In this document: one piece after another, positions 1 through 64,000 of the stretch
Layout: each line of letters starts with the position of its first letter
Position numbering within the stretch: position 1 is the first letter of the stretch
Origin: Tepidamorphaceae bacterium
GTDB taxonomy: Bacteria; Pseudomonadota; Alphaproteobacteria; Rhizobiales; JAKSCL01
Length of the DNA stretch: 64,000 nt
Assembly: GCA_028289445.1 (NCBI GenBank)
Contig: JANQPO010000020.1
Location: 1 to 64,000 of the forward strand
Direction: 5' to 3'
Notes under the pieces: model-generated
Database searches by the model: none
Told to the model about the DNA's origin: nothing
The model's input: the letters and a program-made list of their open reading frames with translations, nothing else
Program-made: the position numbers and the translations under genes

Positions 1-104
1 GTCTGCCACTTTCCACTGGAGCAAGCTCCAGCTTCTCGTTCGACTTGCATGTGTTAGGCCTGCCGCCAGCGTTCGTTCTGAGCCAGGATCAAACTCTCAA
101 GTTG
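1..104 (-). rRNA. rrs: 16S ribosomal RNA, 5' end only (partial)
   Basis: Read on the minus strand, the DNA from about 104 downward begins CAACTTGAGAGTTTGATCCT and continues through the universal 27F priming region into the CTGGCGGCAGGCCTAACACATG block. This is the start of bacterial 16S rRNA. Only the first hundred or so bases lie in the window; the rest of the operon lies beyond base 1. The CAACTTGAGAG start is typical of Alphaproteobacteria. The mature 5' end is placed by family resemblance and could be off by a few bases. Confidence 0.97.
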
Positions 105-380
105 AATGAGATTTAATCCGGCTGATCGCTTGCTTACTCGTATTAACGAGTTCCCATAATCACATCCGATCGCTCGCCAGCCCAAGGGCCGACCGCGATC
201 GTAGCGAGTTGGGAAACGCAAGATCGCCGAAGTCTCTTATCGATCCGTCGAGGACGGATCTCGCAAGATCTTCGCCGCCTGCGTTTCTCTTTCTTCCTAT
301 TCAATTGTCAAAGAGCCGGGCAGCCGCCCATCCCGACCTCTGTTTCCAGAGCCCAGGCCGAATGACGCCACTAACGCGGA
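105..380 (-). other. rRNA operon leader region
   Basis: This non-coding leader separates the rrn promoters from the mature 16S 5' end. It holds a boxA antiterminator and a perfect 8-bp hairpin (GATCCGTC at 242-249 pairing with GACGGATC at 253-260, three-base loop). It should be transcribed and then trimmed by RNase processing. No protein gene is credible here: the only reading frame runs through the promoters and leader and resembles no protein. Confidence 0.8.
301..316 (-). promoter_or_regulatory. boxA antitermination element of the rrn leader
   Basis: On the minus strand this reads GCTCTTTGACAATTGA, a close match to the boxA (GCTCTTTNACAAT-type) element of bacterial rrn leaders. There it recruits NusB/NusE to make polymerase resistant to Rho. 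It lies between the promoters and the 16S 5' end, as expected. Confidence 0.85.
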
Positions 381-386
381 ACGCGA

Positions 387-416
387 TATCTAGCGCCTGT
401 CATTCAGAGAAGTCAA
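387..416 (-). promoter_or_regulatory. rrn promoter P2 (sigma70 type)
   Basis: On the minus strand, a -35 of TTGACT (411-416) is separated by 18 bases from a -10 of TAGATA (387-392). It is the promoter nearer to the 16S gene and sits upstream of boxA. Confidence 0.7.
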
Positions 417-456
417 CACCGAATGGGCCGCAAGCGACCCACCAAGTGCGGAGGCG

Positions 457-486
457 TATATAGGGAGAAGCGACTGTGCCTGTCAA
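457..486 (-). promoter_or_regulatory. rrn promoter P1 (sigma70 type)
   Basis: On the minus strand, a consensus -35 TTGACA (481-486) is separated by 18 bases from a -10 of TATATA (457-462). It lies about 70 bases upstream of P2, giving the tandem promoter layout usual for rRNA operons. Confidence 0.78.
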
Positions 487-549
487 CACAAGACCGTCCG
501 TTTCTTGAACTTTTTTTGACATTGGCAACTCAAGCGGCAGTGCGCCGGA

Positions 550-2730
550 GTGACGTTGCGTCAGCATGAATTTACACAAAGCGCAATCGGCTCGGGACTC
601 AGCATTGACAGGCCGCCATTTGCACAGGCATGTTCAGCCTCAATACTGCCAAACTGCTATCCGACTGATAAGGCACCGAGAGTCGGGGGAGTGACGTTCG
701 CCTTGTCGGCCAAAACCAAACACCCTGTACCCAAGACGGATCGCGCGGCGCGCACATTGGTGGGCCATGAACCGCCGCTCACGCTTTCCGAGAACAGCCG
801 TGCCGCCCTCAAGCAGGGCAGCGTGTCTTGGCGCTGGCTTGCCGGCGCCTTCGTGACAGGAATCTGCGGCGCCGGATTAATCGGTGGCGCGCTTATGACG
901 TCCGTCGAAGGCGCGATTCATTTTGCTCAGCCCATGACGTCATGGCGGGTGGCGCAGACACCCGATGTGGATCTCGGTCTCGGCGACCGCAATTCGTCCA
1001 CCGCGAAGAGCGACAAGCTCGATCTTGCCCGCGAGTTGGAAATCAGCCGCAAAGTGATCCAGACGACGGCAGAGCGCACCGTCGCCGGCAAGACATTCAT
1101 CTCGATCCGACCCTACGAACTGGTCACAATCCCCATTGCCTCCACAGCAACGGAGATCGCCGACGATCTGCCGCCGTTCAATCCGCTGAAGATTTTCGCG
1201 GCCGGCGGCCTGTTTTCGGACGATGATGTCGACGTGGAACCGGTCAAGACAGACGCCAATGATGCGGTGGAAATTGAGACCGTCTCGTTCGCCGACGCAG
1301 GCGCTGTCCTCTTCTACGACACAGAAGCGCTATCGCCGCAGGACATCGACACCGCCGTGCGAGCCGCGGCACCCTTCGAGTTTGACGCAGCCACCGCATT
1401 TGTGTCTCCGGCCGTTCCCGCCATCAACACTGAAAGCGTTGCCTTCGCGGGTATCGGTGCGATCGGTGACGCAAGCCCAACGCAAGAAACGGTCTTCACG
1501 AAGAACGAATCGGTTGTAACCAAGGCGCCGTCCGACCCGGTTGTCGAGACCGCCGAGTCAACGCAGGTCGTTACGATCAACCGAGGCGACACGCTGTCGT
1601 CGGTGCTTGGCGAGGCGGGGGTCAGCTCTTCCGAGGCTCGGGTGATCGCCGAAACGCTCCGCCCCGTCTTCGAACCATCCAGGTTGAAGCCGGGCCAGCA
1701 AATTCACCTGGCTATCAATGCCGAAGCGACGGATGACAGGCCGCAATTGGTCCAGATGAGTCTGTTTGATGACGGCGCCCATCTCGCCTCGGTCCGTCAG
1801 TCGACCGAGAATGGACGGTTCGTCGCGCTCGACTCGTCGGCCGAGGTCGTCCGCCCGGTTCTCACCGCCACGGCCGCACCGAAATCGGGCGCCAGAGCCA
1901 GCATCTATCAAGGGCTTTACGAGTCCGGCATCCGTCACAACATTCCCAATGATGTGTTGAACCGGATCGTTCAGGTTCACTCGTACGATGTCGACTTCAA
2001 GCGTTCCGTGCAGGCCGGCGACAATTTCACAGCCTTCTTCGAACTGCCGGACGAGTCTGGCACGCCGCCCGACCCGCTGCCGCTCTTCATTTCCATGACC
2101 GTGCGAGGCGACGGGCGCGGATTCTATAAGTTTCGTACGCCCGATGACGGTGTGATCGATTACTACGACGCGGAAGGCCGCAGCGCGAAGAAGTTCCTCA
2201 TCCGCAAGCCCATGAATGGCGGCAGGTTCCGCTCTGGATTCGGGATGCGTCGCCACCCGATCCTGCGCTACCGTCGCATGCACAAGGGCGTCGACTGGTC
2301 AGCGCCGCGCGGCACGCCAATCGTTGCGGCCGGCAATGGCACGGTCGTCGAGGCCAAGTGGAAATCCGGCTACGGTAAGTGGGTGAAGTTGCGCCACGCC
2401 AATGGCTACGAAACCAACTATGCCCACATGACCCGCCACGCCAAAGGTATCGCGGCTGGCCGCAAGGTGCGCCAAGGACAGGTCATCGGCTATGTTGGGT
2501 CCACGGGCTTATCGACCGGACCGCATCTTCACTACGAGGTCGAGGTCAATGGTCGCCATGTCGATCCGCTGCGTATCCGCCTGCCGCGCGGCCGGGTCTT
2601 GCAGGCCGACATGCTGGCCGCGTTCGAGCGAGAGAAAGCACGCATCGACGCTCTGATGGCCAAGCCGCCTGCACAGTCAACGCTGGCGCGCAGGGACACG
2701 GACGAGACGCGCCAGTTCGCAAACCGATAA
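550..2730 (+). CDS. M23 family metallopeptidase with LysM/OapA-like domain, membrane anchored
   Basis: Predicted periplasmic murein endopeptidase of the M23 (LytM/DipM/MepM-like) family, 726 aa if it starts at the GTG at 550. One membrane segment lies near residues 95-117, so the bulk should face the periplasm. Around residue 345 a stretch with INRGDTLSSVLGEAGV and LKPGQQIHL resembles LysM/OapA peptidoglycan-binding domains. The C-terminal peptidase domain (about 555-690) has the zinc ligands HKGVD and HLH in GPHLHYEVEVNG. The start is uncertain: the first 47 codons have no obvious ribosome site, and a GTG at 691 directly follows GGGGGA. It is divergent from the rRNA promoters and convergent with clpB. 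Peptidoglycan cleavage during growth or division is inferred from the family. Confidence 0.9.
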   Translation: MTLRQHEFTQSAIGSGLSIDRPPFAQACSASILPNCYPTDKAPRVGGVTFALSAKTKHPVPKTDRAARTLVGHEPPLTLSENSRAALKQGSVSWRWLAGAFVTGICGAGLIGGALMTSVEGAIHFAQPMTSWRVAQTPDVDLGLGDRNSSTAKSDKLDLARELEISRKVIQTTAERTVAGKTFISIRPYELVTIPIASTATEIADDLPPFNPLKIFAAGGLFSDDDVDVEPVKTDANDAVEIETVSFADAGAVLFYDTEALSPQDIDTAVRAAAPFEFDAATAFVSPAVPAINTESVAFAGIGAIGDASPTQETVFTKNESVVTKAPSDPVVETAESTQVVTINRGDTLSSVLGEAGVSSSEARVIAETLRPVFEPSRLKPGQQIHLAINAEATDDRPQLVQMSLFDDGAHLASVRQSTENGRFVALDSSAEVVRPVLTATAAPKSGARASIYQGLYESGIRHNIPNDVLNRIVQVHSYDVDFKRSVQAGDNFTAFFELPDESGTPPDPLPLFISMTVRGDGRGFYKFRTPDDGVIDYYDAEGRSAKKFLIRKPMNGGRFRSGFGMRRHPILRYRRMHKGVDWSAPRGTPIVAAGNGTVVEAKWKSGYGKWVKLRHANGYETNYAHMTRHAKGIAAGRKVRQGQVIGYVGSTGLSTGPHLHYEVEVNGRHVDPLRIRLPRGRVLQADMLAAFEREKARIDALMAKPPAQSTLARRDTDETRQFANR

Positions 2731-2753
2731 CCGGATCAGAGAATTCGAAGAAA

Positions 2754-2777
2754 GAGGCCGGCGTTTTCGCCGGCCTC
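2754..2777. terminator. Bidirectional hairpin between convergent M23 gene and clpB
   Basis: A perfect 10-bp stem (GAGGCCGGCG / CGCCGGCCTC) closes a TTTT loop between the two stop codons. On the minus strand it is followed by CTTTCTTC, so it probably serves clpB best. The plus-strand side lacks a T run. Confidence 0.7.
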
Positions 2778-2792
2778 ACCGATTCTTGCGCG

Positions 2793-5396
<2,604 letters not shown>

Positions 5397-5518
5397 CCGA
5401 TCTCCTTTCACGATACGTCCGCCCGACTTTCCGGCGCGGCGCGTCGATCCGTGATGAGGCTGGCATTACGCCCAGCCCGATGAATGGTCGGAACCCTAAA
5501 ACGGCATTCCCGGACCGG

Positions 5519-5547
5519 ATATAGGTGTTGCAGATGGGCAACAAAAG
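5519..5547 (-). promoter_or_regulatory. Possible RpoH-type promoter of clpB
   Basis: On the minus strand, CTTTTG (5542-5547) is followed after 16 bases by CCTATAT (5519-5525), about 120 bases upstream of the clpB start. The C-rich -10 resembles alphaproteobacterial heat-shock promoters and suits a ClpB gene, but the -35 is only a partial match. Confidence 0.35.
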
Positions 5548-5682
5548 GGGGGATGCGAGGAATCTCGGCGCTGTTGTCGACCAGGGCTTAAGCACCGACC
5601 ACTCGCGCCATCAGCGATGCCACTTCGATTGATTGAATCGGCCGATCCTGACCGCGCCTGCTCTTTGGGCTTGGGCTTGGAC

Positions 5683-6321
5683 CTAGCCGGAGATCGTCGG
5701 CTCGGCCGCCTCGGAAGCAGCAACCGGTTCTTCAGTCTTCACAGGTTCGGCGGACTCCGAAGGCGCCTGATCGGGAGCCGCCTCAGCGGCCGGCGCTTCG
5801 CTCTCACTCTCGGATGACAGGTCCGCGCCATTCTCCGCCTTGGCACGCGGGCCGCGCCGCCCACGGCGGCTGCGCACCGCACGCGGCTTATCCTCAGAGT
5901 CAACGGCACCTTCGGCAGGCGTTTCATCGGACGCCGTGGCTGCATTTGCAGCTTCGGCCGAGGCGGGGTCGTCGCCGAACGACGGCGGCCCACGACGGTC
6001 GCGACCGTTCGATTCGCCGACGTCAGGTTGAGACTGCTGCTGGTTTTGCTGCTGCTCGGCCTGCGCCTGAATTTGTGCCTGCGCGGCCGAGATGATCCGA
6101 TTGTAGTGTTCAGCGTGCTGGAGATAGTTCTCGGCCATGACGCGATCGCCGGACACCAGCGCGTCACGCGCGAGCGTGCTGTACTTTTCAGCGATGTGGG
6201 AGGCATTACCGCGGATTTTGACGTCCGGACCATTGCTTTCATAGTTGCGGCTCATCGGATTCGGCCCCTTCCGGTTCCGTCCCCGCATACGCTTGCCGCC
6301 GCTGTGCTGGTTCTGCCTCAT
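5683..6321 (-). CDS. DUF4167 domain-containing protein
   Basis: Protein of 212 aa. The conserved DUF4167 core is at the N terminus: a basic stretch (RMRGRNRKGPNP), SRNYESNGPDVKIRGNA, then HIAEKYSTLARDAL and ENYLQHAEHYNRI. The remainder is low-complexity, rich in Gln, Glu, Ala and Pro with a basic RSRRGRRG patch, so probably disordered. The ATG at 6321 starts at the conserved MRQNQ and has AGGA upstream. The family is widespread in Alphaproteobacteria next to prmC and prfA, as here. Its function is not known to me; the basic N terminus could suggest nucleic-acid contact, which is inference only. Confidence 0.93.
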   Translation of the reverse strand: MRQNQHSGGKRMRGRNRKGPNPMSRNYESNGPDVKIRGNASHIAEKYSTLARDALVSGDRVMAENYLQHAEHYNRIISAAQAQIQAQAEQQQNQQQSQPDVGESNGRDRRGPPSFGDDPASAEAANAATASDETPAEGAVDSEDKPRAVRSRRGRRGPRAKAENGADLSSESESEAPAAEAAPDQAPSESAEPVKTEEPVAASEAAEPTISG

Positions 6322-6670
6322 GAATCCATCCTGATGGCCGTTTGTTCCCAGTCCCATGACGTCAATCGGCAATCGATTTCGTCACGACAAATGCGCCCAT
6401 ATCGCCCCGATCTGGCGCAGCCTTAAATCCAACTCATTCAGACGCGGTGGCAATCTCGTCGATCACCACGTTCTCGAACCATCGCGGCCACCTCGTTGAA
6501 GCGGCGTTCCAATGATCCTGCTGAGTGGTGCCTGGAAAACTTCGACCTGACCGGAGCGCGTCCCAGTCATTCCTTTTGTCGAAACATCTCGACAGGCACC
6601 GGGAGGTTATCGGGTTCCCGCGCGTATTCCAAGCCCTTTTTAGTCATGCCGGTCAGGGGTAACCAAATGC
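6322..6670. other. Intergenic region between prmC and the DUF4167 gene
   Basis: This stretch of 349 bases has no recognisable gene, RNA or terminator. On the minus strand there are only tiny frames (26 codons at about 6565-6645, running by ATGA overlap into 35 codons). They have no convincing ribosome site or family, so they are not called. It presumably holds the DUF4167 promoter. Confidence 0.5.
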
Positions 6671-7540
6671 CTAACGCACCCGTCCACCGACGACGCGCGT
6701 CTTGCCGGACAGGTCCGACCAAAGGCGCGTATCCCGCAGGGTTAAATGCTTCTTCAGAAGATCCAAGACGCCGTCGGCCATCCCCTCACCGATCTCGACG
6801 ATCAGCCAGCCGCCAGGACGCAGATTGCGCGCCGCGTCGCGGGCAATCGCGCGATAAGCGTCTAGCCCCTCGGCTCCGCCATCAAGTGCGGCGCGTGGAT
6901 CGTGATCGCGTACGATCGGCGGCAAGCCGTCCAGATCAGCCGTTCGGATATAGGGAGGATTGGACACGATTACATCGAACTGCCCGACGAGTGGAGCCAG
7001 CCAATCGGCGCACAAGAGTGTGACGCGCCGATCGACGCCGATTGCCGCAGCGTTGCGGCGCGCGGTCAGCAAAGCGACCCGGCTGCGGTCAGTCGCGAGT
7101 GCCCAGGCGCTGTCGAACTCCGCCAACAGCGACAGTGCAATCGCCCCGGTACCGGTTCCCAGATCGGCGATCGCAAGCGATACGGTCGGATCGGGCACGA
7201 TATCATGAACGGCATCGATCAGCGTCTCCGTTTCCGGCCTCGGTTCGAGCGTTTCCGGCGACAACGCGAAGTCATGGCGCCAAAATGCGCGCGTGCCGGC
7301 AATGCGCGCGATCGGCTCGCCGCCCGCGTGGCGATGAAAGGCATCGCGACAGCGCTCGGCCACCTCGGCAGACACCGGCGTCTCAGGTTGTGCGATGAGC
7401 GCGGCGGGATCGACACCACCCACAAGGCAGACGATCTGCCGGGCGCGCCGGCGAGCTTCGAAAATGCCCGCGTCAGCGAACAGGCCGGCACCTTCCGCAA
7501 GCAGACCTGACGCCGTCTCGGCCTTAAGCTTCGGCACCAT
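6671..7540 (-). CDS. prmC: Peptide chain release factor N5-glutamine methyltransferase PrmC
   Basis: PrmC (HemK) methylates the glutamine of the GGQ motif in release factors using S-adenosylmethionine, which raises termination efficiency. The 289-aa product has the N-terminal helical domain, the SAM motif [15 protein letters not shown] near residue 125, and the diagnostic NPPYIR substrate motif near 195. Its start overlaps the end of prfA by 17 bases, so enzyme and substrate are made from one transcript. This is the usual alphaproteobacterial arrangement. Confidence 0.97.
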
Positions 7541-8606
7541 CGAGCGCTGCCAATTGCGCCGCCTGATGCTCGGTGATCAAGGCATCGATGATTTCGCCAA
7601 GTGCCTCGCCGGCGATCACCTGGTCGAGCTTGTAGAGAGTGAGACCGATCCGGTGATCGGTGACGCGCCCTTGCGGAAAATTATATGTGCGAATGCGCTC
7701 CGAGCGATCGCCGGATCCGACTTGGTCCTTGCGCTCGGCCGAGCGGGCCTCGTCAGCGCGTTGCCGCTCCTCCTCATAGATCTTGGCGCGCAGCAGTGTC
7801 ATCGCCTTGGCTTTGTTCTTGTGCTGGGACCGTTCGTCCTGCACCGCGACGACGATGCCCGAAGGTAGGTGGGTGATGCGCACGGCGCTGTCCGTCGTGT
7901 TAACGTGCTGTCCGCCGGCACCCGACGACCGGTAGGTGTCGATCTTTAGATCCGTCTCCGCGACATCGACATCGACGTCCTCCGCCTCCGGTAAGACCGC
8001 TACGGTCGCCGCTGAGGTGTGGATGCGGCCACCGGACTCCGTTTCTGGGACGCGTTGGACCCGATGCACACCGGACTCGAATTTCAGCTTCGCGTAGACG
8101 CCCGACCCGTTGATCTTGGCGACAATTTCACGATACCCGCCAAGGTCCGATTCATTCATCGAAAGCATCTCGACCTTCCAGCTCCGCAACTCCGCAAAGC
8201 GCTGGTACATGCGAAACAGGTCACCCGCGAACAGCGCCGCCTCCTCACCGCCTGTGCCTGCCCGCACCTCGATGATCACGTTCCGGGCATCGGCGGCATC
8301 CTTCGGCAGAAGGAGAACCTGGATCGTCTTGTCGAGGCCTTCGATGCGCTCGTCGATGGCTCGGCGCTCCGCATCGGCCAGGGAACGCATCTCTTGATCC
8401 GAGTCAGGATCGGCGAGGATTTCATCGATACCCGCACGTTCCTCGAGCGCAGAGCGCAAGGTCTTTGCCTTCTCAGCAACCGGTTCGAGCTCGGCATATT
8501 CTTTCGACAGGCGAACGAAATCGTCCGCCGCGGGTGCGCCTGCCAGCTCCATTTGAAGCGTCTCGAAGCGTGCGATGACCGTGTCAAGCTTGTCGAGCGG
8601 AACCAC
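7524..8606 (-). CDS. prfA: Peptide chain release factor 1
   Basis: RF1 (360 aa) reads UAA and UAG and triggers hydrolysis of peptidyl-tRNA. The catalytic loop is visible as [18 protein letters not shown], and the conserved [11 protein letters not shown] and [19 protein letters not shown] segments follow. The GTG start at 8606 has GAGG a few bases upstream and lies 9 bases after the ptsP stop, implying one operon ptsP-prfA-prmC. The length is standard. It is modified by the product of the overlapping prmC. Confidence 0.98.
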
Positions 8607-8615
8607 CGAACAACC

Positions 8616-10877
8616 TCAGACAGGAATGTCGTTCTGGCGGGCAAAGTCGAGGAGCCGCGATCGGAGCGAGCCTGTGCCCGCGTCCTTCATCAGATCGGCC
8701 ATCTCGGCCTGCAACACGTCAATGTTCGTTTCCCGCACCATGGCCTTGACCGGTGCCACCGCCGCCGGCGTCATTGAAATCGACCGGTAGCCGAGACCGA
8801 TCAATGCCATGGCCTCCAGCGGACGGCTTGCCATTTCGCCACACAAGGTCACCGGAACGTTCGTCGCATCAGCCTTTTCGACAATGTTGGCCAATGCCCG
8901 CAGAACCGAAATGGACAGCGTATCGAACCGGGCATTGAGCCGTGGATTGCCACGGTCGGCGGCAAACATGAACTGAACCAGATCGTTCGATCCGACCGAG
9001 ATGAAGTCCACCTCCTCAAGCAGTGCATCCAATTCGAACAACACCGCCGGCACTTCGATCATCGCGCCCAGCGTAACCGTCTCGGGAAGCGCATAGCCGT
9101 GGTGGACTAAGTAAGCCTTCTCGCGTTCGATCACCGCTCGAGCGTCGCGAAACTCAGTGACATCCGACACCATGGGAAACATCAGTCTGAGATCGCGCTT
9201 CGCGGCGGCGCGCATCAGCGCCCGCGCCTGAATGCGAAGCAGACCCGGCCGGTCGAGCGCCAAGCGGATCGCGCGCCAGCCAAGCGCCGGGTTCTCTTCG
9301 CGCGGTGACCGCAGATAGGGCAGGACCTTATCACCGCCGACATCGAGCGAGCGAAAGGTTACGGGCCGGCCCGCCGCGACGTCGAGTACCTGCGCATAGA
9401 CCCGTTCCTGCTCGCGCACGCGCGGCAGGTTGGTCGCCAGCATGAATTGCAGTTCGGTGCGAAACAGACCTATGCCGTCGGCGCCGGATTCCCGCAAATG
9501 CGGCAGGTCGACCAGAAGGCCGGCATTGACCAGGAGCGCCACCGGCGTCCCGTCTTTTGAGATCGCGGGCAGATCGCGGTCTTTGTCGTATTGCGCCTGC
9601 CGGCGAGCGCGGAAACGAACTTTTTCGACATAGGCCGCTTCGACGTCGGCGGCCGGGCGGATGTGAACATCCCCGGTTTGGCCATCGACGATGATCGGGT
9701 CCGACTCGTCAATCAGATCGAGCGCGCGCTCGATCTGCCCAACCGCCGCGATACCGAGTGCCTTGGCGACAACCGCCACATGGCTGGTCGCGCTTCCCTC
9801 TTCCAACACGAGACCGCGAATGCGCTCCCGGTCATAGTCAAGAAGCTCCGCCGGACCCATGGTGCGCGCGATGATGATGGAGTCCTTCGGCAAGTCCGAA
9901 CGTGAAACGTTCGGAGCACCGACCAGTTCGCGCTGCAGCCGGTTGCCCAAGTCGTCGAGATCGTGCAGGCGCTCTCGGAGATAGGGGTCAGTCTGGCGCA
10001 TCATCCGGGCGCGATAGTCGTTCTGCACGCGTTCCACGGCCGCTTCCGCCGTAAGCCCCGTCGACACGGCCTCGCGCAGGCGTTTGGTCCACCCTCTGTC
10101 GTGAGCGAACATGCGATAGGCATCGAGCACATCGCGATGTTCGCCGGCTCCGGCCATGTCGCCACGCGCCAGCATCGAATCGATTGAGGCGCGCAGTCGG
10201 TCAAGCGCCTCGCCGAGCCGCTTCTGCTCGTATTCGACATCCTCGGCAATCAGATTTCGGACAACGATACGCGGCTCGTGAAAGACGGCATGACCGAGCC
10301 CCAGCGCGTCCGACAGCGCGGCGCCGGTGAGATGATGCGACCGTAAATGCCGGATATCGATGTCGGGCGCTGCATCGATATCCAGTTCTCCCGACGCAAA
10401 CAGTTCGGCAACCATCATCGCCGTTGTCTGCAGCGCTTCGACTTCTTCTTCCGAGTAGGTCCGTTTGACCCGGTTTTGAACAACCAGGACACCCAGCGTG
10501 TGGCCACCGCGCAGAATCGGCACGCCAAGGAAGGACTGATAGATTTCCTCTCCGGTTTCCGGAAGATAGGCGAAGGACGGATGCTCCTGCGCATTCGGCA
10601 GGTTCAGCGGTTCGGCTAGTTCCGCGATCAAGCCGACGAGGCCCTTGCCGATCCGAAGCTTGGAGGTGTGGACCGCCTCTTGCTTCAGACCTTGCGTCGC
10701 GCACAGTTCCAGCACGCCATGCTCGCGCAGCACATAAACCGAACAGACCTCGGCCACCATGTTGGCGGCGATCAGAACAACGATCTTGTCCAGACGCTCC
10801 TGTGCGTCGACCGGCTCGGCCATAACCTCGCGCAATCGGCGCAGCAAAAGCCACGGTCCGGGATGGCCGCCTCGCAT
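8616..10877 (-). CDS. ptsP: Phosphoenolpyruvate-protein phosphotransferase PtsP (enzyme I-Ntr)
   Basis: First phosphotransferase of the nitrogen-related PTS: it takes phosphate from PEP and passes it to NPr, which signals to EIIA-Ntr. The 753-aa protein has an N-terminal GAF sensor domain (about 20-160), the PEP-utilising swivel domain with active-site histidine in EEGSATSHVAVVAKALG, and the C-terminal barrel ending with TLCGEMASRP. The GAF domain separates it from sugar-PTS enzyme I. The ATG at 10877 has AGGA upstream. Partner genes (NPr, EIIA-Ntr) are not in this window. Confidence 0.97.
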   Translation of the reverse strand: MRGGHPGPWLLLRRLREVMAEPVDAQERLDKIVVLIAANMVAEVCSVYVLREHGVLELCATQGLKQEAVHTSKLRIGKGLVGLIAELAEPLNLPNAQEHPSFAYLPETGEEIYQSFLGVPILRGGHTLGVLVVQNRVKRTYSEEEVEALQTTAMMVAELFASGELDIDAAPDIDIRHLRSHHLTGAALSDALGLGHAVFHEPRIVVRNLIAEDVEYEQKRLGEALDRLRASIDSMLARGDMAGAGEHRDVLDAYRMFAHDRGWTKRLREAVSTGLTAEAAVERVQNDYRARMMRQTDPYLRERLHDLDDLGNRLQRELVGAPNVSRSDLPKDSIIIARTMGPAELLDYDRERIRGLVLEEGSATSHVAVVAKALGIAAVGQIERALDLIDESDPIIVDGQTGDVHIRPAADVEAAYVEKVRFRARRQAQYDKDRDLPAISKDGTPVALLVNAGLLVDLPHLRESGADGIGLFRTELQFMLATNLPRVREQERVYAQVLDVAAGRPVTFRSLDVGGDKVLPYLRSPREENPALGWRAIRLALDRPGLLRIQARALMRAAAKRDLRLMFPMVSDVTEFRDARAVIEREKAYLVHHGYALPETVTLGAMIEVPAVLFELDALLEEVDFISVGSNDLVQFMFAADRGNPRLNARFDTLSISVLRALANIVEKADATNVPVTLCGEMASRPLEAMALIGLGYRSISMTPAAVAPVKAMVRETNIDVLQAEMADLMKDAGTGSLRSRLLDFARQNDIPV

Positions 10878-10968
10878 GGGCGCTTATCCTTTGGTCTCGT
10901 TCGGCGGAACGCCACAATGGCGGCCGCAGGGCGCTTCTCGTCGCGGCAAGATGTCGACGTCGTCGCCG

Positions 10969-12231
10969 TCAGGTTGTTTCGTCGAGCCCGTATAGCGAAT
11001 GCAGTGTCCTTACGGCAAGCTCGGTATAGGCGGCGTCTATCAAGATGGAGATCTTGATCTCCGACGTGGTGATCGCCTGAATGTTGATACCTCGACCAGC
11101 CAACGCCTCGAACATCTTCGCTGCAACGCCGGCGTGGCTTCGCATACCGACCCCGATGACGGACACCTTGACCACTTCGGTGGAGCCCGTCAGGTCAGCG
11201 TAATGGATCTCGTCCTCGGCGTCGCGGATAACCGACATGGCGCGATCGTAGTCGATCGTGGGCACAGTGAATGTCATGTCCGTCGTCGAACCGTCTGCGG
11301 ACACATTCTGGACAATCATGTCGACATTGATGCCGGCATTGGCGAGCGGGCCGAAAACGGAAGCCGCGATCCCCGGCTTGTCGGGAACGCGGTGTAACGT
11401 GATTTTCGCCTCGTCACGGGCGAACGCGATGCCTGAGACAATCTGCTGTTCCACGATTTCATCCTCATCGCAAACGAGTGTGCCGGGCGTTTCATTACCC
11501 TCTTGGCCGAACGGTTTCAGCGTGTCCGGATCGTCGAAGCTGGAGCGCACGCACAACGGCACGCCGTGTACCATGGCCATTTCAACAGAACGGGTCTGCA
11601 ACACCTTGGCGCCGAGCGATGCCATTTCCAGCATCTCCTCATAGGCGATACGCGGCAGGCGCTGCGCGCGCGTCACCATGCGCGGGTCCGTCGTGAAGAC
11701 ACCGTCGACATCCGTATAGATGTCGCAGCGGTCCGCCTTAACTGCGGCCGCGACCGCAACGGCAGACGTATCTGATCCACCGCGACCCAAGGTCGTGATC
11801 CGGTTGTCGGGTCCCAACCCCTGGAAGCCGGCAATCACCGCCACCTGTCGTTCGGCGAACCGCGTGTTTAACATGTCGGTTTCGATCTCACCGATGCGCG
11901 CCGCGCCGTGACTATCGTCGGTTCTAATCGGGATCTGCCAGCCAAGCCATGACCGCGCCGGCACGCCCATTGCCTGAAGCGTGATCGACAGAAGGCCGAT
12001 CGTGACCTGTTCTCCGGCGGCGACCACGGTGTCGTATTCGCGCGCGTCGTGAAGCGCCGAAGCTTCACGGGTCCATTCCACCAGTTGATTGGTAGTGCCC
12101 GCCATCGCCGAGACGACGACGGCAACGTCGTTGCCCGCGTCGTATTCCCGTTTCACATGGCGTGCGACGTTGCGGATGCGCTCGACATCGGCAACCGACG
12201 TTCCCCCGAATTTCAACACCAGCCGCGCCAT
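10969..12231 (-). CDS. lysC: Aspartate kinase
   Basis: Monofunctional aspartokinase of 420 aa. It phosphorylates aspartate, the entry step to lysine, methionine, threonine and diaminopimelate. The kinase motif KFGGTSVAD is at the N terminus; GRGGSDTSAVAVAAAVKAD and a DVDGVFTTDPR segment follow. The C terminus carries two ACT repeats (MTFTVPTIDYDRAM..., ITTSEIKISILIDAAYTELAVRTLH), the usual seat of lysine/threonine feedback. The gene faces away from ubiG and lies upstream of ptsP on the same strand with a 91-base gap. Confidence 0.98.
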   Translation of the reverse strand: MARLVLKFGGTSVADVERIRNVARHVKREYDAGNDVAVVVSAMAGTTNQLVEWTREASALHDAREYDTVVAAGEQVTIGLLSITLQAMGVPARSWLGWQIPIRTDDSHGAARIGEIETDMLNTRFAERQVAVIAGFQGLGPDNRITTLGRGGSDTSAVAVAAAVKADRCDIYTDVDGVFTTDPRMVTRAQRLPRIAYEEMLEMASLGAKVLQTRSVEMAMVHGVPLCVRSSFDDPDTLKPFGQEGNETPGTLVCDEDEIVEQQIVSGIAFARDEAKITLHRVPDKPGIAASVFGPLANAGINVDMIVQNVSADGSTTDMTFTVPTIDYDRAMSVIRDAEDEIHYADLTGSTEVVKVSVIGVGMRSHAGVAAKMFEALAGRGINIQAITTSEIKISILIDAAYTELAVRTLHSLYGLDETT

Positions 12232-12396
12232 GATGCCCGGTCGTCCCTCAATCAGGCTTGAACGAGATCAAAGCGGGCGCCCGGCCGGCGACCCGCTGGG
12301 GCGCTCTCTTAACCGTGTCGGCGGCGGGGCGCAACATCGCCGCTTGACTTCGCAACAGAAGCGGCAATGTCATGGAGGCGAGGAAAGGACTAAGCC

Positions 12397-13158
12397 ATGA
12401 CCGCCGCTCACGATACGACGGATGCTACCGGCCAAACGCTCGATGCCGCCGAAGTCGAGCGATTTTCCGCGCTCGCCGCGGAATGGTGGAACCCGACCGG
12501 CAAGTTCGCCACGCTGCACAAGTTCAATCCCGTCCGACTGAAGTTCATTCGCGATGAGACCTGTCTCCACTTTGGCGGCGATGCCAGATCGACGACGCCG
12601 CTTGACGGGCTACGTGTCCTCGATATCGGCTGCGGCGGCGGGCTATTGTCGGAACCCATCGCCCGCATGGGCGCCGACGTCGTCGGCGTCGACCCGGCCC
12701 GCAAGAATGTCGAGACGGCGCGTATCCACGCCGAACAATCCGGCATAGCGATCGACTACCGCTGCGCCAGCGCGGAGGACATCGCGGCCGCCAGCGAGAC
12801 CTTCGATATCGTGTTGAACATGGAAGTCGTGGAACACGTTGCCGATGTTGATCTGTTTCTCGACACCTGCGCCGGCATGGTGCGGCCGAACGGGCTGATG
12901 TTCGTCGCCACGATCAACCGAACCGCCAAGGCCTACGCGCTTGCCATCGTCGGCGCCGAATATGTGCTCGGCTGGCTGCCGCGCGGCACCCACACCTACG
13001 ACAAATTCGTCCGCCCCGAAGAGATCGAAGCGGCGCTCGACCGTAACGGTCTGCGGACTTTGGTGAAGTCCGGAGTCGTCTACAGCATTCTCGGCGACCG
13101 GTGGGAGCTGTCGCGCGACATGGACGTCAACTATATGGTGCTGGCCGGCCGCCGCTAA
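12397..13158 (+). CDS. ubiG: Ubiquinone biosynthesis O-methyltransferase UbiG
   Basis: Performs both O-methylations of ubiquinone synthesis with S-adenosylmethionine at the inner membrane. The 253-aa product has the N-terminal [15 protein letters not shown] signature of UbiG, the SAM-binding [13 protein letters not shown] near residue 74, and [12 protein letters not shown] near 148. A strong ribosome site (GAGGAAAGGA) precedes the ATG. It is divergent from lysC over a 165-base gap that holds a weak candidate promoter (TTGACT at 12344-12349). Confidence 0.97.
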
Positions 13159-13188
13159 TGTTTGACCGCGTCCACATACGAGCGGATA

Positions 13189-13980
13189 TCAAGGTACCAC
13201 GCCGTCCATGACGGCGTCTTCGACGAACGGCTTACCCTGCTTCGCCCGAATGGCAACATGACGCTCACGGTGGTCCGGCACGCTTTCGCGCAGCGACTCG
13301 ATGCGGTCCGACAAGGGCCCGCAGTCATGGCCAAGGTGGCAGGCGCGGGTCAAAAGGTAGAGCTCCACCTCGTCGCCCGCCGCGAAGAGATCGCCGCGCC
13401 GGACGAGGTCGGCGACGAACACGAGCGCGGGCGCATGGTCCCGATCCGCATGATATAGGATACTCCTGATATTACTGTTGCGCCGCATAAGGTGCCTGTC
13501 GGGATAATAGAGCCGCTCATCGCGGCGTTCCGCCCGATAGGGTATCGGGGATTGCGTGTCCATATCGAGGTGTGCTTCCGAGACCATAAAATCCCGGCGG
13601 CTTTCGCAAAACCCAAGCTCGTTGAAATAGCCTGGCGCATAGATATCCCACCGATTGTAACTGGGATTGTGGCGACCGTCTCTGCACTTCAAAGCGGCAG
13701 AGAATTGGGGATACTCTCTCACGAACGCCGTGTTGAGTATGTACTTTGCAGCCTCACACTGAAGCGTATCCAACAAATAGTTGTAGCCAGCATGCTCTTT
13801 CGACGTCATCAAATCGCGCGCCGGCATGCTCGGAAAGGGGCGAAACTGACCATCCTCGGTGTAGTCGAAGTCAAGCACCTTTTCATCGGCGGCGGATTGA
13901 GAAAAACAAATCAACAAGACAATAACAGGCAAGAAATACTTCAAACAGCTCACTAAAACATTATCCCCGTATTGCTTCAT
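13189..13980 (-). CDS. Hypothetical secreted protein, possibly with one Sel1-like repeat
   Basis: I do not recognise this 263-aa protein. It begins with a signal peptide (hydrophobic LPVIVLLICF, cleavage likely after SQSAA), so it should be exported. The mature part has several cysteines (LQCEAAKY, LKCRDGRHN, GFCESRRD, RACHLGHDCGP) that could form disulphides. The segment ALVFVADLVRRGDLFAAGDEVELYLLTRACHLG resembles a single Sel1/TPR-like helical repeat. Base composition around 13.5-14.1 kb is visibly richer in A+T than its neighbours. No clear ribosome site precedes the ATG at 13980; a GTG at 13953 is an alternative start. It diverges from the next gene across 44 bases and interrupts a block conserved elsewhere. 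Confidence 0.72.
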   Translation of the reverse strand: MKQYGDNVLVSCLKYFLPVIVLLICFSQSAADEKVLDFDYTEDGQFRPFPSMPARDLMTSKEHAGYNYLLDTLQCEAAKYILNTAFVREYPQFSAALKCRDGRHNPSYNRWDIYAPGYFNELGFCESRRDFMVSEAHLDMDTQSPIPYRAERRDERLYYPDRHLMRRNSNIRSILYHADRDHAPALVFVADLVRRGDLFAAGDEVELYLLTRACHLGHDCGPLSDRIESLRESVPDHRERHVAIRAKQGKPFVEDAVMDGVVP

Positions 13981-14024
13981 TATCGCAGAATACCCTAATC
14001 GAATGTTTTTGGGAATTGTTTGCG

Positions 14025-14432
14025 ATGAACGAAGAAAAATCTCGGATCTGCGATGTGCTTTCAGAACGTTTACGAACTGCGGAAAGTAGAATGGATAGCG
14101 CTGAAGCCCAGGACCGAGCAGCCTTGGAAGAAGTCAAGCTGACTGAAGGGCAGCTTTCACAGGCGAAAAACAACCTTCATCGGATAGTGCAGCAGATCGA
14201 GGCGATCGCACCGCCGGCCCTCGGCTGTGCGATAGGTAGCCTCAGGGATTGCGTCACATTGGCGGCGAACCTCGCCAACCGGCAAGCGCGGCAGCAGTCG
14301 GAAATCAACCGTCTTGAAGATCGGTTGAGGTTGGCGAAGATCAAACAGGACAACACCAAACGCGACATCGAGGACTTCCGCAGACAGGCGTCCAAACTCA
14401 GCGCGAAACTCGCGGCGAACGGTTGCTTCTGA
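14025..14432 (+). CDS. Hypothetical coiled-coil protein
   Basis: I do not recognise this 135-aa protein. Almost its whole length is charged heptad-type helix (for example LSERLRTAESRMDSAEAQD, INRLEDRLRLAKIKQDN), broken by a hydrophobic stretch with AIAPPALGCAIGSLRDCVTL near 65-85. It could be a coiled-coil adaptor of the FliJ size class, but nothing nearby supports a flagellar or secretion role. The ATG at 14025 is preferred over a TTG at 14016. It pairs divergently with the secreted protein and shares its lower GC, suggesting joint acquisition. A palindromic repeat follows immediately. Confidence 0.65.
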   Translation: MNEEKSRICDVLSERLRTAESRMDSAEAQDRAALEEVKLTEGQLSQAKNNLHRIVQQIEAIAPPALGCAIGSLRDCVTLAANLANRQARQQSEINRLEDRLRLAKIKQDNTKRDIEDFRRQASKLSAKLAANGCF

Positions 14433-14439
14433 CAACCTG

Positions 14440-14547
14440 CTAGATCATTTTTCGGTGAAAGTTGAGTCACCGAAAATGCGCTAGCTCTTTGATTTTCAGC
14501 ATGTTCTTGTCCGAAACCCGCAGACACTTTTCGGGAACATGCCCTAG
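14440..14547. repeat. Hyphomicrobiales-type palindromic intergenic repeat element
   Basis: Two dyads lie back to back: TTTTCGGTGA (14449-14458) with TCACCGAAAA (14467-14476), and GCATGTTC (14499-14506) with GAACATGC (14535-14542), the latter enclosing TGTCCGAAA and CACTTTTCGG. The 'CATGTTC-TGTCCGAAA-CACTTTTCGGGAACATG' layout matches the palindromic mosaic repeats common between genes of Rhizobium and Brucella relatives (RIME, ABC and Bru-RS types), from my memory of those families. Its end coincides with the DUF1178 stop codon. Confidence 0.75.
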
Positions 14548-15029
14548 TTCCGCTCCTCCGGCAGCACCGGCAGCGGCAGGATGTCGACACCATCCTCCGT
14601 CAGCGCTTTGACGTCGTCGGGCGAGGCCTCGCCATAGATGCCCCGCGCCTCGGTCTCGCCGAAGTGAATTTTCCGCGCCTCTTCCGGAAAGCGCGGACCG
14701 ACATAGTCGGCGTTTTCCGTCACCTTCTTGCGCAGCTCGCGCATGGCGCTCACAAGCTTCGCCTTATCAGGCGGCATGGCCGCGACGGGCATCGGAGCTT
14801 CGGCGCTTGGCGCCTCTTCCAGGTCGGAAACGTCATGTGAAACCGTCGGCGCCGCAGCCTTCTTGGAGGTCCGGACCTGTGGCGCCATCAAGGCCTTTTT
14901 CACCTCATGCGATCCACAGGTCCCGCACGTCACAAGTCCGCGTGCAACTTGAGTGTCGCAGTCTTCGGCGGAGCGGAACCAGGCGTCGAAGTCATGCCCT
15001 TCGGCGCATATCATGCGATAGCGGATCAC
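14544..15029 (-). CDS. DUF1178 family protein
   Basis: Protein of 161 aa with an N-terminal zinc-ribbon-like set of cysteines (MICAEGHDFDAWF, EDCDTQ, LVTCGTCGSHEVKKALMAP), characteristic of DUF1178. A variable Ala/Pro-rich linker follows, then a conserved tail (YVGPRFPEEARKIHFGE...RGIYGEASPDDVKALTEDG). The GTG at 15029 overlaps the stop of the upstream nitrilase gene as GTGA, which implies translational coupling; an ATG five codons further in is the alternative. The family is usually found with the nitrilase and grxC, as here. Biochemical role unknown. Confidence 0.93.
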   Translation of the reverse strand: MIRYRMICAEGHDFDAWFRSAEDCDTQVARGLVTCGTCGSHEVKKALMAPQVRTSKKAAAPTVSHDVSDLEEAPSAEAPMPVAAMPPDKAKLVSAMRELRKKVTENADYVGPRFPEEARKIHFGETEARGIYGEASPDDVKALTEDGVDILPLPVLPEERN

Positions 15030-15886
15030 GACGCGTCTCTCCGGCTGGCCGGCGTCACAGTCTCCGGAGCGAAGGCACGGTCGTGTTGGAGTGCGGGAAT
15101 GCGCGAGCGCGCATCGGCGACCGCCGCTAAGTCGATCTCGGCCAGCGCATAGCCCGGTTCGTCGTCCATCTCGAACAACACCTCGCCCCAAGGCGCGATC
15201 GCCGTAGAATGGCCGAAGGTCTCGCGGCCATTGTCGTGGCGCCCGCCCTGTGCGGCGGCAATGACATAGGCACCCGTTTCAATCGCACGCGCGCGCAGCA
15301 GCGCCATCCAATGCGCCTCGCCGGTCACGCGCGTGAAGGCAGACGGCACGGTCAGCACCTCGGCACCCGCTTGCGCCAAAGCCCGGTAGAGCGCCGGGAA
15401 ACGCAGATCGTAGCAGATCGATAACCCGAGCTTTGCAAACGGCAGATCAACAACGACCGCTGTTTCGCCGGCCTTGAAGGTCCGGCTCTCGCGGTAGCTC
15501 TCGCCGCCCGGCAGATCGACGTCGAACATGTGGATCTTGTCATAGCGGCCGGCGATTGATCCGTCCGGCGCAATCATGAAGGCACGGTTGGCCGCCAAGT
15601 CCTCTCCGACGCGCACGGCCAGCGATCCGATATGCAGCCAAACGCCAAGCTCTGCGGCCAAGCCGCGAAAGGCGGTTACCGCCGGATCGCTCGCCTCATC
15701 GTGGATCGCTGCCATAAGCGACTTTCGGCCAAGTTCCATCGTCGCCGTTTGCTCCGGCGTCTGGACATACGTGGCGCCACCCAGGGCCGCCTTGCGGATC
15801 AGCGCGCTTGCCTCGGCAGTGTTTTCTGCAATGTCGCTACTGGTTCGCATCTGGACGCACCCGGCAGTGAAGCGTCGATCCGTCAT
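15026..15886 (-). CDS. Carbon-nitrogen hydrolase (nitrilase superfamily, Nit1/Nit2-like amidase)
   Basis: Cytosolic C-N hydrolase of 286 aa with the Glu-Lys-Cys triad visible: E in QTPEQTATME, K in GRYDKIHMFD, and C in LSICYDLRFPALYRAL. The closest subgroup by motif and context is the Nit2/omega-amidase or deaminated-glutathione amidase type, which repairs side products such as alpha-ketoglutaramate or deaminated glutathione. The exact substrate is not determined by sequence. The ATG at 15886 follows the grxC stop by 4 bases, and the gene ends in a GTGA overlap with the DUF1178 gene. A glutathione link fits the adjoining glutaredoxin. Confidence 0.93.
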   Translation of the reverse strand: MTDRRFTAGCVQMRTSSDIAENTAEASALIRKAALGGATYVQTPEQTATMELGRKSLMAAIHDEASDPAVTAFRGLAAELGVWLHIGSLAVRVGEDLAANRAFMIAPDGSIAGRYDKIHMFDVDLPGGESYRESRTFKAGETAVVVDLPFAKLGLSICYDLRFPALYRALAQAGAEVLTVPSAFTRVTGEAHWMALLRARAIETGAYVIAAAQGGRHDNGRETFGHSTAIAPWGEVLFEMDDEPGYALAEIDLAAVADARSRIPALQHDRAFAPETVTPASRRDAS

Positions 15887-15890
15887 TGGA

Positions 15891-16181
15891 TTATCCCGAT
15901 GTCTCCGACAAAAGGGAATCGAGCTTACCGGCCTGCTCCAGCGCGAACAGATCATCGCAGCCGCCGACATGGGTTTCGCCGATGAAGATCTGCGGTGTCG
16001 TCCGCTGGCCATTGGCGCGCTCGGCCATGGCCCGTCGCTCGCCGGGTTTCAGCGTGACGTCGATTTCACGGAACGCGACACCCTTTTTCGACAGCAGTGA
16101 TTTCGCCGCCGAGCAATAGCCGCAAAACGCTTGCGTATAGACTTCAACCCCAGCCAAAACGCGATCCTTGTGCATCGTCAT
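15891..16181 (-). CDS. grxC: Glutaredoxin 3
   Basis: Small thiol oxidoreductase (96 aa from the chosen start) that reduces disulphides with glutathione. The redox motif is CGYC in VYTQAFCGYCSAAK, where the family more often has CPYC; the glutathione-binding TTPQIFIGETHVGGCDD follows. The start at 16181 is chosen for its upstream AGGCGACGG; ATGs at 16199 and 16175 are alternatives. It sits between comF and the nitrilase in a closely spaced minus-strand operon. Confidence 0.93.
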   Translation of the reverse strand: MTMHKDRVLAGVEVYTQAFCGYCSAAKSLLSKKGVAFREIDVTLKPGERRAMAERANGQRTTPQIFIGETHVGGCDDLFALEQAGKLDSLLSETSG

Positions 16182-16210
16182 AAAACCGTCGCCTGACATA
16201 GTCCATTTGG

Positions 16211-16984
16211 CTAAAGAGGCAAGTCGGCGTCGTTCACGACTTTGGCAAAGCATAACACATCGACCGCAAATGCGCCGGCTTCCATCAAAGCGCGCGCTGC
16301 CGCCTCGACCGTTGCCCCGGTTGTCATCACGTCGTCGACAAGGATGACGGGTCGATTGCTCATCTCAGGCAATCGCCGAGGATTGGCGGAGAACGCCCGT
16401 GCCACATTGGCGCGGCGCTGGGCTTCGGTAAGGCCGACCTGTGCCGCGGTGGCACGATCGCGCCGAAGAGCGTCGGCGATGCATGGCAGACCGGCTTGAC
16501 GTGACAACGCAGCGGCAAGCAGCCCCGATTGATTGTATCTGCGCCCCCACTGCCGACGCCAATGTAGCGGAATGGGCACCAGAATGGCCCTTGGATCGAG
16601 GAGTTCCCTGCCCGCACGCTCCATCAAGCGCGCCATGAGCTCAGCGCAATCGTGTCGGTCGCGGTACTTCAAGGCGTGAACAAGGTTGCGGCCGGCGCCG
16701 TCAAAGACGCATGTGGCGCGGGCGCGGCGATAGACGGGCGGGACAAGAGCGGTGAAGCTCGCCAAAGCATCGCCATCAACCGGAAACGGAAGCGGCTGAC
16801 CGGTGATCGGATGGATGGGTGCAGAGATGAGTGTCAGTTCGGCATGGCACCGAGCACATAGCCCCGGACTGCTGACGACCGGTGCTGTGCAGAGCGGACA
16901 GATGGGCGGCAGCAGCAAATCCAAGACGCGTCTGCCGATGCTGATGGCAGTGGCGGCGTGTTCTCTGTTGGCGATTGCGGCCAT
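16211..16984 (-). CDS. comF: ComF family protein (phosphoribosyltransferase-like)
   Basis: Protein of 257 aa with the ComF layout: an N-terminal zinc finger (LLPPICPLCTAPV...GLCARCHAEL) and a C-terminal phosphoribosyltransferase domain with the PRPP loop VILVDDVMTTGATVEAAARAL. In naturally transformable bacteria ComF supports uptake or handling of single-stranded DNA; in most Alphaproteobacteria the role is unproven. The ATG at 16984 is used, and a GTG at 17005 is possible. It heads the comF-grxC-nitrilase-DUF1178 operon and is divergent from the methyltransferase gene. Confidence 0.92.
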   Translation of the reverse strand: MAAIANREHAATAISIGRRVLDLLLPPICPLCTAPVVSSPGLCARCHAELTLISAPIHPITGQPLPFPVDGDALASFTALVPPVYRRARATCVFDGAGRNLVHALKYRDRHDCAELMARLMERAGRELLDPRAILVPIPLHWRRQWGRRYNQSGLLAAALSRQAGLPCIADALRRDRATAAQVGLTEAQRRANVARAFSANPRRLPEMSNRPVILVDDVMTTGATVEAAARALMEAGAFAVDVLCFAKVVNDADLPL

Positions 16985-17086
16985 GGGGCAGTCTAGGGTC
17001 CGCACTTAACTAAGTCATGTGTTCTGTGCCAATGGACCGATCCGGGTAGATGCCGTAGGTCTGATGCAAACTGCCCGGAGCCTTCT

Positions 17087-17977
17087 GTGTCAGCGCCACC
17101 ACTCTTCGATCGCGCCCTACTTCGCCAACGCATCCAACGCGCCGTTCGCCAGGGGCCGGAGACATTTTTGGCGACGGAGGCGACGCGGGAAATCATCGAA
17201 CGCCTTGATCTGATCGTGCGCGATTTTCCGCTTGCAGCCGATCTTGGCGGGTCCTTCGGCGTGATAGCCGAGGCCTTGGCCAACCATCTACGTGTCGGTC
17301 AGACGATCCGCCTCGATCGCATCATGACAACGGCTGCAGTCGTCGGCGACGAAGAGTGGCTTCCGCTTAAGCCGCACACATTCGACCTGATTGTCTCCGC
17401 CGGGGGGCTTGGCTTCGTCAACGATCTGCCAGGCGCGCTCATTCAGATCGAGAATGCTTTGAAACCGGATGGCCTGTTCATGGCAACGGTCGCTGGCGCC
17501 GACACGTTGAAGGAGTTGCGCCAGGCATTTGCCACAGCGGAGACAGAATGCCTGGGCGGCGTCAGCCCCAGGGTCGCGCCCTTCGTCGACGTTCGGGATG
17601 CCGGCGATCTCCTGCAGCGCGCCGGTTTCGCACTGCCCGTCACGGATTCCAAAACGCTGACCGTCCGCTACGACACCGTTTTCGATCTCATACGCGATCT
17701 GCGCGGCATGGCGGCAACGAACATCCTCAAGGAACGGCTCAAACGCCCACTTCGGCGCGATGTCGCGCTGCGATTGGCTGAAATCTACTCCGAACAGTTC
17801 AGCGATAGCGATGGACGCGTGCGCGCGACATTCGAACTTGTCTTCTTGTTGGGTTGGTCACCGCACGAAAGTCAGCAAAAGCCGCTTCGGCCGGGCTCCG
17901 CGCAAACAAGGCTCGCAGATGCTCTAGGCACTAAGGAACGGATAGCGGAGCGGCGAAAGCGTCCGTTGGAGCCTTAA
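17087..17977 (+). CDS. SAM-dependent methyltransferase, NDUFAF5/BioC-like
   Basis: Class I methyltransferase of 296 aa. The N terminus FDRALLRQRIQRAVRQG and the middle LKPHTFDLIVSAGGLGFVNDLPGAL resemble the alphaproteobacterial relatives of mitochondrial NDUFAF5, which modifies an arginine in a complex I subunit. The SAM-binding loop is degenerate (AADLGGSFGVIAEAL), as in that group. The GTG at 17087 has GGAG six bases upstream. The stop codon shares TTAA with the convergent pilin gene. A complex I assembly role is inference. Confidence 0.85.
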   Translation: MSAPPLFDRALLRQRIQRAVRQGPETFLATEATREIIERLDLIVRDFPLAADLGGSFGVIAEALANHLRVGQTIRLDRIMTTAAVVGDEEWLPLKPHTFDLIVSAGGLGFVNDLPGALIQIENALKPDGLFMATVAGADTLKELRQAFATAETECLGGVSPRVAPFVDVRDAGDLLQRAGFALPVTDSKTLTVRYDTVFDLIRDLRGMAATNILKERLKRPLRRDVALRLAEIYSEQFSDSDGRVRATFELVFLLGWSPHESQQKPLRPGSAQTRLADALGTKERIAERRKRPLEP

Positions 17978-18150
17978 CCGCCACCCAGCCCGTCGAACTC
18001 GGTCTTGATGTCGCCGAAGAGACCTTGGATTTCGGTGCCCGTCAGGCCAACCATCGTGATGATCGCCAATGCGATGCCGGTCGCAATCAGCGCATACTCG
18101 ATCGCCGTCGCGCCGTCTTCGTTCGATAAGAACCGGCTAAGCAGGGACAC
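17974..18150 (-). CDS. Flp family type IVb pilin, orphan
   Basis: A 58-aa pilin of the Flp/Fap type. The cleavage and assembly motif is NEDGATAIEYALIATGIALA, with the conserved Glu five residues into the mature hydrophobic helix. The GTG at 18150 is chosen because GGAGG lies six bases upstream; reading further upstream adds an unconserved leader. No tad/cpa secretion genes or prepilin peptidase are nearby, so it would need machinery encoded elsewhere. Its TAA stop overlaps the convergent methyltransferase stop by four bases. Confidence 0.88.
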   Translation of the reverse strand: MSLLSRFLSNEDGATAIEYALIATGIALAIITMVGLTGTEIQGLFGDIKTEFDGLGGG

Positions 18151-18237
18151 AGCTTCCTCCACAATTTGATGCAAGTTATCATCAAAAGTTTCAAAAGTGC
18201 CTACCACACCCCCAAAAAACACGTCCTTAGCGTTTAC

Positions 18238-18651
18238 CTAAAGTAAATCGATCAAATGCGGGATCAGCGGCTCGTCGGCCGCCGGCATCGGATAGTCGCG
18301 CAGGCGAACCGGGCGAACCCAGGCAGTCTCCTGGTTTTCCTGCGGCACAACCCGCCCTTCCCATCGACGACAAATGTAAAGCGGCATGAGGAGGTGAAAG
18401 TCGTCGTAGGCGTGACTGGCAAAGGTTAAAGGCGCTAAGCAGGCCTGTGTCACGTCGATGGCCAGTTCTTCCTTCAACTCACGGATGACTGCGGCTTCCG
18501 GCGTCTCGCCGGGATCGACCTTGCCGCCGGGAAACTCCCACAAGCCAGCCATCGCCTTGCCCTGAGGGCGACGCGTGATGAGAACGCGGCCATCGACATC
18601 AACCAGCGCACAGGCTGCCACCAGCACGATTGAACCCTGCGGCTTTGTCAT
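18238..18651 (-). CDS. mutT: 8-oxo-dGTP diphosphatase MutT
   Basis: Nudix hydrolase of 137 aa that removes oxidised 8-oxo-dGTP from the nucleotide pool and so prevents A:T to C:G mutation. The Nudix box is intact: GGKVDPGETPEAAVIRELKEEL near residues 43-65. The ATG at 18651 now lies only five bases from the end of a MITE, and no ribosome site is visible (upstream reads CCTCTATCC). In the reconstructed empty site the start overlaps the argJ stop as ATGA, so the insertion probably removed translational coupling. Expression may be reduced; that is inference. Confidence 0.94.
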   Translation of the reverse strand: MTKPQGSIVLVAACALVDVDGRVLITRRPQGKAMAGLWEFPGGKVDPGETPEAAVIRELKEELAIDVTQACLAPLTFASHAYDDFHLLMPLYICRRWEGRVVPQENQETAWVRPVRLRDYPMPAADEPLIPHLIDLL

Positions 18652-18654
18652 GGA

Positions 18655-18924
18655 TAGAGGCTGTTAGGGACTTTGGATGTGGTTGCGCCGAAGCGAAAAT
18701 CCGTCAGTTCCAGGAGCGAGGAGGACGGACATGCAGCGCATGTTCTACGACGAGCGACGCCGAAATGGCGGATTTGCGGTCGGCCCCTTCGGGGTTGGGC
18801 AAAAAACGCCCCTGAATGCGTCGAAAATGCTCGACGGTGGCCCACACCGCCTTGTGCTTTTCTCCTGTTCAGGAACGATTTTTGCTCCAACGCAACGTCC
18901 ATCCAAAGTCCCTAACAGCCTCTA
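18655..18924. mobile_element. MITE-like element, 266 bp, with TA target duplication
   Basis: Perfect 23-bp terminal inverted repeats lie at 18657-18679 and 18900-18922 (left end begins GAGGCTGTTAGGGACTTTGG). Both are flanked by TA (18655-18656 and 18923-18924), the duplication expected for IS630- or IS427-type transposition. Similarity between the two ends continues imperfectly for another 40 or so bases inward. There is no transposase gene, so it would move only with help in trans. It lies exactly between argJ and mutT; the argJ stop TAG is made of the TA duplication plus the first base of the element. Confidence 0.88.
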
Positions 18925-20166
18925 GCTACGATAATCTGCGTTGATCGAGATATAGCCGTGGGTGAGATCGCAGGTCCACGCGGTGAAGCGGCCGGTCCCG
19001 AGCCCCAGATCGATCCGGATATCGATCGCGTCCCGTTTCATCATCGCAGACGCGAGCGCTTCATCATAACTTGGATGACGCTCACCGTCGGCGGCGACCT
19101 GAACGTCTCCGAACCAGATCGCCAGTCGATCGCGATCGGCCGGCTCTCCGGCCTTTCCAACAGCCATCACGACGCGACCCCAATTCGCGTCCTCGCCCGC
19201 AATCGCGGTCTTGACGAGTGGCGAATTGGCGACCGCCATGGCAATCCGTCGCGCAGAGCGCTTCGTGATGGCGCCGGTGACGGTGACGGTGACGAACTTG
19301 GACGCACCCTCACCGTCGCGAACGATCTGCTGGGCGAGATCGCGCATGATGTCCTTCAACGCCCGCCGGATGCCGGCCAGGCGCCGGTCGCTCGGCAATG
19401 TGATGCCTGGCGCGTCGCGCGCCTCTGCCGCGCCGGTCGCGAACAGCAACACCGTATCGCTTGTCGACGTGTCGCCATCGACCGTGATGGCGTTGAAAGC
19501 CTGGTCGTTGGCCGTGGTCAAGAGCCGCTTCAGGACGGCGGGCGCCAGAGGTGCATCGGTGACGAAAAACGCCAGCATCGTCGCCATGTCGGGCGCGATC
19601 ATCCCCGATCCCTTGGCAATACCATTGATGGTCACAGGCACGCCGCCAAGGCTCGCGGACCGTGTGGCGTATTTCGGGAAAGTATCCGTGGTCATGATGG
19701 CGCTAGCCGCCTCGGGCCAGCAGTCGGGCTTAGCGCTTGCGGCAGTCTTCTTGAGGATGTCGGAGAAAGCGCCGGCATCGAGCGGCTCGCCGATGACGCC
19801 CGTAGACGCGAGCAAGATCTCTTCCGGCTGACAGCCAAGCACGTCCGCCGCCGCAGCAGCCGTTTGCTCCGTCGCCTGCCTGCCCCGGACGCCCGTAAAG
19901 GCGTTGGCGTTGCCGGAATTGACCACGAGGCCCCGCGCCGAACCGCCGGGCAATGCGGTGCGACACCAGTCGACGGGTGCGGAGGCCGTGTGCGACCGAG
20001 TCAACACGCCGGCAACTGCGGCCGGTCGATCGAAGCGCATGACCATGAGGTCGGTGCGATCTTTGTACTTAATGCCGGCGGCGGCGGTGCCGATCCGCAC
20101 CCCATCGATCGATGGCATGTCCGGAAACGACTTCGGCGCGAGCGGAGAGAGCGGCGGCGCGGCCAT
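18922..20166 (-). CDS. argJ: Bifunctional glutamate N-acetyltransferase/amino-acid acetyltransferase ArgJ
   Basis: Transfers acetyl from N-acetylornithine to glutamate in the cyclic arginine pathway, and may also use acetyl-CoA. The 414-aa precursor carries the self-cleavage site in [19 protein letters not shown], where the threonine of MATML becomes the nucleophile of the beta chain. The C terminus INADYRS is normal for the family. Its TAG stop is completed by the inserted MITE. Without the insertion the frame would run two codons further (Tyr-Pro) and stop in an ATGA overlap with mutT. It lies 19 bases downstream of the parvulin gene. Confidence 0.97.
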
Positions 20167-20185
20167 GGCGACCTCGCGTATGCGC

Positions 20186-21016
20186 CTATTCGGCAGCCGG
20201 CGCGGCCGGATCCTTGCGCTCGATCTCGGCGGCGTCGCGCAGCTTAGTCACGAATTCGGCCTGTGCTTGACGCTCCAAGATTTCCCGGATTTGGCCCTCG
20301 ACATCGGTAAAAGCGGGCGGCTGTGACAGCCGCTTGTCTTCCACTTTGATGACGTGCCAGCCGAACTGCGTCTGCACCGGCTCCGAAATCTCGCCGACCT
20401 CCAGAGCAAAGGCCGCCGTCTCGAACGCCGGGACCATCCGGCCGCGGCCAAAATACTCCAGATCGCCGCCCTTCGCCGAAGATGGACCGATGGACTTAGC
20501 CTTCGCCGTCTCAGCGAAGTCTGCACCGCCCCTCACCTCTTCCAAAACGGCTTTGGCCTCTTCCTCAGTCTCGACCAGGATGTGGCGAGCGCGGATCTCT
20601 TCCTGCCGATCCATTTGGCCGATTGCTTCCTCATAGAACGCCTTCATCGCGTCATCGGAGACGGCCTTGCCTGCTTCGTCGGACAGGATCGACTGCATGA
20701 GAACCCGTTCGCGTAGAAACGCCATGCGGTTTTCAAAGACGTCGGACACGGCCATGCCGCGCCGATCTGCCTCCTGTGCCATCAGCTTCATGTCGATGAG
20801 AAAGGTGATCAGGTAATTTCGCCGTTCCGCGTCTTCCATGTCCTTGACCGCCGGCTCAAGTTCAGCGGCCGCGGCCGTCAAATCAGCCTCGGTAATCTGT
20901 GCGCCGTTGACGGAGGCAACGATGTCGGACTCCTCGCTGGCGCTGGCCGCCCCAAATAAGGGCAGGGCGATGGCCGTTGAGAGCGCGATGGCGCGCAGCG
21001 CATTGGTAATGGTCAT
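20186..21016 (-). CDS. Periplasmic peptidyl-prolyl cis-trans isomerase, parvulin type
   Basis: Exported foldase of 276 aa. A signal peptide ([16 protein letters not shown]) is followed by a SurA/PrsA-like helical part and one parvulin domain (about 130-225: [21 protein letters not shown]...[20 protein letters not shown]...[12 protein letters not shown]). It should help fold outer-membrane or periplasmic proteins. The ATG at 21016 has AGGA nine bases upstream; an extended upstream start would spoil the signal peptide. It is divergent from secA, a sensible pairing of export and folding, and lies upstream of argJ. Confidence 0.94.
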
Positions 21017-21093
21017 GAGTATTCCTATTCGTTGCGTAAGGCGCCGATACAAAACGTTCGCCAAACAGATGCAGCGCGAGGCAAACCGCTACA

Positions 21094-21122
21094 TTGACAA
21101 GAATCGTGCCCCCTCTTACATC
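21094..21122 (+). promoter_or_regulatory. Candidate sigma70 promoter of secA
   Basis: A consensus -35 TTGACA (21094-21099) is followed after 17 bases by TACATC (21117-21122), about 140 bases upstream of the secA ATG. Confidence 0.6.
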
Positions 21123-21261
21123 GCGTGAAGGATTTTGTCGTGTGACTTTTGCGCTACCAGTCTCGGCGCGCCGCAAATTCGGTCTTCGCAATCATGACGA
21201 TAAGCGAAGACAGGGATCGATTGCGGCGCAGCCTTAATGCGCTTTGAAGGATGTTAGAGGC

Positions 21262-24051
21262 ATGAAATTCGGGGCCATCGCGAGCAAGATGTTCGGCTCG
21301 GCAAACGATCGTCGCGTCAAGAGCTATCGTAGCTTTGTCGAGAAGATCAACGCGCTGGAACCCGAACTCGAAGGCCTTTCGCAAGACGATCTGATCGCCC
21401 GAACCGCGCAATTCCGCGACGAGGTGGCGGGCGGCAAACCCCTAAACGATCTACTTGTTCCGGCATTCGCAACTGTGCGCGAAGCGGCCAAACGCACGCT
21501 ACATCAGCGGCATTTCGACGTTCAGCTGGTCGGCGGCATGGTGCTGCACGAGGGCGCGATCGCGGAGATGAAGACCGGCGAGGGCAAGACCCTTGTCGCC
21601 ACCCTTCCGGTCTATTTGAACGCGCTCGCCGGCAAGGGCGTCCACGTCGTCACCGTCAACGACTATCTCGCCAAGCGCGACTCCGAATGGATGGGCGCGA
21701 TCTACAACTATCTCGGCCTGACCGTCGGCGTGATCGTTCACGGCATGGACGATGCGGAACGCAAGGCAGCTTACAATTGCGATGTCACTTACGGCACGAA
21801 TAACGAACTCGGCTTCGACTATCTGCGCGACAATATGAAGTACGACCTGGATCAGATGGTCCAGCGTACCCATAACTTCGCGATCGTCGACGAGGTCGAC
21901 TCAATCTTGGTTGACGAGGCGCGCACGCCGCTCATCATCTCCGGCCCCGTTGAGGACAAGTCCGATCTCTACAACGCGATCGACACCTACATTCCCAAGC
22001 TTGAACCCGAACACTATGAGGTTGACGAAAAGCAGCGCGCGGCGACGCTGACCGAGGAGGGCACCGAGGCCATCGAGCAGCTTCTCAGGGATGGTGGGGA
22101 TTTGAAGGGCGACTCACTTTACGACGTTGAGAACGTCACGGTCGTCCACCATGTCAATCAGGCGCTACGCGCACACAAGCTGTTTCAACGCGACAAGGAT
22201 TACATCGTCCGCAATGACGAAGTGATCATCATCGACGAGTTCACCGGTCGCATGATGCCCGGCCGACGCTTTTCGGAAGGCCTCCATCAGGCGCTGGAAG
22301 CCAAGGAACACGTCTCGATTCAACCGGAAAACGTGACGCTAGCCTCCATCACGTTCCAAAACTATTTCCGGCTCTACGACAAGCTCGCCGGCATGACGGG
22401 CACGGCGGCAACCGAAGCGGCCGAGTTCGCCGATATCTACAGCTTGGAAGTCGTCGAGGTTCCGACCAATCTGCCAATCAAGCGCGCAGACGAGGACGAC
22501 GAGGTCTATCGCACCCAGGACGAGAAATACGAAGCCATCATGGCATTGATCGACGACTGCAAGTCGCGCGGCCAGCCCATGTTGGTCGGCACGACATCCA
22601 TCGAAAAGTCCGAGGTTCTGGCCGAGCTTTTGAAGAAGCGGGGCTACAAGCAAAAGACCTTCGACGACCCCGACGCGTTCAAGGTTCTCTACGACGGCGA
22701 TTCCGGCACTAAGAAGGAGAAGGTCTTCGCCGTCCTTAACGCCCGCTATCACGAGCAGGAGGCGCAAATCGTCGCTCAGGCGGGGGTTCCGGGCGCTATC
22801 ACGATTGCAACGAACATGGCGGGCCGCGGCACCGACATTCAGCTTGGCGGCAATGCCGACATGCGGATCGAGGCCGAGCTGGGCGATATGCCCGCGGGCT
22901 CGGAGCGCGACGACAAGGAGACGGCCATCCGCGCCCGCGTGGAAGAGTTGCGCGACAAGGCAATCGCCGAAGGCGGGCTCTACGTCGTCGGCACGGAGCG
23001 ACACGAAAGCCGCCGCATCGACAACCAGTTGCGCGGCCGTTCGGGCCGCCAGGGCGATCCGGGTGCGTCGAAGTTCTTCCTGTCGCTGCAGGACGATCTG
23101 ATGCGCATTTTCGGCTCCGACCGAATGGACACGGTGCTCACCAAACTCGGACTTCAGGAGGGCGAGGCCATCGTCCATCCCTGGATCAACAAGGCGCTGG
23201 AGAAGGCGCAGCAAAAGGTCGAAGCGCGCAATTTCGACATCCGCAAGAACTTGCTCAAGTTCGATAACGTGATGAACGACCAGCGCAAGGTGATCTTCGA
23301 ACAGCGCATTGAGCTGATGGGCGACACCGCGGTGAACGAAACCGTCGCCGACATGCGTCACGATGTCGTTGACGATTTCGTCGCCAAGAGCATTCCGGAA
23401 AAGGCCTATGCCGAGCAATGGGATACGGCGACGCTGAAAGAAGACCTCTCCCGCGTTTTCGGGCTGGATTTGCCCGTCGACCAATGGGCCGAGGAAGAGG
23501 GCATCGCTGACGCGGAAATCCGCGAGCGTGTTCTCAAAGAGGTCGAGGAGAAGGCCGCCAAGAAGGCCGCCGCGTTCGGTCCAGACGTTGCCCGGCAGAT
23601 TGAAAAGGCCGTTCTTCTCCAGACGCTCGATTCGCTTTGGCGTGAACATTTGATCACGCTCGACCATCTGCGCCAGGTCGTCGGCTTTCGTGGCTATGGC
23701 CAGCGCGATCCGCTGAACGAATACAAGACCGAGGCGTTCACGCTGTTTGAGAGCCTCCTGGCGCGTTTGCGCGAGCACGTCACCGGCCAGCTCATGCATG
23801 TCGAACTGGCGCCTCAGCAGCAGGTCGATATGCCGGAAGCCGATTTTGCCGATGTCGAGGCCCAGCATATCGATCCGATGACCGGCGAGAACGAGATGGC
23901 GGCAGCCGACGTCGCCGTGCTTGAGCGGCCGCGGCCCGGTGCGGCGCTGGACCCGGCGCGCCCGGAAACATGGGGCAAGGTACCGCGCAACGCGCCCTGC
24001 CCCTGCGGGTCGGGCAAGAAATACAAGCACTGCCACGGCCGCTATGCCTAG
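21262..24051 (+). CDS. secA: Preprotein translocase subunit SecA
   Basis: Motor ATPase of the Sec pathway, 929 aa, that pushes unfolded preproteins through SecYEG. Visible parts: Walker A in [20 protein letters not shown] near 105, [20 protein letters not shown], the second nucleotide domain with [14 protein letters not shown], the helical scaffold, and a C-terminal zinc and SecB/ribosome-binding finger [14 protein letters not shown]. The ATG at 21262 starts the conserved [12 protein letters not shown]; an upstream TTG is rejected. Divergent from the parvulin gene. Confidence 0.99.
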
Positions 24052-24071
24052 GAGCGGCCGGACCCATCCAA

Positions 24072-25277
24072 ATGGCCGATGACACGTTAGTCGGAACCGT
24101 CACGGAATGGCTTGTCGACCAATCGCTCGGTAGTCCCGACATCAACGCCATGTTTGGCGGCATGTGCGAACGCATAAACGCTGCGGGCATTCCCGTATCG
24201 CGCGCCATGATCACCTATCAGACGCTCCACCCCGTCATCGAAGTGGAGATGGCCGTTTGGCGCCGAGGCGAAACCGTTGAGATGGAACAGTACGCGCACC
24301 GAAGCGATGAGCCGGAAGCGTGGCGCCAGAGCCCTCTCAAATTTCTGTTGGAATCAGATGCAAACTACTTTCGCCGCAAGTTGACCGGGCCCGAGGCGAC
24401 CCTCGACTTCCCGGTTCTGATCGAGTTCGCCGAAAAGGGCTACACCGACTACTTCGCGATGGCCACGGCATTCTCGACGGTCAGCACGTCGCAAATCAAC
24501 GAACCGCGCGGCATCCTGGTTAGCTGGAACAGCGACCGGCCAGGCGGGTTCTCGGACGGCGACCTGGCCTCTTTGAAGCGGATCCAGAAGCGGTTTGCCG
24601 TCGCCTGCAAGACCGCCATCCAGTCCGACATCACCCGCAATGTGGCAGCCACTTACCTTGGCGATCGCGCTGCGGACAAAGTGCTGTCTGGCCAGATCAG
24701 GCGGGGCGATGGCGACATGACCCGCGCCGTTGTCTGGTACTCCGATGTCCACGGATCGACCGCGCTGGCCGACACCATGCCGCAAGATGCGTTCCTTGAG
24801 CTTCTCAACGATTACTTTGAGTGCGTGGCCGGCGCGGCGTTGGACGCCGGCGGCGAGGTCCTCGATTTTATCGGCGATGCGGTTCTGGCAATCTTCCCGG
24901 TCGAGACGAACGCCGACATCCCGCGCGCTGCCCGCGCCGCAAGCGAGGCAGTTCATGTCGCATTGAGCGAGGCACAGTCAGTCAACGCCGGAAGGGCGCT
25001 CGCGGGAAAACAACCCTTTGCTTTCTCCGTGGCGCTCAATCTGGGTGATGTGATGTTCGGCAATATCGGCGTGCCGAGCCGCCTCTCCTTCTCCGTCATC
25101 GGACCGACCGTCAATGAAGTCGCCCGGATCGAGAAACTAACGCGCCAGCTCGACGTTCCAGCACTGGCTACGGAGTCCGTTGCCTCAGCGGTGCCCGACT
25201 TTTGGGAGAAGGCGGAGGACCATCGACTGGACGGTGTCAGTACACCGATCAGCCTCTATCGTTGGGCTACTGCCTAG
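24072..25277 (+). CDS. Class III adenylate/guanylate cyclase domain protein
   Basis: Protein of 401 aa with a C-terminal class III nucleotide cyclase domain (about 215-380): metal-binding aspartates in WYSDVHGSTALAD and VLDFIGDAVLAIFP, and the substrate region NLGDVMFGNIGVPSRLSFSVIGPTVNEVARIE. The N-terminal 200 residues have no membrane segment and no domain I can name with certainty; they resemble the sensor-like region of other alphaproteobacterial cyclases. It should be cytoplasmic and make cAMP or cGMP. It starts 20 bases after secA and is probably cotranscribed. Confidence 0.92.
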   Translation: MADDTLVGTVTEWLVDQSLGSPDINAMFGGMCERINAAGIPVSRAMITYQTLHPVIEVEMAVWRRGETVEMEQYAHRSDEPEAWRQSPLKFLLESDANYFRRKLTGPEATLDFPVLIEFAEKGYTDYFAMATAFSTVSTSQINEPRGILVSWNSDRPGGFSDGDLASLKRIQKRFAVACKTAIQSDITRNVAATYLGDRAADKVLSGQIRRGDGDMTRAVVWYSDVHGSTALADTMPQDAFLELLNDYFECVAGAALDAGGEVLDFIGDAVLAIFPVETNADIPRAARAASEAVHVALSEAQSVNAGRALAGKQPFAFSVALNLGDVMFGNIGVPSRLSFSVIGPTVNEVARIEKLTRQLDVPALATESVASAVPDFWEKAEDHRLDGVSTPISLYRWATA

Positions 25278-25360
25278 GACCTGTCTTTGCCGGTTTTCCG
25301 ACGATCGCAAATCGGGCAATGTCGTCCCGTTCGAAGGATCGAGGGACTAACATTGGCGAC

Positions 25361-27133
25361 ATGACACAGGATCAAGTCATCCTTTTCGCTATCCTGGGCG
25401 GTGTCTTGGGACTGCTGCTTTGGGGACGCATTCGCTACGATCTGGTTGCGTTCTGCGCCCTCATCGTCGCGGTCGTCGCGGGTGTCGTGGCGACCGACGA
25501 CGCATTTTCAGGCTTCGGCCATCCGGCCACGGCGATAATCGCCATCGTGCTTATTATCTCTCGCGGATTGCTGAATTCGGGCGCCGTCGATCTCATTGCG
25601 CGTGTCATCGTCGATGCCGGCCGTAGTCTCGGCCGCCATATCGCCATTATGTCGAGCGTCGCCGGTGGACTTTCGGCCGTCATGAACAATGTGGCGGCAC
25701 TTGCGATCCTCATGCCGGTGGAACTCCAGGCTTCGAAAAAAGCCGGTCGATCACCGGCGCTCACGCTGATGCCGCTGTCGTTCGCCACGATCCTCGGAGG
25801 CTTGATCACACTGATCGGCACGCCGCCCAATATCATCATCGCCCAGTTCCGCGAGACATCGCGCGGCGAGGCCTTCGCCATGTTCGATTTCGCGCCTGTG
25901 GGGATCGCTTGCGCCATTGCCGGCATCGCGTTCATCTCGTTCGTCGGCTGGCGGCTCCTGCCTGCGAGCGTCACCGATCGTTCTGGCGCCAAGGAATTGT
26001 TCGAGATCGATTCCTATGTGTCCGAACTCATCGTCGAGGACGGGTCCACGGCCATCGATCAGATGGTGCGCGATCTCGACCCGATTGCGGAGGAAAACGA
26101 TGTCGTCGTTCTGGGTCTCGTGCGTGCCGGCAAACGGCTGCCGGGCGCGGCACGCAACCAGACCGTGAGGAAAGGCGACATTCTCGTTCTGGAGGGCAAC
26201 CCCGAAGGCCTTGAGCAAATTGTCGGCGCCTTGAAGCTGTCTTACGTGAAAAAGGGCACGAAACTTGATCAGTCGACGGACATGGGTCTGATTGAAGCGG
26301 TCGTGCCGAAGGACGCGCGCATTGACGGGCGCACCACCGACGATATTCGCCTACGGGCGCGATACGGCTGCGTGCTTTTGGGTGTCGCGCGCCAAGGCAA
26401 GCAGGTTCGTGAACGCCTGCGCCACCTGCCGATGGCACCCGGCGACGTGCTGTTGATCTACGGCCCGAAGGAGCGGCTGGAGGACGTGGTCGCGTGGCTC
26501 GGTTGCCTGCCACTTGCCGATCGTGGCTTGAGCGTATCATCACGCGACAAGGCCAGCCTGGCGATCGCGATCTTCGGCATCGCCATCCTCTTGGCAACGA
26601 TCGGCTTGCTTTACTTGCCGGTTGCGCTCGGCGCGGCAGCCGCCGCGATGGTTCTCTTTCGCGTCATTCCACTGCGCGACATCTACGATTCGATTGAATG
26701 GCCCGTCATCGTTCTGCTGGGCTCCTTGATCCCGATTGGCGCGGCGTTCGAATCCGCGGGTGGGACGAGCCTGATAGCGAACGGTTTGGTCACCGTGACC
26801 GCTGGCTTGCCGGCGTGGTTCGTTTTGACGGCACTCCTCGTTATCACCATGACGCTCTCCGATGTCCTCAACAACACCGCGACAACAATCATCGCCGCGC
26901 CCGTTGCGATTGACGTGGCGACGCGCATCGGCGCCGACCCGGATCCGTTCTTAATGGCTGTCGCGGTGGGTGCGTCCTGTGCGTTCCTGACGCCGATCGG
27001 GCACAAGAACAACACGCTGGTGATGGGTCCCGGCGGTTATCGCTTCGGCGACTATTGGCGCATGGGCCTGCCGCTGGAAATCATCGTCACCGCCGTGGCG
27101 GTACCGGCAATTCTGATATTCTGGCCGCTGTAA
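25361..27133 (+). CDS. SLC13 family permease with two RCK_C (TrkA-C) domains
   Basis: Membrane transporter of 590 aa in the DASS/SLC13 (ArsB/NhaD-like) superfamily. Several N-terminal membrane segments (VILFAILGGVLGLLLWG onward) include SVAGGLSAVMNNVAALAILMP and ATILGGLITLIGTPPNIIIAQ. Two cytosolic RCK_C regulatory domains follow (about 225-385), then further membrane segments (LSDVLNNTATTIIAAP, FLTPIGHKNN). The substrate (a dicarboxylate, sulfate or other anion) cannot be fixed from sequence. The ATG at 25361 is used; M at 25319 is an alternative. Convergent with the L,D-transpeptidase gene. Confidence 0.92.
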   Translation: MTQDQVILFAILGGVLGLLLWGRIRYDLVAFCALIVAVVAGVVATDDAFSGFGHPATAIIAIVLIISRGLLNSGAVDLIARVIVDAGRSLGRHIAIMSSVAGGLSAVMNNVAALAILMPVELQASKKAGRSPALTLMPLSFATILGGLITLIGTPPNIIIAQFRETSRGEAFAMFDFAPVGIACAIAGIAFISFVGWRLLPASVTDRSGAKELFEIDSYVSELIVEDGSTAIDQMVRDLDPIAEENDVVVLGLVRAGKRLPGAARNQTVRKGDILVLEGNPEGLEQIVGALKLSYVKKGTKLDQSTDMGLIEAVVPKDARIDGRTTDDIRLRARYGCVLLGVARQGKQVRERLRHLPMAPGDVLLIYGPKERLEDVVAWLGCLPLADRGLSVSSRDKASLAIAIFGIAILLATIGLLYLPVALGAAAAAMVLFRVIPLRDIYDSIEWPVIVLLGSLIPIGAAFESAGGTSLIANGLVTVTAGLPAWFVLTALLVITMTLSDVLNNTATTIIAAPVAIDVATRIGADPDPFLMAVAVGASCAFLTPIGHKNNTLVMGPGGYRFGDYWRMGLPLEIIVTAVAVPAILIFWPL

Positions 27134-27144
27134 AGGGCGCCCGG

Positions 27145-28389
27145 TCAGCGAGCCTGAGGCAGATAACCGAGCACTGGCGTGGTGGGCCGGGAGCGCTCGC
27201 CGAGCATTTCGGCGACCGCATCGTTTGCCTTTGCGGCCGCATTCGGCGTTGGTTCTGGTGTTAGAGGTTCCGGCCCACGACGCAGAACACCCGGAAGACT
27301 TGGAAGCTTGGGCATCGCCGGCATCCGAACGCGCGGGATGAAGCGGCGCTTGTCGACCGTTGCCGTTCGCGCCTGGTCCGTAGCGATGGTGGGCGTGGTC
27401 TCGGCGGTCGCGGTCGGCACCGCGACTGCTGCCGGCTCATCGCCCGCCGGCACAGCGTCGCTGGCGGGGGCGCTCGCGAGCATCACCGCTGGCTCCTCGA
27501 CCGCGGCCGGGGCCTCACGCTGGCGCTTCTTCTCCAGCTTCGCCAAAACCTTGACCTCTTCAATGAAGTCTTCGGTCTGCTTTTCCGCAACGGCGGTCTG
27601 GATCCACTGCGGCACGTCATACTCGGGACAGGCTTCCTGCGGGTCGAATTCGCTGGTCGCTGCGTTGAAGATGTAACGCCGATCGCAAACCGAAATAGCC
27701 GGCCGGCGCTGCGTGACCACGAAATGGTCGTTGCCTTCCTTCAGCATGCGCCAGAAATCAATATGCTCGCTCTCGGCATTCATTGCCAGATTTTCCGGCG
27801 TCATTCGGAAGGGAAAGGCCTGAACCTGGAACGATTCCTGGCCGGCGTCGAAGGCCTCGCGCGCCAGGGAATAAATCTCCTGGATCTGCTCGTCTTCCAT
27901 GGCGTAACAGCCCGCCGACGAGCACGCGCCGTGGACCATCAAATGGGAGCCCGTGCGCTCATGCGCGCGATCGAAGGCGTTCGGGAAGCCAAGGTTGAAC
28001 GACAGGTGATAATCGGAGTTCGGGTTCATCAAAGCCGGTGTGACTTCGTAGAAGCCCTCCGGCGCCTGACGATCGCCCTCTTGCATCTTCGGTCCGAGCT
28101 GGCCTGACCATTTGCAGATATCGTAGGTTTTGAAGCGGCGGAACTTGCCGTCCTTCGAGGATTTCTTCCAGACTTCCAGTTCAGACTCCTGCTTGAAGAT
28201 ACGCAGCAGGATCGGGTCCTCCTCGGTGAAGCCCTTCTTCTCAAGCGCTGCGACTGTGGCGTAGGGCAGCGGCTGAAGGTGTTTGGGTGCCTCAGAGGCG
28301 CAGGCTGACAAGGCCATCGCGGCGAGGCCGAACGCCGCAGCACGCAACATCGGTGCCCTGCTGGCGACTTGCAACGACGATCCTCGCAT
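27145..28389 (-). CDS. L,D-transpeptidase family lipoprotein (YkuD domain)
   Basis: Exported protein of 414 aa. A lipobox (MALSACAS) predicts a lipidated cysteine. The YkuD catalytic motif is HGACSSAGCYAM near residue 155, and the preceding RFKTYDICKWSGQLGPKMQEGD matches YafK-type murein L,D-transpeptidases. The C-terminal third is Ala/Pro-rich and probably disordered, with a proline- and arginine-rich patch (RFIPRVRMPAMPKLPSLPGV). It likely acts on peptidoglycan crosslinks or lipoprotein attachment; which of these is unknown. The ATG at 28389 has GGAG about nine bases upstream; M at 28350 is possible. Confidence 0.92.
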   Translation of the reverse strand: MRGSSLQVASRAPMLRAAAFGLAAMALSACASEAPKHLQPLPYATVAALEKKGFTEEDPILLRIFKQESELEVWKKSSKDGKFRRFKTYDICKWSGQLGPKMQEGDRQAPEGFYEVTPALMNPNSDYHLSFNLGFPNAFDRAHERTGSHLMVHGACSSAGCYAMEDEQIQEIYSLAREAFDAGQESFQVQAFPFRMTPENLAMNAESEHIDFWRMLKEGNDHFVVTQRRPAISVCDRRYIFNAATSEFDPQEACPEYDVPQWIQTAVAEKQTEDFIEEVKVLAKLEKKRQREAPAAVEEPAVMLASAPASDAVPAGDEPAAVAVPTATAETTPTIATDQARTATVDKRRFIPRVRMPAMPKLPSLPGVLRRGPEPLTPEPTPNAAAKANDAVAEMLGERSRPTTPVLGYLPQAR

Positions 28390-28577
28390 TCCCTTAACTC
28401 CGTCCCTTCCTGGTCCGCGCGCCATGCGCCACAACGCCTAAGACAATGTCGTGTCAGGGTTAAGGCGCGGTAAGGACAATAGGTTAACGCTTGCCCCTAT
28501 CTCCCGGATCGGGCAACTGCGTTCAAGTCACTTTTACCTGATTGAGAACCTCGGGAAAAGGCCCCGAACGGATGGGT

Positions 28578-29543
28578 TCACGCCTTAGCCAAGGACTTTC
28601 CGATCGCCAAAAACCGATCTTGACGGCTCTCGCGTAGCGCTTCCGGCTCCATTCCATCGAGCGCCGACAGTGCTTCGGCGATCGCATCACCCGTGTTGGC
28701 GATCGACTGCACCGGATCACGATGAGCGCCACCGACAGGCTCCGGGATGATCCCGTCGATGATTCCCAACGCCGCAAGATCCTGCGCCGTGAGTTTCATG
28801 GCGGTCGCCGCGTCCTGGGCTTTGGCCGAATCGTGCCAAAGGATCGACGCCGCGCCCTCCGGCGAGATGACGCTATAGATGGCATGTTCCAGCATGAGAA
28901 CCCTGTTGGCGGTGGCCAGCGCGATGGCACCGCCGGAACCGCCCTCGCCGATAATGACCGCGACATTGGCGACCTTCAGATCGAGACAGCAGGCTGTCGA
29001 TTGCGCGATGGCCTCGGCCTGGCCGCGTTCCTCAGCACCGACACCTGGATAAGCGCCCGCCGTATCGACGAGCGCCACCACCGGCACTTGAAACTTTTCA
29101 GCCATGCGCATGAGCCGGACCGCTTTGCGGTAGCCCTCCGGCCGCGCCATGCCAAAGTTGTGCTTCAGACGGGTTTCGGTGTCCTCACCCTTCTCATGGC
29201 CAATGAACAAACAGGCGCGCTCCCGAAACCAGCCGAAACCGCCGATGATCGCGTTATCCTCACCAAAGTGACGGTCGCCGGACAGCGGCGTGAAGTCATC
29301 GACCAAAGCATTGCAGTAGTCGAGGAAATGTGGCCGGTTGGTATGGCGCGCAACCTGCGTCTTTTGCCAAGGCGTCAGCTTGGCGTAGATGTCCTTTAGG
29401 GTTTGCTCGGCCTTCGTCTCCATCCGGGTGATTTCATCCCGGGCGCCGGCGGGTGCATCGCCTGCCGCCATCTTGGCATTGAGATCGGCGATCTTGCCGT
29501 CGAGATCGGCAACCGATTTTTCAAATTCGAGATAGGCAAGCAT
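28578..29543 (-). CDS. accA: Acetyl-CoA carboxylase carboxyltransferase subunit alpha
   Basis: Alpha subunit (321 aa) of the carboxyltransferase that, with AccD, moves carboxyl from biotin to acetyl-CoA to form malonyl-CoA. Family segments include PHFLDYCNALVDDFTPLSGDR, MARPEGYRKAVRLM and DTAGAYPGVGAEERGQAEAIA, followed by GEGGSGGAIAL. The ATG at 29543 starts the conserved MLAYLEFEK. It lies 124 bases downstream of xerD on the same strand. Confidence 0.98.
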   Translation of the reverse strand: MLAYLEFEKSVADLDGKIADLNAKMAAGDAPAGARDEITRMETKAEQTLKDIYAKLTPWQKTQVARHTNRPHFLDYCNALVDDFTPLSGDRHFGEDNAIIGGFGWFRERACLFIGHEKGEDTETRLKHNFGMARPEGYRKAVRLMRMAEKFQVPVVALVDTAGAYPGVGAEERGQAEAIAQSTACCLDLKVANVAVIIGEGGSGGAIALATANRVLMLEHAIYSVISPEGAASILWHDSAKAQDAATAMKLTAQDLAALGIIDGIIPEPVGGAHRDPVQSIANTGDAIAEALSALDGMEPEALRESRQDRFLAIGKSLAKA

Positions 29544-29667
29544 TGGCAGCAATCATCCGAAATCGGAGCGGCTAATTAGGTGCGCCACATCGCTACGAAG
29601 GCATTGGAAACGGCGCGAAATTCGGCGGACCGTGACGCGACATCATCGCGAAGTCAAGAAACCCAGA

Positions 29668-30612
29668 TCACCCGGTGGAGAACCCACGGGCTAGGGGGTG
29701 ATGATCTTCGACGAGGGTGCGCAGATGATCGGCCGCCAAATGCGTATAAATCTGCGTGGTCGCAATGTCGGCATGGCCTAGCAGTTGCTGTACGACCCGC
29801 AGATCGGCGCCGCGCTCGACCAGATGCGTGGCGAAGGCATGGCGCAGGACATGCGGTGAGATCGCGGCAGGATCAAGGTCGGCTTCGACCGCCAGGGTCT
29901 TGAGATCACGCAGCACGCTTTGGCGGCTATAGTGGGTTTGTCCGCCGGTCGCCGGGAACAGCCAGGCCGTACCATCGACGCCGGCGGCCGCGCGCGCGGC
30001 ACGATAGCGCTCAACCGCACGGTGCGTGTGGGCGCCGAGCGGCACGATACGTTCGCGCCCGCCCTTTCCCGTTACCGTCATGTGGTCTCGACCTGGGCGG
30101 ATCAGCGCGTCTTTAAGGCTGACCAGTTCGGAAACGCGCAGGCCGGTGTCGTAGGCAAGCTCCAGGATACAAGACGTGCGCGCCGCACGATAAGCGGCAG
30201 CTTTTGTCAGATTTTCAGCATCTGACCGGCGTTCTGCCGCGGCGAACAGCGCTTCGACATCGGCAATCGTCAGCGTACGCGGAAGCACGCGGGCGCGGCG
30301 CGGGCCGGCTATGCCGGCGGCCGGATCGTTGGATCGCACACCCTCGACATAAAGAAACTGGAAGAATTGGCGCACCGCGGCCAAGCGTCGGGCGATCGTC
30401 CGGGTTGCAAGGCCTTGCGTGTCCAACCCGACAAGGTAATCCTCAATTGCCCTTTGATCGCAATCGCGGGCCGATTGGCCGGCCACAATCAGCGCCGCAA
30501 GGAAGTCCTCGATATCGCGATGATAGGCCGCGATCGTGTGATCGGCAGCGGCCCGTTCGGCCCGCATCATGACGAGGAAGTCGTCGATCAGCGCCAGGTC
30601 AGACTGGGTCAT
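29668..30612 (-). CDS. xerD: Site-specific tyrosine recombinase XerD
   Basis: Resolves chromosome dimers at dif together with XerC at the FtsK-active septum. The 314-aa protein has the N-terminal SAM-like core-binding domain (1-105) and a catalytic domain with the arginine of DTGLRVSEL, the lysine in TGKGGRERIVPL, HVLRHAFATHL, and LGHADIATTQIYTH with the nucleophilic tyrosine. The ATG at 30612 overlaps the stop of a 47-codon gene as ATGA. Confidence 0.95.
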   Translation of the reverse strand: MTQSDLALIDDFLVMMRAERAAADHTIAAYHRDIEDFLAALIVAGQSARDCDQRAIEDYLVGLDTQGLATRTIARRLAAVRQFFQFLYVEGVRSNDPAAGIAGPRRARVLPRTLTIADVEALFAAAERRSDAENLTKAAAYRAARTSCILELAYDTGLRVSELVSLKDALIRPGRDHMTVTGKGGRERIVPLGAHTHRAVERYRAARAAAGVDGTAWLFPATGGQTHYSRQSVLRDLKTLAVEADLDPAAISPHVLRHAFATHLVERGADLRVVQQLLGHADIATTQIYTHLAADHLRTLVEDHHPLARGFSTG

Positions 30613-30752
30613 TGCGGAAGGCGGTTGATCGGCACGCGCTCGTTCATCTCGCGGGGCACCGGATCGACAAACAGGTCGAGCGCGATCATCGCGCCCAGCA
30701 CCAGACCGGCCAACAGCGCGCAAAACACAAGAAATCGAAACAGGCTCGGCAT
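30609..30752 (-). CDS. Small single-pass membrane protein upstream of xerD (47 aa)
   Basis: A short gene encoding one N-terminal membrane helix (LFRFLVFCALLAGLVLGAMI) followed by a periplasmic tail with DPVPREMNERVPINRLPQ. Its TGA overlaps the xerD ATG as ATGA, so the two are translationally coupled. Small proteins of the same layout, ending in a 'PREM-V-P' tail, sit near xerD and aroK in other Hyphomicrobiales as I recall; they lack a known function. The overlap, hydrophobic helix and conserved-looking tail make this a real gene rather than chance. Confidence 0.72.
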   Translation of the reverse strand: MPSLFRFLVFCALLAGLVLGAMIALDLFVDPVPREMNERVPINRLPQ

Positions 30753-30926
30753 CTGTCCATCCCCACCAGCCTGGCAATCTAGGCGTGCGCTTTAAACAAA
30801 TCCTTTACCCTGGTCGGATCGCGCCGGATTACTCTAGCCATTGCCGTTGCTTGTGAAAACGCTCGGAAGTCACTAAACGGAAGCGTTCATCCAATCGTCG
30901 GTCGTTGCCAGCACGCGGATCGGGAC

Positions 30927-31517
30927 GTGACGCGCCAATCCAATCGCCAAAATCGCATTGTCTCCGCGCTAGATGGCCAGCCGATTGTTTTGATCGGCAT
31001 GATGGGCGCCGGCAAGAGTTCGGTCGGGCGCCGGTTGGCGACCAGGCTCGGCCTCGACTTCGTCGACGCCGACACGGAGATCGAGGCCGCGGCCGGCATG
31101 AGCATTGCCGATATCTTCTCCCAGCACGGCGAAGATGACTTTCGATCTGGAGAGCGGAGGGTCATTGCGCGGCTGATCAACGAACCAGGACCGCGCGTTC
31201 TCGCGACCGGCGGCGGTGCCTTCGTTAATCCGGAGACACGGGATCTGGTCAAATCGTCCGCTGTTTGCGTATGGCTCAAAGCGGAAGTCGATGTGCTTAT
31301 GGAACGCGTACGGCGCAAGGCAACCCGCCCGCTTCTAAAGACCCCTGATCCGGAAGGCACCATGCGGACGCTGTTGGCAGAGCGCGAGCCAATTTATGCC
31401 GAAGCCGATATCACGGTCATGACAGGTCATGGACCGCATCAAAGGGTCGTCAACCTGATCCTCAATGCGCTGGACGCGCATCTTCGCGATCAAAAAGCCG
31501 ATCGGGCGGCGCGATGA
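30927..31517 (+). CDS. aroK: Shikimate kinase
   Basis: Phosphorylates shikimate at C3 in aromatic amino-acid synthesis. The 196-aa product has Walker A GMMGAGKSSVGRRLA near residue 30, the shikimate-binding DADTEIEAAAGMSIADIF and the GGGAFVNPETR loop. It starts at the GTG at 30927, the only early candidate in frame; the ribosome site is weak (CGGGA). The stop overlaps the aroB start as ATGA, giving a coupled aroK-aroB operon. Confidence 0.95.
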   Translation: MTRQSNRQNRIVSALDGQPIVLIGMMGAGKSSVGRRLATRLGLDFVDADTEIEAAAGMSIADIFSQHGEDDFRSGERRVIARLINEPGPRVLATGGGAFVNPETRDLVKSSAVCVWLKAEVDVLMERVRRKATRPLLKTPDPEGTMRTLLAEREPIYAEADITVMTGHGPHQRVVNLILNALDAHLRDQKADRAAR

Positions 31518-32638
31518 GTGAGACCCCAGACCGGCTGACGGTTTCCGTCACGCTTGGGGAGCGTAGCTATCCGATCCATATCGGCGAGGGTCTCATTGCC
31601 GAGGCGGGAACCCTGGTCGCCACCCACGCACCCACCCGTCAGGCAGCCATTGTGACGGATGAGACGGTCGAGCCGCTCTACGCCGACGTTTTAACGAACC
31701 GGCTCGGCGCTGCCGGTATTCGGACAATCGCTCACACGCTCGCAGCCGGCGAAGCCACCAAGTCGTTTGGTAATCTGGAACGGCTGTTGAACGGCTTGCT
31801 GGCTGAAGGCATTGAACGCGGTGACGTGGTGGTTGCCCTTGGCGGTGGCGTCATCGGCGATCTGGCGGGTTGCGCGGCTGGGTTGCTACGACGCGGCGTC
31901 AGGTTGATCCAGGTCCCGACATCGCTTCTGGCTCAGGTCGATTCCTCGGTCGGCGGCAAGACCGGGATCAACACCAAACACGGCAAAAACCTGGTGGGTG
32001 TCTTCCACCAGCCGAGCCTCGTCATCGCGGACACGGCGGTTCTGGACACCTTGCCAGAGCGTCAGTTCCGCGCCGGCTACGCCGAAGTCGTCAAATACGG
32101 GCTTTTGGGCGATGCATCGTTTTTCGCCTGGTTGGACGCAAATTGGCGCGATGTCTTCTCCGGCGGCGCGGCGCGTCGCGAGGCGGTCGCCCGCTGCTGC
32201 CAGGCCAAAGCGGCGATCGTGGCCGAGGACGAGCACGAGGCGGGACGCCGGGCCCTGCTCAATCTCGGACACACCTTCGGCCATGCTCTGGAAGCGGCGA
32301 CCGGCTATAGCGACCGCCTCATCCATGGCGAAGCCGTGGCGATCGGCATGGCGATGGCCTTCCGCTTTTCCGAACGGCTCGGGCGGGTGTCAGCGCTTGA
32401 CTGTGAGCGCGTGTGCACCCATTTGACGGATGTCGGACTTCCCACAAAACTCAGCGATATTCCTGGCTCGATGCCAGGCGCCGAAGAATTGATGGCGCAC
32501 ATCCGGCAAGACAAAAAGGTCACGGCCGGCGCGCTGACCTTTATCCTCGTTAACGCCATCGGCGACGCGGAGGTGGTAAAGGATGTCGATCCGACGCAAG
32601 TTGCCGCTCATTTGAAGGACGAACTGAAGCTCAAATGA
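31514..32638 (+). CDS. aroB: 3-dehydroquinate synthase
   Basis: Converts DAHP to 3-dehydroquinate with NAD and a divalent metal, the second step of the shikimate pathway. The 374-aa product shows ALGGGVIGDLAGCAAGLLRRG near 115, PTSLLAQVDSSVGGKTGIN near 136 and the metal-binding LGHTFGHALEA near 257. It overlaps both neighbours by four bases (ATGA), so aroK, aroB and the downstream CNNM gene form one transcript. Confidence 0.97.
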   Translation: MSETPDRLTVSVTLGERSYPIHIGEGLIAEAGTLVATHAPTRQAAIVTDETVEPLYADVLTNRLGAAGIRTIAHTLAAGEATKSFGNLERLLNGLLAEGIERGDVVVALGGGVIGDLAGCAAGLLRRGVRLIQVPTSLLAQVDSSVGGKTGINTKHGKNLVGVFHQPSLVIADTAVLDTLPERQFRAGYAEVVKYGLLGDASFFAWLDANWRDVFSGGAARREAVARCCQAKAAIVAEDEHEAGRRALLNLGHTFGHALEAATGYSDRLIHGEAVAIGMAMAFRFSERLGRVSALDCERVCTHLTDVGLPTKLSDIPGSMPGAEELMAHIRQDKKVTAGALTFILVNAIGDAEVVKDVDPTQVAAHLKDELKLK

Positions 32639-33930
32639 CCACGACCCTGGTGCTGACGGCACTGGCAATTCTATTTCTCTTGATCTTTTCCGGCCTGTTC
32701 TCCGGTTCGGAGACCGCGCTGACGGCCGCCTCTCGCGCGCGCATGCACCAATTGGAGCGCCAAGGCGACGGTCACGCGTCGATCGTCAACCGCCTTATGG
32801 AGAACCGCGAACGCCTGATCGGCGGCATTCTGGTCGGCAACAACCTGGTCAACATTCTCGCGTCCGCTCTCGCCACCAGCCTGTTCATTCAGCTCTTTGG
32901 CGAGGCCGGCGTTCTTTACGCAACGGCGGTGATGACCACCCTTGTTGTCATCTTCGCCGAGGTCCTGCCCAAGACCTATGCGATCCTGAACTCCGACAAG
33001 ATGGCCCTGGCGGTGGCGCCGATCCTGCGCCCCGTCATCAACGTGTTCGCACCCGTCGTGGTCGCGGTGGAGGCCGTCGTGCGCTCGGTTTTCAAGCTCT
33101 TTAAGCTCGACGAGCCGGATGATGAAGCCCTTGTCACCGCGCATGACGAGATCCGCGGCGCCATTGACCTGCATCACAAGGAGGGCAGTTTCGTCAAAGG
33201 CGACCGCGACATGCTGGGCGGCATTCTCGACCTTCAGGAACTGGAGGTCTCGGACATCATGATCCACCGGACCAGTATCGAATCGCTCAACATTGAAGAG
33301 CCGATTGAGGACCTCGTCCGGCTAGCCGTCGACAGCGTCTATACGCGCCTGCCGCTTTGGCGCGACGAGCCGGAGAACATCGTTGCGGTCCTGCACGCCA
33401 AGGACCTGGTCCGGGCGCTGCAACGGGCCAAGGGCAAGGTCGCTGGGCTCGACATTTCCAGGATCGCCAAGACGCCATGGTTCGTGCCCGACACAACCAC
33501 GGTGCAGGATCAGCTCAACAACTTCCTGCGCCGTCGCGCTCACTTCGCCATGGTGGTGGACGAGTATGGCGAGGTGCAGGGGCTCGTCACGCTTGAGGAC
33601 ATCTTGGAGGAGATCGTTGGTGAGATTACCGACGAACACGACATGGAGGTCGCGGGCGTGAAGGTGCTTGCCGGCGGCGCGGTGTCCGTCGATGGCACGG
33701 TGCCGATCCGCGATCTCAACCGGGCGATGGACTGGGACCTGCCCGACGACGAGGCGACGACGATTGCCGGCCTTGTCATCCACGAGGCCCGACAAATTCC
33801 GGACAAGGGCCAAGTGTTCAACTTCCATGGCTTTCGGTTCGCGATCGTGGAGCGCGACCGTAATCGGCTCACGAGCCTGCGCATCACACCGCTTGCGCGC
33901 CGGCGGCCGGACGCGGCGCCGGCCGCTTGA
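32635..33930 (+). CDS. CNNM/CBS domain protein (HlyC/CorC family transporter)
   Basis: Membrane protein of 431 aa: an N-terminal DUF21/CNNM region with about four hydrophobic segments (ALAILFLLIFSGLFSGSETALTA..., GGILVGNNLVNILASALATSLF), then a CBS pair (about 205-330) containing MIHRTSIESLN and DEYGEVQGLVTLEDILEEIVGEI, then the CorC_HlyC domain. The family takes part in magnesium or cobalt efflux or homeostasis, and the older 'hemolysin' name is misleading. Coupled to aroB by ATGA; convergent with bolA with abutting stop codons. Confidence 0.93.
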   Translation: MTTTLVLTALAILFLLIFSGLFSGSETALTAASRARMHQLERQGDGHASIVNRLMENRERLIGGILVGNNLVNILASALATSLFIQLFGEAGVLYATAVMTTLVVIFAEVLPKTYAILNSDKMALAVAPILRPVINVFAPVVVAVEAVVRSVFKLFKLDEPDDEALVTAHDEIRGAIDLHHKEGSFVKGDRDMLGGILDLQELEVSDIMIHRTSIESLNIEEPIEDLVRLAVDSVYTRLPLWRDEPENIVAVLHAKDLVRALQRAKGKVAGLDISRIAKTPWFVPDTTTVQDQLNNFLRRRAHFAMVVDEYGEVQGLVTLEDILEEIVGEITDEHDMEVAGVKVLAGGAVSVDGTVPIRDLNRAMDWDLPDDEATTIAGLVIHEARQIPDKGQVFNFHGFRFAIVERDRNRLTSLRITPLARRRPDAAPAA

Positions 33931-34194
33931 TCAGTCTGGCGGCTGGGCATCGATGGCGAGCGCATGAACCCGCTCGGCAAGTTCGTCCGTTAGCGTTTCA
34001 TTAATCATGCGATGCCGTTGAAGACGGGAGGTGTCGACGAATGCCTGCGCCTTTATGCGGACGCGAAAATGTGTCTCACCGCCGGGCCTGGCGCCGGCGT
34101 GACCGGCGTGCAAATGGCTCTCGTCGATGACGTCGAGTGCCGTTGGATTGAAAGCACCCTGAAGTTTTTCTTCGATCCGCGTTTTCATCGTCAT
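33931..34194 (-). CDS. bolA: BolA family protein
   Basis: Small protein of 87 aa of the BolA/YrbA fold, which partners monothiol glutaredoxins in iron-sulphur trafficking and in other bacteria can act as a regulator. The motif DVIDESHLHAGHAG...GETHFRVRIKAQAF...QRHRMINETLTDEL is diagnostic. Three ATGs are in frame; the middle one at 34194 is chosen because GAGGAG lies six bases upstream. Divergent from the J-domain gene, a common alphaproteobacterial layout. Confidence 0.95.
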   Translation of the reverse strand: MTMKTRIEEKLQGAFNPTALDVIDESHLHAGHAGARPGGETHFRVRIKAQAFVDTSRLQRHRMINETLTDELAERVHALAIDAQPPD

Positions 34195-34278
34195 GACCAT
34201 CTCCTCAACAGGCTGGTAACGGCTCACCGCTAGGTTTTGGTTGTCGCCGCCGCTGTGCAACCCCATAATCCGGACCAC

Positions 34279-34908
34279 ATGGGAACCTACTCGAAATATT
34301 TCGACAGCATCCGGATCAAACCGGAGACACCGGAAACGGCGGAGCCCGAGACGCGGCAGTGCGACTGGGAGGGGTGTACCGCCGAAGGTTCGTTCCGGGC
34401 TCCGAAGGGGCGCGGCGCCGAAGGCAAGTACCACTATTTCTGCCTCGAACATGTTCGCGAATACAACAAAAGTTACAACTATTTCAACGGCATGTCTGAT
34501 TCCGAGACGTGGGACTACCAAAAGAGCGCCTCGACCGGCGAGCGACCCACATGGCGCATGGGCGTTAACGCCTGGTCGCCGAACGGACGCAGGCGGATAT
34601 TCGCCGGTACGAAACAGTTCGCGGGATTTGGCGTTGACGACAGCCTCGATCTTCTTGGCGACGCGCAGATCGAAGGCGAGCGCGGGCGGGGACCGCTGCG
34701 GCGCCGTCATGTGCGGGCACTGGAGCGTCGCTCGCTCGAAACTCTGGGCCTCGACGAGTCAGCCGATGACGACCAGATCCGCCAACGCTATAAAGATTTG
34801 GTGAAAAAGCATCACCCCGACGCCAATGGCGGCGATCGCAGCTCCGAAGATCGATTGCGCGAGATCATTCAGGCCTATAAGCACTTGAAGTCGGTCGGTT
34901 TCTGCTAG
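34279..34908 (+). CDS. J-domain (DnaJ-like) molecular chaperone upstream of cobS
   Basis: Protein of 209 aa with a C-terminal J domain (about 150-205): LETLGLDESADDDQIRQRYKDLVKKHHPDANGGDR contains the HPD signature. The N-terminal part has paired cysteines (RQCDWEGCTAEG, YFCLEHVREYNKSYNYFNGM), a pattern typical of these cobS-linked J proteins. It presumably recruits a DnaK to the CobST cobaltochelatase or its assembly, inferred from the constant gene order bolA/J-protein/cobS/cobT. The ATG at 34279 starts the conserved MGTYSKYFDSIRIKP. Confidence 0.93.
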   Translation: MGTYSKYFDSIRIKPETPETAEPETRQCDWEGCTAEGSFRAPKGRGAEGKYHYFCLEHVREYNKSYNYFNGMSDSETWDYQKSASTGERPTWRMGVNAWSPNGRRRIFAGTKQFAGFGVDDSLDLLGDAQIEGERGRGPLRRRHVRALERRSLETLGLDESADDDQIRQRYKDLVKKHHPDANGGDRSSEDRLREIIQAYKHLKSVGFC

Positions 34909-35046
34909 AGCCTTCGGTCAACAGATTGCAGAGCGCCGGCCGCACGCTTGCAGGGCGAAGCCGCGGCGTGCATATGAAGACCTCATAGGATATGTCCAAA
35001 CGCTGACACGGCGAGTGGACCTTGCCGAATACGGAGTTTGACAGCG

Positions 35047-36057
35047 ATGACCAGCGAAGCCGTGGCCCAGATGACACCGGCCGCAGGACACCAAGGACTG
35101 CCGGACACGACGGTCCAGGTGGCGGAAGCGTTCGGCATCGACAGTCAGATGGAGGTCCCGGCCTACAGCGAACCGAACGATCAAGTCCCGGATTTCGATC
35201 CGGACTACCTGTTCGATCGGGCGACGACGCTCGCGATCCTCGCTGGGTTCAAGCACAACCGTCGCGTGATCATTCAGGGTTATCACGGGACCGGCAAGTC
35301 AACCCATATCGAACAGGTCGCGGCACGCCTGAACTGGCCCTGCGTCCGGATCAATCTTGACAGTCACATCAGCCGCATCGACTTGATCGGCAAGGATGCC
35401 ATCGTCATTCGCGACGGCATGCAAGTGACCGAGTTTCGCGACGGCATTCTGCCGTGGGCCTACCAGCACAATGTCGCGCTCGTCTTCGACGAATACGATG
35501 CCGGCCGGCCGGATGTCATGTTCGTCATTCAGCGCGTTCTGGAATCCTCCAGCCGGCTGACGCTTTTGGACCAAAGCCGCGTGCTTCGGCCTCATCCGGC
35601 CTTTCGCTTGTTCGCCACGGCCAACACGATTGGGCTGGGCGACACCTCCGGTCTTTATCACGGCACCCAGCAGATCAACCAAGCGCAGATGGATCGCTGG
35701 TCGATCGTGACTGTGCTCAATTATCTGCCGCACGACGACGAGGTCGGCATCGTTCTTTCCAAGGTGAAGAGTTTCGCCGCAACGCCGGAGGGCCGCGAGA
35801 CCGTGTCGAACATGGTGCGGGTCGCCGATCTGACGCGCTCGGCCTTCGTCAATGGCGATTTGTCGACCGTGATGAGCCCGCGCACGGTGATCACCTGGGC
35901 GGAGAACGCCGAGATCTTCGGCGATATCGGTTTCGGATTTCGGCTAACCTTCATCAACAAGTGCGATGAGCTAGAGCGCGCCCTGGTGGCGGAGTTCTAT
36001 CAGCGGTGCTTCGGCGAAGAACTGCCGGAATCGGCGATCAACATCGCTCTCGACTAA
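35047..36057 (+). CDS. cobS: Cobaltochelatase subunit CobS
   Basis: AAA+ subunit (336 aa) of the aerobic cobaltochelatase CobN-CobS-CobT, which inserts Co2+ into hydrogenobyrinate a,c-diamide during cobalamin synthesis. Walker A is [10 protein letters not shown] near 80-90 and a Walker B-like [15 protein letters not shown] follows. The ATG at 35047 is used; a TTG at 35038 is discounted. The stop TAA shares its last base with the cobT ATG, implying coupled translation. No cobalamin riboswitch (B12 box) is visible in the leader. Confidence 0.97.
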
Positions 36058-37928
36058 TGTCCGAGCCGAAGCGCGGCAAGGGTAGTTCTCCGGTCGAACC
36101 GTTCAAGAAGGCGGTCGCTGGGACCCTCCGCGCCATCTCCGGCGACAAAGACCTCGCCGTCACCTATGCGGCAGACCGGCCCGGCCTGCAGCTGGGCAAA
36201 GCCCGCCTGCCCGAGCCGCCCCGCGCGCTGTCGCGCGAGCAAGCGGCGATAACACGCGGCCACGCCGACGCGTTCGCGTTGCGGGTCGCCTGCCACGACG
36301 CCGCTCTCCACCGATCCATGACGCCGGACGCTCAGGCGGCGCGTGCCGTTTTCGACATGGTCGAGCAGGTGCGGGTCGAAGCGATCGGCTGCAATCGGAT
36401 GCCGGGCGTGCGCGGAAACCTGGCGGCCATGATCAGCGATCGACATGAGCGCAAGGGTTCGGCGCGCATGACGACCATGGAGGATTCGCCGGTCGAGGAA
36501 GCGTTGGCGCTTCTCGTGCGCGAGCGCTTGACGGGAATGGCGCCGCCTAAGAGCGCCGAGAAGATGGTTGAATGCTGGCGGCCGTGGATCGAGGAGCGGG
36601 CGGACGCGGCGATTGAGTCGCTCGGCGATCAGCTTGAGGACCAAGCGCAGTTCTCTCGAACGGCGCGGGAAATCTTGACGGCTCTCGACATGGCCGATGC
36701 TTTCGAGGAGCGGCGGGAGGACGACGAACAGTCGGACGACGACGACGATCAGGACGACACGGGCGACGATCAGGGCGAGGCCGAGGACGAAGAATCGGCC
36801 ACGGGCATGGCGGCCCGCGACCACGAGGAAGCGACCGCCGAGCAGGACGAGGGTGCCCAGGAGGAGACCGAGGCACCAGCCGACATGTTGTCCGATGACA
36901 TGGAGGACACCGACGCAACGGAAGCCGACGAGCCCTGGCGACCCAATCTGCCCATGTCGAACGAACCGCCGGCCTCCGGCTACAAGGTCTACGAACGCAA
37001 ATTCGACGAAACGCTCAAAGCCGAGGAGTTGTGCGAGCCGGAGGAGTTGGAACGGCTGCGCGCCCTGCTCGACCGGCAGATCCAGCACTTGCAGCAGGTT
37101 GTCACCAAATTGGCTAATCGGCTGCAACGGCGGCTTCAGGCCCAACAGAACCGCGGCTGGGACTTCGACCTGGAAGAAGGGTTGCTCGATCCGGCGCGTC
37201 TGCCGCGCGTGATCCTCGACCCGATGCATCCGCTGTCGTTCAAGCAGGAGAAGGAAACGATTTTCCGCGACACGGTGGTGACGCTCCTGATCGACAATTC
37301 GGGATCGATGCGCGGCCGGCCGATCACAGTGGCCGCGACGTGCGCCGACATTCTGGCACGCACCTTGGAGCGCTGCGGTGTGAAGACCGAGATTCTTGGC
37401 TTCACGACACGCGCTTGGAAGGGTGGGCAAGCGCGCGAGGCCTGGCTGTCGGCCGGCAAGCCCGCGCATCCCGGTCGCCTGAATGATTTGCGTCACATCG
37501 TCTACAAGGACGCCGACGCGCCCTGGCGCAGGTCGCGGCGCAATCTTGGCCTTATGATGCGCGAGGGGTTGCTGAAGGAGAACATCGACGGCGAAGCCCT
37601 CTTGTGGGCTCACAACCGACTGATCGGCCGACCAGAGCAACGCCGCATCCTGATGATGATCTCCGACGGCGCGCCGGTCGACGATTCAACGCTATCGGTC
37701 AATCCCGGAAACTATCTGGAGCGTCATTTGCGGGAGGTCATCGAGGATATCGAGACGCGCTCTCCCGTTGAGCTCATCGCCATCGGCATTGGCCATGACG
37801 TTACCCGATACTACCGGCGGGCGGTGACGATCACCGATGCGGAGGAACTCGGCGGCGCGATGACGGAGAAGCTCGCGGAGCTGTTCGACGAGCACGCGCA
37901 ATCGTCACGACGGCGAACAGCGGCCTAG
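36057..37928 (+). CDS. cobT: Cobaltochelatase subunit CobT
   Basis: Subunit (623 aa) that pairs with CobS in a chaperone-like ring driving the large CobN chelatase. It has an N-terminal domain, a very acidic central stretch (about 220-300, dominated by Asp and Glu), and a C-terminal VWA domain whose MIDAS motif is [11 protein letters not shown] near 415. The start shares one base with the cobS stop. CobN is not in this window. The name cobT follows the aerobic-pathway convention and is not the nucleotide transferase of the same symbol. Confidence 0.97.
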
Positions 37929-37939
37929 CAACGGCCCTT

Positions 37940-38581
37940 TCAGGCGCGGCTGGTGCGAAAGTCTGGCATCGCGCGGCTGGCCAAGCCGAACGGCAGCAGC
38001 ATGGCCGCAGCGACCAGCATCTTGACCACGAAATCGCCGGCGGCCCATGACATCCAGCGTGGGATCTCTGCCTGAAAAACCCCGAGGAATGGTGCCATCT
38101 CGATGGCAAACGCGTCATTGGCACCCAGAACGGCGAACCCCGCCGAAAAGGCCAGCGAAAAGAACAGCACAGTATCGAGCGCTGAACCGATCAACGACGA
38201 GATCAGCGGCGCGATCCACCAGGATCTCTGGCGCAGGCGATCAAAGATCGAGACGTCAAGCAACTGCGCGACGAGAAACGCCGAGCCTGAAGCAATCGCA
38301 ATGCGCGGCGTCGCCGCCCAAATCGACAACACCACGGCCAGAGCGAACCCGGCGATGACGACGAAACGCGCAACCTGCGGACCAAGCCACCGGTTCGTAA
38401 GATCGGTAACCAGAAAGGCCACGGGATAGGTGAAGGCCCCATAGGTCAGGAGATCGGCAAGATTGAGCGATCCGATCTGCACAGCGACGGGATACTGCAC
38501 CAGGATATTCGAGGCCAGGATCACGAGGCCCATCGCCCCGGCGCACAATGCGGCGCGGGAATAGGGTTCAGATAGTTTCAT
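37940..38581 (-). CDS. Queuosine precursor transporter (YhhQ/VUT family)
   Basis: Integral membrane protein of 213 aa with about six hydrophobic segments, for example AALCAGAMGLVILASNILVQ and FVVIAGFALAVVLSIWA. The LLTYGAFTYPVAFLVTDLTNRWLG region and FAGD/AAGDFVVKM segment match the VUT (DUF165) family, which imports queuine or preQ0/preQ1. No preQ1 riboswitch was recognised upstream. Convergent with cobT, whose stop lies 11 bases away. Confidence 0.9.
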   Translation of the reverse strand: MKLSEPYSRAALCAGAMGLVILASNILVQYPVAVQIGSLNLADLLTYGAFTYPVAFLVTDLTNRWLGPQVARFVVIAGFALAVVLSIWAATPRIAIASGSAFLVAQLLDVSIFDRLRQRSWWIAPLISSLIGSALDTVLFFSLAFSAGFAVLGANDAFAIEMAPFLGVFQAEIPRWMSWAAGDFVVKMLVAAAMLLPFGLASRAMPDFRTSRA

Positions 38582-38625
38582 GGCGGACCGTCGAAGTCTC
38601 GAAGGCGGACACGAACGCCCGGCAA

Positions 38626-38931
38626 CTAAGCTGCGGCGCTCTCCGTCGCCTCGGATGTTGCCTTCGCGATGCGGCCTTTGATGTCGCGCGCGCGCTGCGA
38701 CAGATCGCGGTCGGCAGCTTTCATAAGAAATGCATCCAGACCACCACGATGCTCAACCGATCTAAGCGCGTGCGCAGATACCCGGAGCTTGAAGCTTTGC
38801 CCGAGCACTTCGCTCATCAGCGTCACATTGCAAAGGTTCGGCAAAAACCGACGGCGCGTCCGGTTGTTGGCGTGGCTGACGTTGTTGCCGGCCTGCACGC
38901 CTTTGCCGGTCAGTTCACAGCGGCGGGACAT
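38626..38931 (-). CDS. rpmB: 50S ribosomal protein L28
   Basis: Large-subunit ribosomal protein of 101 aa starting [23 protein letters not shown] and continuing [19 protein letters not shown], the classic L28 opening. The C-terminal extension ([17 protein letters not shown]) is typical for Alphaproteobacteria. The start at 38931 is fixed by the family; upstream in-frame codons are not conserved. It has its own promoter (39010-39038) and a hairpin followed by T residues in its leader. Confidence 0.97.
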
Positions 38932-38968
38932 TTCTATCTTCCTCAAAGATTGGGCGTGTAACCCAAAC

Positions 38969-38991
38969 AAAAGCGCCGGCGCGAGCGCCGG
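38969..38991 (-). promoter_or_regulatory. Terminator-like hairpin in the rpmB leader
   Basis: On the minus strand, CCGGCG-CTCG-CGCCGG (38976-38991) is followed by CGCTTTTGTTT. It lies between the promoter and the rpmB start, about 40 bases before the ATG. It could act as an attenuator or as a structured leader sensed by ribosomal protein; the T run is interrupted, so strength is uncertain. Confidence 0.5.
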
Positions 38992-39009
38992 TCGAAAAAG
39001 CGTGGCGGT

Positions 39010-39038
39010 GAGATAAGTCGAAACCGCAAACGCGTCAA
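39010..39038 (-). promoter_or_regulatory. Sigma70 promoter of rpmB
   Basis: On the minus strand, TTGACG (39033-39038) is separated by 17 bases from TATCTC (39010-39015). It lies about 80 bases upstream of the rpmB start and just upstream of the leader hairpin. Confidence 0.62.
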
Positions 39039-39139
39039 GCCTGCCAACGCTTGCCAAGTGCTAGATTTCCGGCCACAAACCCGTCAGAATTTGCAATAGT
39101 CTATAGTGGTACAGTTAAAGGTTGGGGTCACGCGCCGTC

Positions 39140-39994
39140 ATGGCCAATCGTCTCACTACCATCGGTCGATGCTCGTTTGGGCTCGCCATTGCCGCTTCCC
39201 TCGCGCTTACCTTTGCTACCGCTTCAGTATCTCACGCAGCGGACGCCGTCCGTCTCAAGGCCAAATACATCGTCAGCCTGTCTGGTTTGAAGGTCGGCGA
39301 CCTTCGTTTCGTGGGAACCGTCGGTCGGGACGGCTACGACGTGAAGGGAACCGGCGAGCTTGCCGGGCTGCCGCAGATCTTCATGACGTTCAAGGGCGAG
39401 ACGGAGTCGGCCGGCGCGTTCGACGATGGCGCCGTGGATCCGGCCCGCCACTCCGCCCGCTACAATACGATCAAGAAGGACTACGTGACGCGCATGGCGT
39501 TCGCGGACGGCAGCGTCGCGTCTCTCGACCTGCAGCCGCCGAAGAAACAGAAGCGCTCGCGCGTACCGATATTGGATGAGCACAAGGTCGACGTCATCGA
39601 TCCCATCGCTGCTGCCATCCTTCCGGGACCTCAGTCGGGCGCGCTTATGACCCAAGACGCCTGCAATCGTACGCTACCGATCTTCGATGGTCGCGAGCGT
39701 TTCGACATGCGTTTGGCCTTCAAAGGGTTTGGCGAAGTCGAAGCGAAGCGGGAGGGCAGCTACTCGGGGCCCGTAATCATCTGCAGCGTTCATTACACGC
39801 CGATATCCGGTCATCGGATCGATGACAATCTGGTCGAGGAATGGTCGGCGACGGGTGCCATCGAGGTCTGGTTTGCGCCGGTTGCCGTTGCCAATGCCCT
39901 CGTCCTTTACCGCATCAAGCTACCCACACCGCTCGGTACTGCCGTTATCCATCCGAAAGCGTTTCGCTTCGACACCGTCGGCCCGCAGGGTTAA
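39140..39994 (+). CDS. DUF3108 domain-containing periplasmic protein
   Basis: Exported protein of 284 aa: signal peptide FGLAIAASLALTFATASVSHA with cleavage before ADAVRL, then a DUF3108 beta-rich domain (YIVSLSGLKVGDLRFVGTVG, YDVKGTGELAGLPQIFMTFKGETESAG, RHSARYNTIKKDYVTRM). Related proteins may bind a lipid or glycan in the periplasm, but the function is not established. It is divergent from rpmB and precedes the helicase gene, the order usual in Hyphomicrobiales. Confidence 0.9.
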   Translation: MANRLTTIGRCSFGLAIAASLALTFATASVSHAADAVRLKAKYIVSLSGLKVGDLRFVGTVGRDGYDVKGTGELAGLPQIFMTFKGETESAGAFDDGAVDPARHSARYNTIKKDYVTRMAFADGSVASLDLQPPKKQKRSRVPILDEHKVDVIDPIAAAILPGPQSGALMTQDACNRTLPIFDGRERFDMRLAFKGFGEVEAKREGSYSGPVIICSVHYTPISGHRIDDNLVEEWSATGAIEVWFAPVAVANALVLYRIKLPTPLGTAVIHPKAFRFDTVGPQG

Positions 39995-40370
39995 TTGCCG
40001 CCTCTCTCCGAGATCGCTCCCTCCCCGAGTCAAGGGACCGTCAGCGTATAAATTCGGGACAAAATGTTTATAAGTTTCGACGAAACAACCGGTTATGCGA
40101 AAATCTGGAATCGCATATCTAGTGTGGCCCCACTACCGGACCCCACATATGGTGTGGACCAAACCGCGAAACAGGGGAAGTCAGTGATTCGTGCAGCATG
40201 TGTTCCCGGTTTGCTCAAAATGTTAATGCCGACACCCAACAGTGGAAAGAGCGCGTTTAGTCTTGACTCGATTCGCACCAAAACCGTGAACGAAACGGGA
40301 ATCGTGTCGAGTCAGCGATTCGGTCCTTGTTTGTTCAAGAGTCGTTCTCATCGCGCTATCGGAGTCGCTC
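39995..40370. other. Structured intergenic region upstream of the helicase
   Basis: These 376 bases carry no gene and are noticeably less GC-rich than their surroundings. They hold a short direct repeat, GTCAG(T/C)GATTCG, at 40180-40191 and 40311-40322, each followed within about 10-11 bases by a GTTC half-site. There is also a wide dyad TGACTCGA (40263-40270) / TCGAGTCA (40308-40315) and a small hairpin around CCACATATGGTGTGG (40143-40157). The distal part has a LexA-type box (40333-40347). Confidence 0.55.
40333..40347 (+). promoter_or_regulatory. Candidate LexA (SOS) box upstream of the helicase
   Basis: GTTC-AAGAGTC-GTTC matches the alphaproteobacterial LexA operator GTTC-N7-GTTC exactly. 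It ends 23 bases before the GTG start of the helicase gene. No clear -35/-10 pair is visible around it, so promoter overlap cannot be shown. A degenerate copy (GTTC-N7-GCTC) lies at 40202-40216. A chance hit is possible, since about two such matches are expected in 64 kb. Confidence 0.5.
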
Positions 40371-43300
40371 GTGACCGTTTCTCCGCCGACTAGCTCGACC
40401 AAAGCCAGTCCAGGTCGTGGCGTTACTGCCGTGTTGGGGCCCACCAACACCGGCAAGACCCATCTTGCGATCGATCGAATGATAGCGCAGCCCTCAGGCA
40501 TGATCGGTTTGCCGCTGCGGCTTCTGGCGCGCGAGGTCTACAACCGCATCTGCGAAAAGGTCGACGCCGATGCCGTGGCCCTGATCACGGGCGAAGAGAA
40601 GATCAAGCCCGACAACGCGCGTTACTTTGTTTGCACGGTCGAAGCCATGCCGGGCGATGTCAGTGTCGACTTCTTGGCGGTCGACGAGGTGCAGCTCGCG
40701 GCCGATTTGGAACGCGGCCATGTCTTCACTGATCGCATCCTCAATCAGCGCGGCGAGGCCGAGACACTGCTCTTGGGCGCGCATACGATCCAACCATTGA
40801 TCGAGCAATTGCTGCCGGGCGCCAACATCATCTCAAGGCCGCGCTTTTCAACGCTCACCTATGCCGGCGACAAGAAGATCACTCGCCTGCCGCGCCGCAG
40901 CGCGGTCGTCGCGTTCTCCGCCAACGAGGTCTATGCCATTGCGGAACTCGTTCGACGGCATCGCGGTGGCGCAGCCGTTGTCATGGGAGCGCTGTCGCCA
41001 CGCACCCGGAACGCCCAGGTCGAACTCTATCAGAACGGCGATGTCGATTTCCTGGTCGCCACAGATGCGATCGGCATGGGACTGAACCTCGACGTCAATC
41101 ATGTTGCGTTCGCCAGCGACCGCAAATTTGACGGTTTCCAGCATCGCCGGCTGACCCCAGCCGAGTTCGGTCAGATCGCGGGCCGCGCCGGCCGCTATAC
41201 AACGGATGGGACGTTCGGTGTCACCGGGCGAACGGAGGCGCTTGAAAGCGATCTGGTCGAGCGCATCGAAGGCCACGACTACGAGCCGTTGGAAGTGCTT
41301 CAGTGGCGCAATTCCGATCTCGATTTCGCGTCGCCCGACGCGCTGCGTCAATCGCTTGACGCAGCGCCGCGTCAATCAGGTTTGGCACGCGCGCCCCACG
41401 GAGTCGATCGCGTGGCACTGGAAGCGGCGCTGAGCGATAGTGAGGTCGGCGCTTCGATCAGGGACGCCGAGGACCTGGCGCGCTTATGGTCGGTCTGCGC
41501 CGTTCCAGACTATCGCAAGATCGCGCCCGCCAACCACGCTGAACTGATTGTCGACATCTATCGACATCTGACCGACGACGGGACCATCCCGGAGGATTGG
41601 TTCTCCTCGCAGGTCGGTTTCTCCGATCGCATCGACGGCGACATCGACACGCTCTCCAATCGCATCGCCCATATACGCACCTGGACATTCGTCGCTAATC
41701 GGCCGGATTGGCTCAAGGATCCGCTCTATTGGCGAGAAACGACGCGGGGCGTCGAGGACCGGCTATCAGATGCGCTGCACGAAAAGTTGACGCAACGCTT
41801 TGTCGACCGCCGGACAAGCGTCCTTATGCGCCGCTTGCAAGAAACCGAGCAGCTGGAAGCCAAGGTCGAGGAAAGCGGCGAAATGCATGTCGAGGATCAT
41901 TTCGTCGGCCGGCTGGAAGGCTTGACGTTTCACCCTGACAGCACCACGGGAGACGACAAGGCCAAGGCGATCCGCACGGCGGCACAGCGCGTGCTCGCTT
42001 CAACGCTTGCGGAGCGTGCCGAAACGCTTTCGGCTGCCCCGGATACGGCTTTCAAATTGGAGACGACCGGGGCGGTGACCTGGATCGGTGCCGCAGTCGG
42101 CCGGCTCGAACGGTCCGATGACATGCTCGTCCCCCGCGTTATCCTGATCGCCGACGATCAACTGGCTGGCGCCGCGCGCGAGAAGGCACAGGCCCGCCTT
42201 CAATCATGGATAGACGCGCAGGCAAAGAGCCTCATCGGCCCGCTTTTCGATCTGCGGTCCGCAGACGGCCTCGATGGCCTGGCGCGAGGAATCGCCTTTC
42301 AGCTCGTCGAGGGCTTAGGCATTTTGCCGCGCCACGAAGTCGCCGACGACTTGAAGGCGCTCGATCAGCCGCTGCGTGCCAAGCTGCGCAGCCTTGGCGT
42401 ACGCTTCGGTGCCTATAACGTCTTCCTGCCAGCGCTCTTGAAGCCAGGCCCGCGCTCATTGCTGGCGCAGTTGTTCGCGCTGACGTCCGGGACGGCTGCT
42501 GAGCGCTTGAGCGACGTCCTCGCGCTATCGGCCTCCGGCCGCACCTCTGTTCAGGTCGATAAGGATGTTGGCGAGGCTCTCTACCGGTCGGTCGGGTACC
42601 GCGTATGCGGGTCGATGGCGGTCCGCATCGACATTCTTGAACGATTGGCCGATCTCATCCGCCCGTTGATTGCATGGCGTGACGGCGAGGCACCGCGCCC
42701 CGAGGGCGCCGAGCCCGGCAATGCCTTTAAAGTCACCGTCGACATGACCTCGCTGGTTGGCTGCGCGGGCGAGGATTTCGCCGCGATCCTGAAGGCGCTC
42801 GGGTATCGGAGCGAAACCCGCAAGCAGGCCGCCGTGCCGGAGCCGGCACCACAGGACGCGGAGACGGAAAAGACCGGCGCTGAGACGCCGCCGGGCGCGG
42901 ATGCCACGCAGGAGCCTCAGGCCTCTCTCTCCAAGAGTATGGATACGGCGCCGGCCGATAGTCAGCGCTCGGATGCAGAAAGCAGCACCGCGACACCAGA
43001 TGATACGGTTGAAGCTTCGAGCGAGGGTGCCCCGCTCGAACCAGCAATCGAAATGCCCTCCGATACCACTGAAAGTGGCGATACCAGCACGCCCGACGAA
43101 CAGGCCGCTAAGGAGCCGGCGCTCGTCGAAGTCACGATCTGGCGCCCGCGCGGGCCGGATCGACGTGGAGCGCGCAAGCCGCAACGTGACCCGGCCGACG
43201 CAGGCTCGGGGCGCGGTGCCGCGCGACGAAAGTCGAAACAGCGCCCTTCTGGAAAACCGCCCGACGGCGAAGACCGGCGGCAGAAGCGACCTGCCGCCAA

Positions 43301-43391
43301 GGGAAGAACGCGCCCGGCGCGGCAACCTGATCCCGATTCACCCTTTGCCGCACTCGCTGCCTTGAAAGATCAGCTGGAAAGCGAATCCTGA
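40371..43391 (+). CDS. Suv3/SUPV3L1-like DEAD-type RNA helicase
   Basis: Protein of 1006 aa related to the mitochondrial degradosome helicase Suv3. The N-terminal ATPase core has Walker A GPTNTGKTHLAIDRM (about 23-38), VDEVQLAAD as motif II and a second RecA-like domain with DAIGMGLNLDVNHVAFAS and QIAGRAGRYTTDGTFGV. The last 170 or so residues are low-complexity and rich in Glu, Pro, Ser and finally Arg/Lys (RRGARKPQRD, RRKSKQRPSGK), probably disordered and nucleic-acid binding. The GTG at 40371 has GGAG seven bases upstream. A LexA-type box precedes it. An RNA-turnover role is inferred from homology. Confidence 0.93.
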   Translation: MTVSPPTSSTKASPGRGVTAVLGPTNTGKTHLAIDRMIAQPSGMIGLPLRLLAREVYNRICEKVDADAVALITGEEKIKPDNARYFVCTVEAMPGDVSVDFLAVDEVQLAADLERGHVFTDRILNQRGEAETLLLGAHTIQPLIEQLLPGANIISRPRFSTLTYAGDKKITRLPRRSAVVAFSANEVYAIAELVRRHRGGAAVVMGALSPRTRNAQVELYQNGDVDFLVATDAIGMGLNLDVNHVAFASDRKFDGFQHRRLTPAEFGQIAGRAGRYTTDGTFGVTGRTEALESDLVERIEGHDYEPLEVLQWRNSDLDFASPDALRQSLDAAPRQSGLARAPHGVDRVALEAALSDSEVGASIRDAEDLARLWSVCAVPDYRKIAPANHAELIVDIYRHLTDDGTIPEDWFSSQVGFSDRIDGDIDTLSNRIAHIRTWTFVANRPDWLKDPLYWRETTRGVEDRLSDALHEKLTQRFVDRRTSVLMRRLQETEQLEAKVEESGEMHVEDHFVGRLEGLTFHPDSTTGDDKAKAIRTAAQRVLASTLAERAETLSAAPDTAFKLETTGAVTWIGAAVGRLERSDDMLVPRVILIADDQLAGAAREKAQARLQSWIDAQAKSLIGPLFDLRSADGLDGLARGIAFQLVEGLGILPRHEVADDLKALDQPLRAKLRSLGVRFGAYNVFLPALLKPGPRSLLAQLFALTSGTAAERLSDVLALSASGRTSVQVDKDVGEALYRSVGYRVCGSMAVRIDILERLADLIRPLIAWRDGEAPRPEGAEPGNAFKVTVDMTSLVGCAGEDFAAILKALGYRSETRKQAAVPEPAPQDAETEKTGAETPPGADATQEPQASLSKSMDTAPADSQRSDAESSTATPDDTVEASSEGAPLEPAIEMPSDTTESGDTSTPDEQAAKEPALVEVTIWRPRGPDRRGARKPQRDPADAGSGRGAARRKSKQRPSGKPPDGEDRRQKRPAAKGRTRPARQPDPDSPFAALAALKDQLESES

Positions 43392-43394
43392 TCG

Positions 43395-43772
43395 ATGGAG
43401 CGCCAGCGGATCGACCGGTGGCTGTGGCATGCCCGAATCATGAAGACGCGGTCTCAGGCGGCGGACCTCGCAGCCGGCGGGCACATTCGCGTCAATCGCG
43501 ACAAGGTCCGAAAGGCCAGCCACACGGTCAAGGTTGGGGATGTGATCACGCTCTATTGGGGCGGCCGGGTTCGCGTGCTTGAGGTCGCGGGCTTTTCCGC
43601 AAAGCGAGGACCGGCTGTCGAAGCCGAGACGCTTTATGCGGACCGTTCGCCGCCCAAGGCTCCGGCCACGCCCACGCGCGAGGCTACACGCATCGCACGC
43701 GTGCCTGGATCGGGGCGCCCAACGAAGAAGGACAGGCGCGCGACGGATCGGTTGCGTCGACCTGGGTCCTAA
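43395..43772 (+). CDS. S4 domain RNA-binding protein (HslR/Hsp15-like)
   Basis: Protein of 125 aa with an N-terminal S4 RNA-binding domain: RIDRWLWHARIMKTRSQAADLAAGGHIRVNRDKV...VKVGDVITL. The C-terminal half is basic and Pro-rich. In Escherichia coli Hsp15 binds stalled 50S subunits carrying nascent chains, so a similar recycling role is likely. The ATG lies three bases after the helicase stop, so the two are cotranscribed. Confidence 0.94.
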   Translation: MERQRIDRWLWHARIMKTRSQAADLAAGGHIRVNRDKVRKASHTVKVGDVITLYWGGRVRVLEVAGFSAKRGPAVEAETLYADRSPPKAPATPTREATRIARVPGSGRPTKKDRRATDRLRRPGS

Positions 43773-43918
43773 CTGCCTGCAGGTGAGTGTCGGGAAGCTG
43801 ACGCCGTGACGACGTGGCATCTTGATCCGATATCCACAATCGATTAGGCAAACAGCGCATTTTGCCGGAGCCGGCGCCGACCCAAAGCACCGGCCAGTTT
43901 CGATTAGAAGGCCCGTAG

Positions 43919-44257
43919 ATGACCTACATCGTCAATGAATCCTGCATCAAATGCAAATTCACCGACTGTGTCGAGGTTTGTCCGGTGGATTGCTTCTACG
44001 AAGGCGAAAACATGCTGGTCATCCATCCGGACGAGTGCATCGACTGCGGGGTCTGCGAGCCGGAATGCCCTGTCGATGCGATCAAGCCCGATACCGAGCC
44101 GGGGCTTGAGAAATGGCTACAGATCAATACCGAATTTGCCGAGAAATGGCCGAACATCACGGTCAAGAAAGACCCGCTCCCGGAAGCCGAGGATTTTGAA
44201 GGCAAAGAGAACAAATTTGAGCAATATTTTTCACCAGAACCAGGTGAGGGCGATTAA
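43919..44257 (+). CDS. fdxA: Seven-iron ferredoxin FdxA
   Basis: Soluble electron carrier of 112 aa with one [3Fe-4S] and one [4Fe-4S] cluster. Cysteine ligands are in [18 protein letters not shown] (residues 9-26) and [15 protein letters not shown] (about 40-54); the long acidic C-terminal tail is normal for the group. The ATG at 43919 is fixed by the conserved [10 protein letters not shown]. Located between the S4 gene and carD as in related genomes. Confidence 0.97.
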
Positions 44258-44610
44258 CCAATTTCGCGGTTGCTTGGGATAATTGGCACAAAAACCAAGC
44301 ATTTTGACCCGATAGTGACTGGCGGGGACTTCTTTTTTTCGCCGAAGCGTGCTATATATCCATCATCGTCGATCAGCTAATAGCGCGTTGACTGCCGCTC
44401 CCGCTGGAGCGGTTTTTTGCGCACGGAATTGCGAGATCATCGAAGTGCAGACGGCCGGTATCGGCGATTATCGAAATGCGTACATTGCAACCCAAGTGAT
44501 CCCGATAGCGGATCATTCGGTGTTAGCAAACATGCGGAATAGGCGGATTTGAAACACGAGCCGGCGTCTATGTCCGTCCGATACCAACAACAACGGGAGT
44601 GCAGAAGAGT
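44258..44610. other. fdxA-carD intergenic region
   Basis: This gap of 353 bases contains a strong -10-like TATATA (44353-44358) with a poor -35 (TTCTTT), an intrinsic terminator 40 bases further on (44395-44418), and a small dyad TGATCC/GGATCA (44497-44515) nearer carD. The carD promoter presumably lies after the terminator but no convincing one was seen. Confidence 0.55.
44395..44418 (+). terminator. Intrinsic terminator between fdxA and carD
   Basis: CCGCTCC-CGCT-GGAGCGG followed directly by TTTTTT: a perfect 7-bp GC-rich stem with a six-T tract. It lies 137 bases after the fdxA stop and 192 bases before carD. It may end the fdxA transcript, or a short RNA starting near 44365. Confidence 0.85.
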
Positions 44611-45177
44611 ATGAGCAAAACGAGCGCTCGACAGGATCAGGCCTTTTCGGTCAACGAGCATATTGTTTACCCAGCCCATGGTGTTGGTCAGATCACCGAG
44701 ATCGAGGAGCAAGAGATCGCCGGTGCGAAGCTGAAGCTCTATGTGATCAATTTCGAGAAAGACAAAATGACGCTGCGCGTCCCGCTGGCGAAGATCGCCA
44801 GTGTTGGAATGCGCGCGCTCGCCGACGCGAAGACCGTCGACAAGGGCCTGTCCACGCTGACAGGCCGGGCGCGGATCAAGCGCACCATGTGGAGCCGCCG
44901 CGCGCAGGAATATGAGGCAAAGATCAATTCAGGCGATCTCATCGCCATCGCCGAAGTCGTGCGCGACCTGCATCGCGGCGATAATCAGCCGGAGCAATCC
45001 TATTCGGAGCGTCAGCTTTACGAGCAGGCGGTCGATCGGATGGCCCGCGAAATCGCGGCCGTCAAGAAGATGACGGAGACCGAGGCGATCCAGGAAATGG
45101 AAAAGATGCTGGCCAAGGGTCCGCGGCGCGGTCCTCGGACAGAAGAAACCGAAACGGAAGAAGACAAGGCTGCGTAA
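44611..45177 (+). CDS. carD: CarD family transcriptional regulator (CdnL type)
   Basis: RNA-polymerase-binding activator of 188 aa. The N-terminal CarD/TRCF RID domain (FSVNEHIVYPAHGVGQITEIEEQE, about 10-65) contacts the polymerase beta subunit and stabilises open complexes, notably at rRNA promoters. The C-terminal helical domain ends in a charged tail. The ATG at 44611 is used; an in-frame GTG lies at 44599. It ends in a strong terminator. Confidence 0.95.
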   Translation: MSKTSARQDQAFSVNEHIVYPAHGVGQITEIEEQEIAGAKLKLYVINFEKDKMTLRVPLAKIASVGMRALADAKTVDKGLSTLTGRARIKRTMWSRRAQEYEAKINSGDLIAIAEVVRDLHRGDNQPEQSYSERQLYEQAVDRMAREIAAVKKMTETEAIQEMEKMLAKGPRRGPRTEETETEEDKAA

Positions 45178-45199
45178 GAGCCGTTCGTCTGACATGCGA

Positions 45200-45228
45200 A
45201 ACCCCGGGCCGTGGGCCCGGGGTTTTTT
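45200..45228. terminator. Intrinsic terminator after carD, shared with fhs
   Basis: An 11-bp perfect stem, AACCCCGGGCC (45200-45210) with GGCCCGGGGTT (45214-45224), encloses GTG and runs into TTTTTT on the plus strand. It lies between convergent carD and fhs. Confidence 0.93.
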
Positions 45229-45252
45229 CGTTCTTGCGAGAAGCTTCGGCGA

Positions 45253-46935
45253 TCAAAACAGCCCTTGGATCAAGCCCTCATCGTCGAGCCGGATAGCTTC
45301 AGCCGACGGCACGCGCGGCAATCCCGGCATGGTCATGATCTCGCCGCAGATGACCACAACGAAGCCGGCGCCAGCCGACAAGCGGACCTCGCGGATCGGT
45401 ACGCCATGGCCGGTCGGCGCGCCGCGCACATTGGGGTCGGTCGTAAACGAGTACTGCGTTTTCGCCATACAGATCGGCAGCGAACCGAAGCCTTGTTCCT
45501 CCCACTGCCGAAGCTGATCGCGGATTTTCTGGTCCGCCAAAGCTTCGTCTGCCCGATAGATCCGCTTCGCAACGGTTTCGATTTTCTCAAACAGCGGCAA
45601 ATCGTCGCCATAGAGCGGCGCGAATTGCGCAGCGCCGCCATCGATGATCTCGACGACACGATTGGCCAATTCCTCGGTGCCCTTGGAGCCCTCTGCCCAG
45701 TGGCGGCACAACACAGCCTCCGTGCCCATGGTCTCGACATACTCCTTGATCGCCGCGACCTCGGCGTCGGTATCGGTGATGAAGTGGTTGATGGCGACGA
45801 TTGCCGGAACGCCAAACTGGCGCACATTCTCGATATGTCGGCCGAGATTGGCGCAGCCGCGCTTCAGTGCATCGACATCTTCTTTGCCAAGATCGCCCTT
45901 GTCGACACCCCCGTTTGACTTCAACGCGCGAATTGTCGCCACGATAACGACGGCCTCCGGGGCCAGACCCGCCTTGCGACACTTGATGTCGAAGAACTTC
46001 TCAGCGCCCAGATCGGCGCCAAATCCGGCCTCAGTGACGACGTAGTCGGCCAGCTTCAACGCGGTCTTGGTCGCAATGACCGAGTTGCACCCATGCGCGA
46101 TGTTGGCAAACGGTCCGCCATGGATGAAAGCGGGATTGTTTTCCAATGTTTGAACCAGGTTCGGCTGCATCGCCTCGCGCAGGAGGACCGTCATCGCGCC
46201 ATCGGCCTTGATGTCGCGGCAGGTCACTGGGCTGCGATCACGGCGATAGGCGACGATTATATCGCCGAGACGCCGCTGCAGATCGTCCAAATCTTCGGCC
46301 AGGCACAGGATCGCCATGATTTCGGACGCCACCGTGATGTCGAACCCGGCTTCGCGTGGAAAGCCGTTCGCGACGCCGCCGAGCGAGGCGACGATGGACC
46401 TGAGTGCCCGATCGTTCATGTCAAGCACCCGGCGCCATACGACACGGCGAATGTCGATATCAGCCGTGTTGCCCCAGTAGATATGATTGTCGATCATGGC
46501 GGACAGCAGGTTGTGGGCCGCCGTGATCGCATGGAAATCGCCGGTAAAGTGAAGGTTGATGTCCTCCATCGGCACGACCTGGGCATAGCCGCCGCCGGCA
46601 GCCCCACCCTTCATGCCGAAACACGGGCCAAGCGACGGCTCACGCAGACAAATTGTGGTTTTCTTGCCAATCCGGTTCAGACCGTCGCCGAGACCGACCG
46701 TGGTGGTCGTCTTGCCCTCGCCTGCGGGCGTGGGGTTAATCGCCGTGACCAGGATGAGATGTCCGTCTGGCCGATCCCTCAATGACGCGACGAATTCGCC
46801 TGAGACCTTCGCCTTGTCATGGCCGAAGGGCAGCAGCGCTTCGGACGGAATTCCGAGCCGGTCGCCGATCTCCATGATCGGCTTCTTCGTTGCTTCTCGA
46901 GCGATCTCAATGTCGGATTTCGGGGCCCCAGCCAT
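45253..46935 (-). CDS. fhs: Formate-tetrahydrofolate ligase
   Basis: Joins formate to tetrahydrofolate using ATP, giving 10-formyl-THF for one-carbon metabolism. The 560-aa enzyme has the nucleotide-binding [20 protein letters not shown] near residue 70, [35 protein letters not shown], and a C terminus rich in conserved glycine motifs. The ATG at 46935 has AGAAGG just upstream. Convergent with carD and sharing its terminator. It suggests use of formate or serine/glycine-derived one-carbon units. Confidence 0.98.
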
Positions 46936-47140
46936 GCCTTCTTTCTCCCTTGACCCGCGCACCGATGGCGCGGTGAAACTTTCGGCGACGCCTAGAGAAT
47001 TTCCGCTGCGTTTTCCAGCCTAAAACCGCGCCCGGCTAGTATAATTGCGACCTTTGGACCAATCGGCTACGGGAAACGCTTTGCCCATGCGAATTGCCGG
47101 CTTATGACCGATCCAACAGAACCCAAAGGCGGTGGTCGTC

Positions 47141-48742
47141 ATGCGTGACTTTCAGTTTCCTTCGCGATCCGTGGTGATGGGCCGCGAGGCGGCAGCCGCC
47201 ACGTCGCACCCGCTGGCGACACTGACGGCGATCGACATCTTGAAGGCTGGAGGCAACGCCGTCGACGCAGCGATTGCCGCCGGCGCCGTCCTGACCGTCG
47301 TCGAGCCGCAAATGACCAGCCTCGGCGGCGACTGCTTCGCCATCGTCCACGACCCCGACAGTGGCCTCCATTGCCTCAACGGGTCCGGCTGCACCGCAAA
47401 CACGCTCGATGTCGATGCGCTCCGCGCCTCGGGAATGACCGACATCCCTGCTGACAGCGTGCATGCGGTGACCGCGCCGGGGAGCGTTGCGGCCTGGAAC
47501 TATCTTCTTGCAACGTTTGGCAGGCTTGGCCTCGATCAAGTGCTGCAACCGGCGATCGATCACGCGGAACGCGGCACGCCGGTCGCGCCGCGCGTCGCCT
47601 TTGACTGGGCCAAGCACCCAATCGATCTCGCCCGCGATGCCGGCACCAGCCAGCACTATCTCGTTAACGGCCGGGCACCCATTGAGGGAGACATCATGGC
47701 GTATCCGGCGCTTGCCGGAACCCTACGCGAGCTTGCCGACAAGGGACCGGACGGCCTCTACAAGGGTTGGGTCGCCGACGATCTCATCGCTATGCTCCAG
47801 ACCGACGGCAGCGCGCTCACCCATGACGACTTCGCGGCAGTTGAAGCTGTTCCCGTCAAACCGATCGTCCGGCGCTACCGCGAGTTCGACGTTTTGGGCT
47901 TCCCGCCGAACACGCAAGGGCTGGCCATTCTCTTGATCCTCGGCATGCTCGACCGGTTCGGTCCATGGGCTGGCGATCCTTTGGACCCGCAGCGTCTGCA
48001 CATCTACCTTGAGGCGGTGCGGCGCGGCTACGCGGTGCGCAACCGCCACCTGGCCGATCCGGACTTCATGGAGATGACACCCGAGGCACTGGTCAGCGAT
48101 GACACGATCGATCGTCTCGCCGCAACGATCGATCCAGCACGCGCCACCGCTTTCGACGCCGTTCCAGATCTCACCGGCACGCACACCGTCTATCTGACCG
48201 TTGTCGATGGCGATGGTCGTGCCGTATCGTTCATCAACTCGCTCTTCGGCAATTTCGGCGCCAAGCGTACCGGTCCGAAGTCCGGCGTGCTCATGCAAAA
48301 TCGTGGACATGGCTTTAACTTGGTCGACGGTCATCCCAACTGTATCGCGCCGGGCAAACGGCCGCTGCACACGCTCATCCCGGGCATGGTTTTGGCGGAC
48401 GGTTTGCCACTCTACTGCTACGGCGTCATGGGCGGCGCTTATCAGGCGGCCGGTCACGCCTATGTCTTGTCGAACCTGATCGACTACGGCTTCGATCCGC
48501 AAGCCGCGCTCGACCTGCCGCGTGTCTTCATGGATGATGTCTTTGCACCGCACCAAACGGCCGTAACGGCCGAAAGCCGCATCCCAGCCTCAGCCCTATC
48601 CGCCTTGAGCGACAGGGGGCATCACGTGATCGACACGCCCGGCCCGATCGGTTGCGGACAGGCCATTCGAATTGACAAATCGCGGGGGGTTTTGATTGCA
48701 GGTTCGGACCCGCGCAAGGACGGGTTGGCGCTGGCCTACTGA
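47141..48742 (+). CDS. Gamma-glutamyltransferase family protein
   Basis: Ntn-hydrolase-fold protein of 533 aa. The N-terminal part has KAGGNAVDAAIAAGAVLTVVEPQMTSLGGDCF, typical of gamma-glutamyltranspeptidases. The predicted self-processing threonine lies in DLTGTHTVYLTVVDGDGRAVSFINSLFGNFG near 350. There is no signal peptide, unlike periplasmic Ggt, so a cytosolic glutathione- or peptide-processing hydrolase is more likely. The ATG at 47141 is preferred to a GTG at 47132. A consensus TATAAT lies at 47040-47045, though its -35 is poor. Confidence 0.92.
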   Translation: MRDFQFPSRSVVMGREAAAATSHPLATLTAIDILKAGGNAVDAAIAAGAVLTVVEPQMTSLGGDCFAIVHDPDSGLHCLNGSGCTANTLDVDALRASGMTDIPADSVHAVTAPGSVAAWNYLLATFGRLGLDQVLQPAIDHAERGTPVAPRVAFDWAKHPIDLARDAGTSQHYLVNGRAPIEGDIMAYPALAGTLRELADKGPDGLYKGWVADDLIAMLQTDGSALTHDDFAAVEAVPVKPIVRRYREFDVLGFPPNTQGLAILLILGMLDRFGPWAGDPLDPQRLHIYLEAVRRGYAVRNRHLADPDFMEMTPEALVSDDTIDRLAATIDPARATAFDAVPDLTGTHTVYLTVVDGDGRAVSFINSLFGNFGAKRTGPKSGVLMQNRGHGFNLVDGHPNCIAPGKRPLHTLIPGMVLADGLPLYCYGVMGGAYQAAGHAYVLSNLIDYGFDPQAALDLPRVFMDDVFAPHQTAVTAESRIPASALSALSDRGHHVIDTPGPIGCGQAIRIDKSRGVLIAGSDPRKDGLALAY

Positions 48743-48750
48743 GGAAACGG

Positions 48751-49092
48751 CTATAGCCTGACCGACCGCTTCCCGGTTAGTCGCGTCTGGATGGGCCGTT
48801 CGGCGGAGGCGAGATACCGGGTGACGGTCTCGTCGATTGGCAGACGACGCTTGGAGCGGGTCTGGGGGTCACCGGCCTCTGTCGCCAGGATGTGGGCGAG
48901 AAAGGCTGCTAGCGGACGCGCCGGACGCCCGGACCGCACGTCGTTGTCGATCGTCTGGTGTGTTTCGGTCGGAATGAGCATGCGCCCCGTGGGTTCATCG
49001 GCGCTCGACGCCGCATGCGGGTCGTCAGCGCGACCGCGATCGCCGTTAGGCGTCCGTGCAGATGGTGAGGTCGGTTCAACCGGCCGGATCAT
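48751..49092 (-). CDS. Hypothetical small protein downstream of phaR
   Basis: I do not know a function for this 113-aa protein. The first half is Pro/Ser/Arg-rich and probably disordered; the second half carries ARPLAAFLAHILATEAGDPQTRSKRRLP followed by TRYLAS, a pattern I associate with short conserved hypothetical proteins in Hyphomicrobiales (a 'FLAQLIA...PQTR-RR' block). That is recall, not a search result. The ATG at 49092 has a weak ribosome site. It lies 150 bases downstream of phaR and is convergent with the gamma-glutamyltransferase gene. Confidence 0.68.
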   Translation of the reverse strand: MIRPVEPTSPSARTPNGDRGRADDPHAASSADEPTGRMLIPTETHQTIDNDVRSGRPARPLAAFLAHILATEAGDPQTRSKRRLPIDETVTRYLASAERPIQTRLTGKRSVRL

Positions 49093-49242
49093 GGCGTGTC
49101 CCGAATTGGCACAAAAACGACTATCTCCTCCGACCTTGCAAGGATGCGGCCAGGGGGTGGCGTCTTTGCCGCTCGGGAGTGCAGCGATTTAGAGGTGGTG
49201 CGGCGTCTTCAGGACATCAGGCGCTGGTGGCGTGACCGCGCG

Positions 49243-49812
49243 CTACTTCTTGGATAGCTCTTCCAGGCGCTTCTCCATCTCGGCGAGACGCTTCTTGACG
49301 GCGTCGATATCGTCGTCGCCGTTCTTTGCTTCGGTTTCAGACGCCTGGACCGGGAACGGGGAGAACATTCGCATCGCCTGCTCGAACATCTGGGCGTTGC
49401 GTTTGACTTGATCGTCCATCGCACCGAACGTGTTGGAACCGAAGGACTGCGCCATCTGTTCGCGAAAGCGGCTTTGATTGTCGACGAAACTCTCAATCGA
49501 CTGGTTGAGATAGCTGGGCAGAAGAGCCTGCATGCTGTCGCCGTAAAATCGGATCAACTGACGCAGGAAACTGATCGGCAAGAGATTCTCGCCCTTGGCC
49601 TCCTGTTCGAAGATGATCTGCGTCAGAACCGAATGGGTGATGTCATCGCCGGTCTTGGCGTCGCGCACGGTGAAGTCTTCGCCCTGCTTGACCATCTCGG
49701 CCAGATTATCGAGCGTCACATACGTACTGGTGCCAGTGTTATAAAGACGACGATTGGCGTACTTCTTGATGACCGTCGCCTCGGATTCCTCGGATTTACG
49801 TGACCCAGACAA
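49243..49812 (-). CDS. phaR: Polyhydroxyalkanoate synthesis repressor PhaR
   Basis: DNA-binding repressor of 189 aa that also senses polyhydroxybutyrate granules and controls phasin genes. The conserved N-terminal PHB/PHA accumulation regulator domain is TVIKKYANRRLYNTGTSTYVTLDNLA..., followed by the PHB_acc repeat (LLPISFLRQLIRFYGDSMQALLPSYLNQSI). The C terminus is a coiled coil (DAVKKRLAEMEKRLEEL). The start is a TTG: 49812 is chosen because GGAG lies seven bases upstream; TTG 49818 is also possible. No ATG or GTG precedes the conserved region. Divergent from phaA. Confidence 0.94.
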   Translation of the reverse strand: MSGSRKSEESEATVIKKYANRRLYNTGTSTYVTLDNLAEMVKQGEDFTVRDAKTGDDITHSVLTQIIFEQEAKGENLLPISFLRQLIRFYGDSMQALLPSYLNQSIESFVDNQSRFREQMAQSFGSNTFGAMDDQVKRNAQMFEQAMRMFSPFPVQASETEAKNGDDDIDAVKKRLAEMEKRLEELSKK

Positions 49813-50093
49813 ACCCAAACTCCGATATTCCTGTTTGCAATGCGCGGCGCGATATTCCGCACTGCAGCATAAACCATTTGACGCGACGATACGAAGTCTC
49901 TTATCCAGACGCCAGCGTTTTGTGGCGGATCAAATGGCGACTAGAACCATTGCCTAATGGGCGCGGGCGATTAAAGCGGGTATCGTTGACACATCAACGG
50001 CACACGGAGATGTCAAACATCGGTTGGCTATCGCCACCGTAGCCCGTTTCGCTGCGCCAGTATCGGCCGCCTGTCATATTAACGGAGGAAACC
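49813..50093. other. phaR-phaA intergenic control region
   Basis: Divergent promoter region of 281 bases. TGCAATGC (49836-49843) and GCACTGCAGC (49859-49868) are TGC/GCA-rich blocks of the type bound by PhaR in relatives and lie just upstream of phaR, suggesting autoregulation. A TTGACA/TGTCAA inverted pair (49986-49991, 50011-50016) is a candidate -35 or operator for phaA. GGAGG precedes the phaA start. Confidence 0.45.
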
Positions 50094-51278
50094 ATGAGTT
50101 CGTCAAACACCGTCGTCATCGCCAGCGCGGCGCGCACGCCCGTTGGCGCGTTTTCAGGCGCGTTCTCGACCGTCGCGGCGCATGACCTAGGCAGCATTGC
50201 CATCAAGGAGGCTCTGTCGCGAGCGTCGGTCGACGGCGGTGAAGTCGACGAAGTCATCATGGGACAGATCCTGACGGCCGGACAGGGTCAAAACACCGCG
50301 CGGCAGGCGTCGATAGGCGCAGGGTTGCCGAACGAGACAACGGCCTGGGCGATGAACCAATTGTGCGGATCGGGTCTTCGCGCCGTCGCGCTCGGCATGC
50401 AGCAGATCCAAAGCGGTGACGCCGACATCATCGTTGCGGGCGGCCAGGAAAACATGACGATGTCGCCGCACTGCCAGATGCTTCGCGCCGGCGTCAAAAT
50501 GGGCGAGGTCCAGTTGCTCGATACGATGCTGAAAGACGGCCTGTGGGACGCCTTTCATGGCTATCACATGGGCACGACGGCGGAGAATGTCGCCGAACAG
50601 TGGCAGATCACCCGCGAGACCCAGGACGCCTTCGCGGTCGCTTCGCAGAACAAGACCGAGGCGGCGCAAAAGGCCGGCAAGTTCAAAGACGAGATCGTTC
50701 CCGTCACCGTCAAGACCCGCAAGGGCGACATCGTGGTGGAGGATGATGAGTATCCGCGTCACGGAACGACAATCGACGCCGTCACGAAACTGCGCCCGGC
50801 CTTCAAGAAGGACGGGACGGTGACCGCCGGTAACGCGTCGGGCATTAATGACGGGGCAGCCGCAACCGTCCTGATGACAGCGGCAGAGGCCGAGAAACGC
50901 GGCGTCGCGCCTTTGGCCCGCATCGTGTCGTGGGCAACGGCGGGTGTCGATCCGGCGGTCATGGGGTCCGGTCCGATTCCGGCCTCCCGCAGAGCGCTGG
51001 AGAAAGCCGGCTGGAGCACCGACGATCTCGATCTGGTCGAAGCCAACGAAGCATTCGCGGCGCAAGCCTGCGCGGTCAACCAGGACATGGGCTGGAACCC
51101 GGACATCGTCAACGTCAATGGCGGTGCGATCGCCATCGGCCATCCGATCGGCGCTTCGGGCGCTCGTGTCTTGACGACTCTTCTGCACGAGATGCAAAAG
51201 CGCGATGCTAAGAAGGGCCTGGCGACATTGTGCATCGGCGGCGGCATGGGTGTCGCCATGTGCGTAGAGCGCGACTGA
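50094..51278 (+). CDS. phaA: Acetyl-CoA C-acetyltransferase (beta-ketothiolase) PhaA
   Basis: Condenses two acetyl-CoA to acetoacetyl-CoA, the first step of polyhydroxybutyrate synthesis, and is reversible in degradation. The 394-aa enzyme shows the acyl-accepting Cys91 in [13 protein letters not shown], the histidine of [17 protein letters not shown] and the C-terminal cysteine in [15 protein letters not shown] sits just upstream of the ATG. PhaB follows after 86 bases. Confidence 0.97.
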
Positions 51279-51364
51279 CATACCGCGACCGGCCGTGACA
51301 GGCGATGCGTAAAGCCGCCGACGCGCCGGTCGCTCAAATTCTATCCAATCACGGGGAGACGACG

Positions 51365-52087
51365 ATGGGACGGGTTGCATTGGTCACCGGAGGATCGCGC
51401 GGCATTGGTGCGGCGATTTCGAAGGCCCTCAAGGACGCTGGATACACGGTGGCGGCGAACTATGCCGGCAACGATGAAGCGGCGGAGAAATTCAAGGCCG
51501 AGACTGGGGTGCCAGTCTACAAATGGTCGGTCGCCGATTATGACGCTTGTGTGGCCGGCATCGCCAAGGTCGAGGGCGATCTGGGCCCGGTCGAGGTGCT
51601 CGTCAACAACGCAGGAATCACGCGCGACGCGCCGTTCCACAAGATAACGCCGGACCAGTGGAACGCCGTGATCAACACCAACCTGACCGGTATCTTCAAC
51701 ATGACCCATCCGATCTGGCCAGGCATGCGGGAGCGCAAGTTCGGGCGGGTGATCAACATCTCCTCGGTCAACGGGCAAAAGGGTCAGTTCGCGCAAACGA
51801 ACTACGCCGCCGCGAAGGCTGGCGATCTCGGTTTCACCAAGTCACTGGCCCAGGAAGGCGCCCGTAATGGGATCACGGTCAACGCCGTCTGCCCCGGCTA
51901 TATCGCGACCGAAATGGTAATGGCAGTGCCGGAAAACGTGCGCGAAGCGATCATCGCGCAAATCCCGGCCGGCCGGCTCGGTGAGGCCGACGAAATCGCC
52001 CGCTGCGTAGCGTTCTTGGCGTCGGACGATGCTGGCTTCATCACGGGATCGACGCTGTCCGCCAATGGCGGCCAATACATGGCCTGA
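51365..52087 (+). CDS. phaB: Acetoacetyl-CoA reductase PhaB
   Basis: NADPH-dependent short-chain dehydrogenase (240 aa) that makes (R)-3-hydroxybutyryl-CoA for polyhydroxybutyrate polymerase. The cofactor motif is TGGSRGIGAAISKAL, followed by NNAGITRDAPFHK and the catalytic Ser...Tyr-x3-Lys in NISSVNGQKGQFAQTNYAAAKAG. The ATG at 51365 has GGGAG upstream. The PHA synthase gene phaC is not in this window. Confidence 0.97.
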   Translation: MGRVALVTGGSRGIGAAISKALKDAGYTVAANYAGNDEAAEKFKAETGVPVYKWSVADYDACVAGIAKVEGDLGPVEVLVNNAGITRDAPFHKITPDQWNAVINTNLTGIFNMTHPIWPGMRERKFGRVINISSVNGQKGQFAQTNYAAAKAGDLGFTKSLAQEGARNGITVNAVCPGYIATEMVMAVPENVREAIIAQIPAGRLGEADEIARCVAFLASDDAGFITGSTLSANGGQYMA

Positions 52088-52106
52088 CCTCGGCTCTTTC
52101 TCGATC

Positions 52107-52142
52107 AGGCCGCGTCGACTTCGTCGGCGCGGCCTTTCTTTT
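52107..52142 (+). terminator. Intrinsic terminator after phaB
   Basis: AGGCCGCGTCGAC (52107-52119) pairs with GTCGGCGCGGCCT (52123-52135) with a single T-G wobble and a TTC loop. TTCTTTT follows. It lies 20 bases after the phaB stop. Confidence 0.88.
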
Positions 52143-52207
52143 GACATAAGACGCTTTTGCGGCGACAACTGCCGCCCCACCTTGCGCCAGATGACCGTCG
52201 ATCCGCC

Positions 52208-53140
52208 ATGCCCCGCCCTCACCTTTCCCTGGAATTGCGCGGCGCGGCAACCGTTGTCCTTCTGGCGCTGATCGGCCTCCTTGCTATTGGGTATCTGGGC
52301 GATATCTGGCCGACGCTCGATCTCGCGAGCCATTTGCGTGTGCACGTCTCGGTCGCGTTGCTCGTACTTGCCCTTATCCTCTTCGCCCTTCACGCCCGCC
52401 TGCGCGCGGCGGCTGGATTGATCATCGGAATAGCCGGGCTGGTGACCCTCGTCATTCCGCTCTACGCGAATGCCATCCGAGTGGCGCCAGGTCCGTCCGA
52501 CCTTAAACTCATCAGCTTCAACATGCTTTTCGTGAACGAAAACCCGAGCGAGGTGGTGACGCTGTTGGAGGCCGAACGGCCGGATGTCGCCTTCATCCTC
52601 GAAGCGCCAACGCTCTTTCCCTATCTGGACCGTCTGGCGCGGACCTTCACCTATCGCTCCGGGTGCACGCGGGCTCTCTATTGCGACCTTCTCGTTCTGG
52701 CCCGCCGCCCTCTGGAGGATGTCGATCGGCCGGGACCGGACGGCGGTTGGGACCGCTATGTTATGGCACGCGTGCCGGCCGGCAACACGATCGTCAACGT
52801 GGCGGCCGTCCACTTCTCCAAACCCTATGAAGGCGGCGAACATTGGCATGAAATGGGCTGGGTCAGCGACGTGCTGGCCGAGCGGCCCGGCCCCACCGTC
52901 CTCGCCGGGGACTTCAACCTTACACCCTGGTCAGCCACGGCCCGAGTGTTCGCCGAGGCCAACGACCTGAAAATCGTCGCGGGCTACCGCCCGACATGGC
53001 CGGCGCCACTCGGTTGGCTCGGCGTCCCGATCGACCATCTCATGGTGCGCGGCATCCAGCCGACAGCTGTCGGTCTGCTTGATGAAAGCTACGGCTCGAA
53101 CCATCGCGGCCTGATTGCAACGTTCGCGGTTGATGAATGA
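52208..53140 (+). CDS. Endonuclease/exonuclease/phosphatase (EEP) family membrane protein
   Basis: Protein of 310 aa: three N-terminal membrane segments (ATVVLLALIGLLAIGYLGDIW, VSVALLVLALILFALHA, GLIIGIAGLVTLVIPLY) and a C-terminal EEP domain facing one side of the membrane. EEP motifs visible are ISFNMLF, FILEAP, VHFSKPY, AGDFNLTPWSATAR and SNHRGLIATF with the terminal histidine. The substrate (nucleic acid, phosphoinositide-like or other phosphodiester) cannot be told. It starts from its own region after the phaB terminator and overlaps the next gene by ATGA. Confidence 0.88.
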   Translation: MPRPHLSLELRGAATVVLLALIGLLAIGYLGDIWPTLDLASHLRVHVSVALLVLALILFALHARLRAAAGLIIGIAGLVTLVIPLYANAIRVAPGPSDLKLISFNMLFVNENPSEVVTLLEAERPDVAFILEAPTLFPYLDRLARTFTYRSGCTRALYCDLLVLARRPLEDVDRPGPDGGWDRYVMARVPAGNTIVNVAAVHFSKPYEGGEHWHEMGWVSDVLAERPGPTVLAGDFNLTPWSATARVFAEANDLKIVAGYRPTWPAPLGWLGVPIDHLMVRGIQPTAVGLLDESYGSNHRGLIATFAVDE

Positions 53141-54009
53141 CCGACCGCCAGACGGCCACGCTGATCGGCTTCATCGCCGTCCTGTTGTGGGCTCTATTGG
53201 CGCTTTTCACGGCCGCATCCGGCGCCGTACCGCCATTCCAATTGGCTGCGATGACATTCGCGGTCGGTGGCGGTCTAGGCGTGACATCTTGGCTGTTTCG
53301 CCCGGGTGCGACAGCAGGACTGCGGCAACCGATGATCGTTTGGCTAGCCGGCATTGGCGGCCTATTTGGCTACCACTTCTTCTACTTCACCGCGCTGCGC
53401 AACGCACCTCCGGTCGAAGCTGGGTTGATTGCCTATCTCTGGCCGCTGCTTATCGTTGTTTGCTCCGCACTCCTGCCGGGTGAGCGGCTTGGCTGGCATC
53501 ACGTTGCTGGCGCAGTCTTCGGACTGCTCGGCACCGCGCTCATCGTTACAGGCGGCAGCGGACTGACCCTGAAAGCCGAATACGCCTGGGGCTACGGCGC
53601 GGCACTTATCTGCGCTTGCACCTGGACGGCATATTCGCTGTCCGCCCGCCGCTTTGCCGCTGTGCCGACGGATGCGGTCGCCGGGTTTTGTGCCGTGACG
53701 GCAATCCTTGCACTGGCGTGCCACATTGCGTTCGAGGAAACGGTGTGGCCAACCACTCTCGGTGAATGGCTGGCCGTTCTTGCTCTCGGTCTCGGCCCGG
53801 TCGGTGCCGCCTTCTATGCATGGGATCGCGGGGTAAAGGCCGGCGATATTCAGGTCTTGGGTGCGGCCTCCTACGCCGCCCCGCTTCTCTCCACGCTTGT
53901 CCTGATCGCCACCGGATTTGCGGCCCTTACTTGGTCGATCGCGCTGGCCTGCTTCATGATCACGGGCGGCGCGCTGCTGGCCGCCAAGGATCTGATCCGT
54001 CGAACCTAG
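53137..54009 (+). CDS. DMT superfamily (EamA) transporter, YddG-like
   Basis: Ten-segment membrane transporter of 290 aa made of two EamA repeats, for example TLIGFIAVLLWALLALFTAASG and YGAALICACTWTAYSLSARRF. The N terminus ATLIGFIAVLLWALLA and overall spacing resemble YddG-type exporters of aromatic amino acids. Substrate unproven. Coupled by ATGA to the EEP gene. Its TAG stop shares CTAG with the convergent cupin gene. Confidence 0.9.
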   Translation: MTDRQTATLIGFIAVLLWALLALFTAASGAVPPFQLAAMTFAVGGGLGVTSWLFRPGATAGLRQPMIVWLAGIGGLFGYHFFYFTALRNAPPVEAGLIAYLWPLLIVVCSALLPGERLGWHHVAGAVFGLLGTALIVTGGSGLTLKAEYAWGYGAALICACTWTAYSLSARRFAAVPTDAVAGFCAVTAILALACHIAFEETVWPTTLGEWLAVLALGLGPVGAAFYAWDRGVKAGDIQVLGAASYAAPLLSTLVLIATGFAALTWSIALACFMITGGALLAAKDLIRRT

Positions 54010-54443
54010 CCTTTCGCCGGTCGCGGTGCGGGACGCCAATCGGGCGGCGCCATCTCGAAGCCGACGAATTCGAAGCCTGGCGCGACCGTACAGCCCACGA
54101 GGCTCCAGCGCCCAAGGCTTTCTGCCGTCTGCCAGACACCGGCAGGGACCACGGCCTGCGGTTTTTCGCTGTCTGCCAGATTGGCTCCCAGACGAAACGC
54201 CTCGGCGTCATGACCGTTTTCGGAGATTGTCAACACCAGCGGCGCGCCAGCGTAGTAGTGCCATATCTCCGTCGCGTCGACCCGGTGCCAGGCAGAGCAC
54301 TCGCCGGCTTGAAGGAGATAGTAAATGGCTGTGCCGACGGACCGACCGTTGACCGTGTCCGCGTCGCGGAACGTCTCCCGGTAGTGTCCCCCTTCTGGAT
54401 GCGGTTCGAGGCCAAGCTGAGCGATAATGGCAGTAGCGTCCAT
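54006..54443 (-). CDS. Cupin family protein (DUF985/Cupin_5)
   Basis: Small beta-barrel protein of 145 aa. Cupin_5 features are LGLEPHPEGGHYRETFRDA, SAIYYLL-type AIYYLLQAGECSAWHRVDATEIWHYYAGAPL, and a late TVAPGFEFVGFEMAPPDW. The family often binds a metal or sugar nucleotide, but its function here is unknown. It lies four bases after gloB and is read with it. Confidence 0.9.
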   Translation of the reverse strand: MDATAIIAQLGLEPHPEGGHYRETFRDADTVNGRSVGTAIYYLLQAGECSAWHRVDATEIWHYYAGAPLVLTISENGHDAEAFRLGANLADSEKPQAVVPAGVWQTAESLGRWSLVGCTVAPGFEFVGFEMAPPDWRPAPRPAKG

Positions 54444-54447
54444 CGCG

Positions 54448-55215
54448 TTAGAACCTGTCCTTCAGTGCGCGGATCTCCGCGAATACGGCGGCATCGTCCG
54501 CGCCAGGCATTTTGACAGCGGCGCGAATACCCGGATCATCCGGACGCAGGAACGGATTGGTTGCCCTTTCTGCGCCGATTGTGGTTGGCAGGGTCGGCTC
54601 GCCCCGATCGCGCATCGCTTCGATCGCAGCGGCACGGGACTTTAGCGCCGCATTGCCTGGATCAACCGTCAGGGCGAACCGGGCATTGGACAATGTGTAT
54701 TCGTGGCCGCAATAGACGACCGTCGCGTCGGGCATTGCCCTTAGCTTCTTGAGGGAGTCCCACATCATCGGCGGTGTTCCCTCAAACACGCGCCCGCAGC
54801 CGAGCGCGAACAGCGTGTCACCGGCGAACGCCAGATTATCGGCCTTAAACCAATAGGCGATGTGGCCGAGCGTGTGGCCGGGCGTTTCAAGAATCTCGGC
54901 CTCATGATCGCCAAGGCGTACGGTATCGCCCTCGCTCACCGACCGATCGAGCCCCTTGATCTTCGCCGCCTCGGCGGCCGGGCCTGTGACCGTCACGCCG
55001 TCCGACTTAAGTGCGTCGATCCCACCGGTGTGATCGGCGTGATGATGGGTGACGAATATGTCGGTCAGCGACCAGCCCATCTCCGCCAACGCGGCTTTGA
55101 CCGCATTTGCATCGGGCGCGTCGATCGACGCCGTTGCGCCGGTGTGTGGATCATGAACGAGGACACCGTAATTGTCGGAGAGGCAGGGAAATTGATGGCA
55201 TAGAAGAGCGGTCAT
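54448..55215 (-). CDS. gloB: Hydroxyacylglutathione hydrolase (glyoxalase II)
   Basis: Splits S-lactoylglutathione to lactate and glutathione in methylglyoxal detoxification. The 255-aa metallo-beta-lactamase-fold enzyme has the metal site THHHADHTGG near 55, ETPGHTLGHIAYW, the aspartate in FAGDTLFALGCGR and the C-terminal HAGH-type CGHEYTLSNARFAL. The ATG at 55215 starts the conserved MTALLCHQFPCLSDNYG. Divergent from a methyltransferase gene and followed by the cupin. Confidence 0.96.
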   Translation of the reverse strand: MTALLCHQFPCLSDNYGVLVHDPHTGATASIDAPDANAVKAALAEMGWSLTDIFVTHHHADHTGGIDALKSDGVTVTGPAAEAAKIKGLDRSVSEGDTVRLGDHEAEILETPGHTLGHIAYWFKADNLAFAGDTLFALGCGRVFEGTPPMMWDSLKKLRAMPDATVVYCGHEYTLSNARFALTVDPGNAALKSRAAAIEAMRDRGEPTLPTTIGAERATNPFLRPDDPGIRAAVKMPGADDAAVFAEIRALKDRF

Positions 55216-55312
55216 GACGGATACTTTCGCCTGGTCGAGAACGCCCCTATGGTGGCAAACGGATGGGGCACCGGTCAAAGCGAAACTTGCGACAGTCGGA
55301 CAGGGTCGGACC

Positions 55313-56080
55313 ATGGATGTCGTCGATCTGAGGACGTTCTACAATCAGGAGCTGGGGCAACTGGTCCGGCGCCAGGTCGGCGATCAGATCCAGCGCCTGA
55401 TTGGACCTGTCTCGGGATTGGCAGTTGCCGGTATCGGTTTTGCCACGCCCTATTTGCGACCGTTTAAGCCGGACGCGGAGCGGGTTCTGGCACTGATGCC
55501 GGCCGCCCAAGGTGTTCTGCATTGGCCGCCGGAGGGACGCTTTGCCTCAACACTCGTTCACGACGATGCCCTGCCCCTGCCGGACACGTGCATCGACAAG
55601 CTGATTTGCGTGCATGCGCTGGAAATGACCGAATCCGCCGATGATCACCTGCGCGAAATATGGCGGGTTCTGATGCCGGGCGGTCGCTTGATCCTCGTCG
55701 TACCGAACCGGCGTGGCTTGTGGGCGCGCTTCGACAATACGCCATTCGGCCATGGGCGCCCGTTCAGCCGATCGCAGATCGCGCAGTTGCTGCAGGGCGC
55801 CCTCCTGACGCCGGAGTCCTGGTCTGAAACGCTTTACGTCCCGCCCATTGCCCGACGGTCCGTTTTGCGCGCCGCCGGCTTCTTCGAGAAAGTCGGCCGC
55901 GGGTTCCCGATACCGGTTGGCGGGGTTTTGATCGTCGAAGCATCGAAGCAGATTTATCAACGCGCCGCACAGCAAGCGCGGCGGCGCTTTTCCGTGCGGA
56001 TCGCGCCGGTGCTGAATCCACGCCCGGCCACCCGCGTCAGCGCCGCAATACGAACATCGCCTCCGAAGCGATCAGGTTGA
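55313..56080 (+). CDS. Class I SAM-dependent methyltransferase, gloB-linked
   Basis: Methyltransferase-fold protein of 255 aa, often found back to back with gloB. The start at 55313 (MDVVDLRTFYNQELGQLVRRQ) matches the usual family opening; an earlier ATG at 55214 would overlap the gloB start and adds an unconserved leader. Methyltransferase motifs are the ALPLPDTCIDKLICVHALEM and LREIWRVLMPGGRLILVVPNRRGLWAR segments. The glycine-rich SAM loop is degenerate (VLALMPAAQGV), so activity is uncertain. Its 3' end overlaps metW by 44 bases on the opposite strand. Confidence 0.87.
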   Translation: MDVVDLRTFYNQELGQLVRRQVGDQIQRLIGPVSGLAVAGIGFATPYLRPFKPDAERVLALMPAAQGVLHWPPEGRFASTLVHDDALPLPDTCIDKLICVHALEMTESADDHLREIWRVLMPGGRLILVVPNRRGLWARFDNTPFGHGRPFSRSQIAQLLQGALLTPESWSETLYVPPIARRSVLRAAGFFEKVGRGFPIPVGGVLIVEASKQIYQRAAQQARRRFSVRIAPVLNPRPATRVSAAIRTSPPKRSG

Positions 56081-56684
56081 GCAACCAGGCCGGCCTCGAC
56101 AATGGGAGCGGGCTTCCGTCTGCCTTAAAGGCGGCGATACCCTCCGTCTTGGCACCGACCTCGCCGACCAGATCGATAAAATCGTGGATCGTACAGAAGT
56201 GGATGTTCGGCGTTTCGTACCAGGTCGCCGGCAAGGACTTGGTCACCGGCATCCGGCCGAAGGCGATCAAACTGCCGCGAATGTGCCAGTGGCCGAAATT
56301 CGGAAACGAGACGATCGCCCGTTCGCCGATCCGCAACAGGTGCTCCAGGACGGTTTTGGGGTTGCGCGTCGCCTGAATCGTCTGTGACAGGATGACCGTG
56401 TCGAAACCATTATCGGGATAGTTCTCAAGATCGCTGTCAGCGTCGCCCTGTACGACAAACAGGCCCCGCGCAACACAGGCGTTGACGCCGGCCTGGCTCA
56501 GTTCGATGCCGCGCCCATCGATCTGCTTCTCCCGCTGCAGCAGCGCCAAAAGCCCGCCATCGCCACAGCCGATATCGAGGACACGAGACCCCGGCGTGAC
56601 CAGATTGGCGATGATCCGGAAGTCGCGCCGCTTTGCAGCGGTGTCGAGCGCCAGTTGATCGGGATTGACTGTCTGTTGGTTCAT
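56037..56684 (-). CDS. metW: Methionine biosynthesis protein MetW
   Basis: Protein of 215 aa that works with MetX in homoserine acylation in many proteobacteria. It has a methyltransferase-like fold: [18 protein letters not shown] near 40 and [37 protein letters not shown], the MetW signature. The ATG at 56684 overlaps the metX stop as ATGA, so the pair is coupled. The 3' end runs 44 bases into the convergent methyltransferase gene. Confidence 0.97.
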
Positions 56685-57856
56685 GGCGCCGCCTCGGCCA
56701 GCCCCCGCGCACGCCCGCATGCCGACAAAAAGCCGCTCATGGTCGCCATCAGCTCCGGTACGTCGAGGAGGAAGGAATCGTGACCCTTGTCGGTGTCGAT
56801 CTCGACGAACGAGACATGCGCCCCCGCGGCGTTCAACGCGTGGACGATGTCGCGATTGCCTTCGGTTGGAAACAGCCAGTCGCTGGTGAACGACACGACG
56901 CAGAATCGGGTCTTGCTTCCCATGAACGCATTCGCCAGGACCCCGTCATGGTCGGCGACCAGGTCGAAGTAGTCCATCGCGCGGGTTAGATAGAGATAGC
57001 TGTTGGCATCGAACCGGTCGACGAATGACATCCCCTGATAGCGCAGATAGGACTCGATCTGAAAGTCGGCATCGAAACCGAACGTCAACGCATCGCGATC
57101 CTGAAGGCTGCGTCCGAACTTACGGTGTAGCGCGGACTCCGAGAGATACGTGATGTGCGCCGCCATTCGCGCCACGGCCAATCCTTTTCGCGGGTTTGTC
57201 CCCTCGGTCTGGTAGCGACCGTTGCGCCATTCTGGATCGGCCATGACCGCCTGACGACCGACTTCGTGAAACGCGATGTTTTGCGCCGAATGGCGAGCGG
57301 CTGTGGCGATCGGAATCGCGGAGAATACCCGGTCGGGATAAGTCGCAACCCATTCGAGCACCTGCATGCCCCCCATGGAGCCGCCGGTCACGCAAAACAG
57401 CGTCTCGATTTCGAGCGCGTCGAGAAGCATGGCCTGCGCCCGCACCATGTCGCGAACGGTGATCAGCGGCAGATCGAGGCCATAAGGCTTACCGGTCGCC
57501 GGGTCGATGGATGCCGGGCCTGTGGACCCCATGCAGCCGCCAATCACGTTGGCGCAGATGACGAAATAGCGGTCCGTGTCGATTGGCTTATCGGGGCCGA
57601 CCATCAAGCTCCACCAGCCCTCCTTTCCGGTGACCGGGTGCGTGTTGGCGACATGCTGGTCGCCGGTCAGCGCGTGGCAAACCAAGATCGCGTTGCTGCG
57701 CGCGGCATTGAGGCTGCCATAGGTCTTATAGGCGATGGTCAAGGGCGCGATCTCGCCGCCGGAATCGAGCACCAGCGGCTGGGTGTCCGGGAAGTGGATC
57801 ACCTCGCTGTCAAACTCGCCCGCCTTAAGCGCTACGTTGTCCGGGCCGTCGTTCAT
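56681..57856 (-). CDS. metX: Homoserine O-acetyltransferase MetX
   Basis: Transfers acetyl from acetyl-CoA to homoserine, committing it to methionine. The 391-aa alpha/beta-hydrolase has the oxyanion and nucleophile segments [27 protein letters not shown] and [14 protein letters not shown] (nucleophilic Ser in GGSMGG), with the late aspartate and histidine in [13 protein letters not shown] and [10 protein letters not shown]. Leads the coupled metX-metW operon. I looked for the SAM-II riboswitch known upstream of alphaproteobacterial met genes and did not see it. Confidence 0.97.
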
Positions 57857-58018
57857 CGTTCATCCTGACTGGTCGGCTCCTGTGCTACGCCGCGAGGCAG
57901 CATTGGTCAATCTTCGGGGTAGACCGCCAAGCCTTTCGCCTTGCGGAGCGCGCGCGGACCGGTATAACCGGGCAACTTGCGGGTCTGCCCGACATTTCAA
58001 CGATTTGGACCACACGAC

Positions 58019-59128
58019 ATGACCGCACTTCCGTCGAAGCCGACGCCCCGACCGGGCGTTTTGGACATCGCGGCTTATGTGCCGGGAACCCAGGACGTCA
58101 CGGGTCGCAATCGCGTGCATCGCCTGGCGTCGAACGAAACACCGCTTGGTCCTAGCCCAGCCGCCATCGCAGCGGTTAAGGCATCGGCCGATCATCTGCA
58201 ACTCTATCCAGATGGCTCCGCCACCATGCTGCGCACCGCGATCGCCGCCCAGTTCGGGCTGAATGCCGACCGGATCGTTTGCGGGGCGGGGTCCGATGAA
58301 TTGCTCAACCTTTTGGCCCAGGCTTATATCGAGCCCGGCGATGAAGCGATCTATACCGAACACGGCTTTTTGATCTATCGGATCGCGATTCTTGGAACCG
58401 GCGGTATACCTGTCGTCGCGCCTGAAACCGATCTGACAGCCAGTGTTGATGCGATTCTGGCGGCCGTTACGCCGAAGACGAAGCTGGTGTTTCTGGCCAA
58501 CCCGAACAATCCGACCGGCACCTACCTCCCCTTCTCGGAGGTGCGCCGCCTGCATTCGGGTCTGCCGGGTCATGTGCTTCTCGTTCTCGACGCGGCCTAT
58601 GCCGAGTACGTGCGTCACAACGACTATGACTCGGGCATAGAACTGGTGGCGACAAGCGACAATGTCGTGATGACGCGAACGTTTTCGAAGATTCACGGCC
58701 TCGCGGCTCTGCGGCTCGGCTGGCTCTATGGGCCGGCCGATGTTGTCGACGCGATCAATCGCATTCGCGGACCGTTCAATGTCGGCGCTCCCGCAATCGC
58801 CGCCGGCGCTGCCGCCATCGCGGATCAGACCTTCGTCGATACGGCCGTCGCTCACAATGAAGAATGGCTGCCCTGGGTCACGCGGGCGCTCGAGCAACTC
58901 GGGCTAACGGTGACGCCGAGCGCCGGAAACTTTGTGCTCGTTCACTTCCCCGATGCAGATGGGAAGCGCGCCGCGGATGCCGATCGGTTCCTGCTTGATC
59001 GGGGCATCATCCTACGCCGGGTTGCCGCCTATGGCCTGCCGAACGCGCTGCGCATGACGATTGGCGACGAAGAAGCAAACCGGGACACCGTCGAGGCGCT
59101 TCGCGCGTTTCTGGACACCGAGACATGA
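58019..59128 (+). CDS. hisC: Histidinol-phosphate aminotransferase
   Basis: PLP enzyme of 369 aa that transaminates imidazole-acetol phosphate in histidine synthesis, and in this gene context possibly aromatic keto acids too. Visible: [14 protein letters not shown] near 35, [22 protein letters not shown] and the PLP lysine in [17 protein letters not shown]. It overlaps the dehydrogenase gene by ATGA, a hisC-tyrC pairing that points to a role in tyrosine and phenylalanine synthesis as well. Confidence 0.95.
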
Positions 59129-60045
59129 ACCAGTCTGTCTTCGATACGCTGACGCTGATTGGTATCGGCCTGATCGGCTCGTCGATTGCTCGAACTGCGC
59201 GTGAGCGGGGTCTCGCAGGGTCGCTTGTCATTTGCGACAGCGATCCCGAGGTCCTTGCGCGTGCCGAGGCGCTCGGGCTCGGCGATCGGTATCACCAGGA
59301 CCCCGCCGACGCAGTTCGCGACGCGGACGCTGTGTTCATCTGTGTGCCGGTCGGCGCAATAGAGGCTGTGACCTGCATGATCGCTCCAGCGCTCAAGCCC
59401 GGCGCGATCATATCCGACACCGGATCGGTCAAGATGACGCCTGCCACTGTATTTCGCCGGCACCTGCCCGATACGGCGCACGGCATACCTGGTCATCCAG
59501 TCGCCGGCACCGAGGAGTCTGGCCCGGACGCCGGTTTCGCCACGTTGTTCGATCAACGCTGGTTCATCGCGACACCGCCGAAAGACGCCGATCAGGACGC
59601 CATCGCCCGGCTGACGGCCTTTTGGGAAGGTTGCGGTTCAACGGTCGAGCTGATGGACGCGGAGCATCACGACCGGGTTCTGGCGATCACCAGCCACCTG
59701 CCGCATCTCATTGCCTACAATATCGTCGGCACAGTGTCGGAGCTTGAAGACGACACGAAGACCGAGGTCATCAAATTCTCAGCGTCGGGCTTTCGCGATT
59801 TCACGCGTCTGGCAGCGTCCGACCCGACCATGTGGCGCGACGTGTTCTTGAACAACCAGGAAGCGGTCTTGGAAATGCTTGGCCGCTTTACCGAGGATTT
59901 GACCGCGCTGCAGAAAGCGATCCGGCGGGGCGACGGTGCCGCACTCTTTGACCGCTTCACGCAGACCCGCGATATCCGACGCGGGGTCATCGATGCCGGT
60001 CAAGAGATTGACGCACCGGACTTCGGCCGCCACGTTTTAGATTAG
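59125..60045 (+). CDS. tyrC: Prephenate/arogenate dehydrogenase family protein
   Basis: NAD(P)-dependent dehydrogenase of 306 aa that makes 4-hydroxyphenylpyruvate or tyrosine. The Rossmann motif is [19 protein letters not shown] at the N terminus; [27 protein letters not shown] and [12 protein letters not shown] are typical of the family. The pairing with hisC favours a cyclohexadienyl/arogenate dehydrogenase, but the substrate cannot be set from sequence. The stop overlaps the convergent DUF2125 stop. Confidence 0.93.
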
Positions 60046-61142
60046 AACAGCCGCGGCAGGACACCCAGACGCATGGCGCCGAGCGCGACAGCGCCTTGCT
60101 CGATCTTCAACTCAACCGCACGGCCTTCGACGCCATTCACCGTCGCCGCGCGGCCGAATATACCGGCCGCCGTTGTCAGCATCGCGAAATAGGCGGCCGT
60201 TGGATCGCTCCCTGCGGTCGCCGGATCCCTGGTGGCCATGCCGATATCGAACTCACCGTTCAAAGCACCGTCGGGCGTTGCCCGCACGGCTCCTGTGCTT
60301 ACCAAAGTTGTGTTGTCGTCCGTGAGCGTCAGGTTCTTCAATTCGACCTCGCCATCCGCAGCCTGCCAGGCACGCCAGAACGCCGATGACAGGCGTGTGG
60401 TCGGCGGCACACCCGTCACCGCGCCGTCAAGCGATCCGGTCCAGGGCACTGTCCCACCGTTGACCGTCATTGCATCGGCGCGGATTGCGACATCGAAATC
60501 CTGCAACGGCGGCGCCGAGACCCGCTCCGGCATTCTCCGGGCGTGGATGGCAATCTGTGTCGCGGTGCCGGAGATCTTTTGATCCGGCGTCGCCGCGACC
60601 GTGAACACCGGTGTATCCGCCACGACCGACACACGGTCGAACTGCAACCCGCTAAGCGACAGGCTGGCTTGAAGCAGCGACCATTCGGCATTGGCAATTT
60701 CGGCACCGCGATAGGCGATCTGCCCAGGACTCTTTACCTCGAAGATCATACGCGTCGGCCGGTAGGCCTGAGCAACGCCGATCGCCTCCGGCACCGCGAT
60801 ACGCAGATCCTCAGCCGCATGAACAATCGTCAGATCGGTGCAGCGATATTGGAAGCGGAACGGGTATCCCGTCAGCGCTTCGTCGGCGCAGTCATACGTC
60901 CGGCCGGACGATGCTTCCTGCACGCGCCAGTCGGTGATCGCGGCTTCCACCTGCGCCCGGCCAAAAAACCAGACCGCCGACCAGACCGCCGCCAAAAGAC
61001 CAAGGCCAATGATCGGCACATAGAGCCGCCATCGGCGCGGTTTTTCGGGTTCGAGCCCTGCAGCGATTTGGGTCACGCCGGTCTTTTCGACTCTTTTCGA
61101 TGATGCGCTTGGCTTGCGCCTCTCGCGGTTGCACCGCCTCAT
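60042..61142 (-). CDS. DUF2125 domain-containing membrane-anchored protein
   Basis: Protein of 366 aa with one N-terminal membrane segment (LYVPIIGLGLLAAVWSAVWFF) and a long extracytoplasmic DUF2125 domain of repeated beta strands (for example EALTGYPFRFQYRCTDLTI, IAYRGAEIANAEWSLLQASLSL). Such proteins may work at the cell envelope; function unknown. The ATG at 61142 has AGG nearby and lies 23 bases from the divergent ChaC gene. Confidence 0.9.
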   Translation of the reverse strand: MRRCNRERRKPSASSKRVEKTGVTQIAAGLEPEKPRRWRLYVPIIGLGLLAAVWSAVWFFGRAQVEAAITDWRVQEASSGRTYDCADEALTGYPFRFQYRCTDLTIVHAAEDLRIAVPEAIGVAQAYRPTRMIFEVKSPGQIAYRGAEIANAEWSLLQASLSLSGLQFDRVSVVADTPVFTVAATPDQKISGTATQIAIHARRMPERVSAPPLQDFDVAIRADAMTVNGGTVPWTGSLDGAVTGVPPTTRLSSAFWRAWQAADGEVELKNLTLTDDNTTLVSTGAVRATPDGALNGEFDIGMATRDPATAGSDPTAAYFAMLTTAAGIFGRAATVNGVEGRAVELKIEQGAVALGAMRLGVLPRLF

Positions 61143-61165
61143 AGCACCTGTTAGCGGAATACGCC

Positions 61166-61720
61166 ATGAGGCAAGCGGACACGGTGAATGACACACGCTG
61201 GGTGTTCGGCTACGGCTCGCTGATGTGGCGGCCGGGATTCGCGCATACCGATCGCCAGCCGGCGCATCTGACCGGTCTGCACCGCTCTTTGTGCGTCTAT
61301 TCCTACGTCCATCGCGGCACACCGGACCGGCCGGGCCTGGTTCTTGGATTGAATCATGGCGGTGCGTGTCGCGGCGTCGCGTTCAAGGTGACCGACGCCG
61401 ACTGGCCGGACGTGGTCGCCTATCTGCGCGACCGGGAACAAGTCACCAATGTCTACCTGGAACGCGTGCGGCCGATCCGGGTCGGTGCCGACGGCGACAG
61501 CCGCGTCGTCAAGGCGCTGTGTTATGTCGTCGATCGCCGGCATGAACAGTATGCCGGCGACCTGTCGCTTGAAACGATGCTGGACATGATCCCGGTCAGC
61601 ACCGGGCGATCGGGACCGAACACCGAGTATGTGCTGAACACGGTGGCGCATTTGGAGGAAATCGGCGTCGCCGACACGAAGCTCTACGCGCTCGCGCGGC
61701 GACTGAGAGACCTGAGCTGA
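61166..61720 (+). CDS. Gamma-glutamylcyclotransferase, ChaC type
   Basis: Enzyme of 184 aa predicted to split glutathione into 5-oxoproline and Cys-Gly. The hallmark substrate loop VFGYGSLMWRPGF occurs at residues 13-25, followed by a ChaC-like GACRGVAFKVTDADWPDVVAYLRDRE. A GTG at 61184 is an alternative start. Its stop lies six bases from the stop of the convergent SOS-type gene. Confidence 0.92.
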   Translation: MRQADTVNDTRWVFGYGSLMWRPGFAHTDRQPAHLTGLHRSLCVYSYVHRGTPDRPGLVLGLNHGGACRGVAFKVTDADWPDVVAYLRDREQVTNVYLERVRPIRVGADGDSRVVKALCYVVDRRHEQYAGDLSLETMLDMIPVSTGRSGPNTEYVLNTVAHLEEIGVADTKLYALARRLRDLS

Positions 61721-61726
61721 TAAGGT

Positions 61727-62113
61727 CTAGGCGGCCAACCGTATAGCTGCCGGTTCGTCCATCGCTCGATCGAAGGCCTCTGCCACCTCGCGCCGCTCAG
61801 TGGCTGATGGTGCCACCGCATGTACGTGCACCTCGACGTTCGGCTGGCGAAGCGCGACACGCACCGTTTCGTAAAACGTAAAGGCACCTGGAAACGGGCC
61901 TGTTTCACCGACCCAGATCGGCGTGCGAACGTCCCCGTCAACGACGACCACCAGCGCGACGGAATCACACAGATCGATCGCATCGTCTGGACGAAGAACC
62001 GAAACCACGTAGTGCGACCCATCCGGCAGCGTCCAATAGCCATGCTCGGGCACGTGCTTGGCGCCGGCTAAAAACCGCAAACGTTCTGTGGTTTTCGAAG
62101 TCGAGTAGTACAT
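61727..62113 (-). CDS. Unknown protein under a LexA-overlapped promoter
   Basis: I cannot name this 128-aa protein. It has no signal peptide or membrane segment. The middle and end read TPIWVGETGPF..., then VEVHVHAVAPSATERREVAEAFDRAMDEP. The VGETG and His-Val-His/basic-helix layout loosely recalls GIY-YIG nuclease domains, but the leading GIY-like strand and catalytic arginine are not identifiable, so this is speculation. GGAG sits a few bases upstream of the ATG. The promoter (62136-62164) has its -10 inside a LexA box, so DNA-damage induction is likely. Confidence 0.82.
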   Translation of the reverse strand: MYYSTSKTTERLRFLAGAKHVPEHGYWTLPDGSHYVVSVLRPDDAIDLCDSVALVVVVDGDVRTPIWVGETGPFPGAFTFYETVRVALRQPNVEVHVHAVAPSATERREVAEAFDRAMDEPAAIRLAA

Positions 62114-62130
62114 GAGGTCTCCACAAACGT

Positions 62131-62145
62131 GAACAAAAGTAGAAC
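62131..62145 (-). promoter_or_regulatory. LexA (SOS) box
   Basis: On the minus strand, GTTC-TACTTTT-GTTC is an exact alphaproteobacterial LexA operator (GTTC-N7-GTTC). Its middle contains the -10 hexamer TACTTT. It ends 17 bases before the ATG at 62113. Confidence 0.85.
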
Positions 62146-62164
62146 AAACTGATGAATTTGTCAA
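62136..62164 (-). promoter_or_regulatory. Sigma70 promoter overlapped by the LexA box
   Basis: A consensus -35 TTGACA (62159-62164) is separated by exactly 17 bases from -10 TACTTT (62136-62141) on the minus strand. LexA binding would cover the -10. The predicted leader is about 15 bases with a GGAG ribosome site. Confidence 0.82.
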
Positions 62165-62243
62165 TACTCGGCCCACCATCGTTCGATTTAGATGGAGTCC
62201 CACATGGATTGTACTAGTGACCCTTGTCACACAATCGCGTGAA

Positions 62244-63023
62244 TCAAGCGGTTTGAGCGTCGGTCGCTGTACTGGGCAACATCGCGTTGCTCGCCGTCTC
62301 GATGTCCGATTCAAGCCGCTGCATGAACGCGCGCCGGGCGAGGCCAGGCTCAATAGGCGGAAGGATGTGAACCTGGACGGTGCCAGGGTAGCGCAGCCAG
62401 CTTCTCCGTGGCCAATAGAGGCCGGAGTTGAGCGCGATTGGCACACAGGGGCACGCGCAGGCCGCGTAGAGATTGGCGACGCCAGGCTTGTAATCGGGCG
62501 CAGCACCCGGTGTGCGCCTCGTACCCTCCGGGAAGATCACGATCTGCCGGCCATCGTTGATCGCATCTTGCGCCTCGCGCGTGATCGCCTTCAACGCCTT
62601 CATGCCGGCTGCGCGGTCGACAGAGATCATTCCGAATTTCATGAGGTACCAGCCGAACAGCGGGATGCGGGTGAGCTGCTTCTTCAAAATGAAGGTCGGA
62701 TAGTCGAAGAGCGGCACAAGAGCCAACGTCTCCCAGGCCGATTGATGCTTCGAGGCGGCGAGATAGCCGCCCGCCGGCAGGTTCTCCAGACCGCGAATGT
62801 TGAAGTCGATACCGACGATCAGTTTCGCAAGCCAGATCGTCGACCTGCACCAGGTCTTTACGACGACGAAGAGGGGTCGCGCGGGCAGCACAAACAACGG
62901 GACGGACACCAGCAAGAAGAGCAGTGTGTTCACATAGAACGCGACGTTGAACACGGTCGAGCGAACGACCACGCCGATGCCTGCCCTTATCTCCAACTGG
63001 CCTTCGACCTCAACCCGTGTCAT
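62244..63023 (-). CDS. plsC: 1-acyl-sn-glycerol-3-phosphate acyltransferase PlsC
   Basis: Membrane acyltransferase of 259 aa that makes phosphatidic acid from lysophosphatidate. Motif I is SKHQSAWETLAL (HX4E here, HX4D in the broad family; the Glu form is common in Hyphomicrobiales as I recall), and motif III is FPEGTRRTPGA. One hydrophobic segment (NTLLFLLVSVPLFVLP) anchors it. The ATG at 63023 overlaps the end of ydcF by 14 bases. It closes an ftsX-ydcF-plsC run on this strand. Confidence 0.93.
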   Translation of the reverse strand: MTRVEVEGQLEIRAGIGVVVRSTVFNVAFYVNTLLFLLVSVPLFVLPARPLFVVVKTWCRSTIWLAKLIVGIDFNIRGLENLPAGGYLAASKHQSAWETLALVPLFDYPTFILKKQLTRIPLFGWYLMKFGMISVDRAAGMKALKAITREAQDAINDGRQIVIFPEGTRRTPGAAPDYKPGVANLYAACACPCVPIALNSGLYWPRRSWLRYPGTVQVHILPPIEPGLARRAFMQRLESDIETASNAMLPSTATDAQTA

Positions 63024-63585
63024 TGACCCGGTTTCTGACCAGCGCGAAGACATATTTCGCATATTCGGAGAAATAAACACGACCGGCCTGGGGATTGCGC
63101 CACCAGACGTGGTCGCCGGATACGGGTACCGGATAGGCGACGAGGTCATATCCCTGCATCGCGCGCTCGAACTCCATTATGCTGCGCGGCATATGGTAGC
63201 TCGATGTCACGACGACCAGGCGTTGGAAGTCATTCTGCTCACTCCAGATGCGTGCTTGGACGGCATTTCCGATTGTGTCGAGCGCCTCACGATCGATATC
63301 CACACAGCATGAAAAGAGTTCGGCATCGCCGTTGACCACCGCAATGATATCCTCACGCGTCGTCGCCTCGAACACGCCGGTGATGAGCAAACGTTCGCCG
63401 CGACCGTGCTTGAGAAGATCGAGACCGACGGCGATACGGTCCGGTGCGCCGGTCAGAACGATGATGCCGTCGCCGGTGATCGTGTCGGTGGCGATACTCG
63501 CGGTCAGTTGCCGGGTGAAGTGCAAAAAACCACCGATATAGATCGCCACGCCAATCGCCGCGAGCACAAGAAACCGTCGAATCAT
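63010..63585 (-). CDS. YdcF family protein (DUF218)
   Basis: Protein of 191 aa with an N-terminal membrane segment (FLVLAAIGVAIYIGGFL) and a DUF218 domain (GIIVLTGAPDRIAVGLDLLKHGRGERLLITGVFEATT, VVVTSSYHMPRSIMEFERAM). DUF218 proteins such as SanA/YdcF affect envelope properties; the biochemical role is uncertain. The ATG at 63585 is preferred to one at 63603. It lies between ftsX and plsC, as in related genomes. Confidence 0.92.
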   Translation of the reverse strand: MIRRFLVLAAIGVAIYIGGFLHFTRQLTASIATDTITGDGIIVLTGAPDRIAVGLDLLKHGRGERLLITGVFEATTREDIIAVVNGDAELFSCCVDIDREALDTIGNAVQARIWSEQNDFQRLVVVTSSYHMPRSIMEFERAMQGYDLVAYPVPVSGDHVWWRNPQAGRVYFSEYAKYVFALVRNRVNDTG

Positions 63586-63646
63586 GGATCGGTTTTCGCA
63601 CACTTACCATGCCCATTCAAAGCCCGGCGCCGACAGTGGCGCGGGG

Positions 63647-64000
63647 CTACTGAAGCGCGTGGAGGTACCGCAGCACCGTGGCGCGTGTCGTCAGTGCGGT
63701 GAGCGCCGTCACCAGACCGACGATCACCGCGATACCGATCAGCGTTATCGTGTCGATGCCGAAATCGCCGATCAGAATGCGGACCTCCGTCGCCTGCTGA
63801 ACGTCCAGCCAGCGTGCGAGCAACGTCGACAAGAAGGTGAGAACCCCGATTGCCGCCAGTCCACCCAATACGCCGGCGCGCAGACCGAGCACCAGGAAAT
63901 GCCTCTGAAACTCCGCGGCTATGAAGTGCTCCGGCGCGCCGACAAAGTGCAAAACCTCGATGACCTCGCGATTGCCGGACATGGTGCCGCGCGTCGCGAA
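63647..64000 (-). CDS. ftsX: Cell division protein FtsX, C-terminal part (partial)
   Basis: Permease-like partner of FtsE at the septum that controls peptidoglycan hydrolases. Only the last 117 residues lie in the window; the frame runs on past base 64000 without a start. The diagnostic FATRGTMSGNREVIEVLHFVGA is followed by three membrane segments (LGGLAAIGVLTFLSTLLA, LIGIAVIVGLVTALTAL). The stop is at 63647, 61 bases before ydcF. FtsE should lie just beyond the window. Confidence 0.95.
   Translation of the reverse strand, partial: FATRGTMSGNREVIEVLHFVGAPEHFIAAEFQRHFLVLGLRAGVLGGLAAIGVLTFLSTLLARWLDVQQATEVRILIGDFGIDTITLIGIAVIVGLVTALTALTTRATVLRYLHALQ

Follow-up and report, generated by a model that had tools for sequence, protein, structure and literature searches.

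Non-autonomous transposons of the MITE kind are usually regarded as remnants of insertion sequences that are defined by their ends, and a known autonomous parent is usual for them rather than defining. Among possible parents, the IS427-like elements, a subgroup of the IS5 family, use TA or CTAG as their target. According to the available portions of three published accounts (PMC10969869, PMC2229807, PMC6382973), the bacterial MITEs known as Correia/NEMIS, ERIC, RUP, Chunjie, QMITE and MITEAba12 are, like the element considered here, shorter than 500 bp, bounded by inverted ends, mostly intergenic and strongly folded, and several of them have TA at their termini, as this element has. Mosaic non-autonomous transposons are generated by the Tn3-derived miniature elements called TIMEs, as the title of the respective report states (PMC4133298).

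We analysed a 64,000-nucleotide stretch of DNA of a Tepidamorphaceae bacterium (hereafter, the window), in which a 266-bp element separates argJ from mutT. In our opinion, with a probability of roughly 0.8, it is a MITE that inserted into the native stop codon of argJ and belongs to a family of twin-hairpin elements with exchangeable ends. Its main interest lies in this structured family with variable ends, beyond the insertion at the argJ stop itself.

The Element between argJ and mutT

The 266-bp element (Table 1) is a real, non-autonomous MITE. The coordinates given to it in the initial annotation, together with the perfect 23-bp inverted ends and the flanking TA, were right: the inverted repeat matches at 23/23 bp, or over 25 bp when the TA on each side is included. 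The identity as a MITE that had been proposed there agrees with the short length, the inverted ends, the TA flanks and the copies of the core found elsewhere, the TA duplication, of only 2 bp, being weak as sole evidence. The ends read GAGGCTGTTAGGGACTTTGGATG and are referred to below as end type T3. The longest listed open reading frame lying almost wholly within the element encodes 84 aa, and the element apparently carries no transposase gene. The folding energy of the whole element is -138.4 kcal/mol (z -9.9 against 200 shuffles). We keep it filed as a MITE without a parent sharing its ends, a known parent being treated as usual and not as defining.

Table 1. Features at the argJ-mutT junction of the window
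Feature	Coordinates	Strand	Basis
MITE, 266 bp	18657..18922	+	perfect inverted ends, TA flanks, core common to other elements
Left terminal inverted repeat, 23 bp	18657..18679	+	repeat comparison
Right terminal inverted repeat, 23 bp	18900..18922	-	repeat comparison
TA, target duplication, mutT side	18655..18656	.	read from sequence
TA, target duplication, argJ side (first two bases of argJ TAG)	18923..18924	.	
Hairpin 1 with conserved purine-rich head	18690..18782	+	covariation; R1 match by construction (one of its 17 sequences)
Hairpin 2, inverted homologue of hairpin 1	18796..18888	-	model R1, 31.8 bits, rough E 2.6e-5
argJ	18922..20166	-	PF01960, E 2e-143; stop TAG = 18924-18922
mutT-like Nudix hydrolase gene	18238..18651	-	NUDIX_4, PF14815, E 4.6e-27

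Probable Insertion at the Stop Codon of argJ

The element supplies the last base of the argJ stop codon, as had been claimed before and is borne out here: the TAG consists of TA and the first base (G) of the element. ArgJ was found in 59 of 61 genomes, and the loci were fetched from 30 of these 59, i.e., from the genome of the window and from 29 of the 58 relatives with a match. In all 29 relatives fetched the protein ends exactly with ...YRS*, the stop codon being TGA, TAA or TAG (in G001, the only one of them that belongs to the same family, the sequence is AGC TAA), and ArgJ of the window ends at the same residue. Since the end of the protein is thus the same in the relatives as in the window, the native stop codon of argJ was most likely the site of insertion, TAG being regenerated in the process, as far as the comparison of these loci allows us to judge.

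The flank on the mutT side reads TAT, and the target as read is CTAT. Among the 14 elements compared, seven, that of the window included, have TA on both sides, and seven lack it on at least one side. The other six of the former are located in YTAR (CTAG in three cases); CTAT is found only at the element of the window, in keeping with one base having changed afterwards. A single G to T substitution beside the mutT-side TA would convert the junction that arose from a CTAG target, AGC-TAG-CC-ATG, into the present sequence. It was supposed in the initial annotation that the ancestral ArgJ ended with Arg-Ser-Tyr-Pro and that its TGA overlapped the ATG of mutT; the target would then have been a TAT inside this longer ArgJ, and the element would have made a new, earlier stop. 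The arithmetic behind this is correct, as the flanks joined by one TA do give ...INADYRSYP* with ATGA, exactly the ending supposed, and the extra substitution becomes unnecessary. Such an ancestor is nevertheless disfavoured and, in our view, quite improbable, because with YRS* in 29/29 relatives the insertion must have restored a conserved end by chance, and because the six other elements flanked by TA occupy YTAR targets, not CTAT. The searches of the relatives (61 genomes) and of the order (397 genomes) brought up no same-genus genome, and no true empty site was found among them.

Insertion into the native stop would have proceeded as follows. The non-autonomous transposon enters the TA of the argJ stop codon, and the duplicated TA together with the leading G of the element would again give TAG at the junction and leave ArgJ unchanged; mutT would be left 270 nt behind the argJ stop without a ribosome site, and the single base change on the mutT side would have followed later.

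Possible Consequences for mutT

The argJ-mutT junction appears to be old in many lineages. In line with the adjacency taken as ancestral in the initial annotation, mutT is located downstream of argJ on the same strand in 28 of the 29 relatives fetched, and the projected gap between the two genes is <=60 nt in 14 of these 28, 61-200 nt in five and >200 nt in nine. In the window, mutT begins 270 nt after the argJ stop, and the anti-Shine-Dalgarno pairing at its start is as weak as -0.4 kcal/mol, versus -3.3, -5.7, -8.4 and -8.7 kcal/mol in four relatives (with starts chosen by hand), so that the earlier remark on the lack of a visible ribosome site holds. No sigma-70-like promoter was detected in 18550-19050, nor one within the element; terminator-like sites were absent from the argJ-mutT strand, and two were found on the other strand.

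Reduced translation of mutT is plausible, while a mutator effect by way of mutT, likewise raised before, is speculation. We infer that the argJ-mutT transcript would fold at the element and that translational coupling would be lost. Processing of the argJ-element-mutT transcript by RNase III is a reasonable guess, because the ends of Correia elements are cut by this enzyme according to the accessible text of a 2024 review of prokaryotic MITEs (PMC10969869).

Related Elements and the Variability of Their Ends

A lack of further copies would have counted against the initial annotation, and on this point the outcome is mixed: the core recurs in the same genome with other ends, but no other site with the 23-bp ends of the window was found there at up to 3 mismatches. 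The closer relative (C3:248885-249099) is 81% identical to positions 27-240 of the window element, and the more distant one (C8:139842-140110) is 269 bp long, with 61% and 49% identity per core half. The end type of the former is GGGCCTGTTGCG... (T2, imperfect) and that of the latter AGGCTGTATC... (T4, without TA flanks), so each of the three full elements of this genome has different ends. A fourth end type, T1 (GGTCGTGGTGAGGATTGAG), is present here on a truncated piece at C21:105129, where it coincides exactly with the stop of a DUF6691 gene (L096:1501). Behind this gene the next one, metallo-beta-lactamase-like by eye, follows at once and has its own ribosome site.

Matches to the core were found, own genome included, in 5 of 61 genomes of the relatives, in 16 of 397 genomes of the order, 6 of these 16 being short matches (E about 1e-4 to 1e-3) not all of which need be real, and in 9 of 385 genomes of a draw from the class, the Alphaproteobacteria. 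The order and class searches scored two candidates per genome, and the copy numbers are therefore lower bounds. Six elements stand closest to that of the window: the one at C3, two each in G001 and G041, and one in G080; one of them has a 106-bp insertion. Their core halves are 70-86% identical to those of the window element (76-93 of 103-109 positions), whereas their ends match those of the window at 5-10 of 22-23 positions only, and the blastn matches to the core stop at the inner edge of the ends. The more distant two-hairpin elements (C8, one on C19 of G041 and one of G160) show 43-70% identity per core half. The length is 264-269 bp in 9 of 11 two-hairpin elements, and the inverted ends are recognisable across the family over about 17-26 bp, being imperfect in several copies.

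Thus the ends differ between lineages and even between copies in one genome, and we infer that one and the same body may have been equipped with different transposase-recognition ends, swapping of ends being the process. It might be argued instead that ends were never exchanged and that an old family has ends evolving fast with its transposases, by drift and co-evolution. Several end types do begin alike, with a loose GRG.CTGT, and ends of the same type differ from one another by a few bases. We consider this rather doubtful, since the divergence of ends beside a conserved core in the six closest elements, with blastn breaking exactly at the ends, and the three end types on full elements in one genome are hard to achieve by point mutation alone.

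The end type of the window was searched for separately. With 3 mismatches allowed, the 397 genomes of the order gave 10 matches to the window ends: two belong to the window itself and two to L121, whereas four (L120, L122, L123, L126) are solitary, with no partner in the DNA fetched; L117 directly adjoins an IS5-like element, and L118 falls within an apparent coding sequence. L121, 264 bp long and located in the genome G197, was detected solely through its ends TAGAGGCTGTTATGGACCATGGA, which have 3 mismatches in 23 versus the window. An exact 20-mer of the window end had two hits in genome_contigs, neither of them an element: a single end that follows a gene of Acidobacteriaceae bacterium KBS 83 (L048:5138-5157), where no partner end was seen, and a stretch inside an apparent gene of an archaeon. 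The plasmid collection, searched with the window element, L121, L011, L161 and L164, gave no match for any of them.

In the class draw, five of the eight other genomes show the same hairpin head with other ends (L158, L159, L160, L161, L164); the ends match perfectly over 12 bp in L160, 23 bp in L161 and 19 bp in L164, and those of L158 and L159, read by eye, are imperfect. No recognisable element was seen in L162 and L163. The remaining element, L165:1445-1711 of G688, follows the same plan, with 267 bp, 26-bp perfect ends and two hairpins that are nearly perfect by eye.

Several deviating forms were observed in passing. In three genomes there are half elements with one hairpin between two ends (L028, L034, L045). 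Nested insertions were recognised by eye in the second half of G001 elements: a 106-bp piece in L015:1478-1851 and a different piece of ~70 bp in several copies (L018, L021, L023, L025, L027); these pieces may represent other small repeats. At L164:1447 the end of the element, by eye, is read through, so that the gene upstream takes its final codons from it and not a TAG.

The Twin-Hairpin Body

Between its inverted ends the element has a body made up of a pair of hairpins of about 93 nt, homologous to each other and in inverted orientation. The consensus of alignment A1 has two long hairpins in which 46 of 72 pairs show two-sided changes with pairing kept, versus a mean of 22.2 (sd 2.6) in shuffles and 8-14 in slid controls, the structure having been derived from the same nine sequences on which it was scored. 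Outside the end helix such changes occur in 39 of 63 pairs. A1 comprises nine of the 14 compared elements; the one with the 106-bp insertion, the three half elements and L121 were omitted. In A2, an alignment of 17 first hairpins out of 27 (one truncated hairpin and nine further copies from genomes already represented were omitted), the head is almost invariant, while the letters of the stem vary, with two-sided changes in 15 of 24 pairs.

The homology of the two hairpins was addressed with R1, a covariance model of hairpin 1 built without any second hairpin. Applied to 76 sources, it yielded 25 hits with E no higher than 1, which include duplicate places and sequences that had served to build it. 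Among the others, hairpin 2 of the window element is recognised on the opposite strand (Table 1), as are both halves of L121 and of L038, and none of the 29 argJ control loci is matched. In a second run over 16 full elements, R1 recognised hairpin 1 in 15 (all except L165; by construction in 12 cases) and its inverted counterpart, the second hairpin, in six: L001 (the window), L002, L012, L033, L160 and L121. R1 missed the second hairpin in the other ten of the 16, and both hairpins in L165. As R1 finds inverted second hairpins, both halves of L121 among them, the element is, in terms of this model, an inverted pair of homologous hairpins, and the end type of the window is found together with such a body in another lineage too, namely in L121. 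When the window core was aligned locally with L121, L120 and L126, no significant similarity emerged on the same strand; the other strand of L121 scored 33 (1 of 400 shuffles as high), which was later accounted for by R1.

The hairpins are kept by compensatory change, which could also stem from palindrome-templated DNA repair; since both strands of the element fold equally well, RNA, single-stranded DNA and repair between palindrome arms are not distinguished. The conserved head of the hairpin suggests a protein or RNA partner. A small conserved reading frame, for which the head of hairpin 1 would serve as a ribosome site followed by ATG, was considered and rejected, as the copies differ by single bases in the length of the spacer behind the ATG, although the surrounding letters are preserved (judged by eye). 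Rfam gave no match up to E 1 for 18500-19100; across 11 sources a single microRNA hit, below the gathering threshold, was obtained, and it lies outside the element.

As for the function of the hairpins, the strong conservation of structure and the nearly invariant head, observed also outside the order, could mean that the twin hairpin is primarily useful to the host, for instance as protection of the mRNA 3' end, as an RNase III site or as a two-way terminator, and is merely set in a mobile frame. It is symmetric, could act alike in either orientation, and is often found directly behind stop codons. We think this unlikely: there is no terminator-like site on the argJ-mutT strand and no Rfam family, the distribution is patchy (16/397 genomes of the order and 9/385 of the class draw, own included), and the data are accounted for just as well if the hairpins play a selfish role.

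The chances appear to us evenly balanced for a broader proposal, that of a class-wide mobile family whose heritable unit is the twin hairpin with its near-invariant head, the ends being interchangeable, re-equipped for successive transposases and mostly provided with a leading G that regenerates TAG.

Stop-Codon Junctions in Other Genomes

Of the 18 T1 ends in G001, 8 complete the TAG with which a long frame upstream terminates. Six of these frames are supported by Pfam matches above the cut-off (TetR, CobD/CbiB, arginyl-tRNA-protein transferase, succinate dehydrogenase flavoprotein, LuxR-type and YkuD); of the remaining two, L023 has only below-cut-off HAD matches and L011 no Pfam match. In all genomes together, stop-codon junctions were flagged in 9 of 23 rows for T1, 4 of 21 for T2 and 4 of 12 for T3. 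The flagged T2 rows adjoin RF-1, EF-P, MaoC-like and CobQ-like genes. The T3 flags kept are the window and L126 (an epimerase gene); L120 was dropped from the count, and so was L121, whose ORF is without a Pfam match. A half element in G203 (L045:1471) supplies the TAG stop of the gene for RF-1, the release factor that reads TAG.

Strong targeting of stop codons was considered as well and is not retained, since preference for CTAG combined with selection against gene disruption suffices for most of the observations: 185 kb of G001 contain 34 CTAG sites that lie outside gene bodies, and 15 of them coincide with stop codons. The excess over intergenic CTAG is accordingly weak (per-end expectation 0.22, P (>=8 of 18) = 0.029), and the same 8 of 18 ends compared with any TA outside gene bodies give P 2.6e-5, both values depending on crude gene calling and on the two ends of one element, which are non-independent. 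A leading G and a duplicated TA are a simple rule by which the protein encoded upstream is left unharmed when an element enters its stop codon.

The Candidate Transposase

No autonomous element with the ends of the window was found among the 397 genomes of the order with 3 mismatches allowed, and PF01609, PF13340 and PF13358 had 0 matches in the genome of the window. By these families, no IS5-type transposase was found in this genome; it may have been lost earlier. In G080 there is an 854-bp element with a PF13340 transposase, the ends GGTCGTGTGGACAAAC and a CTAG site; the ends of the T1 MITEs start with GGTCGTGGTGAGG, and their sites are likewise CTAG. As this 854-bp element loosely resembles the T1 ends and shares their target, an enzyme of the IS5 (IS427-like) kind is favoured, and we suggest that a DDE transposase of this kind, with CTAG/YTAR as its target, would mobilise the MITEs in trans. 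As to the IS630 type, its TA is present at the target, and PF13358 gave 14 matches in four of the eight other genomes searched; no inverted ends were recovered from the 6 of these 14 loci examined.

The persistence of the body together with the change of ends implies a route to switch transposases, and this would explain how the family persists without a resident parent.

Comparison with Known Elements

The likeness to the IS427-like members of the IS5 family consists in the end motif and the target, no insertion sequence with the ends of the window having been found. The CIR repeats of Caulobacter are intergenic and have TA at their termini, like the element of the window; as far as the available part of the source goes, they are entered there with a footnoted '-' for inverted ends and with a GANTC motif (PMC2229807), whereas the window element is without GANTC. 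To the Tn3-derived TIMEs, judged by title only (PMC4133298), the family is alike in being mosaic and non-autonomous.

In the literature surveyed, mostly titles and beginnings of abstracts, no MITE with a fixed core and variable ends and no regeneration of a stop codon was found, and the words 'stop codon', 'chimeric' and 'Rhizob' do not occur in the available text of the 2024 review (PMC10969869). Nor is a restored native stop codon described for the bacterial MITEs mentioned at the outset in the accessible parts of their sources (PMC10969869, PMC2229807, PMC6382973). MITEAba12, according to the available part of its description, makes a premature stop (PMC6382973), whereas the element of the window would restore a native one. 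In QMITE1 and Chunjie, as portrayed in the parts of the sources at hand, the ends are the conserved part; in the family of the window element, by contrast, the ends vary and it is the hairpin body that is conserved.

Follow-up and report, generated by a model that had tools for sequence, protein, structure and literature searches.

The 64,000-nucleotide stretch of Tepidamorphaceae DNA analysed here (the window) carries a 128-aa gene behind an SOS-type promoter. Taken as a whole, it is moderately probable that the product is a LexA-repressed, catalytically degenerate protein of the GIY-YIG fold that probably assists DNA repair without cutting. The regulatory part of this reading, the control of the gene by LexA in the window genome, is very probable judging from the DNA sequence.

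Promoter, operator and gene

The features of the locus are listed in Table 1. The initial annotation had described a TTGACA-N17-TACTTT promoter with an exact GTTC-N7-GTTC lying across the -10, and this was confirmed base by base; the short GGAG leader and the 128-aa frame were likewise re-read from the sequence as claimed. The start codon ATG occupies positions 62113-62111, with the GGAG shortly 5' of it, and the stop codon TAG positions 61729-61727 of the minus strand. Since the upstream plsC gene is co-directional and the chaC gene is convergent, the box can act on the 128-aa gene only. The product had been called unassignable, and it indeed matches no Pfam, NCBIfam or PHROG model; DUF2563 and similar matches obtained from Pfam, NCBIfam and PHROGs with the single protein were sub-threshold noise and were rejected.

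Table 1. Coordinates of the promoter, the operator, the 128-aa gene and its neighbours in the window
Feature	Position	Strand	Basis
-35 hexamer TTGACA	62159..62164	-	read from sequence
-10 hexamer TACTTT, within operator	62136..62141	-	read from sequence; spacer 17
Candidate LexA operator GTTCTACTTTTGTTC, exact GTTC-N7-GTTC over -10	62131..62145	-	motif match, matrix rank, conservation
Operator-to-start-codon stretch, 17 bases, contains GGAG	62114..62130	-	read from sequence
128-aa gene, predicted degenerate GIY-YIG fold protein, stop included	61727..62113	-	ORF, homologues, model, alignment
N-terminal beta hairpin, codons 23-40, conserved W27, G32, Y35	61994..62047	-	model and family alignment
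ChaC gamma-glutamylcyclotransferase, convergent neighbour, syntenic marker	61166..61720	+	Pfam PF04752, 4e-45
PlsC-type acyltransferase, upstream neighbour, syntenic marker	62244..63149	-	Pfam PF01553, 1.8e-19

Comparison of the operator with other sites in the genome

GTTC-N7-GTTC is the alpha-proteobacterial LexA operator (PMC3323433). The bare motif occurs 117 times genome-wide versus 124 times for the reversed control, and six exact matches lie in the window versus 2.4 expected. Because the genome-wide copy number is at chance level, the bare motif proves little, and its count was dropped as evidence. The window copies at 10020, 24414, 31778, 40333 and 41022 have GC-richer cores and low scores and appear chance-like.

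The DNA around 19 genomic copies, mostly with AT-rich cores, was read. Boxes were found to precede lexA, uvrA/ssb, imuA, dnaE, comM/yifB and a tag-like glycosylase gene, as identified with NCBIfam (the match for imuA being weak), and an SRAP-type gene recognised by eye only. The genome encodes LexA (TIGR00498, 7.7e-56), whose own gene has the box GTTCTACTTGTGTTC upstream, and the uvrA/ssb operator reads GTTCTACTTATGTTC; the window operator GTTCTACTTTTGTTC resembles both. A matrix was built from the seven boxes of the genome's other SOS genes (lexA, uvrA/ssb, imuA, dnaE, comM/yifB, tag and SRAP), and the window site ranks first among the 100 exact copies listed and scored, out of the 117 in the genome. 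The site is above chance in its AT-rich core, its overlap with the promoter and its conservation. The earlier statement that the promoter geometry and operator placement are far stronger than a chance motif is borne out in these three properties and in the rank among the listed copies; the bare motif by itself is at chance level.

The alpha-proteobacterial LexA regulon (recA, lexA, uvrA, imuA-imuB-dnaE2, tag, comM and dnaE) has the same kind of AT-rich operator as the window gene. The published comparison of LexA in alpha-Proteobacteria covered Rhizobiaceae, Brucellaceae and Rhodobacteraceae. The gene was unmentioned in the literature on this regulon that was searched, and our literature search found no paper linking the gene, LexA and GIY-YIG.

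Other AT-rich sites of the genome also scored well. The box GTTCTATTTTCGTTC (G000:C3:426816; locus L025, 1001-1015) is a high-scoring LexA-type box; about 70 bp downstream of it begins a frame for a small protein that is putatively exported, and a second frame runs divergently. Neither is a known SOS gene. In addition, the AT-rich GTTC-N7-GTTC sites G000:C9:152482, C10:102101 and C18:323223 (L030, L031 and L034) score among the SOS boxes.

Distribution of the family and conservation of the box

With the single 128-aa query, 13 distant relatives were found in 150 genomes. A profile made from these 13 relatives detected the family in 225 of 397 genomes sampled within the window's order, and in a class-wide sample the family was present in 8 of 385 genomes. 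For the analysis of the upstream regions, 60 homologous loci were sampled, about one per genus (54 genera), and a box was counted only within 200 bp 5' of the conserved core and in the direction of the gene. GTTC-N7-GTTC was found upstream in 39 of the 60 loci and in 35 of the 54 genera, against 0.40 expected from the remainder of the same loci; the control spacings N5, N6, N8 and N9 and the reversed motif each gave 0/60. The consensus of the box among the homologues is GTTCTA-N-N-TTTGTTC, and a TTGAC-type -35 sits 18-20 bp upstream of the box in most of the box-bearing ones. In roughly half of the loci with a box, only 1-2 bp separate it from the start codon (17 bases in the window), which suggests that transcripts of those genes may be leaderless. 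In two loci of genus g22 (L125 and L131), a second repeat GAACAAAAAATGAAC lies about 29 bp past the first box, near the coding start, suggesting a possible double operator.

The initial annotation had named orthologues with the gene and without the box as an observation that would speak against it. The outcome is mixed, the exact box being present in 39 and absent in 21 of the 60 homologues. Thirteen of the boxless loci fall in one tree group of 16 rows, and the remainder are scattered. The boxless homologues weaken the universality of the LexA box, yet they leave the case in the window genome intact. Meanwhile, the reading of the promoter as SOS-type gains from an operator that is kept before homologues across the order and is of the same kind as those of lexA and uvrA/ssb in this genome. 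It might be argued that the box is idle, with the GTTC repeats a chance occurrence and the gene driven mainly by read-through from plsC or by a promoter independent of LexA, as the chance-level frequency of the bare motif and the homologues without a box would allow; however, the fixed geometry to the -35 in the 39 loci, the empty controls and the top score of the window site among the listed genomic copies make this explanation very improbable.

Predicted fold and ancestry of the 128-aa protein

Sequence searches of the PDB gave no match. AlphaFold models made with the family alignment were confident: the window protein reached pLDDT 84.4 and pTM 0.77, and a homologue (L128) 84.6 and 0.75. 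The window model is globular alpha/beta and has no membrane segment. Foldseek alone returned nothing significant for either model, and the Foldseek candidates were re-aligned with a second structural aligner, so that the fold call rests on this aligner together with the sequence chain described below. The GIY-YIG domain of UvrC (1yd4) aligned to the window model with Z 5.2 (3.0 A over 71 residues) and to the L128 model with Z 5.9 (2.1 A over 70). The N-domain of a plant Grx (GrxS16, 2lwf), which we take to have the GIY-YIG fold, gave Z 6.4 and 6.2, respectively, T4 EndoII 4.9 and 4.7, and R.Eco29kI 4.1 with the L128 model only. GIY-YIG chains occupy ranks 1-8 for L128. T4 EndoII, R.Eco29kI and the GrxS16 N-domain are alike in the fold found by the structural aligner; however, they belong to other biological contexts and have no sequence similarity to the window protein, and the first two are active nucleases, unlike the predicted non-cutting protein. 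Structural Z scores of 5-6 are modest and would be weak if alone.

A route through sequence, independent of the structural one, leads to the same superfamily. Four relatives, namely a Bradyrhizobium plasmid protein (WP_231146028, annotated as GIY-YIG nuclease family), its chromosomal relative and two further proteins, have the same N-terminal hairpin together with the complete GIY/YIG/R/H/E/N set (motif-intact relatives, including loci L154, L170 and L167). The SOS family and these relatives have the hairpin and the domain architecture in common and align by HHalign at 99.5% (E 9e-23, 99 columns), with a score of 130 versus at most 12.3 for permuted controls. The motif-intact relatives in turn align to ordinary GIY-YIG proteins at 82%, with a score of 34 versus a control maximum of 16. 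The direct profile comparison between the SOS family and ordinary GIY-YIG proteins gave noise; homology to the superfamily is thus detectable via the motif-intact intermediates only, with no direct Pfam match. The two groups differ in that the motif-intact relatives keep Y, Y, R, H, E and N, most of which the SOS family has lost, and in that no LexA box was found close to the start of the motif-intact relatives, whereas the box is typical of the SOS family. One motif-intact relative (L133, 3992-4357; NZ_CP088103.1) lies on a conjugative Bradyrhizobium plasmid, flanked by transposase and integrase genes. Its W-G-SG hairpin is encoded in frame upstream of the annotated start, which has therefore probably been placed too far downstream.

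VGETG stands where the YIG motif would be, and VHVHAV corresponds to the strand that follows the first helix in this fold. The degenerate GIY-YIG layout that had been loosely suggested from these two segments is supported by two predicted structures and by the profile alignment to the motif-intact relatives; structure prediction and profile comparison, both proposed as checks, placed GIY-YIG domains at the top and returned the motif-intact relatives. From the models and the alignments together, it is highly likely that the window protein has the GIY-YIG fold.

Loss of the active site

An active GIY-YIG nuclease is expected to have the GIY and YIG tyrosines and the Arg, His, Glu and Asn residues. 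In the window protein these six catalytic positions read A, W, A, Y, A and A, none of the expected residues being kept. Of the 39 box-bearing members, one retains the YIG tyrosine, five the arginine, two the histidine and five the glutamate; asparagine is outside the seven commonest letters at its position. The family does retain the hairpin (W, G, S-G and Y), the YIG glycine, a strand EVHVHLLA that includes a near-invariant His and, in its final helix, an Asp-Leu. H98 (58/60) and an aspartate near the C-terminal helix (60/60) are near-invariant. The window protein lacks this aspartate at the aligned position, departs from the consensus at the near-invariant positions L29, D31 and A113, and lies on one of the longest branches of the tree (2.04).

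The 128-aa protein is likely to be devoid of nuclease activity. That the protein is still a nuclease, induced in the SOS response to make incisions as Cho does in E. coli and using replacement residues for the chemistry, appears unlikely: the fold matches the UvrC domain, and H98 and the C-terminal aspartate could form a new site, but the motif tyrosines and the Arg, His, Glu and Asn are mostly gone, and the aspartate is missing from the window protein itself. Compared with the N-terminal GIY-YIG domain of UvrC and with Cho, the protein is alike in the predicted fold (Z 5-6 for UvrC) and in the link to DNA damage; it differs in the absence of catalytic residues, in the additional N-terminal WxGxSGxxY hairpin, in consisting of a single domain and in a sequence that is not closely similar.

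Chromosomal position

The chaC gene is downstream and convergent in at least 41 of the 60 homologous loci, and plsC was found at no fewer than 25, mostly upstream; both counts are lower bounds given by flanks of 2.5 kb. The genes hisC, prephenate dehydrogenase, chaC, plsC, ydcF and ftsX follow one another as in a Sinorhizobium meliloti record (CP090106.1), which makes it probable that the order concerned is Hyphomicrobiales; a 16S search of the window genome returned no match. In the S. meliloti record a gap of only about 10 bp separates chaC from plsC (L187, 9965-9975), and the SOS gene is missing between them. No homologue was found in the phage records searched, and the plasmids searched yielded one motif-intact relative only, so there is no sign of a mobile element. 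The gene appears to be chromosomal and to have been inherited vertically, some lineages having lost it or never having had it.

The neighbourhood bears on a further possibility, a checkpoint protein that delays division during the SOS response, as SulA, SidA or YneA do in their hosts. Small SOS-induced proteins commonly delay division, and ftsX-ydcF-plsC adjoins the gene in the window and in many other loci. However, the globular alpha/beta model without a membrane segment is unlike SidA or YneA, and S. meliloti keeps the same neighbourhood without the gene; we therefore regard a checkpoint role as improbable.

Proposed role and implications

Repression by LexA and induction upon DNA damage are the established behaviour of the SOS system. 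In undamaged cells, LexA would sit on the GTTC-N7-GTTC over the -10 and block RNA polymerase; upon DNA damage, RecA would trigger the self-cleavage of LexA and the gene would be expressed, as the promoter sequence and its conservation imply. The product, a predicted GIY-YIG fold preceded by the WxGxSGxxY hairpin, has its ancestry in common with the relatives that keep GIY/YIG/R/H/E/N, and the alignment shows that it has lost these residues. Its function is most likely non-catalytic, the protein binding a repair partner or a particular DNA structure; during the SOS response it would thereby assist or regulate repair, possibly the nucleotide excision pathway. UvrC performs the 3' incision with the same GIY-YIG fold (PMC7835731), and Cho is related to the GIY-YIG domain of UvrC (PMC8307549); excision repair is therefore the first place to look. 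The repair role is read from regulation and fold only, and we see roughly an even chance that the protein is an accessory of repair and does not serve the SOS response in some other way. Extended to the lineage, the picture would be of an SOS family at one chromosomal position, mostly LexA-controlled, in which a GIY-YIG nuclease has turned into a non-cutting binder of DNA or of repair proteins; this stands at even odds in our judgement.

SOS regulons are poorly known beyond a few model species. A conserved, putatively damage-controlled gene that occurs in more than half of the genomes sampled from this large order and has neither family name nor function is a well-defined target. If the reading is true, a LexA-controlled pseudo-nuclease would be an unusual finding that poses the question of what a non-cutting GIY-YIG fold does for DNA repair, and the order would have a repair or checkpoint component that is absent from standard SOS models.
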